Shown in pieces: positions 1 through 64,000 of a stretch of 64,000 nucleotides of DNA. Below the pieces are notes generated by a model. The model had not been told where the DNA came from, ran no database searches, and saw only the letters and a program-made list of their open reading frames with translations. The stretch is taken from the NCBI RefSeq assembly GCF_025141935.1, contig NZ_CP081120.1, positions 3,065,001 to 3,129,000 on the forward strand. The letters are read 5' to 3'. The stretch comes from Sulfitobacter sp. S190. Its GTDB lineage: Bacteria > Pseudomonadota > Alphaproteobacteria > Rhodobacterales > Rhodobacteraceae. Within the stretch, counting starts at the first letter, position 1. Each line of letters opens with the position of its first letter. The position numbers were made by a program, and so were the translations under genes.

Positions 1-496
1 CTCTTACTCTGATATTCACCCCGAAGACACTCCGAAGCATCCGCTCCGTCCCGCCTCCGTGGCGCCCCGGTGCGCCTCAGCGCCGCCGGTGAAGGGGGTT
101 CTAAGCCCAACAAACAAAACCCGCAAGCGCTTTTTTAATGGAAAATGACCAAAAGGTCGAAATTCCTCATCCGGCCCCGACGACTAAGCCCCAAACCCCA
201 TATTTATATAGGCTTATCGCCATTCAGGCACATGCTTTTGCATGCATAAAACTGCACAGGAAGCCGTCATTCGGGGCTTGGGCGCCTCTCGCAGCGCCTC
301 AATCACGGCCCAAAAGGCTGCTGCCTGCCTGTCGTGCCTCTGAATCGGGATGAATCATCGTCGGAATCATCGGAATCGCGCCCCGTGATCTTTGGCGACT
401 CGTTCCTTCGGGGCGAATCCGTTGGGCAACCCGGCTTTGCCTGCCTGTGGCCCGACTGTTCCCTTCTTCCGGGGAAGGCCACAGACTGCGCCGTCT
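1..496. other. Intergenic region, no convincing gene
   Basis: This is about 500 bases without a supportable gene. The first 120 bases are GC-rich, with short imperfect GGCGC/GCGCC pairings that could fold, and then turn AT-richer with a small TGCATGCA palindrome near 239-246. Short open frames here have no recognisable protein and no good ribosome-binding site. It lies downstream of ubiG on the minus strand. It may hold the leader of a gene that starts left of the window on that strand, but nothing proves this. Confidence 0.5.
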
Positions 497-1213
497 TCAG
501 CCTCCCGTGTTGCGCGTCGCAGTCCCCATGTAGATGATCCCCGTCATTGGCAGCCGACCGAATGTCAGGTCTCCGCGGCGGTTCACCCCGCGGGGTCCCA
601 GACCGGTGAAGGTCTCGGGCGTGAAACCCGCAGCCCGCAGGCTTGCGCGCAGTTCGTCCGGTTTGATGAACATCTGCGGATCATGTGTCCCCTTGGGCAA
701 CAACCGCAGGACGTCTTCCGCCATGGTGATGGTGGCAAGGCGCGCCAGCGGATTGCGGTTGATGGTGTCAAAGAGGTATCGCCCCCCCGGCACCAGAACC
801 CGAGCCACTTCGCGGTTGACCTGATCGAGGTCCTGCACGTGTTCCAGCACATCGACACAGACCACGGCATCAAAGCTGTCGTCATCATAGGGCAGTGCTT
901 CGCCGACGCCGACATCATAGGTAATTGCATGGCCTTCGCTTGCGGCATGTGTTCGGGCGGCTTCGATCGCATCGCGGGCGGGATCAATACCCGTAACGGT
1001 AGCGCCGCGTTCGGCAAGCGCTTCGGCCATGAAGCCACCGGCGCATCCCAGATCGAGAACCCGTTTGCCGGCCCAGTCGATTTTCGTATCGAACCACGAC
1101 AAACGGCCCGGCACCATGTTCTTGAGCGTGCGGACCCAGCGGATGTCGTCTGACCACCAGTTGGCGGCCACGTCGTCATAGATGTCGAGATTGTTGCGTG
1201 CGGTCTGTGCCAT
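497..1213 (-). CDS. ubiG: Ubiquinone biosynthesis O-methyltransferase UbiG
   Basis: This class I SAM-dependent methyltransferase performs both O-methylation steps of ubiquinone synthesis (2-polyprenyl-6-hydroxyphenol and 3-demethylubiquinol) at the inner membrane. The 238-residue length is normal for UbiG. SAM motif I, VLDLGCAGG, is at residues 52-60. Further family marks are the acidic GIDPA loop, the DVLEHV post-motif and a C-terminal GPRGVNRRGDL stretch. The ATG at 1213 follows a GGACGAGG-like ribosome-binding site. It lies downstream of gcvP on the same strand, separated by a hairpin, so it is probably a separate unit. The assignment is secure at family level and strong for UbiG. Confidence 0.93.
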   Translation of the reverse strand: MAQTARNNLDIYDDVAANWWSDDIRWVRTLKNMVPGRLSWFDTKIDWAGKRVLDLGCAGGFMAEALAERGATVTGIDPARDAIEAARTHAASEGHAITYDVGVGEALPYDDDSFDAVVCVDVLEHVQDLDQVNREVARVLVPGGRYLFDTINRNPLARLATITMAEDVLRLLPKGTHDPQMFIKPDELRASLRAAGFTPETFTGLGPRGVNRRGDLTFGRLPMTGIIYMGTATRNTGG

Positions 1214-1308
1214 CGGGGTGCCTCGTCCTTGTGGTGCACTACAAGACCTAGGGCAAAGCCGCCGCAGAACGAGCGTGGCTGCTGCGACAAATCTGAGCAG
1301 AATGGCAG

Positions 1309-1338
1309 AGGCCCGGGGATCTGGTGATGCCCGGGCCT
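1309..1338 (-). terminator. Hairpin after gcvP
   Basis: A perfect 9-bp inverted repeat (AGGCCCGGG at 1309-1317 with CCCGGGCCT at 1330-1338) lies in the gap between the gcvP stop and the ubiG start. On the minus strand there is no strong T run after it, so it may be a weak terminator or an mRNA 3' stabilising stem ending the gcvTHP transcript. Confidence 0.5.
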
Positions 1339-1345
1339 TGTCGTC

Positions 1346-4189
1346 TTATTCGGCGGCTTCCGCGTAGTCGGTCATGGGAGGACAGGTGCAGGTGAGGTTG
1401 CGGTCCCCCCATGCGTTGTCGACCCGGTTGACGGGCGGCCAGTATTTATCGACCCGGAACGCACCGGGCGGGAAGCATCCGGTTTCGCGGTCGTAGGGGC
1501 GGTCCCACTCCTTGACCAGATCCTCCATCGTGTGCGGCGCGTTCTTGAGAGGATTGTTGTCGGCGTCGATCTTGCCCTCTTCGATCTGCGCAATCTCGGC
1601 CCGAATGGCGAGCATGGCGTCACAGAAACGGTCAAGCTCGGCCTTGGTCTCCGACTCCGTGGGTTCGATCATCAGCGTCCCCGCAACAGGCCAGCTCATC
1701 GTGGGGGCGTGGAAGCCGCAGTCGATCAGCCGCTTGGCAATGTCGTCGACGGTCACATGGGCACTGTCGGCGAAGGGCCGGGTGTCAATGATGCACTCAT
1801 GCGCCACGCGACCGGAAGTCCCGCGGTAAAGAACGTCGAATGCCCCCTCCAGCCGTTTGGCGATGTAGTTCGCGTTAAGTATGGCGACGCGTGTTGCCTG
1901 CGTCAGACCCTCGCCGCCCATCATCAGGCAATAGGCCCATGAAATCGGCAGCAGCGACGGCGATCCGTAGGGTGCGGCAGACACGGCCCCTTCCCCGGTG
2001 TTGGGATCGCCGGGCAGATGCGGGATCAGGTGATCCTTGACGCCGATGGGGCCCATACCGGGACCACCCCCGCCGTGCGGGATGCAGAACGTCTTGTGCA
2101 GGTTGAGGTGGCTGACGTCACCGCCCAGATCGCCGGGACGCGACAGACCCACCATCGCGTTCATGTTGGCCCCGTCGATGTAAACCTGCCCGCCCGCGTC
2201 ATGGATGATCTGGCACACCTCGATCACGGTTTCTTCGAACACGCCGTGGGTGGAGGGATAAGTGATCATGCAGCCTGCGAGGTTGTCGCGGTGCTGGTCC
2301 ACCTTGCTACGGAAATCATCAAGGTCGATATCACCGCGATCGTCGGATTTGACCGGCACGACTTTCCAGCCGACCATTTGCGCAGATGCGGGATTGGTGC
2401 CGTGGGCGTTCATCGGAATGAGGCAGATGTTGCGGTGCCCTTCGCCGTTGGCGCGGTGGTAGCCCGCGATGGTCAGCAGACCCGCATATTCGCCCTGCGC
2501 CCCAGAATTGGGCTGCATGGATATCGCGTCATAGCCGGTCACGTCGCACAGTTTGTCCGACAGATCGGCAATCATCTCGTGGTAGCCCTCGGCCTGATCG
2601 CGCGGCACGAAGGGATGCAGCAGGGAAAACTCGTCCCATGACACCGGCATCATCTCTGCGGCGGAGTTCAGCTTCATCGTGCACGACCCCAAGGGGATCA
2701 TCGCGCGGTCGAGCGCCAGATCACGGTCCGCGAGGCGGCGCATGTAGCGCATCATCTCGGTCTCGGCCCGGTTCATGTGGAATACCGGATGGGTCAGGAA
2801 ATCAGAGGTGCGGATCAGCTTTTCGGGCATGTGGTAATGCGGGGTGTAGTCCTTGTCCGCACGGTCGATGCCGAAGGCGCGCCAGACCGCTTCGATGGTT
2901 GCGGGGCGGGTACGTTCATCGAGCGTGATGCCGACCTGCGTGTCGCCCACGGCACGCAGATTGATGCCTTCGTCGACGGCGGATTTCATCACGGCCTGCT
3001 GCAAGGGCCCCACATCGACGGTGATCGTGTCGAAGAAGGCGGCGGGCCGGACATCGAACCCGCCCATTTTCAGACCTTCGGCCAGTCGGGCGGTTTTGCG
3101 GTGTATCCGCTGAGCGATGGCGCGCAGGCCCTGAGGCCCGTGGAAAACGGCGTAGAAGCCCGCCATGACCGCCAGAAGCGCCTGCGCGGTGCAGACATTC
3201 GATGTCGCCTTTTCGCGCCGGATATGCTGTTCGCGCGTTTGCAGCGACAAACGGTAGGCCCGGTTGCCGTGACTGTCGATGGACACCCCCACGATCCGGC
3301 CTGGCATGTTGCGCGCATAGCTCTGGCGCGTCGCCATGTAGGCCGCGTGCGGACCGCCGTAGCCGACCGGCACGCCGAACCGCTGGGTCGTGCCCACGGC
3401 AATGTCGGCGCCCATGGCACCGGGTTCCTTGAGCAACGTCAAAGACAGCGGATCCGCCGCAATGATGCCGATGGCCTTGGCCGAATGCAGCGCGTCGATC
3501 TGGGGTGTGAAATCGCGCAGATGCCCGTGGGTGCCGGGGAACTGAAAGATCGCGCCGAACACCGTTTCGGCATCCAGATCATTGGGGCTGCCCACAGTGA
3601 TTTCGATGCCGAGCGGTGCCGCGCGGGTTTTCATCACGGCGATGTTCTGCGGGTGGCAGTTTTCGTCGACGAAAAAGCCCTTGAGTTTGGATTTGGACAC
3701 CCGTTGCGCCATGGTCATCGCCTCGGCGCAGGCGGTCGCCTCGTCCAGCAGCGAGGCATTGGCGATTTCCAGACCGGTCAGATCGGAGACCATGGTCTGG
3801 AAATTCAAGAGCGCCTCGAGCCGGCCCTGAGAGATTTCGGGCTGGTAGGGGGTGTAGGCGGTATACCACGCGGGGTTTTCGAAAATATTGCGCTGGATCG
3901 CGGGGGGCGTGACCGTCCCGTGATACCCCTGCCCGATGAGCGAGGTCAGCACCTTGTTCTTGGCTGCCGTCACCTTCATGTGGTGCAGCAGTTCGCGTTC
4001 GGATTTCGGCTTGCCAAAATCGAGCGGTTCTTTCTGACGAATGGCCGGTGGCAGCGTATCGTCGATGAGCGCGTCGAGATCTTTCGCCCCCACCGTATCG
4101 AGCATCTGCGCCATCTCATCGGGTGATGGACCGATGTGCCGACGGTTGGCAAAGTCGTAGGGAAGATAGTCGGTGGGGGTAAATGTCAT
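1346..4189 (-). CDS. gcvP: Glycine dehydrogenase (decarboxylating), P-protein
   Basis: GcvP is the PLP-dependent P-protein of the glycine cleavage system. It decarboxylates glycine and passes the aminomethyl group to the lipoyl arm of GcvH. The 947 residues match the single-chain bacterial form with two homologous halves. The PLP lysine motif [17 protein letters not shown] lies in the second half at about residue 695-700, and the N-terminus has the family signature [11 protein letters not shown]. It starts 15 bp after the gcvH stop, as the last gene of a gcvT-gcvH-gcvP operon under the glycine riboswitch. No frameshift or missing motif was seen. Confidence 0.98.
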
Positions 4190-4204
4190 CTGGTGGCCCT
4201 CAGC

Positions 4205-4564
4205 TTAACCAATCATTGCCTTGTAGGCGTCTTCGTCCATGTAATCGTCCATCTGGGACGGATCGGACGGCTTGATCTTGAAAAACCAGCCTTCGCCGGT
4301 GGCGTCTTCGTTGGCCAGCGCGGGGTTGTCGCCCAAGGCTTCATTCACAGCGGTGATTTCACCGTCGAGCGGGGCCATGATGTCAGACGCGGCCTTCACG
4401 GATTCAATGACGACGATTTCGTCATCCTTTTCCACGGTCGTGCCGACGTCGGGCAATTCGACAAAAACGATGTCGCCCAGCTGTTCGGTGGCGTGGGCGG
4501 TGATGCCCACCACGATCACATCGCCTTCGGTGCGCAGCCATTCGTGTTCTTCTGTGTATTTCAT
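4205..4564 (-). CDS. gcvH: Glycine cleavage system H protein (lipoyl carrier)
   Basis: This 119-residue lipoyl-carrier protein shuttles the methylamine intermediate between GcvP, GcvT and lipoamide dehydrogenase. The lipoyl-lysine motif is intact (IESVKAASDI, Lys57). The N-terminus MKYTEEHEWL and the GEGWFFK block are canonical. I chose the ATG at 4564 over an upstream in-frame start because it gives the family N-terminus and has an AGAGAGA ribosome-binding site. It sits between gcvT and gcvP with gaps of 19 and 15 bp. A second, lysine-less paralogue is at 59833-60198. Confidence 0.98.
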   Translation of the reverse strand: MKYTEEHEWLRTEGDVIVVGITAHATEQLGDIVFVELPDVGTTVEKDDEIVVIESVKAASDIMAPLDGEITAVNEALGDNPALANEDATGEGWFFKIKPSDPSQMDDYMDEDAYKAMIG

Positions 4565-4583
4565 GGTCGTGTCTCTCTGTTGG

Positions 4584-5705
4584 TTATCGTTTGAAGTTCG
4601 CGGGCGTGAAGGGCATGGCGACCACGCGCAGCGGCAGGCGTCTGCCGCGCAGATCGCCATAGACCGTTGTGCCGATTTCGGCGTGACCAAGGTCAACGTA
4701 ACCCATCGCAACCGGCCCCCCTACCGTCGGACCAAAGCCGCCGGACGTAATCTGGCCGATGGGATCTGCCGCGGTGTCATCGGCATAGAGCGCAACGCCT
4801 TCGCGCATCGGTGCGCGGCCCTCGGGCAACAGGCCCACGCGTTTGCGCCCCGCGCCCCCCTGCATCTGGGCAAAGATGTATTCGGCACCGGGAAAGCCAC
4901 CTGCCCGCGCGCCATCCGGGCGGCGCACCTTCTGGACGGCCCAGGTCAGCGCGGCTTCGACCGGGGTGGTTTCGGTGTCGATGTCGTGACCGTAGAGGCA
5001 TAGCCCCGCCTCCAGCCGCAGCGAATCCCGTGCGCCAAGGCCGATCGGTTCGACATCGGGATGCGCCAGAAGCGTTCTGGCCAGCGCCACCGCGTCTGTG
5101 GCGGGGACCGAAATCTCGTAGCCGTCCTCACCGGTGTAGCCCGAGCGCGAAACCCAGCAGTCGGACCCGTCAAGCGTCAGGGTGGCCACATCCATGAAAC
5201 GCATCTGCGCGGCGGCGGGATCAAGCTGCGACAGGACGGCCTGCGCGGACGGTCCCTGCAAAGCCAAGAGCGCGCGGTCGGTCACCTCTGTCACCTCGAT
5301 GCCCGGCATGGCGCCGGCCATATGCGCGATGTCATCGGATTTGCACGCGGCATTCACCACGACAAAGACGTGGTCGCCCCGGTTGGCCAGCATCAGGTCG
5401 TCGGTGATGCCGCCCGCGTCATTGGTAAAAAAACCATACCGCTGGCGGTTTTCGCCCAGACCCAGCACATCGACCGGCACAAGGGCCTCGAGCGCCGTGG
5501 CAGCCTGTTCGTAGTCACGGCCCTTCACGATGACCTGCCCCATGTGGCTGACATCGAACAAACCGGCCTTGGTGCGGGTGTGATTGTGTTCTTTCATCAC
5601 GCCAAGGGGATATTGCACCGGCATCGCGTAGCCTGCGAAGGGCACCATTTTCGCGCCGAGTTCCACGTGCAGATCGTGCAGCGGCGTTTCCAGCAAATCA
5701 GACAT
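4584..5705 (-). CDS. gcvT: Glycine cleavage system aminomethyltransferase (T-protein)
   Basis: GcvT transfers the methylene carbon from aminomethyl-lipoyl GcvH to tetrahydrofolate and releases ammonia. The 373 residues are the usual length. The N-terminus (LHDLHVELGAKMVPFAGYAM) and the SRSGYTGEDGYEI block are typical of the folate-binding aminomethyltransferase fold. It is the first gene of the operon, with its ATG at 5705 preceded by an AAAGG site. It lies roughly 90 bases after the end of a tandem glycine riboswitch, so expression probably rises with glycine. Confidence 0.97.
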   Translation of the reverse strand: MSDLLETPLHDLHVELGAKMVPFAGYAMPVQYPLGVMKEHNHTRTKAGLFDVSHMGQVIVKGRDYEQAATALEALVPVDVLGLGENRQRYGFFTNDAGGITDDLMLANRGDHVFVVVNAACKSDDIAHMAGAMPGIEVTEVTDRALLALQGPSAQAVLSQLDPAAAQMRFMDVATLTLDGSDCWVSRSGYTGEDGYEISVPATDAVALARTLLAHPDVEPIGLGARDSLRLEAGLCLYGHDIDTETTPVEAALTWAVQKVRRPDGARAGGFPGAEYIFAQMQGGAGRKRVGLLPEGRAPMREGVALYADDTAADPIGQITSGGFGPTVGGPVAMGYVDLGHAEIGTTVYGDLRGRRLPLRVVAMPFTPANFKR

Positions 5706-5794
5706 CTTGTGCCTTTCGTCTTTTGCCGGGTCGATCAGGAAAATCGGTCGGCACCACAGGATGCAAAGGCGTTTGGCCCTTGCTGCGATGCCTC

Positions 5795-5948
5795 CTCTGT
5801 CTTTGCGCCGTTGGCGCGCCTGAGATTGCTATCCCTTCGGCGGGTGCGGCTGCACCACTCTCCAGAGTTTTGGTTCAATGTCGGTCCTGTGGCCTGAGAG
5901 TTTCCGAGGCAGTTGCTCCTTCGGCACCAGTAAACTGGTTCTCCCGAC
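5795..5948 (-). promoter_or_regulatory. Tandem glycine riboswitch upstream of gcvT
   Basis: Read on the minus strand, two glycine-aptamer copies are visible. Aptamer 1 (about 5948-5879) is closed by GTCGG/CCGAC and carries GCCGAAGGAGCAACTGCC followed by AACTCTCAGG and GGACCGAC. Aptamer 2 (about 5867-5795) is closed by CTCTG/CAGAG and carries CCGCCGAAGGG, then GCAATCTCAGG. A short linker joins them. Tandem glycine riboswitches before gcvT normally switch expression on with glycine. The remainder of the 5706-6021 gap holds no gene and should contain the promoter upstream of 5948. Confidence 0.93.
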
Positions 5949-6021
5949 ATCGTTCTTATGGGCGCTATTTGCGGCGCTTTGTGCGGCGCTGTCAACCGTT
6001 ATGCTGCGCGGTGGGGCGCGA

Positions 6022-6960
6022 TCAGGAAGCGGTGTCTGCCTCGGCAGTATGCAGCGCGCGCGCGGCCATCGCCACGATTGCATCGCGGTCGCGGGCGACG
6101 GCGATGAAGCGGCCATTGTGACAGAACCGCGCGCCCTCGACGCCGCTCGCCGCTTCGAGAGCCGCATCGGTCAGGCCGGCCCACGCGGCGGGAAGATCGG
6201 CGCGGGTGTCGAATGTATCGTCCCCAGTGCGGATCGTGGTCAGCGCCCAATCTCCCCCGTCGCGTGGATGAATGACGAACAGAAGGTGATCGGCACCCGC
6301 TTCTTCGATTCCGGCGCGGAACGGCATGCCCATCGGCAGTTCGAGCACACGCGCATCGCCCGCCTGCGCGATGGCCTGCGCCACGATTTCCTGTGCACGC
6401 AGTTTCGCGGCCTTGCGGCGCACGGACGCTTCGACAAATGCACGCGCCACCGGCAGGGCCTGTGCAAAGGCGGTGTCATCGGCACCCGGCTCGCGCGCAT
6501 CGAACACGGGTTTGAGTGTTTCCAGCAACACAGGCAGGGTAAGGCCCGTAAATAGGGGACCGGCCTCGGACGCATCAACCGCGCCATTGTCGATCAGATC
6601 GACCGGCAGCACGAACTGCGCGTCAAAGCTGGCGAGCACCGTCTCGATGTCGGCATCGGGTACGTCCATGGCGCGCAGGTAGTCACGGCCGAAGTGCGCC
6701 CAGATCAGCCCAAACGCGCTATAGGGCTGGCCGGTGTCGCGCAGCGGATTGGGGCGTTGGTGATGGTCGAAGATCATCGCAGCCGCATCGAAATCGCGGC
6801 CCACGTCGTAGATGATCTTGCCCTCGCCCGGTGTGATCCAGTCCGCATCCCGGCTTCGGATCAGCGCCGCATCGGGATAGAGCCGGGCCAGAATGACCGT
6901 CGACAGCAATTCATCGGCATGAAAGCCGCCCGAATGGGTCACGAGATGTGTAATGGTCAT
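6022..6960 (-). CDS. MYG1 family (UPF0160) putative DHH-type phosphoesterase
   Basis: This 312-residue protein of the MYG1/UPF0160 family is related to DHH-type metal-dependent phosphoesterases. Eukaryotic MYG1 is reported as a 3'-5' RNA exonuclease, and the bacterial role is unclear. Visible metal-site motifs are HSGGFHADE (residues 9-17) and FDHHQ (64-68), followed by the conserved ending ARFCHNGRFIAVARDRD. The ATG at 6960 gives the usual MTITHLVTHSGG N-terminus, and an upstream alternative would add nine unconserved residues. It may follow the Dabb gene in one transcript, about 100 bp downstream. Confidence 0.88.
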   Translation of the reverse strand: MTITHLVTHSGGFHADELLSTVILARLYPDAALIRSRDADWITPGEGKIIYDVGRDFDAAAMIFDHHQRPNPLRDTGQPYSAFGLIWAHFGRDYLRAMDVPDADIETVLASFDAQFVLPVDLIDNGAVDASEAGPLFTGLTLPVLLETLKPVFDAREPGADDTAFAQALPVARAFVEASVRRKAAKLRAQEIVAQAIAQAGDARVLELPMGMPFRAGIEEAGADHLLFVIHPRDGGDWALTTIRTGDDTFDTRADLPAAWAGLTDAALEAASGVEGARFCHNGRFIAVARDRDAIVAMAARALHTAEADTAS

Positions 6961-7062
6961 GGTCTGGCCCCCGCAGGAAAGGTGCAATGTCGCGATGCTT
7001 TTGCGCGTCTAGGGGAAAACTGCGTTGCCGTACAAGCCCTTTCGGCGCGGTGGCAGCGGTGG

Positions 7063-7371
7063 TCACACGTCGATATCGAGCACAAGCAGCCCGTCGATGC
7101 CGCCTTTGGCATGCTCGACCAGTTGCGCGCCAAGCGCCTTGTGTCGCGGATGGTCGGCGTATTGTTGCAGGGCTTCCCAGTCGTCAAAATCAATGACAAA
7201 GCCGTGGTTGTATCCGCGCTCGATCTGCTCGGGGCTTTGGGAACGACCACCAGTGAACCCCTGCGCCCCCGGCATATCGCTCACCAACTGCGAGAGATCA
7301 CCGTAAATCTGCGCAATTGCGCTTTCGGGTACGTCAGGTTTGAATTTGGTCAGTACGATATGACGGATCAT
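7063..7371 (-). CDS. Dabb (dimeric alpha-beta barrel) domain protein
   Basis: A small protein of 102 residues with a single stress-responsive Dabb domain, a ferredoxin-like fold that dimerises. The family marks are the IRHIVLTKFKP start, the RGYNHGFVIDFDDWEAL centre and the YADHPRHKAL segment with its conserved histidine. The exact reaction is not known for most members. The ATG at 7371 is preferred over a start six codons upstream because it begins right at the domain. It starts 33 bp after the lyxose-isomerase-like gene, which suggests co-transcription. Confidence 0.85.
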   Translation of the reverse strand: MIRHIVLTKFKPDVPESAIAQIYGDLSQLVSDMPGAQGFTGGRSQSPEQIERGYNHGFVIDFDDWEALQQYADHPRHKALGAQLVEHAKGGIDGLLVLDIDV

Positions 7372-7404
7372 GGGACGGTCCTGTGGCAAATGCCGGGGTA
7401 CCGG

Positions 7405-8091
7405 TCAGTCAAGGTGGGTCGCGTAATCGCTGACAAGCAGATGGAGCGGGTCCACGTCCTCTTCGATCTGCGCGAAACGTCCGATCGGATCCTTGAAGAT
7501 GTTGTCGGTTTCATCGTCATTGACGGTCGATACCTCGCCGATCAGCACATCGCCCCCTTCCCCCCAGAACGCGTGCCAGTCTCCGGGGCGCAGGGTGACA
7601 CTCTGGCCGGGCGCCAGCACCAGCTTTTCGCCCGGCGCATAGGGCATTACCACTCCGTCGCACATCACGGTGCCGCCACGGTCCTGCGCAAAGTTGCCAT
7701 CGTCGTCGGAGCCGAAAAGTTCGACCACAAGATCGGCGCCGCCCCGGTTGATGATATCTTCGGCCTTGATCACATGGGTGTGCATCGGCGAAAGCTGATC
7801 GCGCCGCGAGATCAACAGCTTTTCGGCGTAACACATGCCGCCTCCGGCCCGCAGATCGGACAGGATGCCGTTGCGCAGGGTGAACAGGAAAAGCCCCATC
7901 CGGTCAAAATCGCCAGCGCCATAATCGGTGATATCCCAACCGCACCGCGCGTCGATGACATGCCGCGCGGCAGTTGCGTTCTGGCGAAACTCGGCTGGCG
8001 TCCAATAGGCGAACGGCGGCAGCACCTGACCGAAGCTGCGCATCATGTCGTCAGCTTCGGTCAGGATCTTGTTGATGTCGGATCGCTTCAC
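7405..8091 (-). CDS. D-lyxose isomerase family cupin protein
   Basis: A cupin-fold protein of the D-lyxose ketol-isomerase family, which interconverts D-lyxose and D-xylulose with a divalent metal. Metal-ligand candidates are His104 and His106 of the MHTH motif, Glu111 in IKAEDI and His173 in GDWHAFWGE. I place the start at GTG 8091 because AGGAGG lies at the right spacing upstream, while the ATG seven codons earlier leaves that site inside the gene. Alphaproteobacterial members often act on other sugars or are uncharacterised, so the substrate is unproven. It is probably co-expressed with the Dabb gene. Confidence 0.8.
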   Translation of the reverse strand: MKRSDINKILTEADDMMRSFGQVLPPFAYWTPAEFRQNATAARHVIDARCGWDITDYGAGDFDRMGLFLFTLRNGILSDLRAGGGMCYAEKLLISRRDQLSPMHTHVIKAEDIINRGGADLVVELFGSDDDGNFAQDRGGTVMCDGVVMPYAPGEKLVLAPGQSVTLRPGDWHAFWGEGGDVLIGEVSTVNDDETDNIFKDPIGRFAQIEEDVDPLHLLVSDYATHLD

Positions 8092-8174
8092 GGCGCGTGC
8101 CCTCCTGCGCAAGGTCTGCGCGACGCTTGCGCAAAAGGGCGTGAGCCGTCAAGCGGAGCCGTGAGCGCGGATGA

Positions 8175-11100
8175 TCAGATCAGGATCATATCGTCCGAAA
8201 TCTGCGCCAGATTGGTGTCATGGAACACCACAGATACGTTGTCATGGGCAAAGATCACCTTGTCGCCCGCTTGGGCCATTGCATCTTTCGCATCTGTAAT
8301 GCTGTCAAAGTCAAAGGCCTGCAGATCGATCGTATCCCACGCTTCGAGGTCCACCACCGTGTTCATGCTTGCCGCATCAGTGGGCCGGAATACAAAGATG
8401 TCCGACCCCTTGCCGCCCACTAGGATGTTGGTGCCCGCTCCTGCGTCGAGCCGGTCATCAACGCCCTGTGCGCGCATCCAAGCAGCAAGGTCATCGGCGC
8501 TTTCGCGGATGAACTCGAGGCTTTGTGAAAACGCTTCGACGACCGCCTCGCGGCTCCAGCTGTCGCTGGCCAATCTGGCGGTCCAGCCATCGAGGCCCTG
8601 CGCATCGGGGCTGCGGTCCAGCACGTTTTGGTAAAGCAGCGTCACGAATTCGGCGTCGGTCGTATCGGAATAGGTCTGCTGGAACTCGCGGCTGCCGGTA
8701 AAGCCCGCGACGGCATCGCCCATCGCCATGCCTTCGGCCAGTTTACCGCTCCATCCGTCAAAACCGGCAGCGTCCGGTGCGCGCCCCAGTGTCGCCTGAT
8801 ACAGGCGGAACACATCGTCGCTGAAGCTCGCTTGCAGCAGGGGTTCGCTGACCCCCATCGCATCGATTTCGGTCTTCTGGATGAACTCGGGACTTTGCGC
8901 CATGCCCAATACGATGTCTGCGCGGCTCGCCTGCCCGCTATCAAGCGCCTGCGTCCAGCCGGCGAACCCTGCCGCATCCGGTTCCCGGCCCAGCACATTG
9001 TTGTAAAGCAAGCTGACAAATTCGCCCGTATCGAGGGGCCCGTAGCGGTTAGAGAACTCCGGCGAGGCGGTGATGAGGCCCGCGAGATCGATGAGATCGC
9101 GGTCGCCCGATGTCAGCTGATCCACCCAGTCGCGCAGGCCGACGACATCGGGTTCGCGCCCCAGTGTGGCCTGATAAAGCCGGTAAAGCTGTGCGGCCGC
9201 CGTATCGAAAGCGGTATCTGTCTGCTCTGCAATGAGGACGTCATCGCCGTCGGTGCCGATCATCACGTCGGCAGAGGCCGTACCGGTCATCAGGCCTTCG
9301 GGCATTGTTTCCGCAGCAGGTGCGCCGCCGCGACCAAGCTGTCCCGCGTCGCCGGTGCCGAAACCCGCGGCGCGCTGGTCTGCCGCGCTGATCACGCTGT
9401 CGAAGATGACAAAATCGCTGATCGTTCCGTTGAAATGGCTGTGGATACGGTCGGCACTGCCCGAGATATTGTTTGCGCCACTGCCGCCGACAATCAGATA
9501 CTCTTTGTTGTTGAGCATGTTGTAGGACACGTCGGGCTTATAGGCGACGCGCGCGCCGTCGAGCATGACTTCGACGCCCGCGGGCCCGAATGTCACGGCC
9601 AGATCATAGGCCACGCCCGCCTCGATCAGACCCTGCGCCTCGAGATAGTAGGACTTCTCCGCGTCCTGCACCCGCAGTTGCAACGTGCCCACATTATTCA
9701 ACGACGCGATAATGTGCCCGCCGTTGCCCTTGTCGGTGGCGTCCTTGGAAAAGAGCACCTGATAGTCCGTCAGCGCGTCGGCCACGAAATTCATGGCGAT
9801 GGTGCCGCTGTCGAGGGCCAGCGCGTCGGCATGGGCGAAGGTCAAAGGCGCCCGCGCATCGGTCGTAAAGCTGTGGCTGCCGCCCGCGGCAAAGACCGGC
9901 GCGGGCAAACCGTCGATGCTCAGGTCCGCCGCGCGCATCACCCCACTAGGGGGGGCCTGGTTGGGGGCGTTTGTGCCGTTTGTTTGTGGGCTGAGGGCTT
10001 CTTGCAGGTCGTCGATGGTGTGCACGATGCCGTAGGCGGGGGCGGCGGTGTGTTCGATGTCGCTGAGTTTGACGAGATCGCCGTAAACCGTGATCTGGCC
10101 CAGCTGGTCGTCGTTATGCGCGCCGCCGTTCTTGCCCTGATCGGAGTAGAGCGCGATCACCGAGTGGTCCATCACACCATCGCCGTTCACGTCGCCGTAG
10201 GTGATCGAGGCGATCTGCGTCGTGTGGCCCTCGATCACCAGCCGGTCGCCGTCGGCGCGGCTGAAGTCGGTGACCATGTCGTTGCCGATCACGTCAACCC
10301 AGTGGTCGTGCAGCTTGTCGTTTTCGCCCGCCACGCCGTGCCAGTTGATCGTGCCATCGTCGCGCGTGTGCTTTTCGATGTAGCGTTCCTTGGCGTTGAT
10401 CAGCGTCTGGAAGTAGAAAATATCCGCCCCCGCGCCGCCCGTCAGCACGTCATCCGCCGGGATCGGCTGATCGGGGTAGAGCTTGCCGTTGGTCAGCTCG
10501 CCCAGCGGGTCGCCTTCGTCGCGGTCGGGATCGTAGAAGATCGCGCCCTCGCGGCCGTCCGCACGGCTGATCAGCAGATCGTCGCCCGCGCCGCCGTTCA
10601 ACCGGTCCTCGCCGTGCCCGCCATCCAGAATGTCGCGCCCGGTGCCGCCGTTGAGCGTGTCGTTGCCGTAGTCGCCCTGCAGGATGTCATCGCCGCCCGC
10701 GCCGACCAGCCGGTCGTTGCCGCCGCCCCCGTTCAGCCCGTCCGCACCGGTCGTGCCGTCCAGCGTGCCGGCTTGCCCGCCGTCCACCTGTAGCGCGGGC
10801 ATCCGGGTCATATGGCCATGATGGGTCGCACCATAGGACATCATGATCGCCTTGAGCGTGTCGGATGCGTGATGCACATCGCCCAGCACCGGCAGCAGAT
10901 CCTCCATCATCGCGGCCATGCGCGCGGGATCGTCCAGCGCCGGATCGACCGCCTGCGCCAGCGCGAGAATCTGCTGCTCGCCCAGCTGCTGGCCAAAGAT
11001 CATGACGTTGCCGATGTCGCCCTCGAACAGGCTGTGCGCGTCGCGGTCATCGGTTTCGTGCCAGGCGCGGCTGCCGCCGATCACCAGCGCGCGGTCGTTG

Positions 11101-13118
11101 GCCGAAATGCCCATCTTGAACTGCGGCTCGGCGGCGACAAGCTCACCGTCCAGCCAGATCTTGAGCCCCTCCGTGCCGAAGGTCACCGCAAGCTGGTAGG
11201 TCTGCTGCGCGCTCAGCACCAGATCTGGCACCTTGAGCCACTCCGTCTCGCCCGCGCTTTCCTGTGTCACCACCAGCGTGCCGTCCTGCACCCAGACCGT
11301 CAGATGCCCGCCGTCCTCGCGGCCCCGACCGTCCTTGGACAAAACCGCATGCATCCCCGGCAGGTTGTCGAGCGAAAAACTCAACGAAACCGTCCCGCCC
11401 CCAAGCTCCAGACTGCGCTGATGACCAACGTCCATATAATCACCGGCCGCGCCGGAAAATGTATGCGTGCCCTCGATCGCGAAGGCCGGTGTCGGCACAC
11501 CGGCAACCCTGACGTCGCCAAGCTGTGGCACCCCGTTCGGGGGGGCCTGGTTCGGGGCGTTTGTGCCGTTTGTTTGCGGGCTGAGGGCTTCTTGCAGGTC
11601 GTCGATGGTGTGCACGATGCCGTAGGCGGGGGCGGCGGTGTGTTCGATGTCGCTGAGTTTGACGAGATCGCCGTAAACCGTGATCTGGCCCAGCTGGTCG
11701 TCGTTATGCGCGCCGCCGTTCTTGCCCTGATCGGAGTAGAGCGCGATCACCGAGTGGTCCATCACGCCATCGCCGTTCACGTCACCGTAGGTGATCGAGG
11801 CGATCTGCGTCGTGTGGCCCTCGATCACCAGCCGGTCGCCGTCGGCGCGGCTGAAGTCGGTGACCATGTCGTTGCCGATCACGTCGACCCAGTGGTCGTG
11901 CAGCTTGTCGTTTTCGCCCGCCACGCCGTGCCAGTTGATCGTGCCATCGTCGCGCGTGTGCTTTTCGATGTAGCGTTCCTTGGCGTTGATCAGCGTCTGG
12001 AAGTAGAAAATATCCGCCCCCGCGCCGCCCGTCAGCACGTCATCCGCCGGGATCGGCTGATCGGGGTAGAGCTTGCCGTTGGTCAGCTCGCCCAGCGGGT
12101 CGCCTTCGTCGCGGTCGGGATCGTAGAAGATCGCGCCCTCGCGGCCGTCCGCACGGCTGATCAGCAGATCGTCGCCCGCGCCGCCGTTCAACCGGTCCTC
12201 GCCGTGCCCGCCGTCCAGAATATCGCGCCCGGTGCCGCCGTTGAGCGTGTCGTTGCCGTAGTCGCCCTGCAGGATGTCATCGCCGCCCGCGCCGACCAGC
12301 CGGTCGTTGCCGCCGCCCCCGTTCAGCCCGTCCGCACCGGTCGTGCCGTCCAGCGTGCCGGCTTGCCCGCCGTCCACCTGCAGCGCGGGCATCCGGGTCA
12401 TATGGCCGTGATGGGTCGCACCGTAGGACATCATGATCGCCTTGAGCGTGTCGGATGCGTGGTGCACATCGCCCAGCACCGGCAGCAGATCCTCCATCAT
12501 CGCGGCCATGCGCGCGGGATCGTCCAGCGCCGGATCGACCGCCTGCGCCAGCGCGAGAATCTGCTGCTCGCCCAGCTGCTGGCCAAAGATCATGACGTTG
12601 CCGATGTCGCCCTCGAACAGGCTGTGCGCGTCGCGGTCATCGGTTTCGTGCCAGGCGCGGCTGCCGCCGATCACCAGCGCACGGTCGTTGGCCGAAATGC
12701 CCATCTTGAACTGCGGCTCGGCGGCGACAAGCTCACCGTCCAGCCAGATCTTGAGCCCCTCCGTGCCGAAGGTCACCGCAAGCTGGTAGGTCTGCTGCGC
12801 GCTCAGCACCAGATCGGGCACCTTGAGCCACTCCGTCTCGCCCGCGCTTTCCTGCGTCACAACCAGCGTGCCGTCCTGCACCCAGACCGTCAGATGCCCG
12901 CCGTCCTCGCGGCCCCGACCGTCCTTGGACAAAACCGCATGCATCCCCGGCAGGTTGTCGAGCGAAAAACTCAGCGAAACCGTCCCGCCCCCAAGCTCCA
13001 GACTGTGCTGATGACCAACGTCCATATAATCTCCGGCAGCGCCGGAATAGCTGCGGGTTTCGAGATCTTCGTATACGGGCGTGAGGGACAGCGGGTTTTG
13101 CGGAGCGGTCTGGGCCAT
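8175..13118 (-). CDS. Large secreted RTX protein with duplicated LamG-RTX module and DUF4214 repeats
   Basis: This 1647-residue protein is probably exported by a type I system: it has no N-terminal signal peptide and carries RTX calcium-binding nonapeptides. Layout: LamG/concanavalin-like domain (about 25-190), RTX repeats such as GGGGNDRLVGAGGDD (about 255-320) and a linker with DVNGDG; then an almost identical second copy of that whole module shifted by 530 residues; then a diverged third LamG domain (about 1075-1265), a short RTX-like patch (GTDGDDVLI), four DUF4214-type half repeats (LYRLYQATLGREPD and similar, about 1305-1550) and a C-terminal GGKGSDIFVF block. The ATG at 13118 follows AAGGATC. 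An adhesin or matrix role is plausible, but the function is unknown. No T1SS genes are adjacent. Confidence 0.9.
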   Translation of the reverse strand: MAQTAPQNPLSLTPVYEDLETRSYSGAAGDYMDVGHQHSLELGGGTVSLSFSLDNLPGMHAVLSKDGRGREDGGHLTVWVQDGTLVVTQESAGETEWLKVPDLVLSAQQTYQLAVTFGTEGLKIWLDGELVAAEPQFKMGISANDRALVIGGSRAWHETDDRDAHSLFEGDIGNVMIFGQQLGEQQILALAQAVDPALDDPARMAAMMEDLLPVLGDVHHASDTLKAIMMSYGATHHGHMTRMPALQVDGGQAGTLDGTTGADGLNGGGGNDRLVGAGGDDILQGDYGNDTLNGGTGRDILDGGHGEDRLNGGAGDDLLISRADGREGAIFYDPDRDEGDPLGELTNGKLYPDQPIPADDVLTGGAGADIFYFQTLINAKERYIEKHTRDDGTINWHGVAGENDKLHDHWVDVIGNDMVTDFSRADGDRLVIEGHTTQIASITYGDVNGDGVMDHSVIALYSDQGKNGGAHNDDQLGQITVYGDLVKLSDIEHTAAPAYGIVHTIDDLQEALSPQTNGTNAPNQAPPNGVPQLGDVRVAGVPTPAFAIEGTHTFSGAAGDYMDVGHQRSLELGGGTVSLSFSLDNLPGMHAVLSKDGRGREDGGHLTVWVQDGTLVVTQESAGETEWLKVPDLVLSAQQTYQLAVTFGTEGLKIWLDGELVAAEPQFKMGISANDRALVIGGSRAWHETDDRDAHSLFEGDIGNVMIFGQQLGEQQILALAQAVDPALDDPARMAAMMEDLLPVLGDVHHASDTLKAIMMSYGATHHGHMTRMPALQVDGGQAGTLDGTTGADGLNGGGGNDRLVGAGGDDILQGDYGNDTLNGGTGRDILDGGHGEDRLNGGAGDDLLISRADGREGAIFYDPDRDEGDPLGELTNGKLYPDQPIPADDVLTGGAGADIFYFQTLINAKERYIEKHTRDDGTINWHGVAGENDKLHDHWVDVIGNDMVTDFSRADGDRLVIEGHTTQIASITYGDVNGDGVMDHSVIALYSDQGKNGGAHNDDQLGQITVYGDLVKLSDIEHTAAPAYGIVHTIDDLQEALSPQTNGTNAPNQAPPSGVMRAADLSIDGLPAPVFAAGGSHSFTTDARAPLTFAHADALALDSGTIAMNFVADALTDYQVLFSKDATDKGNGGHIIASLNNVGTLQLRVQDAEKSYYLEAQGLIEAGVAYDLAVTFGPAGVEVMLDGARVAYKPDVSYNMLNNKEYLIVGGSGANNISGSADRIHSHFNGTISDFVIFDSVISAADQRAAGFGTGDAGQLGRGGAPAAETMPEGLMTGTASADVMIGTDGDDVLIAEQTDTAFDTAAAQLYRLYQATLGREPDVVGLRDWVDQLTSGDRDLIDLAGLITASPEFSNRYGPLDTGEFVSLLYNNVLGREPDAAGFAGWTQALDSGQASRADIVLGMAQSPEFIQKTEIDAMGVSEPLLQASFSDDVFRLYQATLGRAPDAAGFDGWSGKLAEGMAMGDAVAGFTGSREFQQTYSDTTDAEFVTLLYQNVLDRSPDAQGLDGWTARLASDSWSREAVVEAFSQSLEFIRESADDLAAWMRAQGVDDRLDAGAGTNILVGGKGSDIFVFRPTDAASMNTVVDLEAWDTIDLQAFDFDSITDAKDAMAQAGDKVIFAHDNVSVVFHDTNLAQISDDMILI
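9949..11457 (-). repeat. Internal tandem repeat, second copy (LamG-RTX module)
   Basis: This 1509-base segment is nearly identical to 11539-13047, with a period of 1590 bases, exactly 530 codons. Comparing the copies by eye I count about 19 base differences, nearly all at third codon positions. Only one changes a residue (Arg here, His in the other copy, in VGHQ-x-SLEL). The reading frame runs through both copies. Confidence 0.95.
11539..13047 (-). repeat. Internal tandem repeat, first copy (LamG-RTX module)
   Basis: First copy, in reading order, of the 1.5 kb module; see 9949-11457. The 81-base linker between copies (11458-11538) encodes a proline/alanine-containing spacer that is not part of the repeat. 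The homology stops sharply at GCCGGAA near 13047, about 70 bases inside the start codon. Confidence 0.95.
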
Positions 13119-13484
13119 CGGGGATCCTTGAGTTTGTCAGCGTGGTAATGGCATAGCCATTGAATCTGGATAGAATGCGGCAGAAGTGTTAATAAAAAGG
13201 GGGTCGCGGCCCATACGGCGGGAGTTCGCCAATGGGGGTCTAAAAAATTGTAATCAAATGGTTTTTATTATTCCGGCGCACCGAAGATCACAGCGCAAAG
13301 CAATTTTTTGCCACTAAATAGTCGGAATTGCGTTAATCCGCCGACCAATTGCGGCAACGTAATTCGCCGAATTGCCCGATGCTGAATGAATTATGTAAAT
13401 ATTGTGCGGTTTATGCCAGCCCGCATTCTCGCCCCAAAAGGTTAATGATCGAATTGCGGATTTGCGCCGGTTGTATATGCCGCC
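13119..13484. promoter_or_regulatory. AT-rich upstream region of the RTX gene with repeated AATTGC
   Basis: This 366-base gap lies between the cobW stop and the RTX start, both on the minus strand, so it should hold the RTX promoter. It is clearly more AT-rich than its surroundings. AATTGC occurs at 13326, 13347, 13370 and 13452; the first three are 21 and 23 bases apart, about two helical turns. There is no convincing gene; a short plus-strand frame has no recognisable product. Confidence 0.5.
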
Positions 13485-14378
13485 CTATTCCGCGGCGACC
13501 CAACGGGATGCCACGGCGGACAGATCCGCGCCCCACTTCTGGGCGATGATCACTACGCCGGGGGTGGCGCCTGCGGGGGCGTCCGAGACAGCCCAGCGCC
13601 GCCCGACCGTGTGAATGGCCCGCATGCCTTCGGGCGTCGGGACGAACCCTTTTGCGCGGACCAGATTTTGCTCGGGCGCGGCGAGAAATCTTGCCACTGC
13701 CTCGACGTCGCAGTCGGTGTCGAAGCCTATGATACGGCTTTGAAACGCGTCGGCGTGCGGATGGAAATCGGTCAAGGCTTCTCCATCATGGCTTTCGTGG
13801 CGCTGCAATACGACCGGATTTGGCACCTTTGCATGGTGGGCTTTCACGACGGTCGCGTTCGGGGCCTTTTCGCCCAGCCAGTTTTGCAGCGCGCCGACGC
13901 CGTCCTGTGCGACGAGATCGCATTTGTTCAGAAGCACGAGATCGGCGTCAGACAACTGCCGTTCGATCGTGTCGCCGATATACGCATCGCTTACCTGTGT
14001 GCGGATCGTTTCGGCATCCGCGAGCACGACGATCCCGTCTACAGCAAGCCCATCCATGATCGATACGGACGCCGCGATTGCACCGGGCATCGCAACGCCG
14101 CTGGCTTCGATGAGAATATGGTCCGGGGTCTGCTCCAGTGCCGACAGATCGAGCATCGCCTGAATGAGGTCATTGCCGTAGCTGCAGCACACGCAGCCGC
14201 CCGCGATTGAAATCATCGTCTCGTCCTGCGCCTCGATCAGGTCCGCATCAATCGGCAATGAACCGAATTCATTGACCAGCACGGCGAGCTTCGTTCCGTC
14301 CGCGTGGCGCAAAAGGTGGTTCACCAGCGTTGTCTTTCCCGCCCCGAGGTAGCCTCCGATCACCGTTACCGGCAGCAT
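13485..14378 (-). CDS. CobW/COG0523 family GTP-binding metallochaperone
   Basis: A 297-residue G3E-family GTPase of the CobW/COG0523 group, whose members deliver metal ions to enzymes or cobalamin. The P-loop GGYLGAGKTT is at residues 8-17, the metal-binding GCVCC motif has cysteines at 62, 64 and 65, the Walker B-like ILIEASG is near 89, and the base-specificity motif NKCD is at 151-154. A CobW C-terminal domain follows. The ATG at 14378 gives the family N-terminus MLPVTVIGGY. It starts 10 bp after the stop of a metal-dependent amidohydrolase, consistent with a GTPase serving that enzyme. The metal is not predictable from sequence alone. Confidence 0.9.
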   Translation of the reverse strand: MLPVTVIGGYLGAGKTTLVNHLLRHADGTKLAVLVNEFGSLPIDADLIEAQDETMISIAGGCVCCSYGNDLIQAMLDLSALEQTPDHILIEASGVAMPGAIAASVSIMDGLAVDGIVVLADAETIRTQVSDAYIGDTIERQLSDADLVLLNKCDLVAQDGVGALQNWLGEKAPNATVVKAHHAKVPNPVVLQRHESHDGEALTDFHPHADAFQSRIIGFDTDCDVEAVARFLAAPEQNLVRAKGFVPTPEGMRAIHTVGRRWAVSDAPAGATPGVVIIAQKWGADLSAVASRWVAAE

Positions 14379-14388
14379 AGCGCGGGCC

Positions 14389-15990
14389 TCAGACGTCGGC
14401 GGCCGCAAACACGCGGCCCGCCTGTACCGTGCCCCAGACACGCACGTCCTTGATGCTGTCGGCCGTGGCTTCGGTCGGGTCGTCCTCGAGCACGGCGAAA
14501 TCGGCGCGTTTGCCGGCCTCGATGGACCCGATCTCTCCGTCGAGCTTGAGCGTATAGGCCGCGCCCAGCGTGATGGCATGCAGGGCTTCGGGGATGGTGA
14601 TGCGTTCACTTTCACCCAGAACGCGGCCGGATGCCGTGAGGCGGTTCACGGCACACCACGCGGTAAAGAGCGGACCAAGCGGTGTGATGGGCGCATCGGA
14701 GTGGATTCCCATCGGGATCGCGTTGTCGAGAGCCGTTCGGCAGGCGTTCATGCGTTCGGCCCGCTCCGGCCCGACGGTCAGGGCGTAGTGTTCATCCCCC
14801 CAATAGAAGTGGTGATTGGCGAACAGATTGACGCACATCCCAAGCTTGGCCATCTGGCGGAATTGCGCGGCATCGGCCAGCTGGCAATGCTGCAGCGTAA
14901 AGCGGTGATCGCGGGCCGGATGTTTCTGAAGCGCCTTTTCAAGCGTCTCCAGTGCCAGCTGTGTCGCCTGATCCCCATTGGTATGGGTGTGGACCAGCAA
15001 GCCGTGTTCTAGCGCCTTTTCGTAGATGGTCAGCATGTGTTCGGGGGTGATGTACCACAGTCCGTTCGGCGCACCGTTGTAGTAGCCCGGCGCACGCATG
15101 CGGGCGGAGAATCCCTGAATGGAGCCGTCTGCCACCACTTTGATCGCGCCGAGCCGGAGCCGGTCCGTGGAGCGATTGCGCAGGGATATCGCATGCTCGA
15201 TCAGCTCTTCCGTAGTCAGCCCGTGGAAAAAGCGCAGCGCCATCACGCGGGCGGGAAACTTTGGCTCGCCGGTGACCTTGATCATCATGTCTGCCACGTC
15301 ATCGGACATTCTCGCGGCGAGATCGGTAACCGTGGTCACGCCTGCGCGCACGCACAGCCGGCCGAAGTCGCGCAGGCCGCGTTCGTCACAGGCCAGCATG
15401 TCGCGGTTGAACCCCACGTGCGCACCCACCGGTGTCATGATGTCGGGGCCTTTCAGTTCGCCAGTGGGCAGACCGTCATCGCCCAGCGGCACGCCGGGGT
15501 GGTTCACGCCGGGCTTGAGCAGTCCCGCCAGTTCGAGTGCCTTTGAATTGACGTTCATGATGTGCCCGGAGGCGTGCAGCACGCCCACGGGGCGGGTTGT
15601 CGAGACCTGATCAAGATCGGCGCGGGTCACGCGTTCGTTGTTGAAGTAGATCGGATCGAGCTGCCAGCCGGGCAAGGGAGCATCGGGGTCTTCCCGCGAT
15701 TGCTCAGCGGCCTTGAGGCGCGCGAGCACGGCATCCTTGTTCTTGAGCCCGTCCCAGACCTTTCCGTCCGGATCCATGCGGTCGAAATAGCCGCAAAAGG
15801 TATAGCGCCACAGGGTGCCTTCCATTGTGTGCGCGTGCCCTTCGACAAGTCCGGGCATCAGAACCTTCTGGGCAAACTGTGTATCGAGGGTGTAGTCCCC
15901 CCAGCCTTCGAGCTCTTCCAGTGTGCCCGCGCCGATGATCTGGCCGTCCTGCACCGCGACATGGGTGACCGCGGGGCGCGCGGGATTCAT
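14389..15990 (-). CDS. YtcJ-like amidohydrolase (amidohydrolase 3 family), N-terminus apparently shortened
   Basis: A 533-residue metal-dependent hydrolase of the amidohydrolase 3/YtcJ group. The HxH metal motif appears as EGHAHTMEG near residue 50, a later HTHTNGD supplies histidines, and the C-terminal ADFAVLEDDP strand is typical. The substrate is unknown. The only ATG (15990) has no clear ribosome-binding site and starts inside what looks like the family's N-terminal strand. In-frame codons just upstream read QARKIIT before MNPAR, but a TAG precedes them. Either a short version is made or the gene is slightly decayed. It is followed 10 bp later by cobW and is divergent from a peptide ABC importer. 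Confidence 0.82.
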   Translation of the reverse strand: MNPARPAVTHVAVQDGQIIGAGTLEELEGWGDYTLDTQFAQKVLMPGLVEGHAHTMEGTLWRYTFCGYFDRMDPDGKVWDGLKNKDAVLARLKAAEQSREDPDAPLPGWQLDPIYFNNERVTRADLDQVSTTRPVGVLHASGHIMNVNSKALELAGLLKPGVNHPGVPLGDDGLPTGELKGPDIMTPVGAHVGFNRDMLACDERGLRDFGRLCVRAGVTTVTDLAARMSDDVADMMIKVTGEPKFPARVMALRFFHGLTTEELIEHAISLRNRSTDRLRLGAIKVVADGSIQGFSARMRAPGYYNGAPNGLWYITPEHMLTIYEKALEHGLLVHTHTNGDQATQLALETLEKALQKHPARDHRFTLQHCQLADAAQFRQMAKLGMCVNLFANHHFYWGDEHYALTVGPERAERMNACRTALDNAIPMGIHSDAPITPLGPLFTAWCAVNRLTASGRVLGESERITIPEALHAITLGAAYTLKLDGEIGSIEAGKRADFAVLEDDPTEATADSIKDVRVWGTVQAGRVFAAADV

Positions 15991-16176
15991 GGTTATGATT
16001 TTGCGCGCTTGCTAGATCGTGATCACAGATCGGCCCCCATATCTGAGTGTTTTCTTCGCAAAACGTAGAAGGTTTTCGATGAACCGCACGAGATCAGGGC
16101 CGAGGTAAATTTTTAAGTGATGGTGCAACCCTGTTCTAGGCTCGGCGCAATAACAGACCAAAGGGAGTGAAATTTT

Positions 16177-17748
16177 ATGAAGCGAATGCTCAGCACACTG
16201 GCGACATCCGTCGCGGCAGCCGCCGTCCTGGCGACCTCTGCGATCGCCGAGGATCCAAAGCGTGGCGGCCCGCTGACAATGGCCTTGCAACAAACTCCGC
16301 GGCACCTGAACCCCGCAGTCCAGTCTGGCACCGCAACGGGCCAGCCGGGCACACAGCTGTTTGCGTCGCTCCTGCGCTACGACGAGGGATGGGATCCGCA
16401 ACCCTATTTGGCCGAGACTTGGGAAGTGGCCGAAGACGGCCTGTCCGTGACGATCAATCTGGTCAAGGGAGCCACGTTCCACGACGGGCAGCCGATCACG
16501 TCGGAGGATGTTGCGTTCTCCATCGACACCGTCAAGGCGAACCACCCCTTCAAATCGATGTTCGCCCCGGTGACCGAAGTCGAAACACCCGATGCGCATA
16601 CGGCCGTTATCAAACTGTCCAAGCCGCATCCTGCATTGCTGCTTGCCATGTCGTCACAGCTGCTGTCGATCATCCCCAAGCACGTCTATGGTGACGGACA
16701 GGACCCCAAGGCGCACCCTGCCAATTCCAACGATGTTGTCGGTTCGGGGCCGTTCAAGCTGGTCGAATTCAAACCCGGCGAACACGTCATTCTTGAGCGG
16801 AACGAAGACTATTTCATCGATGGGCTGCCCTATCTCGACCGTATCGTGATGCGCATTCTTCCCGATGAAACGACGCGCACAATCGCCCTGGAAAGCGGTG
16901 AGCTGTTGCTGTCCGGTTTTGAGCAGAACCCGCGCAATATCGTGCGTCTGCAAAAGAACGATGGATTGACGGTAAACGCCGACGGCTATGCCGCGATCGG
17001 GCCGGTAAACTGGCTGGCGTTCAACACCAAGGGCGAGAAAACATCCGACCACAAGGTACGTCAGGCGATCGCGTATGCCGTCGATCGCAATTTCATCAAC
17101 AAGGCGCTGAACCTCGGCACGGCGCCCGACGCGCTCACCGGTATTCACCCCGGCAGCCCGTTCTACGACGCCACGGTCGAGGCCTATGATGTCGATCTGG
17201 ACAAGGCGAACGCCTTGCTCGATGAGGCGGGTTACGAAAAAGGGTCTGACGGGATGCGTTTTGCGCTGACTGTCGATTACGGCTGGCCGGGCATGAAGCC
17301 CTATGCCGAATACATGAAACCCCAGCTGAAAAAGATCGGTATCGATGTTGCGGTGCGCTCTTCTGCGGATTTCCCGACATGGGCCAAGCGCATCTCGACG
17401 TGGGATTTCGACATGACGATGGACAACGTGTTCAACTGGGGTGACCCGGTGATCGGCGTGCACCGGACATACTCGTCGGACAACATCAAGGAGGGCGTCA
17501 TCTGGTCCAATACGCAGCAATACTCCAACGCGCGCGTGGACGAGTTGATGGAAGCTGCCGGCGCGACCAACGACACGGAAGAGCGTAAGAAACTCTATGC
17601 CGAGTTCCAGCAGATCATCGCTGATGAGCTGCCGCTGTATCCTTTGTGGGCCTCGCCCTACCACACGATTTCCGCAAGCTCGGTCGGGAATGCGCCGGTC
17701 AGCGTCTGGGGCACGTCCAGCCCGCTGGACCGTGTGTATCTGAAGTAG
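16177..17748 (+). CDS. Peptide/nickel-type ABC transporter substrate-binding protein (SBP family 5)
   Basis: A periplasmic solute-binding protein of SBP family 5 (DppA/OppA type), 523 residues. Residues 1-24 form a signal peptide ending at AIA-ED. The mature part has the family's PYLAETWEVAEDGLSVTINL segment, a VVGSGPFKL block and the DHKVRQAIAYAVDR helix. Start: ATG 16177 after AAAGGGAG. It is the first gene of a five-gene importer operon and is followed by a hairpin that probably lets it be made in excess over the membrane parts. The divergent amidohydrolase suggests uptake of its substrate, such as a modified peptide or amide. Confidence 0.93.
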   Translation: MKRMLSTLATSVAAAAVLATSAIAEDPKRGGPLTMALQQTPRHLNPAVQSGTATGQPGTQLFASLLRYDEGWDPQPYLAETWEVAEDGLSVTINLVKGATFHDGQPITSEDVAFSIDTVKANHPFKSMFAPVTEVETPDAHTAVIKLSKPHPALLLAMSSQLLSIIPKHVYGDGQDPKAHPANSNDVVGSGPFKLVEFKPGEHVILERNEDYFIDGLPYLDRIVMRILPDETTRTIALESGELLLSGFEQNPRNIVRLQKNDGLTVNADGYAAIGPVNWLAFNTKGEKTSDHKVRQAIAYAVDRNFINKALNLGTAPDALTGIHPGSPFYDATVEAYDVDLDKANALLDEAGYEKGSDGMRFALTVDYGWPGMKPYAEYMKPQLKKIGIDVAVRSSADFPTWAKRISTWDFDMTMDNVFNWGDPVIGVHRTYSSDNIKEGVIWSNTQQYSNARVDELMEAAGATNDTEERKKLYAEFQQIIADELPLYPLWASPYHTISASSVGNAPVSVWGTSSPLDRVYLK

Positions 17749-17764
17749 GTTCCTTGCGGACACG

Positions 17765-17796
17765 CGCCCGGACCGCAGTCGCGGACCGGGCGTTTT
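17765..17796 (+). terminator. Intercistronic hairpin/attenuator after the binding-protein gene
   Basis: A stem of CGCCCGGACCGC (17765-17776) and GCGGACCGGGCG (17781-17792), with one A-A mismatch and an AGTC loop, is followed by TTTT. It lies between the substrate-binding protein and the first permease. Partial terminators at this point commonly set the binding protein to permease ratio. Confidence 0.8.
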
Positions 17797-17822
17797 CAAT
17801 TCTCTGAGCAGTGGAATTTCCG

Positions 17823-18800
17823 ATGGGCCTCGGGCAGATTTTGACGAAACGCATCGGCTATGGCGTGCTGTTGCTGATCGCGGTGGTGGTGTTGAACTTT
17901 ACGCTGATCACAATCGCGCCCGGCGATGTCGCGGATTCAATCGCGGGCGACATGGGCGGTGCAGATGCAGAGGTTCTGGCGGAAATCCGGACCCGCTATG
18001 GTCTGGACCAACCTTTTGTGGTGCAGCTGTGGCGTTATGTCAGTAAGGTTGCCGTGCTGGACCTAGGGTATTCCTATTTCTACAACCAGCCGGTCACGGA
18101 CCTGATCCTGCAACGCCTGCCTGCCACGCTTTTGCTGGTGTTTGCCTCGCAGTTTCTGGCGATCACCGTGGGGTTGCTTTTGGGGGTGATGGCGGCGCGC
18201 AGGCCAAACAGTGTGCCGAACCTGCTGGTCACGTTCCTGTCCCTCTTCGGGTTCGCCGCGCCGGTTTTCTGGACGGGTATCCTGCTGATCATCCTGTTTG
18301 TCTCAGTCTTTCCGATTTTTCCGGTCGGCGGCATGATGAGCGCCTCCCTGATCGGGGCGCCGTTCTTAGAGCGTGCGGTCAATGTCGCCTATCACCTCGT
18401 CTTGCCGATGGTGACGCTGGCCTCGATCTATCTTGCGCTGTATTCGCGGCTGACCCGCGCCTCCCTGCAGGAAGTGCTGGGCAGCGATTACGTGCGCACC
18501 GCCCGCGCCAAAGGGTTGGCCGAGAACAAGGTGTTTTACAAACACGCACTGAAGAACTCGCTCGGCCCTCTGGTGACGGTCGCGGGCCTACAGTTCTCGG
18601 CGGTGATTTCCGGCGCCGTGGTGGTCGAGGCGGTGTTCAGCTGGCCCGGTCTGGGCACGCTCGCCCTGCAATCGATCCTCGCCCGCGACACACCGACAAT
18701 CATGGGCATTCTGTTCTTTTCATCCTTGGTTGTGATCGTCGTGAACATCATTACCGATCTGGTGTTGCGGGCGATTGATCCGCGCATCCGTGCCGATTAG
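17823..18800 (+). CDS. Peptide ABC transporter permease (DppB type)
   Basis: An inner-membrane permease, 325 residues from the ATG at 17823; a GTG four codons upstream is possible. The N-terminal transmembrane helix (YGVLLLIAVVVLNFTLITI) is followed by the DppB-family periplasmic loop and a conserved LRRR-less DQPFVVQLWRY region. The cytoplasmic EAA-type loop appears as DYVRTARAKGLAENKVFYKH, which docks on the ATPases. It pairs with the DppC-type permease that starts 10 bp downstream. Confidence 0.93.
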   Translation: MGLGQILTKRIGYGVLLLIAVVVLNFTLITIAPGDVADSIAGDMGGADAEVLAEIRTRYGLDQPFVVQLWRYVSKVAVLDLGYSYFYNQPVTDLILQRLPATLLLVFASQFLAITVGLLLGVMAARRPNSVPNLLVTFLSLFGFAAPVFWTGILLIILFVSVFPIFPVGGMMSASLIGAPFLERAVNVAYHLVLPMVTLASIYLALYSRLTRASLQEVLGSDYVRTARAKGLAENKVFYKHALKNSLGPLVTVAGLQFSAVISGAVVVEAVFSWPGLGTLALQSILARDTPTIMGILFFSSLVVIVVNIITDLVLRAIDPRIRAD

Positions 18801-18809
18801 GAGCGCGTC

Positions 18810-19697
18810 ATGAGCGATACCACTTCGCAGCCTTCTGGCGAACCGGAGCTTCGGATCACCAGCCCGTGGCGCGAGATGACAACGATGTTCTTTCGCAACT
18901 ATGCGGCCGTTGCGGGACTGATCCTGCTGATCGCGATTTTGCTTTTCGTGTTTGTCGGACCGCTTGTCCACACCACCGACCCGTTCGAGATGGTTTGGGC
19001 GCCCTTCACACTGCCGATGCAGGAAGGGTTCATTCTGGGCACTGATTATCTGGGCCGCGACATCCTGTCGGCGATGATGGCCGGGGGGCAGGTATCGCTC
19101 GCCATCGGGCTTGCGGCGGCGCTTGTGTCGGTCATCATCGGCGTGTCGGTCGGTGCCTTCGCGGGATACTACGGCGGACTGGTGGAAGAACTGCTCATGC
19201 GGTTCACGGAGTTTTTTCAGGTGCTGCCGACGCTATTGTTTTCCATGGTCATTGTTGCGCTTTTCGGCGCATCCTTGTTGACGGTTACGCTTGCCATCGG
19301 GGTGGTGAGCTGGACCGCGGTGGCACGTGTGACCCGGTCCGAGTTTTTGCGCATCCGCGAGATGGAGTATGTCGCGGCGGCACGGTCCGGCTCGGCACGG
19401 GATCTGTATCTCATTTTCAAGGTGATCCTGCCAAATGCCCTGCCCCCGATCGTCGTGCAGGCGAACCTCATGGTCGGCTCCGCCATCCTGTTCGAAGCCG
19501 CGCTGAGCTTTTTGGGATTGAGTGATCCCAATGTGATGAGCTGGGGACAGGTCATAGGCTCAAACCGTCCCTATATTCTGGATGCAGGGTTTGCGGTTGC
19601 GATCCCCGGTTTTGCGATCTTTCTGACCGTGCTGGCGATTTCGCTCGTCGGCGACGGATTGAACGATGCCCTCAACCCCAAACTGAGGCAGCGTTGA
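18810..19697 (+). CDS. Peptide ABC transporter permease (DppC type)
   Basis: The second permease of the importer, 295 residues, DppC/OppC type. It has an N-terminal cytoplasmic tail, a first helix at about residue 30-55, and the family motif LGTDYLGRDILS near residue 73. The EAA loop reads REMEYVAAARSGSARDLYL. The start ATG 18810 follows GGAGCG. Its stop TGA overlaps the next ATG by one base, so translation of the ATPase is probably coupled. Confidence 0.94.
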   Translation: MSDTTSQPSGEPELRITSPWREMTTMFFRNYAAVAGLILLIAILLFVFVGPLVHTTDPFEMVWAPFTLPMQEGFILGTDYLGRDILSAMMAGGQVSLAIGLAAALVSVIIGVSVGAFAGYYGGLVEELLMRFTEFFQVLPTLLFSMVIVALFGASLLTVTLAIGVVSWTAVARVTRSEFLRIREMEYVAAARSGSARDLYLIFKVILPNALPPIVVQANLMVGSAILFEAALSFLGLSDPNVMSWGQVIGSNRPYILDAGFAVAIPGFAIFLTVLAISLVGDGLNDALNPKLRQR

Positions 19698-20692
19698 TGT
19701 CCGACCCGTTGCTTTGCGTCTCAGACCTTGTTGTCGATTTCAAAACCCGGGCGGGCAATGCCCGTGTGCTAGATCACATTTCACTTTCGGTCAACAAGGG
19801 CGAAATTCTCGGTATCGTGGGCGAATCCGGTTGCGGCAAGTCCATGACGGCCCTGTCCATCATGGGGCTCATCCCCGATCCCCCCGGCAAGATCACCTCC
19901 GGCTCGATCAAGCTGGGTGATCAGGAATTGGTGGGCATGGGTGTTGATGATTTGTGCCGCATCAGGGGCAAGGAAATCGGGATGATCTTTCAGGAGCCGA
20001 TGACCTCGCTCAACCCTGTGTTCACCGTCGGGGAGCAAATTGCCGAAAGCGTGCGCTTGCACGAAGGGGCCACGGCCAAGGCGGCGCATGCACGGGCGGT
20101 AGAGATGCTGGAGGCCGTCGAAATACCCGAGGCCGCCGCCCGCGCCCACGCCTATCCCCATCAATTGTCGGGGGGGATGCGTCAGCGGGTCATGATCGCG
20201 ATGGCGCTGGCCTGCCGCCCCCGCGTTCTGATCGCGGATGAACCGACGACCGCGCTGGATACGACAGTGCAGGCGCAGATCTTCGATTTGTTGCAAAACC
20301 TGCAGGATGAAATGGGCACTGCAATCATCATGATTACCCATGACATGGGCGCGATTGCCGAACTCGCGGACACTGTGGCCGTGATGTACGCGGGACGCAT
20401 CGTCAAGAAGGGAAAGGTCGACACGGTGCTTTCACACCCCGATCATCCCTATACGCGGGGCCTGATCGCCTGTGTGCCGCATTTGTCAGCCACGCCCGGT
20501 CCGGTCCGTGAACGTCTGATGGAGATCGAAGGGGTGGTGCCAGCGTTGACCGATCTGGGCAAGGGCTGCGCCTTTGCGCCGCGCTGTCCCCTGGTGATGG
20601 ACAAGTGCCGTTCGCAAAAGCCGCATCTCTTAGCCACGCAGGAGGACCATCTGGCGGCCTGCTGGGCGGTCGAGCCGGAGGTAGCGCAATGA
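19697..20692 (+). CDS. Peptide ABC transporter ATPase (DppD type)
   Basis: A 331-residue ABC ATPase energising the importer. Walker A is GESGCGKS at 42-49, then comes the Q-loop FQEPMTSLNPV, the LSGGMRQR signature and Walker B LIADEPTTALD. The C-terminal oligopeptide-transporter extension holds the usual cysteine cluster (GCAFAPRCP, DKC), which in relatives binds an iron-sulphur cluster. The start ATG at 19697 overlaps the preceding stop (TGATG), and the last bases overlap the next gene as ATGA. Confidence 0.95.
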   Translation: MSDPLLCVSDLVVDFKTRAGNARVLDHISLSVNKGEILGIVGESGCGKSMTALSIMGLIPDPPGKITSGSIKLGDQELVGMGVDDLCRIRGKEIGMIFQEPMTSLNPVFTVGEQIAESVRLHEGATAKAAHARAVEMLEAVEIPEAAARAHAYPHQLSGGMRQRVMIAMALACRPRVLIADEPTTALDTTVQAQIFDLLQNLQDEMGTAIIMITHDMGAIAELADTVAVMYAGRIVKKGKVDTVLSHPDHPYTRGLIACVPHLSATPGPVRERLMEIEGVVPALTDLGKGCAFAPRCPLVMDKCRSQKPHLLATQEDHLAACWAVEPEVAQ

Positions 20693-21672
20693 GCGGGTCT
20701 GACATTGCCCTCAAGGTGACGGACCTGAAGGTCCATTTCGGTGGCAAGCGCGGTCTTCTGGGCGGCGAAGGCACCACCGTACATGCGGTCGACGGCGTCA
20801 GCTTTGACGTGCCCGCAGGCACAACATTCGGCATCGTGGGCGAGAGCGGATCCGGCAAATCGACCACGGCGTTGGCGATCATGCGACTGGTGCATATCAC
20901 CGATGGCAAGGTCACGTTGCGCGACACGGCGCTGAGCGATTTGGAAGGTGCTGCGCTGCGCGATGCCAGATCCCGGTTCCAGATTGTCTTTCAGGATCCC
21001 TATTCATCGCTGAACCCGCGCAAACGGGCGGGCGCGCTGGTGCGCGAACCGCTGGACCTGATGCGCATCGGAACGCCGCAGGAGCGCGAGGCGAAGGTGG
21101 CGGAACTCTTCAGGCAGGTGGGCCTGCGTCCCGAACAACAGGCGCTTTTTCCGCATCAGTTTTCGGGCGGGCAGCGTCAGCGTCTGGGGCTCGCGCGTGC
21201 GCTTTCAACACGTCCGGAGCTGATTGTCTGTGACGAACCCGTGTCGGCGCTTGATGTGGCGATACAGGCCCAGATCCTAAATCTGATGGGCGACTTCCAG
21301 AAAGAACTGGGCCTGACGTATCTGTTCATTTCTCACGATTTGGGAGTGGTGCAGCACATCTGTGACACGGTCGCGGTGATGTATCTGGGCCAGATTGTCG
21401 AGCTTGCCGATCGGGTCAGCCTGTTTACCAACCCGCGCCATCCCTACACCAAGGCGTTGCTGAGCGCGGTGCCGTCGGTGCACGGAAACAGCCGTGACAG
21501 GCGCAACCGGACCCGACTGAAGGGCGATCCGCCCAGCCCTATCAATCTGCCGAAAGGCTGCCGTTTTGCGTCAAGGTGCCCGATTGCAGAAGACCGGTGC
21601 CGTGTGGCCCCACCCCCGCTCGAGACGCGGGCGGACGGGCATCAGGTGGCGTGCTATCTCGCAGGCGGGTGA
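20689..21672 (+). CDS. Peptide ABC transporter ATPase (DppF type)
   Basis: The second ATPase of the importer, 327 residues. Walker A is GESGSGKST near residue 51, the Q-loop is FQDPYSSLNPR, the signature is FSGGQRQR and Walker B is IVCDEPVSALD. The cysteine-containing oligo/dipeptide C-terminal domain (GCRFASRCP) is present. I use ATG 20689, which overlaps the previous stop by ATGA and gives the normal N-terminus; an upstream in-frame start would extend far into the preceding gene. It ends the operon and converges on the NDUFS4-like gene 43 bp away. Confidence 0.95.
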   Translation: MSGSDIALKVTDLKVHFGGKRGLLGGEGTTVHAVDGVSFDVPAGTTFGIVGESGSGKSTTALAIMRLVHITDGKVTLRDTALSDLEGAALRDARSRFQIVFQDPYSSLNPRKRAGALVREPLDLMRIGTPQEREAKVAELFRQVGLRPEQQALFPHQFSGGQRQRLGLARALSTRPELIVCDEPVSALDVAIQAQILNLMGDFQKELGLTYLFISHDLGVVQHICDTVAVMYLGQIVELADRVSLFTNPRHPYTKALLSAVPSVHGNSRDRRNRTRLKGDPPSPINLPKGCRFASRCPIAEDRCRVAPPPLETRADGHQVACYLAGG

Positions 21673-21715
21673 AACTGGACCGTTCGTGCGGCAGGCTGCG
21701 CCCGCAAACTGCAGA

Positions 21716-22027
21716 TCAGTGTGTCCAGGCACCGCGGCGGGATGTGGCAAAGTTCTCGCCGTAACCACCCGCGCGGATGTTGGGTTTGCGCCGCTTGGGG
21801 TCCTGCACCTGCACCTCGATGCTGTGCTCTTCGGCGTATTCGAGGGCGTCTTCCTTGGTGGCGAACTCAAGCCGGACCTGACTTTGCGTATCGGATGACG
21901 ATGTCCAGCCCATCAGCGGGTCGACTTCGCGGGCTTCTGTCGGCGCAAATTCCAGAACCCACTTGTGGGTCTTTGCGGTGCCCGAGGACATTGCGGTTCG
22001 GGCTGGCTGATAGATTCTCGCGCGCAT
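21716..22027 (-). CDS. NDUFS4-like NADH dehydrogenase (complex I) accessory subunit
   Basis: A protein of 103 residues homologous to mitochondrial NDUFS4 (the ETC complex I subunit conserved region). It stabilises the N-module of complex I at the inner face of the cytoplasmic membrane in alphaproteobacteria. Family marks are [14 protein letters not shown] at the N-terminus, the WVLEF strand, the [11 protein letters not shown] block and a terminal [12 protein letters not shown]. The start ATG is at 22027. It is monocistronic and divergent from uvrB. It is one of the clearer markers that the host is an alphaproteobacterium. Confidence 0.92.
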
Positions 22028-22139
22028 GTGTCATCTCCGTTCGGCTTGCTGTGGATATGGCATGGCGCAGGGGGCCGCGCAAGTGTAGCGGCGCGCTGCG
22101 ACATCATGCCAGTTTCTGTCAGCAAAGCGGTCGCGCACC

Positions 22140-22171
22140 TTGAACATATGGTGAAAGATGACACCTATAGC
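22140..22171 (+). promoter_or_regulatory. Candidate uvrB promoter with near-match SOS (LexA) box
   Basis: TTGAAC at 22140-22145 and a TATAG-containing element at about 22165-22171 could serve as -35 and -10 regions with a slightly long spacer. Overlapping it, GAAC-N7-GAAA (22142-22156) matches the alphaproteobacterial LexA pattern GAACN7GAAC in seven of eight fixed positions. It lies about 40 bases before the uvrB start. The evidence is suggestive only. Confidence 0.4.
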
Positions 22172-22193
22172 GCATTCCCAAGAAGAGACGCTC

Positions 22194-24398
22194 ATGCCCT
22201 ACGCTCATTCCGACGGTTCACAAGCCACTGCGATCCTGTCAAATCCCGCGCCAGATGTCCGCAACCGGCCCAAGCTGGAAGGCGGCCAACAGTTCATGCT
22301 GTCGACCGAATTCGAACCGGCCGGGGATCAGCCGACGGCGATTGCAGAGCTTTCGGAAGGCGTGAAGTCAGGCGAGCGCGATCAGGTGCTGTTGGGGGCC
22401 ACCGGCACCGGCAAGACGTTTACGATGGCCAAGGTCATCGAGCAGACGCAGCGCCCCGCCATCATTCTCGCCCCGAACAAGACGCTGGCGGCACAGTTGT
22501 ACGGCGAATTCAAAGGCTTCTTTCCCGACAACGCCGTTGAATATTTCGTCAGCTACTACGACTACTACCAGCCCGAGGCTTATGTCGCCCGGTCCGACAC
22601 CTTCATCGAGAAGGAAAGCCAGATCAACGAACAGATCGACCGCATGCGCCACTCGGCCACGCGGGCGCTGCTGGAGCGGGACGATGTGATCATCGTCGCG
22701 TCGGTGTCGTGCATCTATGGTATCGGATCGGTCGAGACCTACGGCGCGATGACACAGGATCTGAAAACCGGCAGCACCTACGACCAGCGACAGGTGATCG
22801 CCGACCTGGTGGCGCAGCAGTACCGCCGCAACGACGCATCATTCCAGCGCGGCTCTTTCCGGGTGCGCGGCGACAGTCTCGAGATTTTTCCCGCGCACCT
22901 CGACGATCGCGCCTGGAAACTGTCGTTCTTTGGCGAAGAGTTGGAAAGCATCACCGAGTTTGATCCGCTGACCGGAGAAAAGACCGGCACGATGGACCAG
23001 ATCCGGGTCTATGCAAACAGCCACTATGTCACGCCGAAGCCCACGATGAATCAGGCGATCATCGGGATCAAGAAAGAGCTGCGCATGCGGCTCGACCAAT
23101 TGGTCGCGGAAGGAAAATTGCTGGAAGCGCAGCGTCTGGAACAGCGTACGAATTTCGATCTTGAGATGCTCGAGGCGACGGGTGTTTGCAACGGTATCGA
23201 AAACTACTCTCGCTACCTCACGGGCCGCGCCCCGGGCGAGCCGCCCCCCACCCTGTTTGAGTTCATCCCCGACAACGCCATTGTCTTTGCCGACGAGTCC
23301 CACGTTTCGGTGCCCCAGATCGGTGGCATGTACAAAGGCGACTATCGGCGTAAATTCACGCTGGCCGAACACGGCTTCCGCCTGCCGTCGTGCATGGATA
23401 ACCGTCCGCTCAAGTTCGAGGAATGGGACGCGATGCGCCCGCAATCGGTTTTCGTGTCGGCAACGCCCGCCGCTTGGGAAATCGAGCAATCTGGCGGTGT
23501 CTTCACGGAGCAGATCATTCGACCGACGGGTCTTCTGGATCCGAAGGTCGAGATCAGGCCCGTTGATATGCAGGTGGACGATCTGCTTGATGAAGTGCGC
23601 AAGGTTGCCGCCGATGGCTTCAGAACCCTGTGTACGACGCTGACCAAACGGATGGCCGAGGATCTGACCGAGTACATGCATGAGCAGGGCATCCGCGTGC
23701 GCTACATGCACTCCGATATCGACACGATCGAACGCATCGAGATTCTGCGCGACCTGCGGCTGGGCGCTTTCGATGTGCTGATCGGGATCAACCTGCTGCG
23801 GGAGGGGCTCGATATCCCCGAGTGCGGTTTGGTGGCTATTCTGGATGCTGATAAAGAAGGTTTCCTGCGCTCCGAAACGTCGCTCGTCCAGACCATCGGG
23901 CGTGCTGCGCGTAATGCCGAAGGGCGTGTGATCATGTACGCGGACCGCATAACAGGGTCGATGGAGCGGGCGATGGGCGAAACCGAACGCCGCCGTGCCA
24001 AGCAGATGGCCTATAACGAAGAACACGGCATCACGCCCTCCACCGTCAAAAAGAACGTCGAGGATATTCTTGCCGGTCTGTACAAGGGCGATACCGACCA
24101 ATCGCGCGTCACGGCGAAGGTCGACAAGCAGATGGCCGGTGGCAATCTGCAAACGGTTCTGGACGGATTGAGGGCAGACATGCGCAAGGCGGCTGAAAAT
24201 CTGGAGTTCGAAGAGGCCGCGCGCCTGCGCGATGAGGTCAAGCGGCTCGAAGCGGTTGATCTGGCGGTGGCGGATGATCCGATGGCGCGTCAATACGCTG
24301 TCGACAAGGCCGTTGACGCGGCGCAAGCAGCTTCGGGCAGATCGACGATGGGTCGCGGTGGAATGCGGGGAGGCGTGAAACGGCGCAAAGGGCGATAA
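22194..24398 (+). CDS. uvrB: Excinuclease ABC subunit B
   Basis: UvrB is the damage-verification helicase of nucleotide excision repair; it receives lesions from UvrA and recruits UvrC. With the start at ATG 22194 (AAGAAGAGACG site) the protein has 734 residues. Walker A GATGTGKT is at 68-75, and the beta-hairpin [11 protein letters not shown] inserts between DNA strands. Helicase motifs include IVFADESH, the motif VI-like [11 protein letters not shown], and a C-terminal UVR domain ([16 protein letters not shown]) that contacts UvrC. An in-frame ATG twelve codons upstream is possible. The N-terminus carries about 30 unconserved residues. Confidence 0.97.
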
Positions 24399-24536
24399 GG
24401 GCCGCGCGAGCAACACAGCTGCAGCGTCGCTCTGAGCGGTCCCGCGATCCTATCACGCCGGTCATGGTGGAACCTTTTGCCGCAGTCACCCGTTATTCTA
24501 TCAATCAATGAGTTTGACAGAATACGGAGACATACA

Positions 24537-24722
24537 ATGGAACTGGGTATACTTGGACTGATTATCCTAATCGCAGACATCTATGCGATTTATCAGATTT
24601 TCACATCGCGCGCGTCGGGTCTGGGCAAACTGCTCTGGATCCTTGGTGTGCTGATCTTCCCTGTCGTCGGCTTTATCGTTTGGCTGCTGGCGGGTCCGCG
24701 CGGCAACGCAGTTCGCGCCTGA
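24537..24722 (+). CDS. Small membrane protein, PLDc_N family
   Basis: A 61-residue protein with two hydrophobic helices (LGILGLIILIADIYAIYQI and LLWILGVLIFPVVGFIVWLL) around a short basic loop. It fits the PLDc_N (phospholipase D nuclease N-terminal) family, which often exists alone as a small inner-membrane protein of unknown role. The ATG at 24537 follows CGGAGA; a longer in-frame start adds an unconserved segment. It is monocistronic, ended by a strong terminator. Confidence 0.85.
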   Translation: MELGILGLIILIADIYAIYQIFTSRASGLGKLLWILGVLIFPVVGFIVWLLAGPRGNAVRA

Positions 24723-24744
24723 TACCGGATAAACCTGAACTAAG

Positions 24745-24778
24745 CGAAAGCCCGGCATGTGCCGGGCTTTCGTTGTTT
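24745..24778 (+). terminator. Rho-independent terminator
   Basis: A perfect 13-bp stem, CGAAAGCCCGGCA (24745-24757) with TGCCGGGCTTTCG (24760-24772), has a TG loop and is followed by TTGTTT. It terminates the PLDc_N gene. Confidence 0.93.
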
Positions 24779-24798
24779 CAGGGTGACGGTAACTGTTT

Positions 24799-24814
24799 GT
24801 TAACGCTCGTTAAC
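24799..24814 (+). promoter_or_regulatory. Duplicated GTTAAC motif before the outer-membrane-like gene
   Basis: Two copies of GTTAAC (24799-24804 and 24809-24814) sit one helical turn apart, about 30 bases before the GTG start. Each is itself palindromic. TTAA-N6-TTAA resembles the CtrA pattern TTAA-N7-TTAA but is one base short, and the second copy reads TTAACCAA, close to the CtrA half-site. It is a candidate operator. Confidence 0.35.
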
Positions 24815-24842
24815 CAAAATCGCGGTTCGGGAAGGAGACCCT

Positions 24843-25514
24843 GTGCCGCAACGACTGTCCATTGTTCTGATACTGCTGATGTGCTGGACGTTGCCCGCAT
24901 GCGCCGGCGCGTGGTTGAAAGAAAAAGGTTCGGGGTTCGCGTCAGTATCGCTGAGCGGGAATTACTATCTGGACACCGCAAACTCGACTTACATCGAATA
25001 TGGCCTCTACCATAACTTGACGGTGGGCGCCGACATCACGCTGCTGCGCAGCAGATACGGTGTGCAAAGTGGCTTTGCGACCTTTTTCATGCGGCGCCCG
25101 ATCGGGCCGACCGATGGCAACACGCGGTGGGCCTACGAACTGGGTCTGGGGGCGGGATGGGTCGAGGGCCGGGTATCGCCACTGGTCAAGACCGGCCTGA
25201 GCTATGGACGCGGTATTACACTGTTCGACAAGAACGGATGGTTGAGCGTAGACAGCTCAGTCACATGGGATGTGAGCTACGGCTATCATCTGAGCAAGGT
25301 CGAGACGACCGCGGGCCTCAACTTTTCCGACCAACTTGCCGGTATGATGCAACTGTATGTCGGGGAGTTTTCGGGCAGCGGGTTTGTGGTGATTGCACCT
25401 TCGATCATCATCAAACCAAAGAAAACCAAACTTCAATTTCAGGTCGGAGCCGAAACCGAGTGGGGAAATACGGACAACTCGGCGTTAAAGATCGGTCTGT
25501 GGCGCAGCTTCTGA
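24843..25514 (+). CDS. Exported beta-barrel-like outer membrane protein, unknown function
   Basis: A 223-residue protein that I do not recognise at family level. An N-terminal signal peptide (about 1-22, cleaved near CAGA-WL) is followed by alternating hydrophobic and polar strands rich in Gly, Tyr and Ser (for example SVSLSGNYYLDTANSTYIEY and LSYGRGITLFDKNG). It ends in an aromatic residue (GLWRSF), as many outer-membrane barrels do. Start: GTG 24843 right after GGAAGGAGA, which decides it. The gene is alone and ends at a hairpin shared with the convergent beta-helix gene. Confidence 0.75.
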   Translation: MPQRLSIVLILLMCWTLPACAGAWLKEKGSGFASVSLSGNYYLDTANSTYIEYGLYHNLTVGADITLLRSRYGVQSGFATFFMRRPIGPTDGNTRWAYELGLGAGWVEGRVSPLVKTGLSYGRGITLFDKNGWLSVDSSVTWDVSYGYHLSKVETTAGLNFSDQLAGMMQLYVGEFSGSGFVVIAPSIIIKPKKTKLQFQVGAETEWGNTDNSALKIGLWRSF

Positions 25515-25517
25515 GAT

Positions 25518-25546
25518 GCCCCGACGCAGTGTATCTGCACCGGGGC
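25518..25546. terminator. Possible shared hairpin between convergent genes
   Basis: GCCCCG (25518-25523) pairs with CGGGGC (25541-25546), and an inner CAG/CTG pair extends the stem. It lies in the 42-base gap between two convergent stop codons and has no strong T run. Confidence 0.4.
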
Positions 25547-25556
25547 GGGCTTTGGA

Positions 25557-27851
25557 TCAGGTGACGTAATTGTCCATGCGGACAGTCATACTGATTTTTC
25601 CCTGTACCGCTTCGGACCACACAATTGCGACCTGATCGCGGTTGCTGCCTTGCTGGGTCCGCACAAAAGGCATTGTAAATACGAGACCACCCCCGCCGTC
25701 GCGCACACCCCCGCGCACTGTCACAGCATCGACATTGACCGCCCGCGAGTCGAACGGCAGGCCATTGCCGACGCCCACCACCCAGGTTTGCTGGGCCGAG
25801 TTTTCCTGATGCTCCAACCGAAGCGGATTTTCGACAGGTGTGTTGACGCCGTGGAACGAATTGCCTTGCCAGTTGATATTTTGCATCCGGCTGTAATTGA
25901 GGTCCGCGAATGTCGTGTCCACCCGCTCGACCTGATTGATGTTCCCGTTGATGCTGCGGAAACGGTTGCCGCTGACATTCATGCCGTTGATGAAATGGCC
26001 GGGGCCGTATGGCTGAACCACGATATAGTTGAAAAACGGCGACACTTCACCCGACAGGAATACGTTGCTCGTGATGTCGAGTGAGCTGAACGAAAACCCC
26101 GATGTATAGGACGGATCGGAATCACGCTCGTTGTTCCATTCGATAAAACAGTTATCGCAATAGTTCTCCGAAATGATCGCCGAGGCATATTTTTCGGCCA
26201 AGACGATCCCGGCAGACCGGAAGCCATCCTCGACGGTGTCACCCTGAAAGAAATGGTTGCCCGCAATGATGTGATTTTGCCCGGACACCACGGCAAAATG
26301 TCGGAACCGCGTTGCACGGTTGTTGCGGATTTTTGCGTCATTCGCGTTGATGTTCAGGGCGATCGTGCTGCGGTTTGGAACGGTCAGCGCGTCTTCGCCC
26401 GAAAGGAATTGGCATCCCTCGATGAAAATCCCCTGACAGCCCCCCCCGATCGAGGTAACACCGCGGTCCTTCGGGGTGGTCACGAAACAATCGCGCAGGG
26501 TGAATACGGGGCCTGCCGGGGCCAGCATGATCCCGCTGGACCGGTTTGAGCATTGGAATTCGATATGCTGCAGACCGAACTTACTCAGCGCATCGAAGCC
26601 CGAGAAATCAAGCAGGTATTTGAACCGCTGAAACGTGAAATTCTGGGTGCCCGCTGCATCGTAGAGCGGTGCGTTCATGGTGATTTCGCCCGTGGCGACA
26701 TTTTTCGAGCGCACGTAAATCTCACGACCGACACCGGGTCCGCTGATGTGCGATCCGACTGCGATGTTCGCGATATTCTGAACGTTGCTGAGCGTGCGCG
26801 ACTGGTTCGGATTATACGTCGCCTGCCCCGTCACCGTGTCTGTGGCCCATGCAGGGCTGTCGATGGCCAAAAGCTGCCCGTTCTTGATGATCCGGCGCGT
26901 GGCGTAGCGAGTGCGATCCGGGACTGTCGCCTGCATGTCCACAGGGCCCGATAGGGAGACTTTGCGCCCACCCAGATCCAGCGATTCATGGTCAGAGTTG
27001 TTGATCAGCGCCTGGAACGCCTTGCGGAACGCCAATTCCTCGTTTCCGAACGCCTCGATATAATTGGGCAAATCGTAGTTGCGACGCAGCAGCAGGACCG
27101 CTTCCGTGGGCATGCTCACGGTGCCTTCAAATTTTGTCGGCGCGTCAAAGGTTACATTGCCATTCAGACGGAATGATCCCGCAGGGATCAGAACGGTACG
27201 ACCGTTTGCGGCCGAATTTGCCGCTTCAAAGGCGGCTGTGTCGTCGGTAGACCCGTCGCCCACCGCACCAAAGTCGCGGACATCCACTGTCGCCACGACA
27301 TCGGACAAGAATACCGAGGAGATATCCGAAATCTCGATATCGTCGATACGTGTCACGCCGCCATTCTGGCCGATAAGGTCGATACCGAAATGGCCGTATG
27401 CCGCTTCCGTACCCCAAACCATGTCGACGCCCTGTCGGTTACCGATGCCAACGATCGCACTGACCTCGACCACCTGGCCATAGGTTGTCAACGCGGCGGT
27501 CGCCGCTTCGTCTGTCACGTTCGAAATCCGGCTGCCGTTCGCGCGGGCGGCATATGCGGCGATCCGAACGGAGGGCAAGCTGCCACTGACCGCCTTGATA
27601 CGCACTTTGACCTGCAAATAGCATCCCGGCAGGATCGGCGTTTCACCCTTGAAGCGGAGCCGTTGCGTGCTTTGTGTTTTCAGCAACTCCAGCGCACCGC
27701 CAAAATCCTGATCCGCCGGGACGAAAGAGGCGTCAGCGGTGCTGGCGTATGTAGGAGACCCCGGCGTACCATCGCCGCGTGAGTATTGGTCCAGCCCGTC
27801 TGCAAATGGTGCAGGCATCAGTTCGATGCCATCGGTAATCGCCTTGTTCAT
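25557..27851 (-). CDS. Right-handed beta-helix protein, pectate-lyase superfamily / GH28-related
   Basis: A 764-residue protein with no signal peptide. Residues 1-180 form an N-terminal domain (MNKAITDGIELMPAPFADGL onward). The pectate-lyase-3 motif VDVRDFGAVGDGSTDDTAAF near residue 188 follows, then a long beta-helix with repeated N-rich turns, and a C-terminal beta domain. Proteins like this are often phage tail or head spikes, or polysaccharide-modifying enzymes. Lack of a signal peptide fits a particle-borne spike better than a secreted lyase. It is monocistronic with a weak AAAGGG site. Whether it is a gene-transfer-agent spike is a hypothesis only. Confidence 0.8.
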   Translation of the reverse strand: MNKAITDGIELMPAPFADGLDQYSRGDGTPGSPTYASTADASFVPADQDFGGALELLKTQSTQRLRFKGETPILPGCYLQVKVRIKAVSGSLPSVRIAAYAARANGSRISNVTDEAATAALTTYGQVVEVSAIVGIGNRQGVDMVWGTEAAYGHFGIDLIGQNGGVTRIDDIEISDISSVFLSDVVATVDVRDFGAVGDGSTDDTAAFEAANSAANGRTVLIPAGSFRLNGNVTFDAPTKFEGTVSMPTEAVLLLRRNYDLPNYIEAFGNEELAFRKAFQALINNSDHESLDLGGRKVSLSGPVDMQATVPDRTRYATRRIIKNGQLLAIDSPAWATDTVTGQATYNPNQSRTLSNVQNIANIAVGSHISGPGVGREIYVRSKNVATGEITMNAPLYDAAGTQNFTFQRFKYLLDFSGFDALSKFGLQHIEFQCSNRSSGIMLAPAGPVFTLRDCFVTTPKDRGVTSIGGGCQGIFIEGCQFLSGEDALTVPNRSTIALNINANDAKIRNNRATRFRHFAVVSGQNHIIAGNHFFQGDTVEDGFRSAGIVLAEKYASAIISENYCDNCFIEWNNERDSDPSYTSGFSFSSLDITSNVFLSGEVSPFFNYIVVQPYGPGHFINGMNVSGNRFRSINGNINQVERVDTTFADLNYSRMQNINWQGNSFHGVNTPVENPLRLEHQENSAQQTWVVGVGNGLPFDSRAVNVDAVTVRGGVRDGGGGLVFTMPFVRTQQGSNRDQVAIVWSEAVQGKISMTVRMDNYVT

Positions 27852-27958
27852 CTGTAACCCTTTCGCGCTTTCCCGGCGCAGATGCCGGACAAGGGAAGGG
27901 AAATATCAACAAGGTGTTAATCGTGCGCTAGACGACCGAACGGCGTTACCGCAACAGG

Positions 27959-28360
27959 TCAGACCGACGCCCCCGGTGCATCGAGGATTTGCACACCGCT
28001 GATGCGCCACCCGTTTTCCGTTTGCTGCATACGATACTCAAGCACATGTAGGCCACCGGACTGATCGGTAATCATGACCTTCTGAAAAAAGACGCCAACA
28101 TCCTCGCGCAGCTCGAGGTATTGGACTTGCGCAGGGCGCCAGACCATCGGGTAGCCTTGGGTGACCATGCGGCCAAAGTTCTGCGGCGTCTGAAACAGAC
28201 GCTGAAGCGTCGGGCTGGCGAATGTAAATGCTGTTTCGAAATCGTCCGTCTTGAACGCCTCGAACTGGCTGTTGATCGTTCCTTTGATTGCGCTCTGATC
28301 CGCGACTGCGGGCGTGAAAGACAGGGGCAGTATCGCCAATGCGCCAAGAATGGTTTTCAT
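27959..28360 (-). CDS. DUF4864 domain-containing exported protein
   Basis: A 133-residue protein with a signal peptide (MKTILGALAILPLSFTPAVA, residues 1-20) and a DUF4864 domain (SAIKGTINSQFEAFKTDDFETAFTFAS and the RFWRPA-like MVWRPAQVQYLEL block). Its NTF2-like fold is inferred and no activity is known. The ATG at 28360 follows GGGAGAG and gives the signal peptide; an in-frame start 14 codons upstream lies inside the hairpin. It is downstream of lysK. The 13-bp stem that ends the lysK region reaches right up to this gene's ribosome-binding site. Confidence 0.85.
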   Translation of the reverse strand: MKTILGALAILPLSFTPAVADQSAIKGTINSQFEAFKTDDFETAFTFASPTLQRLFQTPQNFGRMVTQGYPMVWRPAQVQYLELREDVGVFFQKVMITDQSGGLHVLEYRMQQTENGWRISGVQILDAPGASV

Positions 28361-28370
28361 GAAATCTCTC

Positions 28371-28412
28371 CCTGTGATCGATGGCCTAATGGTAAAGCAC
28401 ATCGATCACAGG
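28371..28412 (-). terminator. Perfect 13-bp hairpin between lysK and the DUF4864 gene
   Basis: CCTGTGATCGATG (28371-28383) and CATCGATCACAGG (28400-28412) are exact complements around a 16-base loop. Read on the minus strand the stem ends directly before GAGAG and the DUF4864 ATG, and no T run follows. It could end lysK transcription, protect its 3' end, or mask the next ribosome-binding site. Confidence 0.7.
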
Positions 28413-28420
28413 GCAAGAAT

Positions 28421-30001
28421 TCAGTCCTCAGCCAGCTTTCCGGCCAAGGCATCATCAATCAGATCGATTGTCTCCTGAACGCCGTAAAGTGCTATGAACC
28501 CACCGAAACGTGGCCCTTGGCTCGCGCCGAGCAGTACCTCGTAGAGCGCAGTGAACCATTGGCGCAAGGGGTCGAAACGATCACGACCACAGGCGAAAAC
28601 TTCCGATTGCAACGCCTCGGCATCAAGACCGCCCTCCCACGCGACCAAGCGCGCCCGCAGGTCTTCGAGCGCTTCGCGTTCCAGATCGGACGGCGCGCGG
28701 AACACTTTCGTCGGTTTCACGAAATCGTTGTAGTAGCGCACAGCGTATCCCGCGGCGGCGTCCATGCCGGGATGCGTCTCGGGCGTGGCTTCTGGGGCAT
28801 AGCGCTGGATGAAGCCCCACATCTGCGACTTGTCCTCCGCGCTCGACACAGACGCGAGGTTCAGAAGCATGGAAAACGGGACGACCATATCGGATTTAGG
28901 AACATCACCGCCATGGATATGCCAAACCGGATTGTTCAGTTGCGCCTTGATGTCCTGTGTCTCGAACGCGCGCAGCTGTTGATGATATTCATCCATCGCT
29001 TTCGGAATGACGTCGAAATACATCCGTTTTGCGGTCTTCGGCTTGAGATACATGAAGTAAGACAGCGATTCCGTGCTCGCGTAGGTCAGCCATTCATCGA
29101 TGGTCAGCCCGTTGCCCGACGACTTCGAGATTTTCTGACCATTCTCATCGAGAAAGAGCTCGTAAGTGAAATGCTCCGGCGCCTTTTCACCGAGAATACG
29201 GCAGATTTTGTCGTAGATCGGGGTATTGGTAGAGTGGTCCTTGCCGTACATCTCGAAGTCCACGCCCAGCGCGGCCCAGCGGGCACCGAAATCCGGCTTC
29301 CATTGCAGCTTTACATTCCCGCCCGTCAAGGGCAGCGTCATTTCGGTGCCGTCTTCGTCGTCGAACGTAACGGTCCCGTCTTTTGCATTCACTTCCTTCA
29401 TCGGGACGTACATCACGCGGCCCGTTTGGGGGTGGATGGGCAGGAAAATGGAATAGGTCTGCCGACGCTCCTCACGCAGCGACTTGAGCATGACCTCCAT
29501 GATTTCATCGTATTTTTCCGCTGCGCGTAGCAGGATTTCGTCAAACTTGCCGCTGCCGTAAAACTCTGTCGCCGAATAAAATTCGTACTCGAAGCCAAAC
29601 GTGTCGAGAAAACGACGCAGCATCGCGTTGTTGTGGTCGCCAAAACTGTCATGCGTGCCGAATGGATCGGGCACTGAGGTCAACGGCTTCTGAAGATGCT
29701 CTGCCAACGCCTCGGGGTCAGGCACATTTGCGGGCACCTTGCGCATGCCATCCAGATCGTCCGAAAAACAGATAAGGCGCGTCGGAATATCGCACAGCTG
29801 TTCGAACGCGCGGCGGATCATCGTGGTGCGTGCCACCTCGCCGAACGTTCCGATATGGGGCAGTCCCGACGGGCCGTATCCCGTCTCGAAAAGCACATGG
29901 CCCTTTTCCGGCGGCTTGTTCTGATAGCGTTTGAGCACCCGGCGGGCCTCTTCAAAAGGCCACGCTTTGCTCTGCAGTGCTGCTTCGCGCATCTCAGACA
30001 T
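28421..30001 (-). CDS. lysK: Lysine--tRNA ligase, class I (archaeal type)
   Basis: A 526-residue class I lysyl-tRNA synthetase that charges tRNA-Lys. The class I HIGH signature appears as [15 protein letters not shown] (residues 41-55) and KMSKS as KISKSSG near residue 290. The C-terminal anticodon-binding region is full length. This archaeal-type enzyme replaces the class II LysS in most alphaproteobacteria, and the symbol lysS is also used. The start ATG is at 30001. The gene lies in front of a DUF4864 gene and is divergent from a TerB-family gene. Confidence 0.96.
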
Positions 30002-30124
30002 ATCAATCTTCCCAGAAAATTATCGGTTCGCACCCGTCGTGCGAACTGGGCCATCATCTATTGCGTCACCCCTTGCGCGTCAATATTCTGCACTGCAACA
30101 GCAACCCGCTCGGAAAGTACCTCC

Positions 30125-30547
30125 ATGACCAGCAACCCTTCGCTCGCCCTCAGCGCCCAAGACTGCCTGGTCGCACTCATGGTGGCGGTCTCGGCCTCCG
30201 ACGAAGACATCGGCACCACCGAACTGATCAAGATTCAGGCCGCCGTCAACTTGCTGCCAATCTTTGCCGAGTATGACGTTGACCGGATCAAGGTGGTCAG
30301 CCAGATGGTTTTCGATCTGTTCGAGCAGGAGGACGGTCTGGACGCCCTGTTCGGCCTCGTAAGGGAAGCCCTGCCGGAGCGTTTGCACGAAACAGCTTAT
30401 GCGCTTGCTTGCGACGTCGCTGCGGCGGATGGAACGCTCGAAGAAACGGAGCTGCGCTTGCTCGAAGAGATGCGGTATGAGTTGACCATCGACCGGCTGC
30501 ACGCTGCTGCGATTGAACGTGGTGCGCGGGCACGTCACATGACCTGA
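30125..30547 (+). CDS. TerB family protein
   Basis: A 140-residue all-helical protein of the TerB/co-chaperone DjlA-like family. Marks are the acidic helix pair around LMVAVSASDEDIGTTELIKIQ and the second repeat VAAADGTLEETELRLLEEM, where conserved acidic residues can hold metal. Some TerB proteins take part in tellurite or membrane stress responses, but stand-alone ones are mostly uncharacterised. Start: ATG 30125 with GGAAAG upstream; a much longer in-frame frame to the left is antisense to lysK. It converges on dacB with a 12-bp gap. Confidence 0.85.
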   Translation: MTSNPSLALSAQDCLVALMVAVSASDEDIGTTELIKIQAAVNLLPIFAEYDVDRIKVVSQMVFDLFEQEDGLDALFGLVREALPERLHETAYALACDVAAADGTLEETELRLLEEMRYELTIDRLHAAAIERGARARHMT

Positions 30548-30559
30548 CCGCAGACCACG

Positions 30560-32065
30560 TCACTTGCCGTAGAGCACGCCCCAGCGTTCGATAAGCTGCT
30601 GCTGCATCCGTTTCGCGCGCCTGTTCCAACTGCGCCCACCTGCGGGGCCTTCGCGGTCCTCACGGGCAATGGTGGCACGGATATCCTCATCGGCGGCAAG
30701 GATCGCAAAAGCCATCTCCGTCCCGTCCGGCCCTGTCAGATACCCCGCCAAAGTGGAGACGAAATTCAACGTTCCCGTTTTGGCATCCACTTTTACAGGG
30801 TGATCCTTGATGGCGCGGCGTTGGTCGTCCAGCATCGCAATAGGCTTGAGAATGTCGCGGAAAGAGGCACTGCGCGCTTCCACCAGCGCGGCGACCATGT
30901 CACGGGCCGTAAGCCGGCTGTCATCCCCCAGACCGGAGTGATCGACCAGCGCCACAGATTGCATCGCCAACGTCTCTTTGGCCCAATCGTTCATCGCCGC
31001 CGCAGAAGCCTTGAGCGTATCGGGACGCGGCCCGCGCGCAGCCGTTGCCGCGAGACCCACCATTTCGGCCGTCAGGTTGTTGGAGAATTTCAACATGCCG
31101 CGCAAGATGGAATTCAGATCCGCGCTCGCGTGCCGTACGCAAATCTCGCCATCGGGCAATGCATCAATGAGTTGCGGAGAGCCGAGCCTGATGCCGTGGC
31201 TGCCTGCCATCACCGCCATCACTTCGCCGGCGTACAAACCCGGTTTGCGCACCGGCAACCATCGTGCGCCCCCCCTGCCCAACGCAGGGCGCGCAACGGT
31301 CCAGACATCCCGGTCCGCCTCGTTTGCATAGGTGTAGATCGGCGTCTGACGATCTCGAAGCTGCATCGTCGCCATCCCTACGGCAGGGCGATATTTTGCA
31401 GAGCGCCCTTCCATCGTGACCGCATATCCGTTGCTACTGCGCTTCCATTCAAAGTGGACCCGGTTGTAGTTCAAAGCGATGCCCGACACGCCGGGATTAT
31501 AGCCGACCTGATCGGGCTGCTTGGGATCGATCCGGTCAAGGCGCGGAAGCGCGGCGTCATACACTTTGAAACCACCGCGCACACCGATGATACCCTGTGA
31601 CTTCAACTCGGCGGCCATCGCTGCAAGCGTATCGGTATCCAACGTCGGGTCGCAGCCCCCGACAAGAACCAGATCGCCGAGAATTTCGCCATTCTCGATC
31701 CCGCCGGTCGCCATCAGCTGCGTTTCAAACCGGTGCAGGGGGCCAAGCGCATCCAGCGCGTAGAGCGCCGTCAGCGCCTTGGCGACACTGGCCGGGGGGC
31801 GGGCGGTCACAGGCTCTTGCATCTCGAGACCTGCGCCCGTTTTCGCATTGGCAACGGCAAAGGACACTTTGCCTTCAAGCCGGGCGGCCGCAATAATTTC
31901 CTCGGCCGGACGGGCGGCGCGTTTGAAAAAATCCTCTCCCCGCATGACGGGCCGTAAGGATGCTGTCGGCGGTGCCGCCGACACGGGAAGTCCCAAAGCG
32001 CTGGCGGCAGTCCCGCAGGCCAGAAACCAACGGCGACTGACGGAGAATTTGACAGGTGCAGACAT
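30560..32065 (-). CDS. dacB: D-alanyl-D-alanine carboxypeptidase/endopeptidase (PBP4, DacB type)
   Basis: A periplasmic serine peptidase of family S13, 501 residues, that trims peptidoglycan stem peptides. The catalytic SVAK (Ser93, Lys96), a later SNN box (SNNLTAEM) and KTG (KTGTLNF, about residue 435) are all present. The N-terminus has a twin-arginine-like signal (SRRWFLACGTAASALG), so it may be exported folded by Tat, which is unusual for a PBP4. Monocistronic and divergent from a DMT transporter. Confidence 0.94.
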   Translation of the reverse strand: MSAPVKFSVSRRWFLACGTAASALGLPVSAAPPTASLRPVMRGEDFFKRAARPAEEIIAAARLEGKVSFAVANAKTGAGLEMQEPVTARPPASVAKALTALYALDALGPLHRFETQLMATGGIENGEILGDLVLVGGCDPTLDTDTLAAMAAELKSQGIIGVRGGFKVYDAALPRLDRIDPKQPDQVGYNPGVSGIALNYNRVHFEWKRSSNGYAVTMEGRSAKYRPAVGMATMQLRDRQTPIYTYANEADRDVWTVARPALGRGGARWLPVRKPGLYAGEVMAVMAGSHGIRLGSPQLIDALPDGEICVRHASADLNSILRGMLKFSNNLTAEMVGLAATAARGPRPDTLKASAAAMNDWAKETLAMQSVALVDHSGLGDDSRLTARDMVAALVEARSASFRDILKPIAMLDDQRRAIKDHPVKVDAKTGTLNFVSTLAGYLTGPDGTEMAFAILAADEDIRATIAREDREGPAGGRSWNRRAKRMQQQLIERWGVLYGK

Positions 32066-32152
32066 ACCCCATGCCTAGCCCATTGCCCGCGCGGACCACA
32101 AGCCATGTCAAAAGACATTTCCCCTCACATTCTCGCGTGATAGCGCAGCTAC

Positions 32153-32977
32153 ATGCAACGCGCCGTGCTCATCATGTTCATTGCCATGTCGCTGATCCCC
32201 GCAGGGGACAGCGCCGGTAAGCTGCTGACCACGACTGGGATGGCAGAACCCGCCTTCATCGCATGGTCCCGCTTTGCGATCGGGGCACTGGCGGTCCTGC
32301 CCTTTATCAAGCGCAATACGTGGGGGTTGCTTGCCGATTGGCGTATCTGGATGCGCGCCGCGACCTTGGCGTGCGGCATCAGTCTGATCCAGATGTCGCT
32401 ACAGACAGAACCCATCGCAACCGTTTTCGCCGCCTTCTTCGTCGGTCCGCTGGTCAGCTACATACTCGCCGCCATCTTCTTGCGCGAAGCGGTTACCCCT
32501 TTGCGGTCTGCGCTGATCGTCCTGGGCTTTGTTGGCGTGCTCATCGTCGTACGACCGGGACTGGGCGCTTCGACGGGCCTGCTCTGGGCCGTTCTGGCCG
32601 GGTTTTGCTACGGGGCTTTTCTGGCGCAGTCCCGATGGTTGCGCGATACCGGATCGCCTTTGGCGCTCATCTTTTCACAGCTCTTCATCGCTGCCTTGCT
32701 CACCGCGCCTTTCGGCCTTCTCAACCTGCCGGCATTCGACGCCCGGGTTGTAATCCTGACCACGACATCGGCCCTCTGCTCAATGGCGGGCAATCTGTTG
32801 CTGCTTTACGCCAACCAGTTGGCCCCCGCGAGCAGGCTTGCGCCCTTGGTCTATTTCCAACTGGTCGCAGCCATAGGACTTGGATGGACCGTCTTTGGCG
32901 AACTCCCAGATGCCTGGACCTGGACGGGATTGGTCGTGATTATCGGCGCGGGGCTTGCGTCATCCCGTGCGCGCTGA
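32153..32977 (+). CDS. DMT superfamily (EamA) transporter
   Basis: A 274-residue inner-membrane protein with about ten hydrophobic helices in two EamA repeats ([20 protein letters not shown] and [10 protein letters not shown] regions are typical). Family members export metabolites or amino acids; the substrate cannot be told. Start ATG 32153, with no strong ribosome-binding site visible. Its last 18 bases overlap the 3' end of nadD tail to tail. Confidence 0.88.
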
Positions 32978-33571
32978 CCAAGCGCCCGAAGCGCGGATCG
33001 CGGTAGAAGACAGATCGACCATCGGAACATTTACGAAGCACCACGCCGGTGCCTCTGCCTGCGCCAAAAGCTGACTGTACCGCCCCGGTATCCGGTAGGG
33101 CGCATAGAGTGCGGCAGCCCGGCTCATCCGCGCAGAGATGCGGTCTCCGGGCCGGGCCAGAACGCCCACCGGGACCGACTGCATGATGCCGCGCCAGTCC
33201 TGCCACAGATGAAACTGCGCAAGATTGTCGGCGCCCATCAGCCATACAAATCTGACACCTTGATACTTGGCCTGCAAAGCCGCGAGGGTCTGCGCCGTGT
33301 ACCGTGTGCCCAGATGCGCTTCGGCATCGGTTACCTTGACCCGCGGATGGCGCATCACGTCACGCGCCCGTGCAAGCCGGTCTGCCATTGGGGCCGGGCC
33401 ACGGACTTTGAGCGGGTTGCCGGGACTGACAAGCCACCATACCTGATCGAGGCCAAACCGCTTGAGCGCCTCGCGCGTAATATGCGCATGACCTGCGTGC
33501 GCGGGATCGAAAGATCCGCCCAATAGGCCAATCACCTGCCCTGTCCGCGCATATGGAAACTGATGGCGCAA
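32960..33571 (-). CDS. nadD: Nicotinate-nucleotide adenylyltransferase
   Basis: NadD joins nicotinate mononucleotide to AMP in NAD synthesis. The nucleotidyltransferase motif [11 protein letters not shown] is at residues 18-28 and a second motif (STAIRASG, ISxTxIR type) is near the end. I propose TTG 33571 (203 residues, N-terminus [10 protein letters not shown]), because the region upstream is a Rho-independent terminator for the preceding symporter gene. A further in-frame TTG (33625) would translate through that hairpin, and a GTG at 33535 is also possible. The enzyme itself is secure; the start is less so. Confidence 0.92.
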
Positions 33572-33573
33572 AG

Positions 33574-33603
33574 AAAACGGCCCCCGAGTGAACTCAGGGG
33601 CCG
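33574..33603 (-). terminator. Terminator of the AGCS symporter gene
   Basis: On the minus strand, CGGCCCC (33603-33597) pairs with GGGGCCG (33584-33578), and an inner ACTC/GAGT pair lengthens the stem. TTTT then TCTTT follows. It lies just before the nadD start. Confidence 0.88.
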
Positions 33604-33639
33604 AAAGGACGGGATGGCCCGCCAATTGTCAATCGCCGA

Positions 33640-35190
33640 TCAGTCCGCGAATTTGCGGATCTCGCCTGTTTTCAGCCGGTCGAAATAGCTGTGCATCTCA
33701 CGCTTGACGATTGGCATGAGGAAATACAGCGCCGTGATGTTGACGACCGCCATGGCAAAGATCATCGCATCGGAGAAGTCGATGACAGCACCCAGCTGCG
33801 CCGCCGCGCCGACGATGATGAAGAAGCAGAAGATCAATTTAAAGATCAGCTCCGTCACCTTGCCTTCGCCAAACAGGTACGTCCATGCTTTCAGCCCGTA
33901 GTAGGACCAGCTGATCATGGTCGAGAACGCAAACAGGATCACCGCAAGTGCGAGAATGTACGGGAACCAGCTGAACCCGCTCGCGAATGCGGCAGAGGTC
34001 AGGGCCACGCCCGAAACGCCATCAACGGTCTGGATTGCGCTACCGGCTTCGTTCAGAACGAAATTGCCTGACGCCGGATCCATGACAAGAACGCCGGAGA
34101 TGGTGATGACAAGCGCCGTCATGGTGCAGATTACAACCGTATCGATGAAAGGCTCGAGCAAAGACACGACGCCTTCGGTGATCGGCTCTTTCGTGCGCAC
34201 CGCCGAGTGGGCAATCGCGGCAGAGCCCACGCCCGCTTCGTTGGAGAAAGCGGCCCGTTTGAAGCCCTGGATCAACGCACCGACAAAGCCGCCTGCCACG
34301 CCAAGACCCGTAAACGCGCCTTCAAAAATCTGGCCAAACGCCCAACTGATTTGATCCGCATTCACGATCAGGATGACCAAGGCCGCCAGAACGTAGAGGA
34401 TCCCCATGAAGGGCACGATCTTCTCCGTCACCTTGGCGATGGACTTGATCCCGCCGACGATGACCAGAAACACGACTGCCGCAAAAATTGCGCCGGTGAT
34501 CAGACCCGAGAAATCGCCTGTAATCTGTGTGATCTGTGCGTGTGCCTGGTTGGCCTGAAACATGTTCCCGCCGCCCAGGGCACCACCGATGGTAAAGATC
34601 GCAAAAACAACCGCCAGCACGCGCCCGCCGGGCAGACCGCGCTCCTTGAACCCTTTGGTCATGTAATACATCGGACCACCGGACACAGACCCGTCAGGGT
34701 ATTCGTTACGGTATTTCACCCCGAGCGTACATTCGGTGAACTTCGATGCCATCCCGAGCAGGCCGGCGAGGATCATCCAGAAAGTTGCGCCCGGCCCCCC
34801 GATCCCGACCGCCACGGCGACACCGGCAATATTGCCCAAGCCGACAGTACCGGAAAGCGCAGTTGCCAAAGCCTGAAAGTGGCTCACTTCGCCTGCATCA
34901 TCAGGGTCGGAATAGTCCCCTTTGACAAGGCTGATGGCGTGCGCGAAGGCACGTACCTGAATAAAGCTGAAATAGATGGTGAAAATCGACGCCGCGACGA
35001 CCAGCCACAGAACGATCCATGGAAAGTTGGTCCCCGGCAGGTTCATGAAGATCAGGTTGACGAACCACCCCGTCGAGCTTGCAAAGATGTCGTTGACGCG
35101 CTGATCAAAATTCGCAGCCTCTTGGGCCGCCGCCAACGTAGGAAGGACAGTGGCCGCAGCCGCCAGTCCGGGAAGCGTAAATCGTTTCAT
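33640..35190 (-). CDS. Sodium/alanine (AGCS family) symporter
   Basis: A 516-residue inner-membrane amino-acid:cation symporter of the AGCS family, importing alanine or glycine with sodium. An N-terminal signal-like segment (about 1-22, ending AAAQ) precedes about eleven helices. Family signatures are ALATALSGTVGLGNIAGVA, GGPGATFWMILAGLLGM and the FKRAAFSNEAGVGSAAIAHS stretch. Start ATG 35190 after GAGGACA, 14 bp after the Usp gene stop, so the two are probably one transcript. It ends at a clear terminator. Glycine uptake would fit the gcv operon elsewhere in the window, but this is inference. Confidence 0.94.
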   Translation of the reverse strand: MKRFTLPGLAAAATVLPTLAAAQEAANFDQRVNDIFASSTGWFVNLIFMNLPGTNFPWIVLWLVVAASIFTIYFSFIQVRAFAHAISLVKGDYSDPDDAGEVSHFQALATALSGTVGLGNIAGVAVAVGIGGPGATFWMILAGLLGMASKFTECTLGVKYRNEYPDGSVSGGPMYYMTKGFKERGLPGGRVLAVVFAIFTIGGALGGGNMFQANQAHAQITQITGDFSGLITGAIFAAVVFLVIVGGIKSIAKVTEKIVPFMGILYVLAALVILIVNADQISWAFGQIFEGAFTGLGVAGGFVGALIQGFKRAAFSNEAGVGSAAIAHSAVRTKEPITEGVVSLLEPFIDTVVICTMTALVITISGVLVMDPASGNFVLNEAGSAIQTVDGVSGVALTSAAFASGFSWFPYILALAVILFAFSTMISWSYYGLKAWTYLFGEGKVTELIFKLIFCFFIIVGAAAQLGAVIDFSDAMIFAMAVVNITALYFLMPIVKREMHSYFDRLKTGEIRKFAD

Positions 35191-35204
35191 ATCAATGTCC
35201 TCGT

Positions 35205-35645
35205 TTACGGAATAACTGTGATCGGAACGCTTGACGCCGTAACCAGACGACCGGTCACATTGCCAAAAATGCGATCCTTCACGCTTTGCTGGCCAACACG
35301 TCCCACGATCAACTGGGCGGCCTGACGGTTCTTGGACTGCTTTTCGAGGATTTCGGCCACATCACCGTGCCGCACAACGCCTTCGACCGCGTAGCCTTCG
35401 GCTTCGGTCGCTTTCACGGCAGGGTCGAGCACACGGTCGTGCGCGAGCTTGAGCTCTTCTTCGCGCCGCTGGTGGCGCTTTTCGTTTTCTTCCTTGGTCT
35501 GGAAACTGAAGGGCGACCATTCAATTACAAATACGAGCACAATCAGGCAGTCGCCGATGCGCGTGGCCTGAGCCTTGGCGAAATCCAGCGCGCGATTGCC
35601 CGCATCAGACCCGTCCAGACCCACGATAAGTGTGGTTTGAGACAT
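35205..35645 (-). CDS. Universal stress protein family (UspA)
   Basis: A 146-residue single-domain Usp. It begins TTLIVGLDGSDAGNRALDFA and ends with the ATP-binding pattern G-x2-G-x9-G (GRVGQQSVKDRIFGNV) followed by SSVPITVIP, so it is probably an ATP-binding type. The ATG at 35645 with GGGGAACT upstream is preferred over a longer in-frame start whose extra 46 residues are not conserved. Usp genes beside transporters often tune them, and it leads a likely two-gene operon with the AGCS symporter. Confidence 0.92.
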   Translation of the reverse strand: MSQTTLIVGLDGSDAGNRALDFAKAQATRIGDCLIVLVFVIEWSPFSFQTKEENEKRHQRREEELKLAHDRVLDPAVKATEAEGYAVEGVVRHGDVAEILEKQSKNRQAAQLIVGRVGQQSVKDRIFGNVTGRLVTASSVPITVIP

Positions 35646-35834
35646 TCGAGAGTTCCCCGTTGAGGGGCCGCCTTGGCGCAGCGGCCGGTTGATCGGTTGA
35701 CCGTTGCAATAAACAGCCGACCGATTCATCCAAACTATCACCACAAACTGCGACAAAATGACCGAAATTCGGGCAGTGAGCATGTTTTCGCCCGAAAACG
35801 CGGCCGAATGCAGCCAAATTGCCTGTGAAACCCG

Positions 35835-37124
35835 CTATCTCGTGTTTTCGTAGATAATCTCGGGCAGGCGTTCGAGGGGGTAATTGGGCTGCAAGACCCA
35901 TACGCCATCCGCATCTTGTTCGAGGGGTCGCAGCGTCCCGCCGGGGAAAGCGCGCGTACGCAGAGCAAGCACGATATCGGACAGGACGGCAGGATTGCTG
36001 CGAAAGTAGGAGTGGCTATCCGATCCGATTGCTCCTTCGACGCGAATGAAATGGATCAACCCTTCTTTCGCCAGACGCCGCAACTCTGACGCAGAAAAAT
36101 CGTCCTGTTTCAGCGCGCCAATCCGCGGTGAATTTGTGACAAAGGAGGACAGACGCAACGCGTTGTCGTCGGGATTCACATAGATGTTCACCTGCTCGAA
36201 GGCTTCCGAAAACTGCTCCGCCAGCAATCTTTGGCGCACGATCCCCGTGTCGAGATCCGCCGCCGCAAGGATCAGCGTTCCGGTCTTGAGACCCAGCTTG
36301 GGCGCGACGCCACGCCCGCGCTGGAAGATAAGCAGCTCCCGCAGCGCTTGGGTCATCACTCCGCTGCCGCGGGAATGTGCCACGATATCGATGTCTGACA
36401 CCTCCGGCATCTCTGCGAGAAGGCGCAACAGTTCTTTTGCGTGAAATACGCTGAAGTCGCCCGAGGCCCGATCCCGGAAATAGCCAAGCGGCCCGCGATT
36501 GCCCGCAGGCCAACTGAACGCCACTGGGATAGAGTTGCGGCCCGCGAAGTGCCACAGATTCGCGAGTGTGGTCAGGCTCTGGTCGAATTCGTTTCTCACG
36601 CCATGCACGTAAACCAGCACGGTCCGATTGCCGGTTCGGGCAATTTCAGCACGGATATGTTTCTTGAACGCGTCGCCTTGGGCATCGTAGGCGGCCTGCG
36701 CATCGCGGTCGATGCGCAGTTCCCCGTCGTCACGCCTGTCAGGGAGGGGCGCCTGATCAAACTGGACAAGCTGGTCGATCTGCATGACTTCCAGCCGGTT
36801 GATGCTGCCGCCCCGGTCAACGTGGGTGCGCGCAACAAGATCCTGCCAATCGCTCGCGCCAAAACGCACCTGCGCCGCCCCGAACGCCATCGCCTGCGAC
36901 CGGTTGCGCGAATAGGAATACACCGTGCCATCCTGCTTCAGGCCCGCGCGATCGGTGAGGTAGAAGATCGTGGGATCGACGCTGCGCAAGGCGACCGGCA
37001 CCTGCTGTGAGGGGTAGTTTTTATTATCGAGGTAGAGATTGGGCGGCGCGGCCAGTTGTGCGCCGACACTGCATCCAGCCAACAACACGAGCAACAGCGC
37101 CCGCAATTTCCAACGTCCAATCAT
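35835..37124 (-). CDS. DUF900 alpha/beta hydrolase, lipoprotein
   Basis: A 429-residue predicted lipoprotein with an alpha/beta-hydrolase domain of the DUF900 group. The lipobox LLAGC (Cys near residue 18) follows a hydrophobic helix. The hydrolase core shows the strand LVYVHGVRNEF and the nucleophile elbow IVAHSRGSG (Ser of HSRG). The C-terminal half has no domain I can name. The start ATG 37124 with AAGGATGG gives the lipoprotein signal; an in-frame start 19 codons upstream does not. It is divergent from ettA by 84 bases. The substrate is unknown. Confidence 0.85.
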   Translation of the reverse strand: MIGRWKLRALLLVLLAGCSVGAQLAAPPNLYLDNKNYPSQQVPVALRSVDPTIFYLTDRAGLKQDGTVYSYSRNRSQAMAFGAAQVRFGASDWQDLVARTHVDRGGSINRLEVMQIDQLVQFDQAPLPDRRDDGELRIDRDAQAAYDAQGDAFKKHIRAEIARTGNRTVLVYVHGVRNEFDQSLTTLANLWHFAGRNSIPVAFSWPAGNRGPLGYFRDRASGDFSVFHAKELLRLLAEMPEVSDIDIVAHSRGSGVMTQALRELLIFQRGRGVAPKLGLKTGTLILAAADLDTGIVRQRLLAEQFSEAFEQVNIYVNPDDNALRLSSFVTNSPRIGALKQDDFSASELRRLAKEGLIHFIRVEGAIGSDSHSYFRSNPAVLSDIVLALRTRAFPGGTLRPLEQDADGVWVLQPNYPLERLPEIIYENTR

Positions 37125-37208
37125 ACAGGCACCATCCTTGCGCCGTTGATCTTGCCCGTCGCGAGCGATATTGCAATCCAAACCTCAGTTGCCGCAAGGA
37201 TTCCCGCC

Positions 37209-38864
37209 ATGGCCGCCTATCAGTTTGTCTATCACATGCAGGGTGTTTCCAAGACCTATCCGGGTGGAAAGAAATGCTTCGAGAATATCCACTTAAACTT
37301 CCTGCCCGGTGTGAAAATCGGCGTGGTCGGTGTCAACGGCGCCGGTAAATCCACGCTGATGAAGATCATGGCCGGTCTCGACAAGGACTATACCGGTGAA
37401 GCCTGGGTCGCCGAGGGCGCCAAGGTCGGCTACCTGCCGCAGGAACCCAAGCTCGACCCGGCACTGAGCGTGCGCGAAAACGTCATGCTCGGTGTAGCCG
37501 AGAAGAAGGCAATTCTCGACCGGTACAACGAATTGGCGATGAATTACTCTGACGAGACAGCAGACGAGATGGCCGCCCTGCAAGACCAGATCGACGCGGA
37601 GAACCTGTGGGATCTCGACAGCCAGATCGATGTGTCGATGGAGGCGCTGCGTTGCCCACCCGATGATGCGGATGTGACAAAGCTGTCGGGTGGTGAAGCC
37701 CGCCGCGTCGCCCTGTGCAAACTGTTGCTCGAAGCGCCCGAAATGCTGCTGCTTGACGAACCGACCAACCACCTCGATGCGGAAACCATCGCGTGGCTGC
37801 AACAGCACCTGATCGATTACAAAGGCACGATCCTGATCGTCACGCACGACCGTTATTTCCTCGATGACATTACCGGCTGGATACTTGAGTTGGACCGTGG
37901 CCGCGGTATTCCCTACGAAGGCAATTATTCGGACTGGCTTGAGCAGAAGGCAAAGCGGCTGTCGCAAGAGGCCCGCGAGGACAAGTCCCGCCAGAAAACG
38001 CTGGAACGCGAACTGGAATGGATGCGGCAAGGTGCGAAGGCACGGCAGGCAAAATCCAAGGCCCGGATCAACGCCTACAACGAAATGGCCGATCAGTCCG
38101 AGCGCGAAAAGCTGTCACGTGCCCAGATCGTCATTCCGAACGGCCAGCGACTTGGCTCCAAGGTCATCGAAGTTGAGAACCTGACCAAGGCGATGGGTGA
38201 CAAACTGCTGGTCGAAAATCTCGACTTTTCGCTACCGCCCGGTGGTATCGTCGGGGTCATCGGGCCAAACGGCGCCGGTAAATCCACCCTTTTCAAGATG
38301 CTGACGGGTCAGGAGCAACCCGACAGCGGTACCGTTGAAATCGGTGACACGGTCGATCTGTCCTATGTCGATCAATCCCGCGACGATCTAAAGTCGGATG
38401 ATACCGTTTGGCAGGCGATCTCGGGCGGGGCCGAATTGATCCAGCTGGGCGATGCCGAAGTGAATTCGCGCGCCTATTGTTCGTCGTTCAATTTTAAAGG
38501 CGGCGATCAGCAAAAGAAAGTCGGCCTCCTGTCGGGGGGTGAACGCAACCGTGTGCATATGGCGCGCCTTCTGAAGTCCGGTGGCAACGTGCTGCTGCTC
38601 GATGAACCGACGAACGATCTCGACGTCGAAACGCTGCGCGCGCTCGAAGATGCGCTTGTCGATTTTGCCGGCTGCGCGGTCGTCATTTCGCACGACCGGT
38701 TTTTCCTCGACCGTATTTGCACGCATATTCTTGCGTTTGAAGGCGAAGCACATGTCGAGTGGTTCGAAGGCAACTTCGAAGACTACGAAGAAGACAAGAA
38801 ACGCCGTCTGGGCGCCGACGCGCTCGAGCCCAAGCGTCTGAAACACAAAAAATTCGTCCGCTGA
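37209..38864 (+). CDS. ettA: Energy-dependent translational throttle protein EttA (ABC-F)
   Basis: A 551-residue ABC-F ATPase that binds the ribosomal E site and gates the first elongation steps according to energy state. Two ABC domains are seen: Walker A GVNGAGKS (41-48) with LSGGEARR and LLLDEPTNHLD, and GPNGAGKS (about 355) with LSGGERNR and LLLDEPTNDLD. Between them is the charged linker around REDKSRQKTLERELEWMRQG. Length and the N-terminus (YQFVYHMQGVSK) match EttA rather than Uup. Start ATG 37209 after AAGGA. It is followed by a strong terminator. Confidence 0.96.
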   Translation: MAAYQFVYHMQGVSKTYPGGKKCFENIHLNFLPGVKIGVVGVNGAGKSTLMKIMAGLDKDYTGEAWVAEGAKVGYLPQEPKLDPALSVRENVMLGVAEKKAILDRYNELAMNYSDETADEMAALQDQIDAENLWDLDSQIDVSMEALRCPPDDADVTKLSGGEARRVALCKLLLEAPEMLLLDEPTNHLDAETIAWLQQHLIDYKGTILIVTHDRYFLDDITGWILELDRGRGIPYEGNYSDWLEQKAKRLSQEAREDKSRQKTLERELEWMRQGAKARQAKSKARINAYNEMADQSEREKLSRAQIVIPNGQRLGSKVIEVENLTKAMGDKLLVENLDFSLPPGGIVGVIGPNGAGKSTLFKMLTGQEQPDSGTVEIGDTVDLSYVDQSRDDLKSDDTVWQAISGGAELIQLGDAEVNSRAYCSSFNFKGGDQQKKVGLLSGGERNRVHMARLLKSGGNVLLLDEPTNDLDVETLRALEDALVDFAGCAVVISHDRFFLDRICTHILAFEGEAHVEWFEGNFEDYEEDKKRRLGADALEPKRLKHKKFVR

Positions 38865-38886
38865 CGCGTCATAGATCCAGAACCAG

Positions 38887-38915
38887 AAAGGCGGTCCGAC
38901 AGGGCCGCCTTTTTT
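38887..38915 (+). terminator. Rho-independent terminator after ettA
   Basis: A stem formed by AGGCGGTCC and GGGCCGCCT (38889-38910, one G-U pair, GACA loop), flanked by an A run before and TTTTT after. Confidence 0.93.
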
Positions 38916-38979
38916 GAAGGGGATGGTTGACCCGGCTTTCCCCTATCCGCCGCGCATGGTCCGGCCCTAGGATAGGCAC

Positions 38980-39384
38980 ATGAACAGAAGACACTTCATC
39001 TCAACGTCGGCTGCCGTGATTGGCGCCGCGGGGCTGACCCCGTCCTCGGCACCTGCGATCAGCCCCCGGATGCTCGCCAACGCGCGCATTTTCGCGACAT
39101 CACACAATCGGTGCACCCCCGATCTTCTTGTCCGTCACTTGCGCGTATCGCCCGAAATGGCAGGCCACATCCAACGACAATTGGTCCGGCGGGGTATCAT
39201 CACTGCGCCCGTTGCCGGTGCGTCGGTCGCGGTGAACCCCGCGAATACCTACTGCATCCCGAACGAAGCCCTCAAGCCGAACAATATTGCGCAAAAGATT
39301 TGCGACTTACGAGCGCACGCAAGGCGTCTGCTTGAGCAGCTTGATCAGGACGAAGATCAAATCAGCATGCCAGACGCCGTTTAA
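38980..39384 (+). CDS. Exported hypothetical protein with helix-turn-helix-like segment
   Basis: A 134-residue protein with a twin-arginine-like signal peptide (MNRRHFISTSAAVIGAAG, cleavage near APA). The mature part contains CTPDLLVRHLRVSPEMAGHI and QLVRRGIITAPVAG, a helix-helix-strand order that looks like a winged helix, yet the protein appears exported. Four cysteines are present. I cannot name a family. Start ATG 38980. Its last four bases overlap the 3' end of the convergent response regulator. Confidence 0.65.
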   Translation: MNRRHFISTSAAVIGAAGLTPSSAPAISPRMLANARIFATSHNRCTPDLLVRHLRVSPEMAGHIQRQLVRRGIITAPVAGASVAVNPANTYCIPNEALKPNNIAQKICDLRAHARRLLEQLDQDEDQISMPDAV

Positions 39385-40352
39385 CTGGCAATTTTCTGGG
39401 ACAGTCGCGAAAACAGTGTTTCGGTTTCTTCGGGCTCACGGGCCCGACGCAGATCAGCACGACCGTGGAAATTACGCATCGCAAGAGCCGCCGAATGACC
39501 CGACCACAACCGTTTGTCATCAAGCGCATCGAGAACCACCATCGGAGCATCGCTTAATCCAGTTGCCTCGCTGTCCCAGTTTTCTGCCAAGGTAAGGTTC
39601 AGCTGATCTTCCAAGGCTTGCAAGTCCTGACGCGCCCGATCTTGGACAACAACGACGAATGCACCCCGCCCCGCATGGGCAAACCTCGTGGTGTCATTGT
39701 CGCTGATGCTGCTGAGCGTGCGGGCGATGGCGGAGAGTGTCATGCGGTATCCGCCGGGCGTTACACTCCGAAAAAGGGCAAGCGCATCCTCGATCTGCAT
39801 GCTGAACAAGGTCATCGCGTAAAGCGCATCGCCTTTGCGCAGCAACTCGTTTTCCAGCGCGAGGAAACCGTTCACGCCGGGCCCGTCCGGCAGATCAGAT
39901 CTTTCGTCGAATGATATGGCCGTAAGGCGTGCCAGTTCCTGAGCGGACTCGGTGTTTGCTTTCTCTCGTCGCAGGCTGTCGCTCAACGTGGCCGCGAGAT
40001 TGATCCGTGTTCCCAATTCCAGTCCATCGAAAGGCTTTGTTACATAATCGGTGGCACCGGCGTCGAACGCTTGCGCCATGATCGCATGATCGCGGCTGGC
40101 GGTAATCATGATAATGGGTGCCAGTTGATACGCGTCTTTCTGACGGATCAGGCGGCACATTTCCGTCCCGCTGATGCCCGGCATCATGATGTCGAGCAGG
40201 AAAGTATCAAAGGGCTTGTCCGACTGCGAAATCAGATTCAGTGCCTCATCGGCCGTCGATGCGTAGGTGACGCTGCCGAAGCCACTTTTTTCCAGAGAAG
40301 ATCCAAGCAGCCCCAGCGCGATAGGGTCGTCGTCTACCGCCAGAATACGCAT
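39381..40352 (-). CDS. Response regulator with receiver domain and degenerate GGDEF-like domain
   Basis: A 323-residue protein. The N-terminal receiver has the acidic pocket D7-D9, phospho-acceptor Asp54 (LLDIMMPG) and Lys106 (TKPFDG). A helical linker follows to about 155. The C-terminal half has the order of a GGDEF domain, but where GGDEF should be it reads AGRGAF (227-232, in FAHAGRGAFVVVV) and the usual substrate-binding residues are absent, so cyclase activity is unlikely. It may act by protein contact or c-di-GMP sensing. Start ATG 40352 after GAGGATG. No sensor kinase is adjacent. Confidence 0.85.
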   Translation of the reverse strand: MRILAVDDDPIALGLLGSSLEKSGFGSVTYASTADEALNLISQSDKPFDTFLLDIMMPGISGTEMCRLIRQKDAYQLAPIIMITASRDHAIMAQAFDAGATDYVTKPFDGLELGTRINLAATLSDSLRREKANTESAQELARLTAISFDERSDLPDGPGVNGFLALENELLRKGDALYAMTLFSMQIEDALALFRSVTPGGYRMTLSAIARTLSSISDNDTTRFAHAGRGAFVVVVQDRARQDLQALEDQLNLTLAENWDSEATGLSDAPMVVLDALDDKRLWSGHSAALAMRNFHGRADLRRAREPEETETLFSRLSQKIAS

Positions 40353-40506
40353 ATCATCATCCTCATATCGATGGCTGCCGCATGCGAACTACACGCGAAA
40401 CGTAAATTCATCGATAATCTGGGCGATGATGTTGGTCAGATTGCGGCACCTTTCCGGCGTGGTTGTGCCGTATCTACATTGGGGGCCCACAGCCGGAATG
40501 CCGCTT

Positions 40507-41484
40507 CTAACCGAACGCATACCTGACGGTTTGCGTGTACCGTTGCCCCGCCTTCAACGTGATGGACGGAAAATGCGGGTTGTTTGGCGCGTCCGGCCAG
40601 CCTTGCGCTTCGAGAGCGAGCGCCGCTCGCGGGCCCAACCGCCTGCCCGTCACATCGCGCAACCCCTCCGGTATGCCCTCGCCATCGTAGATGTGCAGCG
40701 CCGCCTGCGTGCTTTCGATCGTCATTGTCGGACCACCGGTCGCTGATAGGGTCGCCACATGGCGCAAAGGGCTCACGGCTGTGCGGTTCAGGCACAGGCT
40801 GTTGTCGAAAGAGTGCGGTCCAACTGCGCGCGGGCTGCGGAAATCGAACGGGGTGTACGACACGTCGGCGATTTCGCCTGTGGGTACCGCATCCTTCGTC
40901 GCAGGCAGATAGGTTCCGGCGGACGGAACATGCAGTTGGTGATTGTCGATTGTCGCGCTGCCGTCGAGATTGAAATACGGGTGATGGCACATGTTGAGTA
41001 TTGTATCGGCATCGGCCACGGCATCGAATTGGAGATCAAGGGCCGGACCCGGCAACACGCGATAGGTGGCACGTGCCTGCACAGCAGCGGGGTACCCCTC
41101 TTCCCCGGCGGGGCTTTGGTAAAGCAGGGTTACAAAGTCAGAAGCGCGATCTTCGACCGTCCACACACGATGGGCAAAGGTGCCCGCCCCGCCGTGCAGG
41201 TGATGTCCGCCCACGTTGACCGGGAGATTAAGCGTCCCGCCGTCCCACGGCAGGGACCCGCCGGCAATACGCCCCGCAACACGCCCGACGACTGCACCTG
41301 CATAGATCATCGGAAACTCCCTGTAGGCATCCGGCGGCAGGGCAAGGATCAAAGGGTGATCGATACCCGCCAGCCGCAAATCCTGTAGCGTTGCGCCAAA
41401 CGGTAGAACTGATGCATGCAGGCCGTGACCGGACACCGTGATTGCCCCAAGACCCGACGCCGACAGATCGTTCACAGTATTCAT
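40507..41484 (-). CDS. galM: Aldose 1-epimerase (galactose mutarotase)
   Basis: A 325-residue mutarotase interconverting alpha and beta hexose anomers. The catalytic His is His168 in the HHPYFNL motif, another conserved His is in GGHHLHGG (about 93-99), and the catalytic Glu is in ALEAQGWPD near 301. Length is close to the family norm. No sugar operon surrounds it, so the actual sugar is open. Monocistronic; the gap 40353-40506 downstream holds nothing evident. Confidence 0.92.
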   Translation of the reverse strand: MNTVNDLSASGLGAITVSGHGLHASVLPFGATLQDLRLAGIDHPLILALPPDAYREFPMIYAGAVVGRVAGRIAGGSLPWDGGTLNLPVNVGGHHLHGGAGTFAHRVWTVEDRASDFVTLLYQSPAGEEGYPAAVQARATYRVLPGPALDLQFDAVADADTILNMCHHPYFNLDGSATIDNHQLHVPSAGTYLPATKDAVPTGEIADVSYTPFDFRSPRAVGPHSFDNSLCLNRTAVSPLRHVATLSATGGPTMTIESTQAALHIYDGEGIPEGLRDVTGRRLGPRAALALEAQGWPDAPNNPHFPSITLKAGQRYTQTVRYAFG

Positions 41485-41885
41485 ACGACCACCAATTTGC
41501 AGGCCGGATCGCCGAACGCAGAATAACTTTCACCGTATGGCATAGGGCCGACATATTCCGTTTTGTGCACCGTCACCTTCATGCTGTCTCCTGTTTTGAC
41601 TTTGAAAACATCGGTATCAGATCGTTCGCAAAATACTATCGCCTGCGCAAACAGGAGCGGGCGAGGCGCGCATCTTTGTTAATGCTCCCACCCCATTTAA
41701 CGGCACCGACAGATGTCCCGAAAACAGCATCGTTTGCGCGGCTTCTTGCCGGCATTTACGGGATCACACGTCATTGTGACCGGCTATTCTGCAACGGATC
41801 TTCCCTTTTTTCTTTGGGGGCTTGATCCACCCCCCTATCGTGGGACAGTTAATGCCGGTTTATTTAGCTGCAAAAGGGACTGAAA
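41485..41885. other. Intergenic region between galM and an L,D-transpeptidase gene
   Basis: About 400 bases upstream of both divergent genes, so promoters for both should lie here. A plus-strand open frame (41442-41825) overlaps galM and has no recognisable protein. A TCACA-N6-TGTGA inverted repeat is at 41764-41779. A GGGGG/CCCCC pair lies around 41816-41835, close to the transpeptidase start. Nothing else is supportable. Confidence 0.5.
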
Positions 41886-42437
41886 ATGCTCCGCCGAACA
41901 TTTATCGCGGGCGCTGCCGCTGCCACCGCTCTGCCAAAGGTCGCCACCGCCCAATCAATCGCATTTGATCCGACGCCACAGATGGTGCGAATCCGTAAGA
42001 ACTACCAACCCGGAGAGCTGCTGATCCTGCCACGCAGCTACTACCTCTATTTCGTGACCGCCCCCGGCGAGGCCCGCCGGTACGGTGTGGGCGTCGGCCG
42101 CGCAGGTCTTGAATTCACCGGATCGGCTGTCATCCAGGTGAAGAAAGAATGGCCGACGTGGCGTCCGACGGACGAGATGATCGAGCGTGACCCCGCTGCC
42201 TATTCGCGCTTCATCGGCAACACCGAAGCGCAGCCGGGCGGTCCGGACAATCCTCTGGGCGCGCGTGCGCTGTACCTCTTCCAGAATGGCAAGGATACAT
42301 ATTTCCGCATCCACGGCACCACAGCGCCGAAATCAATCGGGCGGTCGGTGTCCAACGGCTGCATCCGGATGCTGAATGAACACGTCAAAGACCTGTACGA
42401 GCGTGTGCCCGTCGGAACAAAAGTGACCGTTCTCTAA
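41886..42437 (+). CDS. L,D-transpeptidase (YkuD domain), exported
   Basis: A 183-residue YkuD-family L,D-transpeptidase that forms 3-3 peptidoglycan cross-links or anchors proteins to the wall. The catalytic motif is complete: His143 in HGTTAP and Cys159 in SNGCIRM. The N-terminus has an RR-containing signal peptide (LRRTFIAGAAAATALP), suggesting Tat export. Start ATG 41886 shortly after AAAGGGA. It is followed by a terminator and converges on marR. Confidence 0.93.
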   Translation: MLRRTFIAGAAAATALPKVATAQSIAFDPTPQMVRIRKNYQPGELLILPRSYYLYFVTAPGEARRYGVGVGRAGLEFTGSAVIQVKKEWPTWRPTDEMIERDPAAYSRFIGNTEAQPGGPDNPLGARALYLFQNGKDTYFRIHGTTAPKSIGRSVSNGCIRMLNEHVKDLYERVPVGTKVTVL

Positions 42438-42466
42438 AAGACTGAACGCCTGAGCGTAAGTCGCAT

Positions 42467-42498
42467 AAAGCCGATGCCACCGCGCATCGGCTTTTTCT
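42467..42498. terminator. Bidirectional terminator
   Basis: AAAGCCGATGC (42467-42477) pairs with GCATCGGCTTT (42484-42494), followed by TTTCTTTT. It lies between the convergent transpeptidase and marR genes. Confidence 0.93.
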
Positions 42499-42500
42499 TT

Positions 42501-42953
42501 TCAACTGTCCGCCTTGCCACTCGCTGCATGTGCGACTTTCCCCATCGCGCTGACGAACGCGTCACGTTCCGGTTTGGACAAAACCGACAACATCGCACCG
42601 GCGTTGCGTTTGTCCTGCCGGATTATTGAACTCAAAACCTCCACACCTTCCTCGCTGAGGCCTAGGGCAATTGCTCTTTTGTCTGTCTCGTCCGCTTCGA
42701 CGACTACCAGCCCCCGCCCCTTCAGCGCACGGACTGCCGTAGATACGGTCGTGCGCGGGACATGCAGGATGTCCGCGATCTGGGACGGGCGCATCGCGGA
42801 TCGCTCTCCCAACAAACGCAACATGTTGAAATATAGCGGATTGAAGGGCAGCTTTCCCTCTGCTGGCGCACCCGCGCGACCTGCAACCAGAAAGCCGCGG
42901 ATGATCAGGTTGATGTGACCGGCAAGCGCATCGATCTGCGGATCGTCATTCAT
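42501..42953 (-). CDS. MarR family transcriptional regulator
   Basis: A 150-residue winged-helix regulator of the MarR family. The recognition region is MRPSQIADILHVPRTTVSTAVRAL, followed by the wing VVVEADETDKRAIALGLSEEG. The ATG at 42953 is chosen because the longer frame upstream runs through the divergent promoter and its palindromes. It faces a lipoprotein gene across 77 bases that contain two inverted repeats, so it probably represses both genes and responds to a small ligand. The ligand is unknown. Confidence 0.92.
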   Translation of the reverse strand: MNDDPQIDALAGHINLIIRGFLVAGRAGAPAEGKLPFNPLYFNMLRLLGERSAMRPSQIADILHVPRTTVSTAVRALKGRGLVVVEADETDKRAIALGLSEEGVEVLSSIIRQDKRNAGAMLSVLSKPERDAFVSAMGKVAHAASGKADS

Positions 42954-42973
42954 TGAGACCCACCACTTGAATT

Positions 42974-43013
42974 GGTACGTACCTCGCACCACTTGATACG
43001 GCATACGTATCAA
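42974..43013. promoter_or_regulatory. Two palindromes in the marR/lipoprotein divergent promoter
   Basis: GGTACGTACC (42974-42983) is a perfect 10-base palindrome. TTGATACG (42993-43000) and CGTATCAA (43006-43013) form a perfect inverted repeat with a 5-base spacer. Both share a TACG/CGTA core and lie about 20 bases apart, consistent with two MarR dimer sites. Confidence 0.6.
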
Positions 43014-43030
43014 AAATCAGGGAATCAAAC

Positions 43031-43621
43031 ATGTTCAGATCTTTCATCGCTCTTTCCTTCGCCGGATTGCTCGCCGCTTGTGGCCAGCCAGCCCCGCCAA
43101 GTTCTCCTCCCGAGGCTACCACGCCACCGCCCTTGGCAACCAGCGGCTTCCTGACCGCGTATGTGGAAGAGGATTTCCCCATGACAGTGCCGGAGCTGCG
43201 CGATTTTCTTGCGACGGAAAATCTGATTGATCAGTTCGAGCCGGTGGGAAAAATCTCGACGCCTGTGGCGACCGAAATCCTATCCGGTACGTGGCCGGAG
43301 CCTGACGCGGTGCGGCGCGTTGAACTGGCGGATGGTCACTACGTGATCGAACGGATTACCGCGAATGAACCGGATTTTTTCCAGTATCAGATCTTTCTTT
43401 TCACCAACGCTACGGGTCGCGGTGTCGAGCAAATCGTGGGCGAGCAACGATTTGTTCCCACGGATGACGGAACGCGGTTCGAATGGACCTATAATGTGTT
43501 GCCCCACAATACGTTCGTCGGATTATTCGTAAGAAGCCAGATGGACGATATCGAGACCTACATCAGCAACGGACTGTCCAGATACGCGCAGCTCGCCCGC
43601 GCGCGGGTCAACGGTTCGTAA
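43031..43621 (+). CDS. Lipoprotein with SRPBCC-like domain
   Basis: A 196-residue lipoprotein: a signal helix, then lipobox LLAACG (Cys17), then a Pro-rich spacer. The rest (about 60-190) has the strand pattern of SRPBCC/polyketide-cyclase-like proteins (RRVELADGHYVIERI, TRFEWTYNVLPHN and a long C-terminal helix), which bind hydrophobic ligands. That fold is inferred by eye. It is divergent from marR, so control by that regulator is likely. The start ATG 43031 lies just past the palindromes. It ends at a bidirectional terminator. Confidence 0.78.
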   Translation: MFRSFIALSFAGLLAACGQPAPPSSPPEATTPPPLATSGFLTAYVEEDFPMTVPELRDFLATENLIDQFEPVGKISTPVATEILSGTWPEPDAVRRVELADGHYVIERITANEPDFFQYQIFLFTNATGRGVEQIVGEQRFVPTDDGTRFEWTYNVLPHNTFVGLFVRSQMDDIETYISNGLSRYAQLARARVNGS

Positions 43622-43627
43622 AATGCA

Positions 43628-43659
43628 AAAGGGCCGGCGCAGTAACGCGTCGGCCCTTT
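43628..43659. terminator. Bidirectional terminator between lipoprotein gene and ABC operon
   Basis: AAAGGGCCGGCGC (43628-43640) pairs with GCGTCGGCCCTTT (43647-43659), with one bulge-type mismatch. An A run precedes it, so it can serve both strands. Confidence 0.9.
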
Positions 43660-43679
43660 CAGGATTACGCAAAATTTAC

Positions 43680-44678
43680 TCAGTTCAGCGCTTTGTCAGT
43701 GATGGCATGTGTCCAAGCGCCTTCGGGCTGCGCAGAGATGACCGGATCAGACCCACCGGCAAGAAGCGTGTCGACCGTACGCTGGAAATCAGCCTCGACC
43801 AGCGCCCCGTCGGACCCGGCCGTCAACTTGGCGATCTCGTTCATCATACGCACCTGTGCTTCTTCCGACTGGGCACCTGTTTCATCATTGTCGAGGACGA
43901 TGCTCGCCGCTTCTTCGACGTTTTCTTCCGCATATTTCCAGCCCTTCATCGAAGCGCGTACAAAGCGGACCATCTTATCCTCGAACACAGGGTCGGAGAG
44001 GTTATCCTCAAGCACGTAGATGCCATCTTCGAGCGTGGCCACGCCTTGTTCTTCATACTTGAAGGTGATCAGTTCGTCAGGGTTAACGCCTGCATCCAAG
44101 ACCTGACCGTATTCATTGTAGGTCATCGTCGAAATGCAATCTGCCTCACGCTGCAGCAACGGATCGACGTTGAAACCCTGCTTGAGCACAGTCACGCCAT
44201 CTTCGCCACCGTCGGTCGAAATGCCCTCTTGGCTCATCCACGACAGGAAGGGATATTCGTTGCCAAAGAACCAGACACCGATGGTTTTGCCTTTAAAATC
44301 CTGCGGGCCGGTGATGCCGGTGTCTTTCCAGCAGGTCAGCATCAGACCGGATGTCTTGAACGGTTGCGCGATGTTGACGACCGGCAGACCTTTCTCACGC
44401 GCGGCAAGCGCCGAAGGCATCCAGTTCAGCATTGCATCGGCGCCCCCGCCTGCCAGAACCTGCGGCGGCGCGATATCGGGACCACCCGCCAGAATGGTCA
44501 CATCAAGACCCTCTTCCTCGTAGAAGCCTTTGTCGAGCGCCACGTAGTAGCCCGCAAACTGCGCCTGTGTGACCCACTGAAGCTGCAGGGTAACGGTGTT
44601 CGCATGCCCGTCCGCAAAGGCAGGCGCACCGGTCATTCCAGCGGCGCAGGCTGCTGCCATCATCATCTTTTTCATCAT
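43680..44678 (-). CDS. ABC transporter substrate-binding protein, NMT1/THI5-like (pyrimidine-type)
   Basis: A 332-residue periplasmic binding protein of the NMT1/THI5-like family, whose members bind thiamine precursors, hydroxymethylpyrimidine or related ring compounds. The signal peptide is about residues 1-22 (ending AFA-DG). The mature start VTLQLQWVTQAQFAGYYVAL and the block GFYEEEGLDVTIL are typical. It is the last gene of an operon that also encodes dihydropyrimidinase and an M20 amidohydrolase, so uracil, thymine or a dihydropyrimidine is the likely ligand. A small TCCCG/CGGGA stem lies upstream at 44712-44727. Confidence 0.88.
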   Translation of the reverse strand: MMKKMMMAAACAAGMTGAPAFADGHANTVTLQLQWVTQAQFAGYYVALDKGFYEEEGLDVTILAGGPDIAPPQVLAGGGADAMLNWMPSALAAREKGLPVVNIAQPFKTSGLMLTCWKDTGITGPQDFKGKTIGVWFFGNEYPFLSWMSQEGISTDGGEDGVTVLKQGFNVDPLLQREADCISTMTYNEYGQVLDAGVNPDELITFKYEEQGVATLEDGIYVLEDNLSDPVFEDKMVRFVRASMKGWKYAEENVEEAASIVLDNDETGAQSEEAQVRMMNEIAKLTAGSDGALVEADFQRTVDTLLAGGSDPVISAQPEGAWTHAITDKALN

Positions 44679-44733
44679 CGTTCGACCTCCAAGTCGGTTT
44701 TGGTTTAAATGTCCCGATTTTACGGGATCGTGG

Positions 44734-45576
44734 TTATCGTTGTGACGGATGCCAAAAGGTGATCCGTTTTTCGATCAATGTCATGAGCCCATAAAACGCG
44801 CTTCCCGCGACGGCTGCCACAAAAATTTCTGCCCATACGAGGTCAAGCGCAAGCTGTCCGAAGCTGGTGGAGATCCGAAATCCCATACCCACTGTCGGAG
44901 AGCCGAAAAATTCGGCAACGATCGCACCAATCAGCGCAAGCGTGGTCCCGATCTTGAGCCCGTTGAAGATGAACGGCATGGCGGCGGGCAGACGAAGTTT
45001 GAACAAACTGCCCCAATATCCCGCCCCGTAGGTCCGCATCAGATCCCGCTGCATGCCCGTTGTGTCTTTCAGTCCGGCCACCGTGTTCACGAGGATCGGG
45101 AAAAATACCATGACAGCCACCACCGCAGCTTTAGATTCCCAGTCGCTGCCCAGCCATTTCACAAAGATCGGTGCCGTGCCAACAATCGGAAGGGCCGCCA
45201 TAAAGCTGCCCACAGGCAGTATGCCACGTGTCAGAAAATCAGACCTGTCGGCGATCACGGCGACCCCGAAGGCCGCAAAAGCACCGATGACATACCCACT
45301 CAACGCGCCCTTCAGGATCGTCTGCCGGAAATCGGCCCAAAGGATGGGCCCCGCAGTGGCAAGCCGTTCTATGACCGACGAGGGTGCGGGCAAGATGACA
45401 GGGTTGATCTCCAGCGCCCGCACGAGCAATTCCCACACCACCAGAACCGTCAACCCGAAGATCGCAGGGATCAGTATCTTAATCGCGGTGTTGTCACTTG
45501 CCGCACCATTGGCCAGCCTGACATTGACCCACCAGCCCAGCGCCCAGACGATAAATGCTGCAATTACCATCATCAT
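44734..45576 (-). CDS. ABC transporter permease (NitT/TauT/SsuC type), second
   Basis: A 280-residue inner-membrane permease of the NitT/TauT type with about six helices. The EAA-type loop reads MRTYGAGYWGSLFKLRLPAAMP. Its first four bases overlap the end of the preceding permease gene, indicating translational coupling; one of the three adjacent N-terminal ATG codons is used. It works with the ATPase and binding protein of the same operon. Confidence 0.9.
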   Translation of the reverse strand: MMMVIAAFIVWALGWWVNVRLANGAASDNTAIKILIPAIFGLTVLVVWELLVRALEINPVILPAPSSVIERLATAGPILWADFRQTILKGALSGYVIGAFAAFGVAVIADRSDFLTRGILPVGSFMAALPIVGTAPIFVKWLGSDWESKAAVVAVMVFFPILVNTVAGLKDTTGMQRDLMRTYGAGYWGSLFKLRLPAAMPFIFNGLKIGTTLALIGAIVAEFFGSPTVGMGFRISTSFGQLALDLVWAEIFVAAVAGSAFYGLMTLIEKRITFWHPSQR

Positions 45577-46493
45577 GCCGCCTGCATCCCCATCCGCCTG
45601 AGGGTGAAACGTTCAATCAGACCGAAAAGCGCGACCAGCCCGGCTGCGGTGAGCGCTGCTGCAAACAAGGCCGCCCAGCTTACCAGCGGCTGCCCGTATT
45701 GATCCCCTACCAGCATTCGGGCACCAAAACCGGCGCGTGCGCCCGTGGGCAATTCCGCGACAATGGTGCCGACCAAAGACGCCGATATGCCGATTTTCAG
45801 CGATGCAAACAGATAGGGCGTCGAGGCGGGCAACCGAAGGGACCAGAACCCCTGCGATTTTGACGCGTTGTAGGTCCGCAAAAGATCAAGCTGCATTGCA
45901 TCAGGACTGCGCAAGCCTTTGACCATCCCGACAACGACCGGAAAAAAGGACAGATACGCGGCAATGATTGATTTTGGAAACAACCCCTGCACTCCCATGG
46001 AGCCCAGCACCACAATGATCATCGGTGCCAGCGCAAGGATTGGAATGGTCTGGCTCACAATGGCCCAGGGCATGACAGACCGATCCATGACGCGGCTGTA
46101 GACGATGCCGACCGCGAGAAGAACGCCCATCCCCGTACCGATCGCAAACCCCAACAACGTCGGCGCCAGTGTTACCCATCCATGATAGACTAACGATCGT
46201 TTAGAAGTGATGCGCTTGTCGATGATGGTGTCGTACATCTCGACGGCAACCTGTTGAGGGCTGGGCAGTCTTGGTCGCTTGAAGCTGTAAGTCGCCGGTA
46301 TCAGGTCCGGATTGGCAAAGCTCAGGGCGATGCCACTCAATTCCTGTCTTTCCGCCGGGGTTGACGGTGTGACCTCCACGCCGTCACGCTGCGCCTGATC
46401 CGCCACAAGGTGCATGTTCATCGGGATCACGGCGAGCAACCAGAAACCGATGATACCGGCAACTATTGTCAGAACAGGAACGAGCGACCGCAT
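45573..46493 (-). CDS. ABC transporter permease (NitT/TauT/SsuC type), first
   Basis: A 306-residue permease. It has an N-terminal membrane anchor, a periplasmic stretch of about 80 residues, then a core with the coupling loop LRTYNASKSQGFWSLRLPASTP. The long periplasmic insertion distinguishes it from its partner. It overlaps the next gene by 4 bp and lies 30 bp after the ATPase gene. Part of the pyrimidine-linked importer. Confidence 0.9.
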   Translation of the reverse strand: MRSLVPVLTIVAGIIGFWLLAVIPMNMHLVADQAQRDGVEVTPSTPAERQELSGIALSFANPDLIPATYSFKRPRLPSPQQVAVEMYDTIIDKRITSKRSLVYHGWVTLAPTLLGFAIGTGMGVLLAVGIVYSRVMDRSVMPWAIVSQTIPILALAPMIIVVLGSMGVQGLFPKSIIAAYLSFFPVVVGMVKGLRSPDAMQLDLLRTYNASKSQGFWSLRLPASTPYLFASLKIGISASLVGTIVAELPTGARAGFGARMLVGDQYGQPLVSWAALFAAALTAAGLVALFGLIERFTLRRMGMQAA

Positions 46494-46523
46494 CAGCTGC
46501 TAACCCTCATAGTGCGCATGGCA

Positions 46524-47309
46524 TCAGTCATCTGAATGCCCCGCTCGCAGCCCTTCACGCACGCGGTGGGCAATCTCCAGAAACTCCGGTGTGTCACGGA
46601 TATCGAGCGGGCGTTCGCGGGGCAACGGGCTTTCAATGACATCGGTAATGCGGCCCGGTCGCGGGGACATCACAACGATACGGGTACTCAGATAAACAGC
46701 CTCCGGGATGGAGTGGGTGACAAAGGCGATGGTCTTGCCAGTGCGGTCCCACAGCTTCAGCAACTGCTCGTTCAGATGGTCGCGTACAATTTCGTCGAGA
46801 GCCCCGAATGGCTCGTCCATCAGAAGAATATCCGCATTGAACGACAGCGCCCGCGCAATGCTCGCACGTTGCTGCATTCCCCCGGACAACTGCCAGGGAA
46901 ACTTCTTTTCAAACCCTGCAAGCTCGACCAGTTCCAGGACACGCGCAACACGCTCGGCATGTTCGGATTTGGGCACACCCATTATTTCGAGCGGGAGCCG
47001 GATATTGCCTCCGATCGTGCGCCACGGATAAAGGCCTGCCGCCTGAAAAACATAGCCATACGCCCGCGCCTGACGCGCTTCTGCAGCGCTTACACCATTG
47101 ACGGTGATCTCTCCGCCGGTCGGGGTCTCGAGATCGGCCATGCACCGCAGAAACGTCGTCTTTCCACAGCCTGATGGCCCGATGAAGCTGACGAAATCAC
47201 CCTTGCCGATCTCCAGATTCACACCTTTGAGCGCGTGCACCGGGCCGTCATTCGTCCGGAACGTCAAATCCAGATCGCGCGCGCTGATCACGCTATCGCT
47301 GTTGCTCAC
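46524..47309 (-). CDS. ABC transporter ATPase (NitT/TauT type)
   Basis: A 261-residue ATPase. Walker A is GPSGCGKTT (from residue 44), the signature is LSGGMQQRASIARAL, Walker B is LLMDEPFGALD and the switch histidine is in FVTHSIPEAVYL. I take GTG 47309 as start because AAGGAAGC lies six bases before it; an in-frame ATG eight codons upstream would bury that site. It follows dihydropyrimidinase by 37 bp in the same operon, which ties the importer to pyrimidine catabolism. Confidence 0.92.
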   Translation of the reverse strand: MSNSDSVISARDLDLTFRTNDGPVHALKGVNLEIGKGDFVSFIGPSGCGKTTFLRCMADLETPTGGEITVNGVSAAEARQARAYGYVFQAAGLYPWRTIGGNIRLPLEIMGVPKSEHAERVARVLELVELAGFEKKFPWQLSGGMQQRASIARALSFNADILLMDEPFGALDEIVRDHLNEQLLKLWDRTGKTIAFVTHSIPEAVYLSTRIVVMSPRPGRITDVIESPLPRERPLDIRDTPEFLEIAHRVREGLRAGHSDD

Positions 47310-47346
47310 GTATTGCTTCCTTGCACTTGGCACCGGGTCCCTTCGC

Positions 47347-48807
47347 TCAGATCCCGGCCGGAATGTTCAGCGGGTCGCGCTTGATCATCTTGGGCGCGCT
47401 CAGCTCCTTCCACTTGCTCAACGCAACGTTGGCAGACGGGAACGCTGGCCGCGGGATGAATTTGCCCCGGCCGGGGGACGGTTGGCTGTTTTGCCCCCAG
47501 GCCCAGATGACCTCGCCACGGCTCAGCGTGAACCGGCTTTGGGCTTTCACCTCGAACCCTTCAAAAACATTGTAATCCAGAACCGAATGGTGGTTCGAGG
47601 CCGATATTGTCTTTGTGATCTTGGGGTCCCACACCACGATATCGGCGTCCGCCCCTTCGACAATCGCCCCTTTGCGCGGGTAGATATTGAGAATTTTCGC
47701 CACATTTGTCGACGTCGCCGCCACGAATTCGTTGGGCGTAAGGCGACCCGTTTCAACGCCCTCCGTCCAGAGAACCGACAAACGCTCCTCGAGCCCGTTT
47801 GACCCGTTGGGAATGATGCGGAAATCATCGCGTCCGGCGCGTTTCTGTTCGGTGCTGAAAGCGGCGTGATCAGTCGCGACAACCTGCAGGCTTCCGGCCT
47901 GCAATCCCGCCCAAAGACTGTCTTGATGATCCTTGCTGCGGAAAGGTGGCGACATGACCCGGCGTGCCGCGTGATCCCAATCCTTGTTGAAGTACTCACT
48001 CTCGTCGAGCGTCAGGAACTGGATCAACGGCTCTCCATAGACCCGCATCCCTTTCTGGCGCGCACGGCGGATCGCCTCGTGGGTCTGCTCACAACTCACA
48101 TGCACGATATACAGCGGCACGCCCGCGGTATCGGCAATTGTAATGGCGCGGTTTGCCGCTTCTCCCTCAAGTTCGGGCGGACGGGAGTATGCGTGCCCTT
48201 CGGGGCCGGAGATCCCCTGATCAAAGTACTTTTGCTGTAGCTCGGCAACCAGATCGCCGTTCTCGGCATGTACCATCGGCAACGCACCCAATTCGGCACA
48301 CCGTTTGAAAGAGGCAAACATTTCGTCATCCTCGATCATCAACGCACCCTTGTAAGCCATGAAGTGCTTGAAGGAGTTGACGCCCATGTCCACGGCGTCC
48401 TTCATTTCATTGAATACACCCTCGTTCCAGCCGGTGATCGCCATGTGGTAACCCACATCCGAGCAGATTTGCGGCGCGCTTTTGCGATGCCACTCGTTGA
48501 TCGCGTTCTTGATCGACCCATCCGCGCCCGGCAGACAGAAATCGACAATCATGGTGGTTCCGCCACAGGCGGCAGCCCATGTGCCGCTCTCGAATGTTTC
48601 GGCCGCTGTTGTCCCCATGAAAGGCATCTCGAGATGGGTATGCGGATCAATCCCGCCGGGAATCACATAGGCTCCTTCCGCATCGATGTAGTCGTCGCCT
48701 CTCAGATCTTCGCCAATGCGAACGATCTTCTCTCCCTCGATCAGCACATCCGCCTTCCACGTGCGGTCCGCAGTGCAAACCGTTCCGCCTTTGATAACCT
48801 TACTCAT
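47347..48807 (-). CDS. hydA: Dihydropyrimidinase
   Basis: A 486-residue cyclic amidohydrolase that opens dihydrouracil or dihydrothymine to N-carbamoyl-beta-amino acids. Metal ligands are visible: His56 and His58 in PHTHLEM, the carbamylated lysine Lys153 in FMAYKG, His in VHAENG and HVSCEQTH, and Asp in DHAAFS. Length and motifs fit dihydropyrimidinase rather than allantoinase. The start ATG 48807 follows GGAGGG. It comes after the M20 amidohydrolase and before the importer genes, and is step two of the reductive pathway completed by preTA nearby. Confidence 0.94.
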   Translation of the reverse strand: MSKVIKGGTVCTADRTWKADVLIEGEKIVRIGEDLRGDDYIDAEGAYVIPGGIDPHTHLEMPFMGTTAAETFESGTWAAACGGTTMIVDFCLPGADGSIKNAINEWHRKSAPQICSDVGYHMAITGWNEGVFNEMKDAVDMGVNSFKHFMAYKGALMIEDDEMFASFKRCAELGALPMVHAENGDLVAELQQKYFDQGISGPEGHAYSRPPELEGEAANRAITIADTAGVPLYIVHVSCEQTHEAIRRARQKGMRVYGEPLIQFLTLDESEYFNKDWDHAARRVMSPPFRSKDHQDSLWAGLQAGSLQVVATDHAAFSTEQKRAGRDDFRIIPNGSNGLEERLSVLWTEGVETGRLTPNEFVAATSTNVAKILNIYPRKGAIVEGADADIVVWDPKITKTISASNHHSVLDYNVFEGFEVKAQSRFTLSRGEVIWAWGQNSQPSPGRGKFIPRPAFPSANVALSKWKELSAPKMIKRDPLNIPAGI

Positions 48808-48872
48808 CTCATCCCTCCGCGTTGCGGCTTTGATGAAGCCTGCATCTCATTTGGCCCTAAATACTCCGGGGT

Positions 48873-48888
48873 CCGGGGCTGGCCCCGG
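48873..48888 (-). other. Short GC-rich intercistronic hairpin
   Basis: CCGGGGC and GCCCCGG form a perfect 7-bp stem with a 2-base loop, in the gap between the M20 amidohydrolase and hydA. There is no T run, so it is more likely a processing or stabilising stem than a terminator. Confidence 0.45.
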
Positions 48889-48906
48889 TCCGACCCGGCA
48901 CTCAAA

Positions 48907-50157
48907 TCAACCCACGACCTGCGCCGTCTCCACCACAGCATGCATCAACACGTCAGCACCCGCCATGGCCCATTCCTTGGTGATCTCTTCTGCCTCATTA
49001 TGGCTCAGCCCGTCCACGCACGGACACATCACCATCGCCGTGGGGGCCACACGGTTGATCCAGCAGGCATCGTGCCCGGCGCCGGAAATCAGGTTCATAT
49101 GTGAATACCCCAACCGCTCGGCCGCGGCGCGTACCGCTGTCACACATCCTTCGTCGAATGCCACGGGGTCGAACCCGCCCACCTTCTCGAACGCAATGTC
49201 GAGGCCCATATCGTCGGCGATTTTCTGACCCTCGACACGCAATCGGGCTTCCATGTCCTCGATCACGCTCAGTTCGGGCGACCGGAAATCAACGGTGAAT
49301 ACCACCTTGCCAGGAATCACATTACGTGAATTCGGGTAGACATCGATATGCCCCGCGGCCCCGACCGCATGAGGTTTATGAGACCACGCGATTTCGTCCA
49401 CTTTTTCCAGTATCCGCGCCATGCCAAGCCCGGCATTCCGGCGCATCGGCATGGGTGTCGACCCCGTATGCGCATCCTTGCCGGTTACCGTCACTTGCGT
49501 CCAGGACAGCCCCTGACCGTGGGTCACCACACCAATATCCTTGCCCTCGGCCTCCAGGATCGGGCCCTGTTCGATGTGCAACTCGAAAAAAGCGTGCATT
49601 TTGCGGGCACCGACTTCTTCTTCCCCACGCCAGCCTATGCGCGAAAGCTCGTCGCCGAAAGTTTTGCCTGCCGCGTCTTCTCGCGCATAGGCCCAGTCCT
49701 GGCTGTGGACACCCGCAAAAACCCCGGATGAAAGCATCGCCGGCGCATACCGCGTACCTTCTTCATTGGTGAAATTCGTCACGACGACGGGGTGTTTGGT
49801 CTTGATGCCCAAATCATTCATTGTGCGCAGAATTTCCAGCCCCCCCAAAACGCCCAGCACGCCGTCGTATTTACCGCCCGTGGGCTGGGTATCGAGATGT
49901 GATCCGACATAAACCGGCAATGCGTCCGGGTCCGTTCCCTCGCGACGGGCAAACATGTTGCCCATCTGGTCGAGACCCATTGTGCATCCGGCCTCTTCGC
50001 ACCACCGCTGGAAAAGGGCGCGTCCTTCCGCATCTTCATCGGTCAGGGTTTGACGATTGTTTCCGCCCGCAACGCCCGGCCCGATCTTGGCCATCTCCAT
50101 CAAGCTGTCCCACAGTCTGTCGGGGTTGATCTTGAGGTTCTGTCCCGGTGCTGGCAT
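48907..50157 (-). CDS. M20 family amidohydrolase, probable beta-ureidopropionase (N-carbamoyl-beta-alanine amidohydrolase)
   Basis: A 416-residue zinc amidohydrolase of the M20/allantoate-amidohydrolase group. Metal ligands include His87 in GSHLDTQ, Asp98 in GGKYDG, Glu132-133 in TNEEGTR and the HIEQGP histidine; GAGHDA is near the end. Relatives split N-carbamoyl amino acids or allantoate. Here, directly before dihydropyrimidinase and under a RutR-like operator, the likely job is turning N-carbamoyl-beta-alanine into beta-alanine, CO2 and ammonia. The ATG at 50157 (GGGAGCC site) is preferred to an in-frame upstream start. Names in use include hyuC and amaB. Confidence 0.9.
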   Translation of the reverse strand: MPAPGQNLKINPDRLWDSLMEMAKIGPGVAGGNNRQTLTDEDAEGRALFQRWCEEAGCTMGLDQMGNMFARREGTDPDALPVYVGSHLDTQPTGGKYDGVLGVLGGLEILRTMNDLGIKTKHPVVVTNFTNEEGTRYAPAMLSSGVFAGVHSQDWAYAREDAAGKTFGDELSRIGWRGEEEVGARKMHAFFELHIEQGPILEAEGKDIGVVTHGQGLSWTQVTVTGKDAHTGSTPMPMRRNAGLGMARILEKVDEIAWSHKPHAVGAAGHIDVYPNSRNVIPGKVVFTVDFRSPELSVIEDMEARLRVEGQKIADDMGLDIAFEKVGGFDPVAFDEGCVTAVRAAAERLGYSHMNLISGAGHDACWINRVAPTAMVMCPCVDGLSHNEAEEITKEWAMAGADVLMHAVVETAQVVG

Positions 50158-50203
50158 CCGCTGGCTCCCTATCTCCGCGCAGGCCCGCGTGCGGACCAAT
50201 ATT

Positions 50204-50219
50204 TTTACCGTTTGGTAAA
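50204..50219. promoter_or_regulatory. RutR-like operator between the amidohydrolase and rutR
   Basis: TTTACC-GTTT-GGTAAA is a perfect 6+4+6 palindrome. It matches the E. coli RutR consensus TTGACCA-N2-TGGTCAA at most positions. It sits in the divergent promoter of the M20 amidohydrolase and the TetR gene. A second copy is at 54934-54949. Confidence 0.7.
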
Positions 50220-50327
50220 TTCACGATTGCGGCTCGTTTGGTTTCTGTCAAGAACTGCTTTAAAAAGATATGCGCCGCCATGGGCACCCTGCCTTATTTG
50301 CGGGCATCTTCGCCAAAGGAAATTGAC

Positions 50328-50954
50328 GTGGCCGACCAGAAACCCCGCAAGCCCAGCCGCATTCAGATGCGCAATCGCCGCTTGATCCTCGATGCCGCAC
50401 TCGATGTCTTTTCCAAAGACGGGTTCGGCGGCGCGACGCTGGATGCGATTGCAAAGGGTGCGGGCTTGTCAAAACCCAATGTCCTTTACTACTTCGAAGG
50501 CAAATCGGAGATATACGTCACCCTGCTCAGCCAGCTTATGGAGACGTGGCTCGATCCGCTGATCGAATTGAATAAACGCGGCGATCCGGTCGAAGAGTTG
50601 CTGGATTACGTGCAGCGCAAGCTCGATATGTCCCGTGATATGCCGTCAGAAAGCAAGCTGTTTGCGGGTGAAATCATTCAGGGTGCCCCCCACATGGGGC
50701 CGCATCTGCGCGGTGAACTCAAACCGTTGTTCGATGAGAAATGCGCCGTTATCCTTACGTGGATCAAGGAGGGGCGTCTCGCGCCCGTAGATCCTGCGCA
50801 TCTGATCTTTTCGATATGGTCGACCACCCAGCATTACGCCGACTTCGAAGCACAGATCGGGACGTTGCTTACGCCCGACAGCGCCATGCACGATGCCGCT
50901 GCTGCGCATCTCGAGCAGATGTTCCGCCAACTCCTGACGCCTACAAAGAGTTAA
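50328..50954 (+). CDS. rutR: RutR-like TetR family pyrimidine regulator
   Basis: A 208-residue TetR-family repressor closely resembling E. coli RutR, which senses uracil and thymine. The HTH is TLDAIAKGAGLSKPNVLYYF. The ligand domain keeps RutR-type blocks KLDMSRDMPSESKLFAGEI and IWSTTQHYADF. Start: GTG 50328 after AAAGGAAATT, because the longer frame upstream has no such site and covers the operator. It lies between the two pyrimidine-degradation operons, and palindromes fitting its consensus precede both. Confidence 0.9.
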   Translation: MADQKPRKPSRIQMRNRRLILDAALDVFSKDGFGGATLDAIAKGAGLSKPNVLYYFEGKSEIYVTLLSQLMETWLDPLIELNKRGDPVEELLDYVQRKLDMSRDMPSESKLFAGEIIQGAPHMGPHLRGELKPLFDEKCAVILTWIKEGRLAPVDPAHLIFSIWSTTQHYADFEAQIGTLLTPDSAMHDAAAAHLEQMFRQLLTPTKS

Positions 50955-51056
50955 CCAAGTCAGCAGTTGGTAGCACCTCTTAACCGGTCATTAGGACTCT
51001 GGCGATTAAGGTGATGTTCGGGTGGCGGGCTTTCTTTGGAAAGAGAAGGTGCGCAG

Positions 51057-51428
51057 ATGCAAATGATACAGACCTCCACAACCTCACCGGCAATCGCCGT
51101 GCAGGCGCAGACGGCGACCATCAGGCAAACCGAACTTCCCCTTACAAAAAGCGTGCCCGCCTTGAACAACGCATCCGCGTCGCGGTCTGGCTACGGCACG
51201 AACGGCGGTGATGACAGCATGTCGCAGAAAGCCGCGGCAATCCGTTCGCGCATCGCCGATACGCTCGGGCAACCCAGTCTCGCCACGCCTGCATCGATCA
51301 TCGGTGCCAAGGTGCACGAATCTGCCACGCCATCGCAGACCGAACTCAAACGCTTCGACCGCGATGTACCACCGGATCCGCTGCCTACGGCACCTATCCT
51401 GAAACACTTCGCCGAAATAAACCGCTAA
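51057..51428 (+). CDS. Hypothetical protein
   Basis: A possible 123-residue protein from ATG 51057, with AGAGAAGG upstream. It is Ser/Thr/Pro/Ala-rich and probably disordered at the N-terminus, with one likely helix (SMSQKAAAIRSRIADTLG) and an ending rich in proline (PPDPLPTAPILKHFAE). No family is recognised. It sits between rutR and the convergent preA, 4 bp from the preA stop. The good ribosome-binding site is the main support. Confidence 0.55.
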   Translation: MQMIQTSTTSPAIAVQAQTATIRQTELPLTKSVPALNNASASRSGYGTNGGDDSMSQKAAAIRSRIADTLGQPSLATPASIIGAKVHESATPSQTELKRFDRDVPPDPLPTAPILKHFAEINR

Positions 51429-51432
51429 CGGC

Positions 51433-52737
51433 CTACTCCGCCGCTGTGGCCGAAGGGTTGTTCGGATGCGTTGTCCAGTCGCCAAACTCGGCCGGGACCA
51501 CATTGCCGGTGCGGGCATCGACCTGTCCCGGTTGGACCCTCACCATGGTGATGCAATTGTCGACCGGACAGACCTCAACGCAAAGATTGCAGGCGACGCA
51601 TTCATCGTCCTTAACGGTAAATGTGCGGTCTTCGGACATGGCAATCGCCTGATGTGACGTGTCTTCGCACGCAGCGTAACACCGACCACATTTAATGCAG
51701 TCGTCTTGGCTGATCGCGGCCTTCGTGACGTAATTCAGATTGAGATACTGCCAGTCGGTCACATTGGGCACGGCCATTCCGATGAAATCCGACGTGGAGG
51801 TGTACCCTTTGTCGTCCATCCATTCGCTGAGGCCGCTGATCATTTCCTGTACGACTTTGAAGCCGTACGTCATCGCGGCAGTGCAGACTTGGACGTTGCC
51901 ACACCCGAGTGCCATGAACTCTGCGGCATCGCGCCATGTGGTGACGCCACCGATGCCTGAAATCGGCAATCCGTGCGTTTCGGGCGCGCGGGCAATCTCG
52001 GCCACCATATTCATCGCGATCGGTTTGACCGCCGGGCCGCAGTACCCGCCGTGGGTCCCCTTGCCGTCAATCGTCGGCTCCGGCGCCATATTGTCCAGAT
52101 CCACGGATATGATGGAATTGATGGTATTGATCAGGCTGACCGCATCAGCACCCCCACGCTTGGCCGCCTCAGCCGGTTTGCGAATATCGGTGATGTTGGG
52201 GGTAAGTTTCACAATCACCGGCTTGGAGTAGTATTTTTTGCACCAGCGGGTCACCATCTCGATGTATTCCGGCACCTGACCCACAGCCGATCCCATTCCG
52301 CGCTCGGCCATGCCGTGCGGGCACCCGAAATTCAGCTCGATCCCGTCCGCTCCGGTGGCTTCGACCTTCGGCAGAATATCTTTCCACGCCTCCTCTTCAC
52401 ACGGCACCATGATCGACACAATCATCGCACGGTCAGGGTAATCCGCCTTGACCCTTTTGATTTCGTCAAGATTGGTCTGCAGGTCCCGGTCGGTAATCAA
52501 TTCAATGTTGTTGAGCCCCAGAACCCGCCTGTCCGCACCGTGAATGACGCCGTATCGCGGCCCGTTGACGTTCACCACCGGAGGTCCCTCCGAACCCAGC
52601 GTTTTCCAGACGACACCGCCCCACCCCGCCTCAAACGCGCGGCGGACGTTATATTCCTTGTCCGTTGGCGGCGCCGAGGCCAGCCAGAACGGGTTTGGTG
52701 CAGAAATGCCCAAGAATTCGGTTGTCAGATCAGCCAT
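51433..52737 (-). CDS. preA: NAD-dependent dihydropyrimidine dehydrogenase subunit PreA
   Basis: A 434-residue subunit that reduces uracil and thymine to dihydropyrimidines with electrons from PreT. The flavin barrel covers about 1-320, with the catalytic-loop region ELNFGCPHGMAERGMG. Two 4Fe-4S clusters are marked by CIKCGRCYAAC and CVACNLCVEVCP (about 340-392), the domain arrangement of bacterial PreA. Start ATG 52737 after GGGAGAG. Last gene of preT-mutM-preA, 30 bp after mutM. Confidence 0.96.
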   Translation of the reverse strand: MADLTTEFLGISAPNPFWLASAPPTDKEYNVRRAFEAGWGGVVWKTLGSEGPPVVNVNGPRYGVIHGADRRVLGLNNIELITDRDLQTNLDEIKRVKADYPDRAMIVSIMVPCEEEAWKDILPKVEATGADGIELNFGCPHGMAERGMGSAVGQVPEYIEMVTRWCKKYYSKPVIVKLTPNITDIRKPAEAAKRGGADAVSLINTINSIISVDLDNMAPEPTIDGKGTHGGYCGPAVKPIAMNMVAEIARAPETHGLPISGIGGVTTWRDAAEFMALGCGNVQVCTAAMTYGFKVVQEMISGLSEWMDDKGYTSTSDFIGMAVPNVTDWQYLNLNYVTKAAISQDDCIKCGRCYAACEDTSHQAIAMSEDRTFTVKDDECVACNLCVEVCPVDNCITMVRVQPGQVDARTGNVVPAEFGDWTTHPNNPSATAAE

Positions 52738-52767
52738 GTCAGCTCTCCCTAATCGGTGGTGGCCGCC

Positions 52768-53553
52768 CTACGCGGTCTTTTGGTGGTTCGGGCAAAAATA
52801 CGATGTTCTGCCCCCTACTGTCTTCTTGTCTATCGTGCCGTCACAAATGGTGCAGGCGTCGCCTGCTTCGCGGTGATGGATGAGCCACTCCTGCGGCAGC
52901 TTTTCGTAACTTGCGCCCGTGTCCACAACGGCCTGTAGCGTTTCCAGAACAGCCTTGTGCAGGTTACGCACACGGTCCGGCGAAAGGTCGACCGCCCGCG
53001 CATCCGGCGCGATGCCGCTGCGGTACAGCGCCTCGTCCGCCCAGAGATTGCCCACCCCCGCCAGTTTTTTCTGGCTGAGCAGCGCAGATTTTACGGCACC
53101 CTTCGTTGCGCCGACAGACTGCGAAAACGCATTATCCCCGATTGTCAGTGCATCAGGTCCGAGACCCTTTTCAGAGACGAAGTCATCCACATCTTCGATG
53201 AGTTCAATATGCCCGAACTTCCTCGGATCGCGAAAGTGCAACACGCTACCCCCCTCGAAGTGGACCGAGAAGCGGACGTAGTCAGGCAGATCCTGCGACG
53301 CATCAAGCACACGAATGGATCCGGCCATGCCCAGATGAATATGTAGCCAAGGCCCGTCTTTTGACCCCGCAAAAATGTATTTCCCATGCCTGTGCGTGCG
53401 GGTGAATTGCGTCCCGATCAGCCGCGCGCGGTCATCTTCATCGGGCAGGTCCATGTGGCTGACCTCCCCGAGAGTGATTTCCTCGATTGTGCGGTTCAGC
53501 GCGCCCCGCTCTATCCGTTGGCGCGCCGCTTCCGCTTCGGGAAGCTCAGGCAT
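52768..53553 (-). CDS. mutM: DNA-formamidopyrimidine glycosylase family protein (MutM/Fpg)
   Basis: A 261-residue Fpg/Nei-family glycosylase/AP lyase. The N-terminal PELPEAE supplies the catalytic Pro2 and Glu3. Lys in HGKYIF, HLGMAGS, RDPRKFG and GVGNLWADE are family motifs. The zinc finger is C234-x2-C237 and C254-x2-H257, with His in place of the usual fourth Cys, and Arg249 in GGRTS. The ATG at 53553 lies 8 bases inside the end of preT and gives the exact family N-terminus. It is embedded in a pyrimidine-catabolic operon; whether it is the housekeeping Fpg or a paralogue is not decidable here. Confidence 0.92.
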   Translation of the reverse strand: MPELPEAEAARQRIERGALNRTIEEITLGEVSHMDLPDEDDRARLIGTQFTRTHRHGKYIFAGSKDGPWLHIHLGMAGSIRVLDASQDLPDYVRFSVHFEGGSVLHFRDPRKFGHIELIEDVDDFVSEKGLGPDALTIGDNAFSQSVGATKGAVKSALLSQKKLAGVGNLWADEALYRSGIAPDARAVDLSPDRVRNLHKAVLETLQAVVDTGASYEKLPQEWLIHHREAGDACTICDGTIDKKTVGGRTSYFCPNHQKTA

Positions 53554-54877
53554 TGCCGGCGACCAGCGCCGCATGAATGTCCATGGCTGCATCGCGCCCT
53601 TCGGCAACAGCCGTCACCGTCAGGTCATCTCCCCCCGATGCGCAATCACCGCCTGCCCACACACCGTCAACGCTTGTACGGCCCCGTGCATCCACCCTGA
53701 TCTTTCGGTGCTTGAGCGCGGGAAGATCATCGCCTTCCAGTGTCTGACCGATGGCCCGAAGCACCTGATCCGCTGCCAGACGCAATGTCTGGCCGGTTGG
53801 AGCCATATCTTCACCGACGTAGTCGAATTCGATCTCGCGCACTGCGCCATTGCCGTGAACGGCCTTCGGCTGTGCACGGGTTACAATCCGCACGCCCTTC
53901 GATGCCGCAAGATCTTGCTCGAACACGCTTGCGTTCATGCGGTCGCGGCCACGGCGATACACCAAGGTCACGTTCAACGCTCCCAGCAACTTGGACTGTA
54001 CCGCTGCATCAATTGCCGTCATCCCGCCGCCGATCACCACGACATCGCGGCCCACCGGCACGGATTTCAGGTCATCTGCCTGACGCAGGTCGGAAATGAA
54101 ATCCACCGCGTCGAGCACGCCGTCCTTGTCGGCACCTTCCACGCCCAAACCATTGACGCCGCCCAGCCCCATGCCAAGGAAAACGGCATCGTGATCCGCC
54201 TTCAACTGGTCCAAGGTGATATGCTCGCCCAGCGCCTTGCCTGTCTCGATGGTGATCCCGCCGATCTTGAGCAACCAGTCAACCTCGGCTTGGGCAAAAT
54301 CATGCGGTGTCTTGTATGCCGCGATGCCGTACTCGTTCAGCCCACCGGCCTTCTGGCGCGCATCATAGACAACGACCGCATGGCCGTGCATCGCCAGCCG
54401 GTGCGCACAGGAAAGACCGGCAGGTCCCGCTCCGACAACAGCAACAGTCTTGCCCGTAGGAGCCGCCCGCGTGAAGGGATGTGTGCCCTCGGCTTGCAGA
54501 TGGTCCGTGGCGTAGCGCTGCAACTGGCCGATCAAGACCGGCTTGCCCTCGGCCACCTCGCGGACACAGACTTCTTCACAAAGCTGCTCTGTTGGACAGA
54601 CCCGCGCGCACATACCGCCCAGAATGTTTTGGCTCAGGATCGTCTTCGCCGCTGCGTCCGGTGTACCGGTAGCAATTTGCCGAATGAAAAGCGGGATATC
54701 GATGTCGGTGGGGCATGCGGTTATGCATGGTGCATCGTGGCAGAAGTAGCATCTATCGGCAGCGACGACTGCTTCGTGAGCGTCGAGCGGCGGATGCAGG
54801 TCGGAGAAATGATCTGCATAGCTTTGTGCGTCCAATCGTCCTGCCTGTACGCCCGGTTCAAATACCTTCTCAGCCAT
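53546..54877 (-). CDS. preT: NAD-dependent dihydropyrimidine dehydrogenase subunit PreT
   Basis: A 443-residue flavoprotein that takes electrons from NADH and hands them to PreA. The N-terminal Fe-S part has CYFCHDAPCITACPTDIDIP and GMCARVCPTEQLCEEVC. The FAD site is VVGAGPAGLS near 147, the NAD site VIGGGMTAID near 275, and the C-terminal FAD loop WAGGDCASGGDD is followed by AVAEGRDAA. Start ATG 54877 after AGAGGATGAAG. A RutR-like operator lies about 60 bases upstream. First gene of the operon. Confidence 0.95.
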   Translation of the reverse strand: MAEKVFEPGVQAGRLDAQSYADHFSDLHPPLDAHEAVVAADRCYFCHDAPCITACPTDIDIPLFIRQIATGTPDAAAKTILSQNILGGMCARVCPTEQLCEEVCVREVAEGKPVLIGQLQRYATDHLQAEGTHPFTRAAPTGKTVAVVGAGPAGLSCAHRLAMHGHAVVVYDARQKAGGLNEYGIAAYKTPHDFAQAEVDWLLKIGGITIETGKALGEHITLDQLKADHDAVFLGMGLGGVNGLGVEGADKDGVLDAVDFISDLRQADDLKSVPVGRDVVVIGGGMTAIDAAVQSKLLGALNVTLVYRRGRDRMNASVFEQDLAASKGVRIVTRAQPKAVHGNGAVREIEFDYVGEDMAPTGQTLRLAADQVLRAIGQTLEGDDLPALKHRKIRVDARGRTSVDGVWAGGDCASGGDDLTVTAVAEGRDAAMDIHAALVAGNA

Positions 54878-54933
54878 TCTTCATCCTCTGCCTAGCAAGT
54901 CTGGGTTGAGAAACGCTGGCACAGGATAATTTT

Positions 54934-54949
54934 TTTATCAACTGGTAAA
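54934..54949 (-). promoter_or_regulatory. RutR-like operator upstream of preT
   Basis: TTTATCA-AC-TGGTAAA is a 7+2+7 inverted repeat with one mismatch. It has the same length and flanks as the palindrome at 50204-50219 and likewise resembles the RutR consensus. It is placed where it could overlap the preT promoter. Confidence 0.65.
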
Positions 54950-55005
54950 ATTTGGTGAGCCGGATTTTATCCGCTCGGACGCACAGGATTTGGGCATTTG
55001 CGGGC

Positions 55006-55650
55006 TCAGGTATCGCGGGCTGCGGCCACAAGCGCGAGGACCTTCGGGCCAAGTGCATCAACGATTAGTGCGACACCTTCTGCATTCGGGTGGATCCCGT
55101 CAGGCTGAAACCACGATCGCAATTGCGCAGGCGCATCAGTGCCCGCAACCGCAATCAGGCCCTCGAAGAAATTGCGCATCAAAAGCGTGCCGTACTGGGC
55201 TGCCAGATCGGGGTAGAGAGCATCGAAGCTAGTCTTGTAGCTTTCCCCGAAGTTTCCGGGCGCCTCCATCCCCACCAAAAGCACCTCGACATCGGCGGTC
55301 TGGGCAGCTTGCAGAATGCCGTCGACATTGGCGCGGGCTTGCTCCGGCGGCAGTCCGCGGAGCAGATCATTGCCGCCAAGCGCGACGATCATTGCGTCGA
55401 CCTGTGGCGTGAGGGTCCAACCCACACGCGCCAATCCACCCGCAGTCGTATCACCGGACACACCTGCGTTGATCAGTGTCACCTCGGCATTCCTGTCATC
55501 GAGCCAGCGCTGCAATTGCGGAACCAGACCCTGTTCAGCAGGGAGCCCGTACCCTTGGGTCAGGCTGTCGCCCAATGCGGCGATCACGATCTCCTCGGCT
55601 GTGGCGGGTGTGGCCATCAACAGCATAATCAGACCCCAAACCTTGCGCAT
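55006..55650 (-). CDS. Arylesterase / acyl-CoA thioesterase I-like GDSL hydrolase
   Basis: A 214-residue periplasmic SGNH hydrolase of the TesA type. The signal peptide is about 1-19 (ending ATA-EE). GDSL with nucleophile Ser29 is block I, the Gly block is in INAGVSGDT, GGND is block III, and DGIHPN supplies Asp and His. The ATG at 55650 with GGAGAAAG upstream gives the signal peptide; longer frames cross the divergent promoter. It is divergent from an ABC pair like ybbA-ybbP, the same neighbourhood as tesA in E. coli. Confidence 0.93.
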   Translation of the reverse strand: MRKVWGLIMLLMATPATAEEIVIAALGDSLTQGYGLPAEQGLVPQLQRWLDDRNAEVTLINAGVSGDTTAGGLARVGWTLTPQVDAMIVALGGNDLLRGLPPEQARANVDGILQAAQTADVEVLLVGMEAPGNFGESYKTSFDALYPDLAAQYGTLLMRNFFEGLIAVAGTDAPAQLRSWFQPDGIHPNAEGVALIVDALGPKVLALVAAARDT

Positions 55651-55699
55651 CCGACTTTCTCCTCCATATCCCAAGGGGCAGTGCAGATCAGAGGCCCCG

Positions 55700-56368
55700 A
55701 TGACCGAACCAATCTTTTCACTCAAAGATGCAGCGTTGCGGCTGAATGGCAATGCCGGACCGGTCGACATCCTGCACGGCATAACGCTCGACATCAATCA
55801 GGGCGAAAGCGTCGGGCTGATCGGGCCATCCGGATCGGGCAAGTCTTCGTTGTTGATGATTATGGGCGGGCTGGAGCAGGCCAGCGGTGGCAGCGTTCAT
55901 GCGATGGGCGCCGATCTGACAGCGATGGACGAAGATGCGCTCGCGCGATTTCGGCGTGACCGCATGGGTATCGTGTTTCAGAGTTTTCATCTGATCCCGA
56001 CAATGACCGCACTGGAGAACGTGGCCACCCCGCTCGAAATTGCGGGGCATACAGATGCCTTTGACCGCGCGTCCGAGGCCTTGGCCGCTGTCGGGCTGGC
56101 ATCGCGTGCGGGCCACTATCCGGCCCAGCTTTCCGGCGGCGAGCAGCAACGCGTGGCACTCGCTCGCGCCACGGCCCCACGGCCCTCAATCCTTTTGGCA
56201 GACGAGCCGACAGGCAATCTGGACAGTGCCAACGGAACCGCCATCATGGATTTGTTGTTCGACCTGCGGGATCGCCACGGCTCGACCCTTGTTCTGGTAA
56301 CACACGCGGATGACCTTGCCGCCCGGTGTGATCGCGTCATCGCCCTGCGCGACGGCCAGATCGCATGA
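55700..56368 (+). CDS. ABC transporter ATP-binding protein (YbbA/LolD-like)
   Basis: A 222-residue ATPase of the LolD/MacB group. Walker A GPSGSGKSS is at 42-50, the Q-loop is VFQSFHLIP, the signature LSGGEQQR and Walker B LLADEPTGNLD. Start ATG 55700; its stop overlaps the permease start as ATGA, so the two are coupled. Its position beside a TesA-like gene marks it as the YbbA equivalent. The transported substrate is not known. Confidence 0.93.
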   Translation: MTEPIFSLKDAALRLNGNAGPVDILHGITLDINQGESVGLIGPSGSGKSSLLMIMGGLEQASGGSVHAMGADLTAMDEDALARFRRDRMGIVFQSFHLIPTMTALENVATPLEIAGHTDAFDRASEALAAVGLASRAGHYPAQLSGGEQQRVALARATAPRPSILLADEPTGNLDSANGTAIMDLLFDLRDRHGSTLVLVTHADDLAARCDRVIALRDGQIA

Positions 56369-58881
56369 GTGTCAGACTTGCGTCTCGTCTGGCTTGGCGT
56401 GAACTACGCGGCGGTTTGCGTGGCTTTCGGCTCTTTCTGGCGTGCCTCGCTCTCGGCGTCGCGGCGATCGCCGCCGTCGGGTCGGTAAGATCGGGAATCG
56501 AGGCGGGGCTTGCCCGCGAGGGCGCGGCGTTGCTGGGTGGGGATGCGGAAATTGAATTTACCTACCGTTTCGCGACCGAACCTGAACGCGCATGGATGCG
56601 TGACAAAGCCGAGGCCGTTTCAGAGGTCGCCGAATTCCGGTCGATGGCAACGGTGGGCGAAGATCGCGCCCTGACGCAGGTCAAGGCAATCGATGCCCGG
56701 TATCCGCTGGTTGGCGACGTCGTCCTTCAACCCGACATTCCGTTGAGCGACGCGTTGTCTGTGGTCGACGGCATACCGGGCGCCGCGATGGAAACCGCAC
56801 TGATCGACCGTTTGGGCCTGACGGTTGGCGAACCCTTTTCGCTGGGAACACAGACGTATCAACTGCGCGCGGTGCTTGTGCGCGAACCCGATAGTGCCGC
56901 CGCGGGCTTTGCGCTCGGTCCGCGTACACTCGTCACCCGCGATAGTCTTGAAGTCTCCGGTCTGCTTGCCCCAGGCACCCTTTTCAACAGCAAATACCGT
57001 CTGGCCCTGCCGGATACTGCATCTTTGGACGACATGGAAGCGGAGCTCAAATCCACCTTCGAAAACAGTGGTCTGCGCTGGCGCGACGCCCGCAACGGCG
57101 CGCCGGGCGTCGCCCAATTCGTTAACAGGCTCAGCGCATTCCTGATCCTTGTCGGACTGTCGGGCCTTGCCGTTGGCGGGGTCGGCGTATCAGCCGCCGT
57201 GCGCAGCTATCTGGGCCGCAAAGTGGCCGTCATTGCGACCTTGCGCGCCCTTGGCGCCGACCGCGCGACAATTTTCCAGACATACTTTTTCCAGATCGGC
57301 GGCCTGTCTTTGCTGGGGGTTACAATCGGTGTCATTCTCGGCGCGACAGCACCGCTTTTGCTGGCCCCCCTGCTTGAATCGAGACTACCGGTTCCCGCCG
57401 CCTTCGCAGTGTTCCCCGCGCCTCTTATCGAAGCAGCTCTCTACGGGATACTGACGGCTTTCGTTTTCACGCTCTGGCCCTTGGCACGCACCGAACAGAT
57501 ACGCGCGGCAACATTGTTTCGTGACGCATGGGCCGGTGCGGCGCGGTGGCCGTCGTGGCCTTTCATTGCGGCGACTTTGGCATGTGTCGCGTTGCTCGTG
57601 ACCTTGGCCGGTTGGTTCAACGGGAGCTGGTGGATCACCCTGTGGACATTGGGCGGGATAGCGGGCGCACTCTTTCTGCTGATGCTGACTGCGGCCGCGA
57701 TAAGGTTTGGGGCACGCCGCCTTGTCCGTTTTGCGCGGGGCCGCCCGCGCCTGCGGTGGGCAATGGCCGCAATTGGCGGCAACGGGGAAGGTGCCACGGC
57801 TGTGGTCCTTTCGCTTGGTCTTGGGCTTTCTGTTTTGGCAGCGGTGGGCCAGATCGATGGTAATTTGAGACAGGCGATTTCCGGCAATCTGCCAGAGGTC
57901 GCGCCCAGCTATTTCTTTGTCGACATCCAGCAGGCGCAAATGGCCGGCTATACACAGCGGCTCGAAACAGACCCCGCAGTCAGCCGCATCGACAGCGCGC
58001 CAATGTTGCGCGGCATCATCACGCAGATCAACGGAAAGCCTGCCGCCGGGACCGCGGGCGATCACTGGGTGCTGGAAGGAGACCGCGGCGTGACCTATGC
58101 CGCAGCGCCCGGCGACAAGGCCAACATCACCCGCGGAGACTGGTGGCCCGAGGACTACGACGGCCCCCCGCTGATAAGTTTTGCCGCAGAAGAAGCCGAA
58201 GAAATGGGACTGGAACTGGGCGACACGCTCACGGTTAATATTCTGGGGCGCGACATCACCGGCACCATCGCAAATTTTCAGGAGGTCGATTTCTCTACAG
58301 CAGGCATCGGGTTTATCCTCACGATGAACCCAGCAGCACTCGCAGGGGCGCCGCACACTTTCATTTCCACCGTCTACGCCGAACCCGAGGCGGAAGCGGC
58401 GATACTGCGCGATCTTGCGTCGGCCTATCCGAATATTACCGCGATCCGCGTACGCGATGCGATTGACCGTGTGGCGGACGTGCTGGCGGGGCTCGCCGCG
58501 GCAACGTCCTACGGCGCGGCAGCGACATTGCTCACGGGCTTTCTGGTCTTGATCGGTGCAGCGGCGGCTGGTGCCGATGCCCGGACCTTCGAAGCTGCCG
58601 TTTTGAAAACACTAGGCGCATCACGGCGCACGATTGCGGCAAGTTTCATCCTGCGCGCGGCCCTCCTTGGTCTGGCCGCAGGATCGGTGGCCCTGCTGGC
58701 CGGAATACTGGGCGGTTGGGCGGTCAGCCGGTTCGTGATGGAAACGGACTATACCGTCATCTGGTCGTCGGCGGTTCTGATTATTTCCGGAGGTATCATT
58801 GCGACCGTCTTGGCCGGGCTCGGCTTTGCGCGCAGGGCGCTTGTGGCACGTCCCGCGCAGGTTTTGCGAGCGAGCGAGTAA
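56365..58881 (+). CDS. FtsX-like ABC permease (YbbP-like)
   Basis: An 838-residue membrane protein with two FtsX domains. It has an N-terminal helix (FRLFLACLALGVAAIAAVGS), a large periplasmic region (about 50-240), a helix cluster, a second soluble domain (about 500-700) and a final FtsX helix set (ALLGLAAGSVALLAGILGGW). Length and ten-helix layout fit YbbP. It forms a complex with the preceding ATPase and probably acts on periplasmic or outer-membrane lipid or protein, by analogy only. Confidence 0.92.
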   Translation: MSVRLASRLAWRELRGGLRGFRLFLACLALGVAAIAAVGSVRSGIEAGLAREGAALLGGDAEIEFTYRFATEPERAWMRDKAEAVSEVAEFRSMATVGEDRALTQVKAIDARYPLVGDVVLQPDIPLSDALSVVDGIPGAAMETALIDRLGLTVGEPFSLGTQTYQLRAVLVREPDSAAAGFALGPRTLVTRDSLEVSGLLAPGTLFNSKYRLALPDTASLDDMEAELKSTFENSGLRWRDARNGAPGVAQFVNRLSAFLILVGLSGLAVGGVGVSAAVRSYLGRKVAVIATLRALGADRATIFQTYFFQIGGLSLLGVTIGVILGATAPLLLAPLLESRLPVPAAFAVFPAPLIEAALYGILTAFVFTLWPLARTEQIRAATLFRDAWAGAARWPSWPFIAATLACVALLVTLAGWFNGSWWITLWTLGGIAGALFLLMLTAAAIRFGARRLVRFARGRPRLRWAMAAIGGNGEGATAVVLSLGLGLSVLAAVGQIDGNLRQAISGNLPEVAPSYFFVDIQQAQMAGYTQRLETDPAVSRIDSAPMLRGIITQINGKPAAGTAGDHWVLEGDRGVTYAAAPGDKANITRGDWWPEDYDGPPLISFAAEEAEEMGLELGDTLTVNILGRDITGTIANFQEVDFSTAGIGFILTMNPAALAGAPHTFISTVYAEPEAEAAILRDLASAYPNITAIRVRDAIDRVADVLAGLAAATSYGAAATLLTGFLVLIGAAAAGADARTFEAAVLKTLGASRRTIAASFILRAALLGLAAGSVALLAGILGGWAVSRFVMETDYTVIWSSAVLIISGGIIATVLAGLGFARRALVARPAQVLRASE

Positions 58882-58939
58882 GCCGCGCCCCTTGCCCTGC
58901 GAGCCGCGCCCGTTACAACAGACCTGCAAGGAGCCCTCA

Positions 58940-59836
58940 ATGACCAACAGCCTGCCCGCCCCACTCGCACCTGCCCTTAGTCCAGCGCAGCGGCGCCAGA
59001 TCATCAATGTGGTCCGCCGTGCCGCGCGCGCTGAAATCCTGCCGCGCTTTCGCAAACTCGCGGCTGGCGACATCCGTACAAAGGCGGATGACGCGGATCT
59101 CGTGACAGATGCGGACATAGCGGCAGAGGCAATGATCGCGCGCGCTTTGCAGATTGCGTTCCCGCACGCGCTGGTCATCGGGGAAGAGGCCGCAACAGAC
59201 AAACCTGAAATTCTGGATCAGATCGGCCAGGCCCAGCTTGCCTTCCATATCGATCCTGTCGACGGCACCTGGAACTTTGCCAAGGGCTTGCACACTTTTG
59301 GCGTGATCATCGCAGCCACGCGATATGGCCAACCGGTTTTCGGTCTGATCTACGATCCTGTCTCTGATGATTGGGCAATTGCATCCGAGGAAACGGAGGC
59401 CCAGTTACAACGCCCGATCGGCCCCGCCGAAACGCTTAAGGTATCGATGGGCAAACCGCTCGAAGACTTGACGGGGTTGCTGCCACTTTGGTTGTTCCCC
59501 AAGGACAAGCAGGCACAGATCGCTGCGACACTGCCGGGATTTGCCAGCGTCACGTCGCTGCGGTGTTCGGCGCATGAATACCGCATGGTCGCGCAGGGGC
59601 ATGTCGATTTCACCCTGTCCGCCAGCCTGAATTCCTGGGATCACGCCGCAGGTGCGCTGATCTGCGCACAGGCCGGCGCCCATGTCGAAATGCTCGACGG
59701 GGGTGACTACAGCGCCGCGCGCCAGCACGGGTATCTGCTTGTCGCACCGGACAAAATCACCTGGAACAAATTGCGCAAGACTTTCGCGTTCCTGCTTGCC
59801 GAAACCGACGGCGGCGCAGATATGGCGTCGTCCTAG
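58940..59836 (+). CDS. Inositol monophosphatase family protein
   Basis: A 298-residue Mg-dependent phosphatase of the IMPase/FIG fold. Motifs: GEE (81-83), IDPVDGTWNF (104-113, metal-binding Asp105 and Asp108) and WDHAAGALI toward the end. Members remove phosphate from inositol phosphate, histidinol phosphate or PAP; the substrate is unresolved. Start ATG 58940 with CAAGGAG at good spacing. It is 58 bases after the permease and overlaps the convergent GcvH-like gene by four bases. Confidence 0.9.
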   Translation: MTNSLPAPLAPALSPAQRRQIINVVRRAARAEILPRFRKLAAGDIRTKADDADLVTDADIAAEAMIARALQIAFPHALVIGEEAATDKPEILDQIGQAQLAFHIDPVDGTWNFAKGLHTFGVIIAATRYGQPVFGLIYDPVSDDWAIASEETEAQLQRPIGPAETLKVSMGKPLEDLTGLLPLWLFPKDKQAQIAATLPGFASVTSLRCSAHEYRMVAQGHVDFTLSASLNSWDHAAGALICAQAGAHVEMLDGGDYSAARQHGYLLVAPDKITWNKLRKTFAFLLAETDGGADMASS

Positions 59837-60198
59837 CGGGCGAACTTCTGGTAGGCACCTTCGTCCATCAGATCGTCGAGCGCGGAGATGTCCTCAAGCG
59901 CCATGCGGAACAGCCATCCTTCGCCCTGCGGATCGTCACTCAATACGTCGAGATCGTCCAGCAATCGGGTGTTCACCTCGACGACTTCGCCATCCAGAGG
60001 GGCAAGAATATCGACCGTATCGTCGCTGCCTTCGATCACCACAACCGGATCGTCGGCGGACAGGGTGTCACCTTCTTCGGGCAACTCGATGAACGTCGCT
60101 TCGCCCAATTCGGCCATCGCATGCGATGACAGGCCAACCGTGACTTCGTCGCCGTCCTCTTCCTGACGCAACCAGATGTGTTCTTCGGTGAATTTCAT
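59833..60198 (-). CDS. GcvH-like protein lacking the lipoyl lysine
   Basis: A 121-residue protein clearly homologous along its length to GcvH (MKFTEEHIWLRQE start, EATFIELPEEGD, ILAPLDGEV, GEGWLF). The lipoylation motif is gone: aligned with IESVKAASDI of the true GcvH at 4205-4564, this one reads IEGSDDTVDI. The modified Lys57 corresponds to Asp59 here, and no lysine lies nearby. It cannot be an ordinary lipoyl carrier. The ATG 60198 gives the family start. It stands alone, away from gcvTP, and is strongly acidic. Family is sure, function is not. Confidence 0.93.
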   Translation of the reverse strand: MKFTEEHIWLRQEEDGDEVTVGLSSHAMAELGEATFIELPEEGDTLSADDPVVVIEGSDDTVDILAPLDGEVVEVNTRLLDDLDVLSDDPQGEGWLFRMALEDISALDDLMDEGAYQKFAR

Positions 60199-60326
60199 GT
60201 GCACCCCCGTCCGTTTCTTTCGTACTGACAAACTGCAGCGCCGTTGACAACAGGTTGCCGCGGACTTGTCCCCGCGTGAGCAGAATGATTATCTCCGGCC
60301 AATGGTTCCAAGGGCAAAGGACGGCC

Positions 60327-60881
60327 ATGCATCCCTATTTTTTCGGCTATGGCAGCTTGGTCAACCGCGCGACGCAGCAGTATCCCGATGCGCAGACCGC
60401 GCAGCTTCATGGTTGGCGGCGCGAATGGGTCCGCACGGATTTGCGCGATGTCGTCTTTCTCAGCGTCAAACCAGCGCCGGGCTGCGTGATTGACGGATTG
60501 ATCGCGGCGGTCCCGGGCGCGGATTGGCACGCGCTCGATGCGCGCGAAACGGGATACGGTCGTGTCCAGAGCGGCAGCGCCGTCGCCCATGCCATCACAC
60601 CCGCACCTCAGATCGCGCATTATTGCATCCCCGCGCAGAGCCAAAGACGCGGTGGTGACCACAAGATTTTGCTGAGCTATCTGGATGTGGTCGTACAGGG
60701 GTTCTTGCGCGAATTCGGGTCTCAGGGTGTCGCTCAATTCTTTGCAACGACTGACGGTTGGGACACGCCGGTGCTGAATGATCGTGCCAATCCGATCTAC
60801 CCGCGCGCACAGATGCTCAGCGCTGATGAAATGCGTTTGGTGGACACGCATCTGGCCGCCATTGGCAAGCAGCCGGACTGA
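60327..60881 (+). CDS. Gamma-glutamylcyclotransferase-like protein
   Basis: A 184-residue GGCT-fold protein. The substrate-binding YGSLVN motif (8-13) and Glu74 in ARETGYGRV, the position of the catalytic acid in relatives, are both present. Such proteins cyclise gamma-glutamyl amines or act in glutathione turnover (ChaC-like). Start ATG 60327, with an AAGGGCAAAGG stretch upstream. It is monocistronic and ends at a terminator shared with gltX. Confidence 0.85.
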   Translation: MHPYFFGYGSLVNRATQQYPDAQTAQLHGWRREWVRTDLRDVVFLSVKPAPGCVIDGLIAAVPGADWHALDARETGYGRVQSGSAVAHAITPAPQIAHYCIPAQSQRRGGDHKILLSYLDVVVQGFLREFGSQGVAQFFATTDGWDTPVLNDRANPIYPRAQMLSADEMRLVDTHLAAIGKQPD

Positions 60882-60882
60882 A

Positions 60883-60911
60883 AATGCGCGGCACTAAAGA
60901 TGCCGCGCATT
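60883..60911. terminator. Bidirectional terminator between the GGCT gene and gltX
   Basis: AATGCGCGGCA (60883-60893) and TGCCGCGCATT (60901-60911) form a perfect 11-bp stem with a 7-base loop between two convergent stop codons. Confidence 0.9.
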
Positions 60912-60925
60912 CAACTATCTCCGGA

Positions 60926-62266
60926 TCAGGCTGACCCGCGGGCCTTTACGACCTGCAACAGCGGCATGACCTGGCTCATATCGGGGCCGTGCTGCTGTCC
61001 TGTCAGCGCCTTGCGCAACGGCATGAAAAGCGCTTTGCCTTTGCGGCCTGTCTTTTCTTTCACCGCGGCTGTCCAGTTGCCCCACGTGTTGTCATCGAAC
61101 GGCGCTTGCGGGAGCAACTCCAGCGCTTCGGCAACAAAATCGCGGTCTTCGTCGTCGATGACGGGCTCAGCGCCTTCGCTGAACATCGCCCACCATCCGG
61201 CCAGGTCATGCAGCGTCGTGACGTTTTCGCGTGTCACGTCCCAGAACCGCGTGGCCTGTGCATCAGGAACGCCCGCCGCCCGAACGGCATCCGCGACCTC
61301 GGCCAGAGACAGCGTTTGCAGATAGCGCGCGGTCAGCGGTTTGAGATCTTCCGCGTCAAACTTGGTCGGTGCGGAACCGAACCGTGATATATCGAAACCG
61401 TCGATCAGTGTTTGCATATCGGTGCGCAGTTCGACCGGATCGCTGGATCCCAGACGTGACATCAGGCTCAACAGCGCCTGCGGTGCTATGCCCTGCGCAC
61501 GCAAGTCTTTCAGCGCAAGGGTACCAAGACGTTTGGACAGCGCCTCACCCTGCGGACCGGTCAGCAACGAGTGATGCGCGAACTGTGGCACTTCACCGCC
61601 AAGCGCCTGCATGATCTGGATTTGCGTGCCGGTGTTGGTCACGTGATCCGAACCCCGAACCACATGTGTAACGCCCATTTCGGTGTCGTCGACAACGGAT
61701 GCCAGCGTATACAGGATTTGCCCGTCGCCGCGGATCAGAACCGGGTCGGAAACGGATGCGCCGTCGATCGACACGTCCCCAAGGATGCCATCATTCCAAA
61801 CGATGCGTTCCTGAAGCAGTTTGAACCGCCAGACACCATCGCCGCGTTCGGCGCGCAACGCCTCCTTTTCAGCCTCATCCAGTGACAATGCCGCGCGGTC
61901 GTATACGGGCGGCTTGCCCATATTCAGCTGCTTCTTGCGCTTGAGGTCGAGCTCCGTCGGTGTCTCGAACGCTTCATAGAAACGGTCCATATCGCGCAGT
62001 TGCTGCGCGGCCGCTTCGTATTTTTCCAGCCTCGACGACTGGCGTTCCACACGGTCCCAATGCAGCCCGAGCCAATCGAGATCGCGTTTGATCCCGTCGA
62101 CGTATTCCTCTTTCGATCTGTTCGGATCGGTATCATCGATGCGCAGGATGAACTCGCCTCCCGCCTTGCGGGCGATAAGGTAATTCATGAGCGCCGTGCG
62201 CAGATTGCCTACGTGAATCCAGCCGGTGGGCGAGGGCGCGAAACGTGTAATGGTCTTTGCGGACAT
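60926..62266 (-). CDS. gltX: Glutamate--tRNA ligase
   Basis: A 446-residue class I glutamyl-tRNA synthetase. The HIGH-like HVGN is at 18-21 in the start RFAPSPTGWIHVGN, and KMSKS appears as ALSKRLG near 240. The C-terminal anticodon domain is complete. Alphaproteobacteria usually carry two GltX paralogues, one of which can charge tRNA-Gln as substrate for GatCAB; which type this is cannot be decided here. The ATG at 62266 with AGGAGGC upstream is clear, and longer in-frame starts lack a site. Confidence 0.96.
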   Translation of the reverse strand: MSAKTITRFAPSPTGWIHVGNLRTALMNYLIARKAGGEFILRIDDTDPNRSKEEYVDGIKRDLDWLGLHWDRVERQSSRLEKYEAAAQQLRDMDRFYEAFETPTELDLKRKKQLNMGKPPVYDRAALSLDEAEKEALRAERGDGVWRFKLLQERIVWNDGILGDVSIDGASVSDPVLIRGDGQILYTLASVVDDTEMGVTHVVRGSDHVTNTGTQIQIMQALGGEVPQFAHHSLLTGPQGEALSKRLGTLALKDLRAQGIAPQALLSLMSRLGSSDPVELRTDMQTLIDGFDISRFGSAPTKFDAEDLKPLTARYLQTLSLAEVADAVRAAGVPDAQATRFWDVTRENVTTLHDLAGWWAMFSEGAEPVIDDEDRDFVAEALELLPQAPFDDNTWGNWTAAVKEKTGRKGKALFMPLRKALTGQQHGPDMSQVMPLLQVVKARGSA

Positions 62267-62414
62267 ATGTGCCTCCTGTTGGTGGCTGACTGTCATAGCA
62301 ATCCCCGTTTGTCCAGTTATCCGCCCAGCCACGCATCCGTGAACGGCCAATCACGGGACATACGGCGCAGTCGCTCTAGGTTTGAAAGCGTCCTATATCA
62401 AACGGAGGTAAGAA

Positions 62415-63341
62415 ATGTCCCGATCCCCCATCCTGTCCCGCCGCGCCGCCCTTGTGGGTGCTGCCGCAGTGCCATTGGCCGCGGCAAGCGGCACAATCGC
62501 GCGCGCCAAAGCCCCCATGATGGAGGCAGGCAGTGCCCCTTACCAACGCGTGAAGCTGGGCCAGTTCGACGTCACCACTCTGCTCGCCGGCAGCCGCGCA
62601 GTCGAAGGGCCGCACAATATTTTCGGCATGAACGTCGATAAGGAAACATTCGAAGAAGTTTCGGCCCAGGCGAACCTGCCGACCGACGCCGCGCAGTTTT
62701 TCTTTACGCCGACTGTCATCAACACCGGAAACGAGTTGATCCTTTTCGACACCGGGCTTTCCGGCGCCGGGACCACAGCGGCGCTTGAAGCTGCGGGCTA
62801 CACCGCAGATCAGGTCGATGTGGTCGTCTTGACCCACATGCATGGCGATCACATTGGCGGCCTGAGCACCGACGGAACAAAGACCTTCGCGAATGCCCGG
62901 TATGTCACCGGCAGCGCGGAATTCGACGCGTGGTCCAAGGCCGACAACGAAGGGTTCGACACCAAGGTCAAACCGCTGGCCGAAGAAATGACAATGCTGG
63001 ACGATGGCGGCAGTGTTGCCTCTGGCGTGACCGCAATGGCGGCGTTCGGGCACACGCCCGGGCATATGGCATATCGCATTGAGTCGGACGGTAACCAGTT
63101 GGTCCTCGGCGCCGATTTTGCCAATCACTACGTCTGGTCGCTGGCGCATCCCGATTGGGAAGTGAAATTCGATATGGACAAAGCCGCCGCCGCGCAGACC
63201 CGGCGCAAAATGCTCGACATGATGGCAGCAGACGCGATCCCCTTCGTGGGCTATCACATGCCGTGGCCCGCGTTTGGCTACGTCGAGAAGAGCGGCGAGA
63301 ACTACGCCTATGTGCCGCACACCTATCAGCTGTTGCTGTAA
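62415..63341 (+). CDS. Exported metallo-beta-lactamase-fold hydrolase
   Basis: A 308-residue MBL-fold hydrolase. The zinc motif HMHGDH is at 141-146 (THMHGDHIGGL), with a later His in AFGHTPGHMAY and Asp in LGADF. An N-terminal RR signal (LSRRAALVGAAAVPLAAASG) suggests Tat export of the metal-loaded protein. The substrate is unknown; lactonase and other roles are possible. Start ATG 62415 after GGAGGTAAGAA. Divergent from gltX by about 150 bases. Confidence 0.92.
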   Translation: MSRSPILSRRAALVGAAAVPLAAASGTIARAKAPMMEAGSAPYQRVKLGQFDVTTLLAGSRAVEGPHNIFGMNVDKETFEEVSAQANLPTDAAQFFFTPTVINTGNELILFDTGLSGAGTTAALEAAGYTADQVDVVVLTHMHGDHIGGLSTDGTKTFANARYVTGSAEFDAWSKADNEGFDTKVKPLAEEMTMLDDGGSVASGVTAMAAFGHTPGHMAYRIESDGNQLVLGADFANHYVWSLAHPDWEVKFDMDKAAAAQTRRKMLDMMAADAIPFVGYHMPWPAFGYVEKSGENYAYVPHTYQLLL

Positions 63342-63360
63342 GGCTTCCGGCAGGGCTGCG

Positions 63361-64000
63361 TCAAAGCTGCCCTGCCGCCCTGAGCCGGTCGATACCGTGG
63401 CCGAGGTATTCGGTTCTGAACGAATGGCCCCCCTCGAACAGGCAGAAATCCAGAATAGCGCCTGTTGCGTTTGATCTTTCCTCGCAACGCAACATTGCAG
63501 TCGTGTCTTTCGCGGGCTCCGCAAATTTCCCGTGGGTCGCATAGCTCGCGAGCGCTTCGCTCACTTCGCCCTGCTTTGTTTCTCCGATCCGACGGCCATC
63601 CAGCGGTACAGTTGAATCGTCATCGCCGTGGATGTGCACAATGCTCGCCACGGGCATGGCGCATGTCTCCGGCGGCTTGAGCCAATACGTCCCCGAGATC
63701 GGAACGAACCCCGCAAACGTCTCAGGCCGCGCGCAGGCAAGGTTCCAGACCATCATCCCGCCCGCGCTGAAACCGGAGGCGACCAGATGGTCCGCATCGA
63801 TGTTGAAACGCGCGACTGCGTCCGCGATGACGGCATCGTAGTAGGCGAATTCCTCGGCACCGGTGCTGTCCATGGTGCCCGGCCCGTTAGGCAGGTTCCA
63901 TGAACCGTCAATTCCCTGCATGCCGATCAGGGCAAGCCCTTGGTCATGCACCATCTTGCGCAGGCTGCCGTTGCGCATCACGCCTTCGGCGGACCCGCGG
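63361..64000 (-). CDS. PHB depolymerase/LpqC-like alpha/beta hydrolase, 5' end outside the window
   Basis: The last 213 codons of an esterase of the LpqC/polyhydroxybutyrate-depolymerase-like family. The in-frame codons at the edge read GSAEGVMRNGSLR, the usual block after the oxyanion strand, so the gene continues past 64000 and no start is visible. The nucleophile elbow is ASGFSAGG, an acid is likely in HIHGDDDSTVP, and the catalytic His is in EGGHSF. Relatives hydrolyse feruloyl or polyester bonds. It converges on the MBL gene 19 bases away. Confidence 0.88.
   Translation of the reverse strand, partial: RGSAEGVMRNGSLRKMVHDQGLALIGMQGIDGSWNLPNGPGTMDSTGAEEFAYYDAVIADAVARFNIDADHLVASGFSAGGMMVWNLACARPETFAGFVPISGTYWLKPPETCAMPVASIVHIHGDDDSTVPLDGRRIGETKQGEVSEALASYATHGKFAEPAKDTTAMLRCEERSNATGAILDFCLFEGGHSFRTEYLGHGIDRLRAAGQL

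Follow-up and report, generated by a model that had tools for sequence, protein, structure and literature searches.

H-proteins (GcvH) are textbook lipoate carriers, whose partners are GcvP, GcvT, Lpd, LipB/LplA, and LipA. A chlamydial family of GcvH-like proteins (TIGR03077, not_gcvH) is presumably a GcvH homologue that was retained without the glycine cleavage system (GCS). In the H-protein, the aminomethyl group of the lipoyl arm is reported to be held by Glu-12 and Glu-14, and Ser-67 to be the largest contributor to the barrier against arm release (PMC7733448). GcvH-L is reported to be lipoylated on Lys56 and to be encoded with its own ligase and a sirtuin (PMC4518038), and the 95 aligned LbpA proteins of the sHdr sulfur-oxidation system share the lysine as well as two conserved cysteines, the latter with the exception of some archaeal members (PMC6067878). 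Literature searches on lysine-less GcvH, on left-behind gcvH genes, and on gcvH in Sulfitobacter turned up no account of an H-protein without the lysine, within a mainly open-access literature that included the accessible parts of PMC10332631, PMC7733448, PMC6067878, and PMC4518038.

The window, i.e., the whole stretch of 64,000 nucleotides that was analysed, contains a GcvH-family gene with neither gcvT nor gcvP at its locus (hereafter the orphan), in which the codon for the lipoyl lysine is replaced:

59833..60198, minus strand: the orphan, a GcvH-family gene without the lipoyl lysine; 121 aa, with the stop codon inside the coordinates; PF01597 match of 105.7 bits
60022..60024, minus strand: codon GAC for Asp59, where the lipoyl lysine would stand; none of 49 orthologue-type sequences has Lys here
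60175..60177, minus strand: Ile8 codon ATC, where native GcvH has Glu; equivalent to Glu-14 of Escherichia coli

The preliminary description had called this gene a GcvH paralogue with Asp at the lipoyl-lysine position, without giving its strand, and it is indeed a real, intact open reading frame (ATG...TAG) on the minus strand. Asp59 aligns without gaps around the site to Lys57 of an operon copy in the same window (IEGSDDTVDI and IESVKAASDI), and no nearby lysine could serve as a substitute, as had been claimed, the only lysines of the protein being K2 and K118. Searching the whole source genome (3.97 Mb, six contigs) with PF01597 returned exactly two matches, both inside the window, in agreement with the two GcvH-family genes described there. 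The orphan clearly belongs to the family by its PF01597 score (cut-off 22.2 bits; the operon copy reaches 144.9 bits), falls below the cut-off of the equivalog model TIGR00527 (109.3 against 115.85 bits), and barely passes that of the broader NF002270 (117.8 against 117). The best AlphaFold model has a pLDDT of 93.9 (two of the five models were poor, below 45) and is a confident predicted H-protein fold; the closest PDB structures to it are H-proteins, with a TM of about 0.90 (0.90 to 1onl). The fold had been described as retained, including GEGWLF and the N-terminus, and both of these are kept, but the near-invariant glutamate of the HEW motif is Ile8 in the orphan. The protein has no cysteine, is strongly acidic by its sequence, and is presumably non-lipoylated.

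By the names that its closest orthologues bear, the source genome is a Sulfitobacter. Thirteen of 62 Sulfitobacter genomes, the source genome counted, carry the orphan (213.9 to 233.6 bits; next best match 171.6), and a protein database search returned 42 orphan-type proteins, the window's own included. A first set of 60 genomes held five with close orthologues besides the source genome, none of which has Lys. In a sample of 394 genomes of the family, one from each genus, only the source genome reached the orphan score range; the best other match had 169 bits, and the two best non-orphan matches are Lys-bearing operon copies. Orthologues from the genomes analysed and database proteins, for a minority of which the genome context is known, together gave 49 distinct orthologue-type sequences, with Asp at the lysine position in 40, Glu in eight, and Ser in one. 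Lysine, whose retention in orthologues would have spoken against the preliminary description, is present in 0 of the 49, so that this check did not refute it. The residue that follows is Asp in 49 of 49, as against Ala in native GcvH, and the residues of the Ex2Kx10G motif other than the lysine are kept (E56 in 48 of 49, G70 in 49 of 49). That a lineage lacking the attachment lysine has been conserved suggests that the H fold is reused for something else. Databases call such proteins glycine cleavage system protein H, which is an annotation problem; examples are P0005 and P0006, which match the carrier genomes G001 and G452, both without a GcvP match.

The genes around the orphan point to its origin:

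56365..58881, plus strand: FtsX-like permease gene (ftsX), second flank on the IMP side
58940..59836, plus strand: inositol-monophosphatase-family gene (IMP), convergent, with a 4-nt overlap between its end and the orphan stop; it flanks the ancestral gcvTHP site
60327..60881, plus strand: ChaC-like gamma-glutamylcyclotransferase gene (chaC; weak Pfam match), divergent; flank of the ancestral gcvTHP site
60926..62350, minus strand: glutamyl-tRNA synthetase gene (gltX), outer flank; the limits are those of the open reading frame, and the start may lie further in

The order gltX-chaC-[orphan]-IMP-ftsX is found in all 13 carriers, with about 1.2 kb separating chaC from gltX in one of them (G475). 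Among 78 Lys-bearing loci, drawn from the best 80 of the match list, 74 have gcvT-gcvH-gcvP; 67 of these share at least one flank with the orphan locus (39 on both sides), and in seven none was seen. chaC or gltX lies upstream in 66 of the 74 and IMP or ftsX downstream in 40. The orphan locus is where roseobacters usually have gcvT-gcvH-gcvP, and because the synteny of the carriers matches the gcvTHP flanks, the orphan is the native gcvH minus gcvT and gcvP. No new conserved neighbour that would hint at a partner was seen at the orphan loci; chaC and IMP are old neighbours. The remaining four of the 78 loci are L073, where the contig ends before gcvP, L084, L112, and L118. L112 and L118 are lone gcvH genes elsewhere, not at the gltX/chaC site; L084 (5001-5360, Aliiroseovarius sp. 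KMU-50) is a gcvH with Lys that stands alone next to gltX and chaC, apparently the remainder of a further operon stripped of gcvT and gcvP.

In one genome, G002, the gcvH at this site stands alone and its lysine is intact. The tree of gltX-chaC-ftsX places the 13 carriers in one clade (100/99) with G002 as its sister (97/95), and the chaC-IMP tree places the window outside the other 12 carriers (94/84) and G002 among the native species (95/90). Our account of carrier history rests on the longer gltX-chaC-ftsX alignment; its conflict with the chaC-IMP tree stands. The likely stages are thus represented in living species, from the complete operon through a lone gcvH with lysine (G002) to the lysine-less orphan.

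The source genome has a second gcvTHP operon, which lies at the other end of the window:

1346..4189, minus strand: gcvP of the second operon
4205..4564, minus strand: gcvH of the second operon, 119 aa; Lys57 is AAG at 4394-4396
4584..5705, minus strand: gcvT of the second operon
5872..5956, minus strand: glycine riboswitch aptamer upstream of the second operon (RF00504, 63.6 bits)

The GcvP of this operon clusters with the second-operon GcvPs of seven further Sulfitobacter genomes (local support 99), outside native Sulfitobacter GcvP. Because the GcvP tree sets its lineage apart from the native one, the window gcvTHP (1346-5705) looks to be of foreign origin. This operon lineage (1346-5956, minus strand, in the window) occurs in eight Sulfitobacter genomes among those compared, and its nearest relative in the GcvP tree is Marinibacterium (support 80). 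At L191 (G018), the second-operon gcvT is 44% identical to that of the window and gcvP 85%, and this gcvT seems to have been replaced separately. We also considered whether the orphan had retained a riboswitch and rejected this: no glycine riboswitch matched at the gathering threshold in the orphan region of the window, in L005-L008, or in L040.

The lysine was lost together with other residues that serve the lipoyl arm. In 48 orphans (P0042 was dropped for its N-terminal extension), the Glu14 position is L, I, or V and the Ser67 position V, I, or L (48/48; E. coli numbering), and Glu and Ser occupy these positions in 119 of 119 native rows, a set that left out L205, L207-L209, L118, L037, L112, and the second-operon copies as odd rows, several of them without Glu14. 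Of the full native set of 161 loci, 156 have the Glu14 equivalent and 159 have Lys. Residues that are invariant in native GcvH but lost in the 48 orphans include Glu8, Ser57, Lys59, Ala60, and Ser62 (orphan numbering), of which Glu8 and Ser62 correspond to Glu-14 and Ser-67 in an alignment to the E. coli H-protein; the equivalents of Glu-12 and Asp-68 are kept. New residues are nearly fixed in their turn, namely D60 (48/48), D44 (48/48), L96 (47/48), and R121 (45/48), as well as L8 and P51.

All 13 carrier reading frames are intact, and the median dN/dS of the orphan is 0.12 (0.06-0.24; 25 pairs with dS of 0.8-1.65), about twice that of native gcvH (0.056; 155 pairs). The orphan is under purifying selection and, given also its intact frames and conservation, is not a decayed copy, as had been proposed. 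A conserved block lies upstream:

60226..60250, minus strand: candidate promoter block for the orphan, with TTGwmAA and TTTGGCA at a distance of 18 nt, recognised by consensus only

TTGwmAA and TTTGGCA are each present upstream in 11 of 13 carriers, and nine of 13 have the exact pair at 18 nt. In the window, TTGTCAA is present and TTTGTCA replaces TTTGGCA. Neither element was found upstream of gcvH in G002 or G468.

The orphan persists where glycine cleavage does not. Six of the 13 carriers (G001, G452, G455, G471, G472, and G473; 90-99% complete) have no match to PF02347 (GcvP) at 1e-30, and G001 has none even at 1e-3; the other seven, the source genome included, have a GcvP match. The six GcvP-less carriers occupy four places on the flank tree, so the orphan either survived several operon losses or preceded several gains. 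The best GcvT-family matches of G001 sit in frames of at least 813 aa, and shorter frames reach at most 135 bits, compared to about 250-280 bits for operon GcvT. Outside the carriers, PF02347 has no match at 1e-60 in 32 genomes of the 394-genome one-per-genus sample (20 of them listed, 12 deduced from gaps in the numbering), and 29 of these 32, likewise counted from listed entries and gaps, also have no match to the orphan profile (GcvH) at 1e-30. A re-test with PF01597 was negative for nine of nine among the 29. A general tendency to keep a moonlighting GcvH after the loss of GcvP is therefore unsupported. Three of the 32 do have a GcvH: in G451, gcvP is present but cut by the contig end, and the H-proteins of G065 and G445 both lack the Glu14 equivalent, G065 keeping Lys and G445 having Asp. 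Fisher's exact test of six of six against three of 32 gives 3e-5, with the six being phylogenetically non-independent. In G021 and G463, two Sulfitobacter drafts without GcvP, PF01597 finds no GcvH at all.

Further GcvH-like genes were also seen. G065, which has no GcvP match, and Loktanella share one (L118 5001-5360; L208, L211) that keeps Lys in an ESEK/ESDK context and has Leu for Glu14; its neighbours, named by eye from translations, are thiolase-like, cydAB-like, and phosphoglucomutase-like. The GcvP-less G001 has a second, divergent GcvH-like gene (L037 2391-2861) that keeps Lys, has Gln for Glu14, and adjoins genes for a TpsB-like outer-membrane protein and a TAXI-like transporter (also named by eye).

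Lysine was also lost in parallel. In G468 (89% complete), a gcvH stands alone at the native site, with Met replacing Lys and Leu replacing Glu14; two database proteins nearly identical to it share this Met and Leu. A clade of G468 with the orphans is rejected by the flanks (p-AU 2.8e-64 for gltX-chaC-ftsX, 0.007 for chaC-IMP). One origin of all Sulfitobacter-type Lys-less sequences is thus rejected for G468 by the flanking genes but not by the short GcvH tree (p-AU 0.24), and given the latter value the gene may have been transferred between species. G445 and P0122, which have Asp at the lysine position, are sister to a Lys-bearing protein in the GcvH tree. The fewest lysine changes are five on the first GcvH tree (at least four forced by starred branches) and six on a second tree, built from the first set minus 22 distant rows (at least three forced). 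The orphans have a long stem branch in these trees, and the GcvH tree would not suffice by itself to count conversions among Sulfitobacter-type sequences.

Among 359 listed proteins (the best 120 of each of three database searches), 56 lack the lysine and have instead D (39), E (13), or T, G, M, or L (one each), although P0234 aligns uncertainly. This replacement by an acid in 52 of the 56 lysine-less sequences is a specific clue. Glu14 is missing in 56 of 56 lysine-less proteins and present in 300 of 303 Lys-bearing ones; the exceptions, P0111, P0139, and P0325, suggest that Glu14 can be lost before the lysine. Other Lys-less H-proteins with Asp or Glu that are related to Sulfitobacter GcvH, all from the third search, are P0276, P0304, P0308, P0309, P0324, P0329, and P0349.

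Our best reading is that a lipoyl carrier was turned, more than once, into an H-fold protein that is not lipoylated and serves something other than glycine cleavage. We put the probability that the orphan has a GCS-independent, non-lipoylated binding role at roughly 0.6, a figure that does not extend to LipA or LipB as its partner. The ancestral gcvT-gcvH-gcvP operon lost gcvT and gcvP, leaving the native gcvH, as the synteny shows. Freed from glycine cleavage, gcvH lost the lipoyl lysine and the arm-handling residues, as seen in the sequences, and the intact H-fold protein would then have been kept for a GCS-independent role, to which the purifying selection, the new fixed residues, and the persistence without GcvP all point. 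The lipoyl hairpin, tipped with Asp/Glu-Asp, may dock on a partner unmodified, which would most likely make the orphan a binding protein. A new job is probable because the orphan is intact across this group of marine Sulfitobacter even where the glycine cleavage machine is gone. A protein-binding role for a scaffold that cannot carry lipoate had been suggested before, and it is a sensible reading of a gene that has lost the lysine, has not decayed, and is conserved. The orphan would also offer a clean system in which to study what GcvH can do beyond glycine cleavage.

In genomes without GcvP, an H-protein would be expected to interact with LipB and LipA, which assemble the octanoyl/lipoyl group, and with Lpd, the E3 subunit of 2-oxoacid dehydrogenases. 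Without GcvP and GcvT, the partners left to the orphan are Lpd, LipB/LplA, and LipA, and all 13 carriers have a LipB/LplA-family gene (as do 17 of the 18 genomes tested in total, G468 being the miss). Because this family is present and the motif is kept except for its lysine, a putative docking regulator of lipoyl assembly is the first hypothesis for the orphan; it is a tentative one, and some wholly new partner is no less likely. Stated on its own, this first guess would make the orphan a mimic of the substrate of LipB/LipA or of a lipoate ligase, which would sequester or tune these enzymes and so control the lipoylation of pyruvate and 2-oxoglutarate dehydrogenases; a decoy of lipoate ligase had already been raised in the preliminary description. 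We consider such a mimic rather unlikely. Its acceptor lysine is gone while E56 and G70 of Ex2Kx10G are retained, the LipB/LplA-family gene accompanies it in every carrier, and Glu53 of GcvH-L is reported to be important for recognition by LplA2 (PMC4518038); however, E56 and G70 could be structural and may be kept for the fold rather than for docking, and such a role would not explain the choice of an acid over other residues. Equally speculative is a repeatedly evolved 'pseudo-H' class, in which gcvH would be recruited when the GCS operon is lost or swapped and become a non-lipoylated acidic docker-regulator of the lipoyl-assembly/2-oxoacid dehydrogenase machinery; if true, its hallmark would be the loss of the arm-holding Glu combined with an acid replacing the lysine.

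It is improbable that the orphan is a slowly decaying remnant under relaxed selection, without function and kept by chance. The doubled dN/dS relative to native gcvH and the long stem branch in the gene tree would fit such a remnant, yet 13 of 13 frames are intact, dN/dS is still 0.06-0.24, new near-invariant residues and a conserved upstream block have appeared, and the gene persists in six GcvP-less carriers, whereas no GcvH is seen in most of the other sampled genomes that lack GcvP.

Even less probable is that the orphan acts as a decoy or regulator within the GCS, taking the place of lipoylated GcvH on GcvP or GcvT. This possibility was raised in the preliminary description and agrees with the presence of gcvP in seven of 13 carriers and with the overall H fold predicted for the orphan. 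It cannot be the general role, however, because the gene is kept in the six carriers without a GcvP match; in addition, G001, the one of these six that was examined for it, has no operon-like GcvT among its shorter frames, and the arm-contacting residues are lost. Neither an error in sequencing or assembly nor a mutation confined to one strain has anything in its favour; both count as refuted, since 49 of 49 distinct sequences are without the lysine.

Read as a GCS-independent, probably binding, H-fold protein, the orphan can be set beside the described systems. It resembles GcvH-L of the SirTM/macrodomain/LplA2 operon of Staphylococcus and Streptococcus in being an H-protein paralogue outside glycine cleavage, but it lacks the lysine, and its neighbours are ftsX, IMP, the ChaC-like gene, and gltX rather than SirTM, macrodomain, and LplA2 genes. 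Similarly, it shares with LbpA, which also occurs in Alphaproteobacteria, a GcvH-like single domain and a role other than glycine cleavage, but has no lysine at the site, no cysteine, and no shdr-cluster neighbours. The chlamydial TIGR03077 family belongs to a different lineage, and the orphan scores 58.3 bits against its cut-off of 144.05. GcvH itself (PF01597, TIGR00527) matches the orphan in fold, in length, in 40-42% identity to the solved Thermus and E. coli H-proteins, and in descent from the same locus, but differs in the lipoyl lysine, the Glu14 and Ser67 equivalents, and the gcvT and gcvP at the locus, all of which the orphan lacks, and in the TIGR00527 score. Judged from its sequence, the orphan should not be named a functional GcvH, since the defining lipoyl lysine is missing, yet it is an H-protein by descent and fold.
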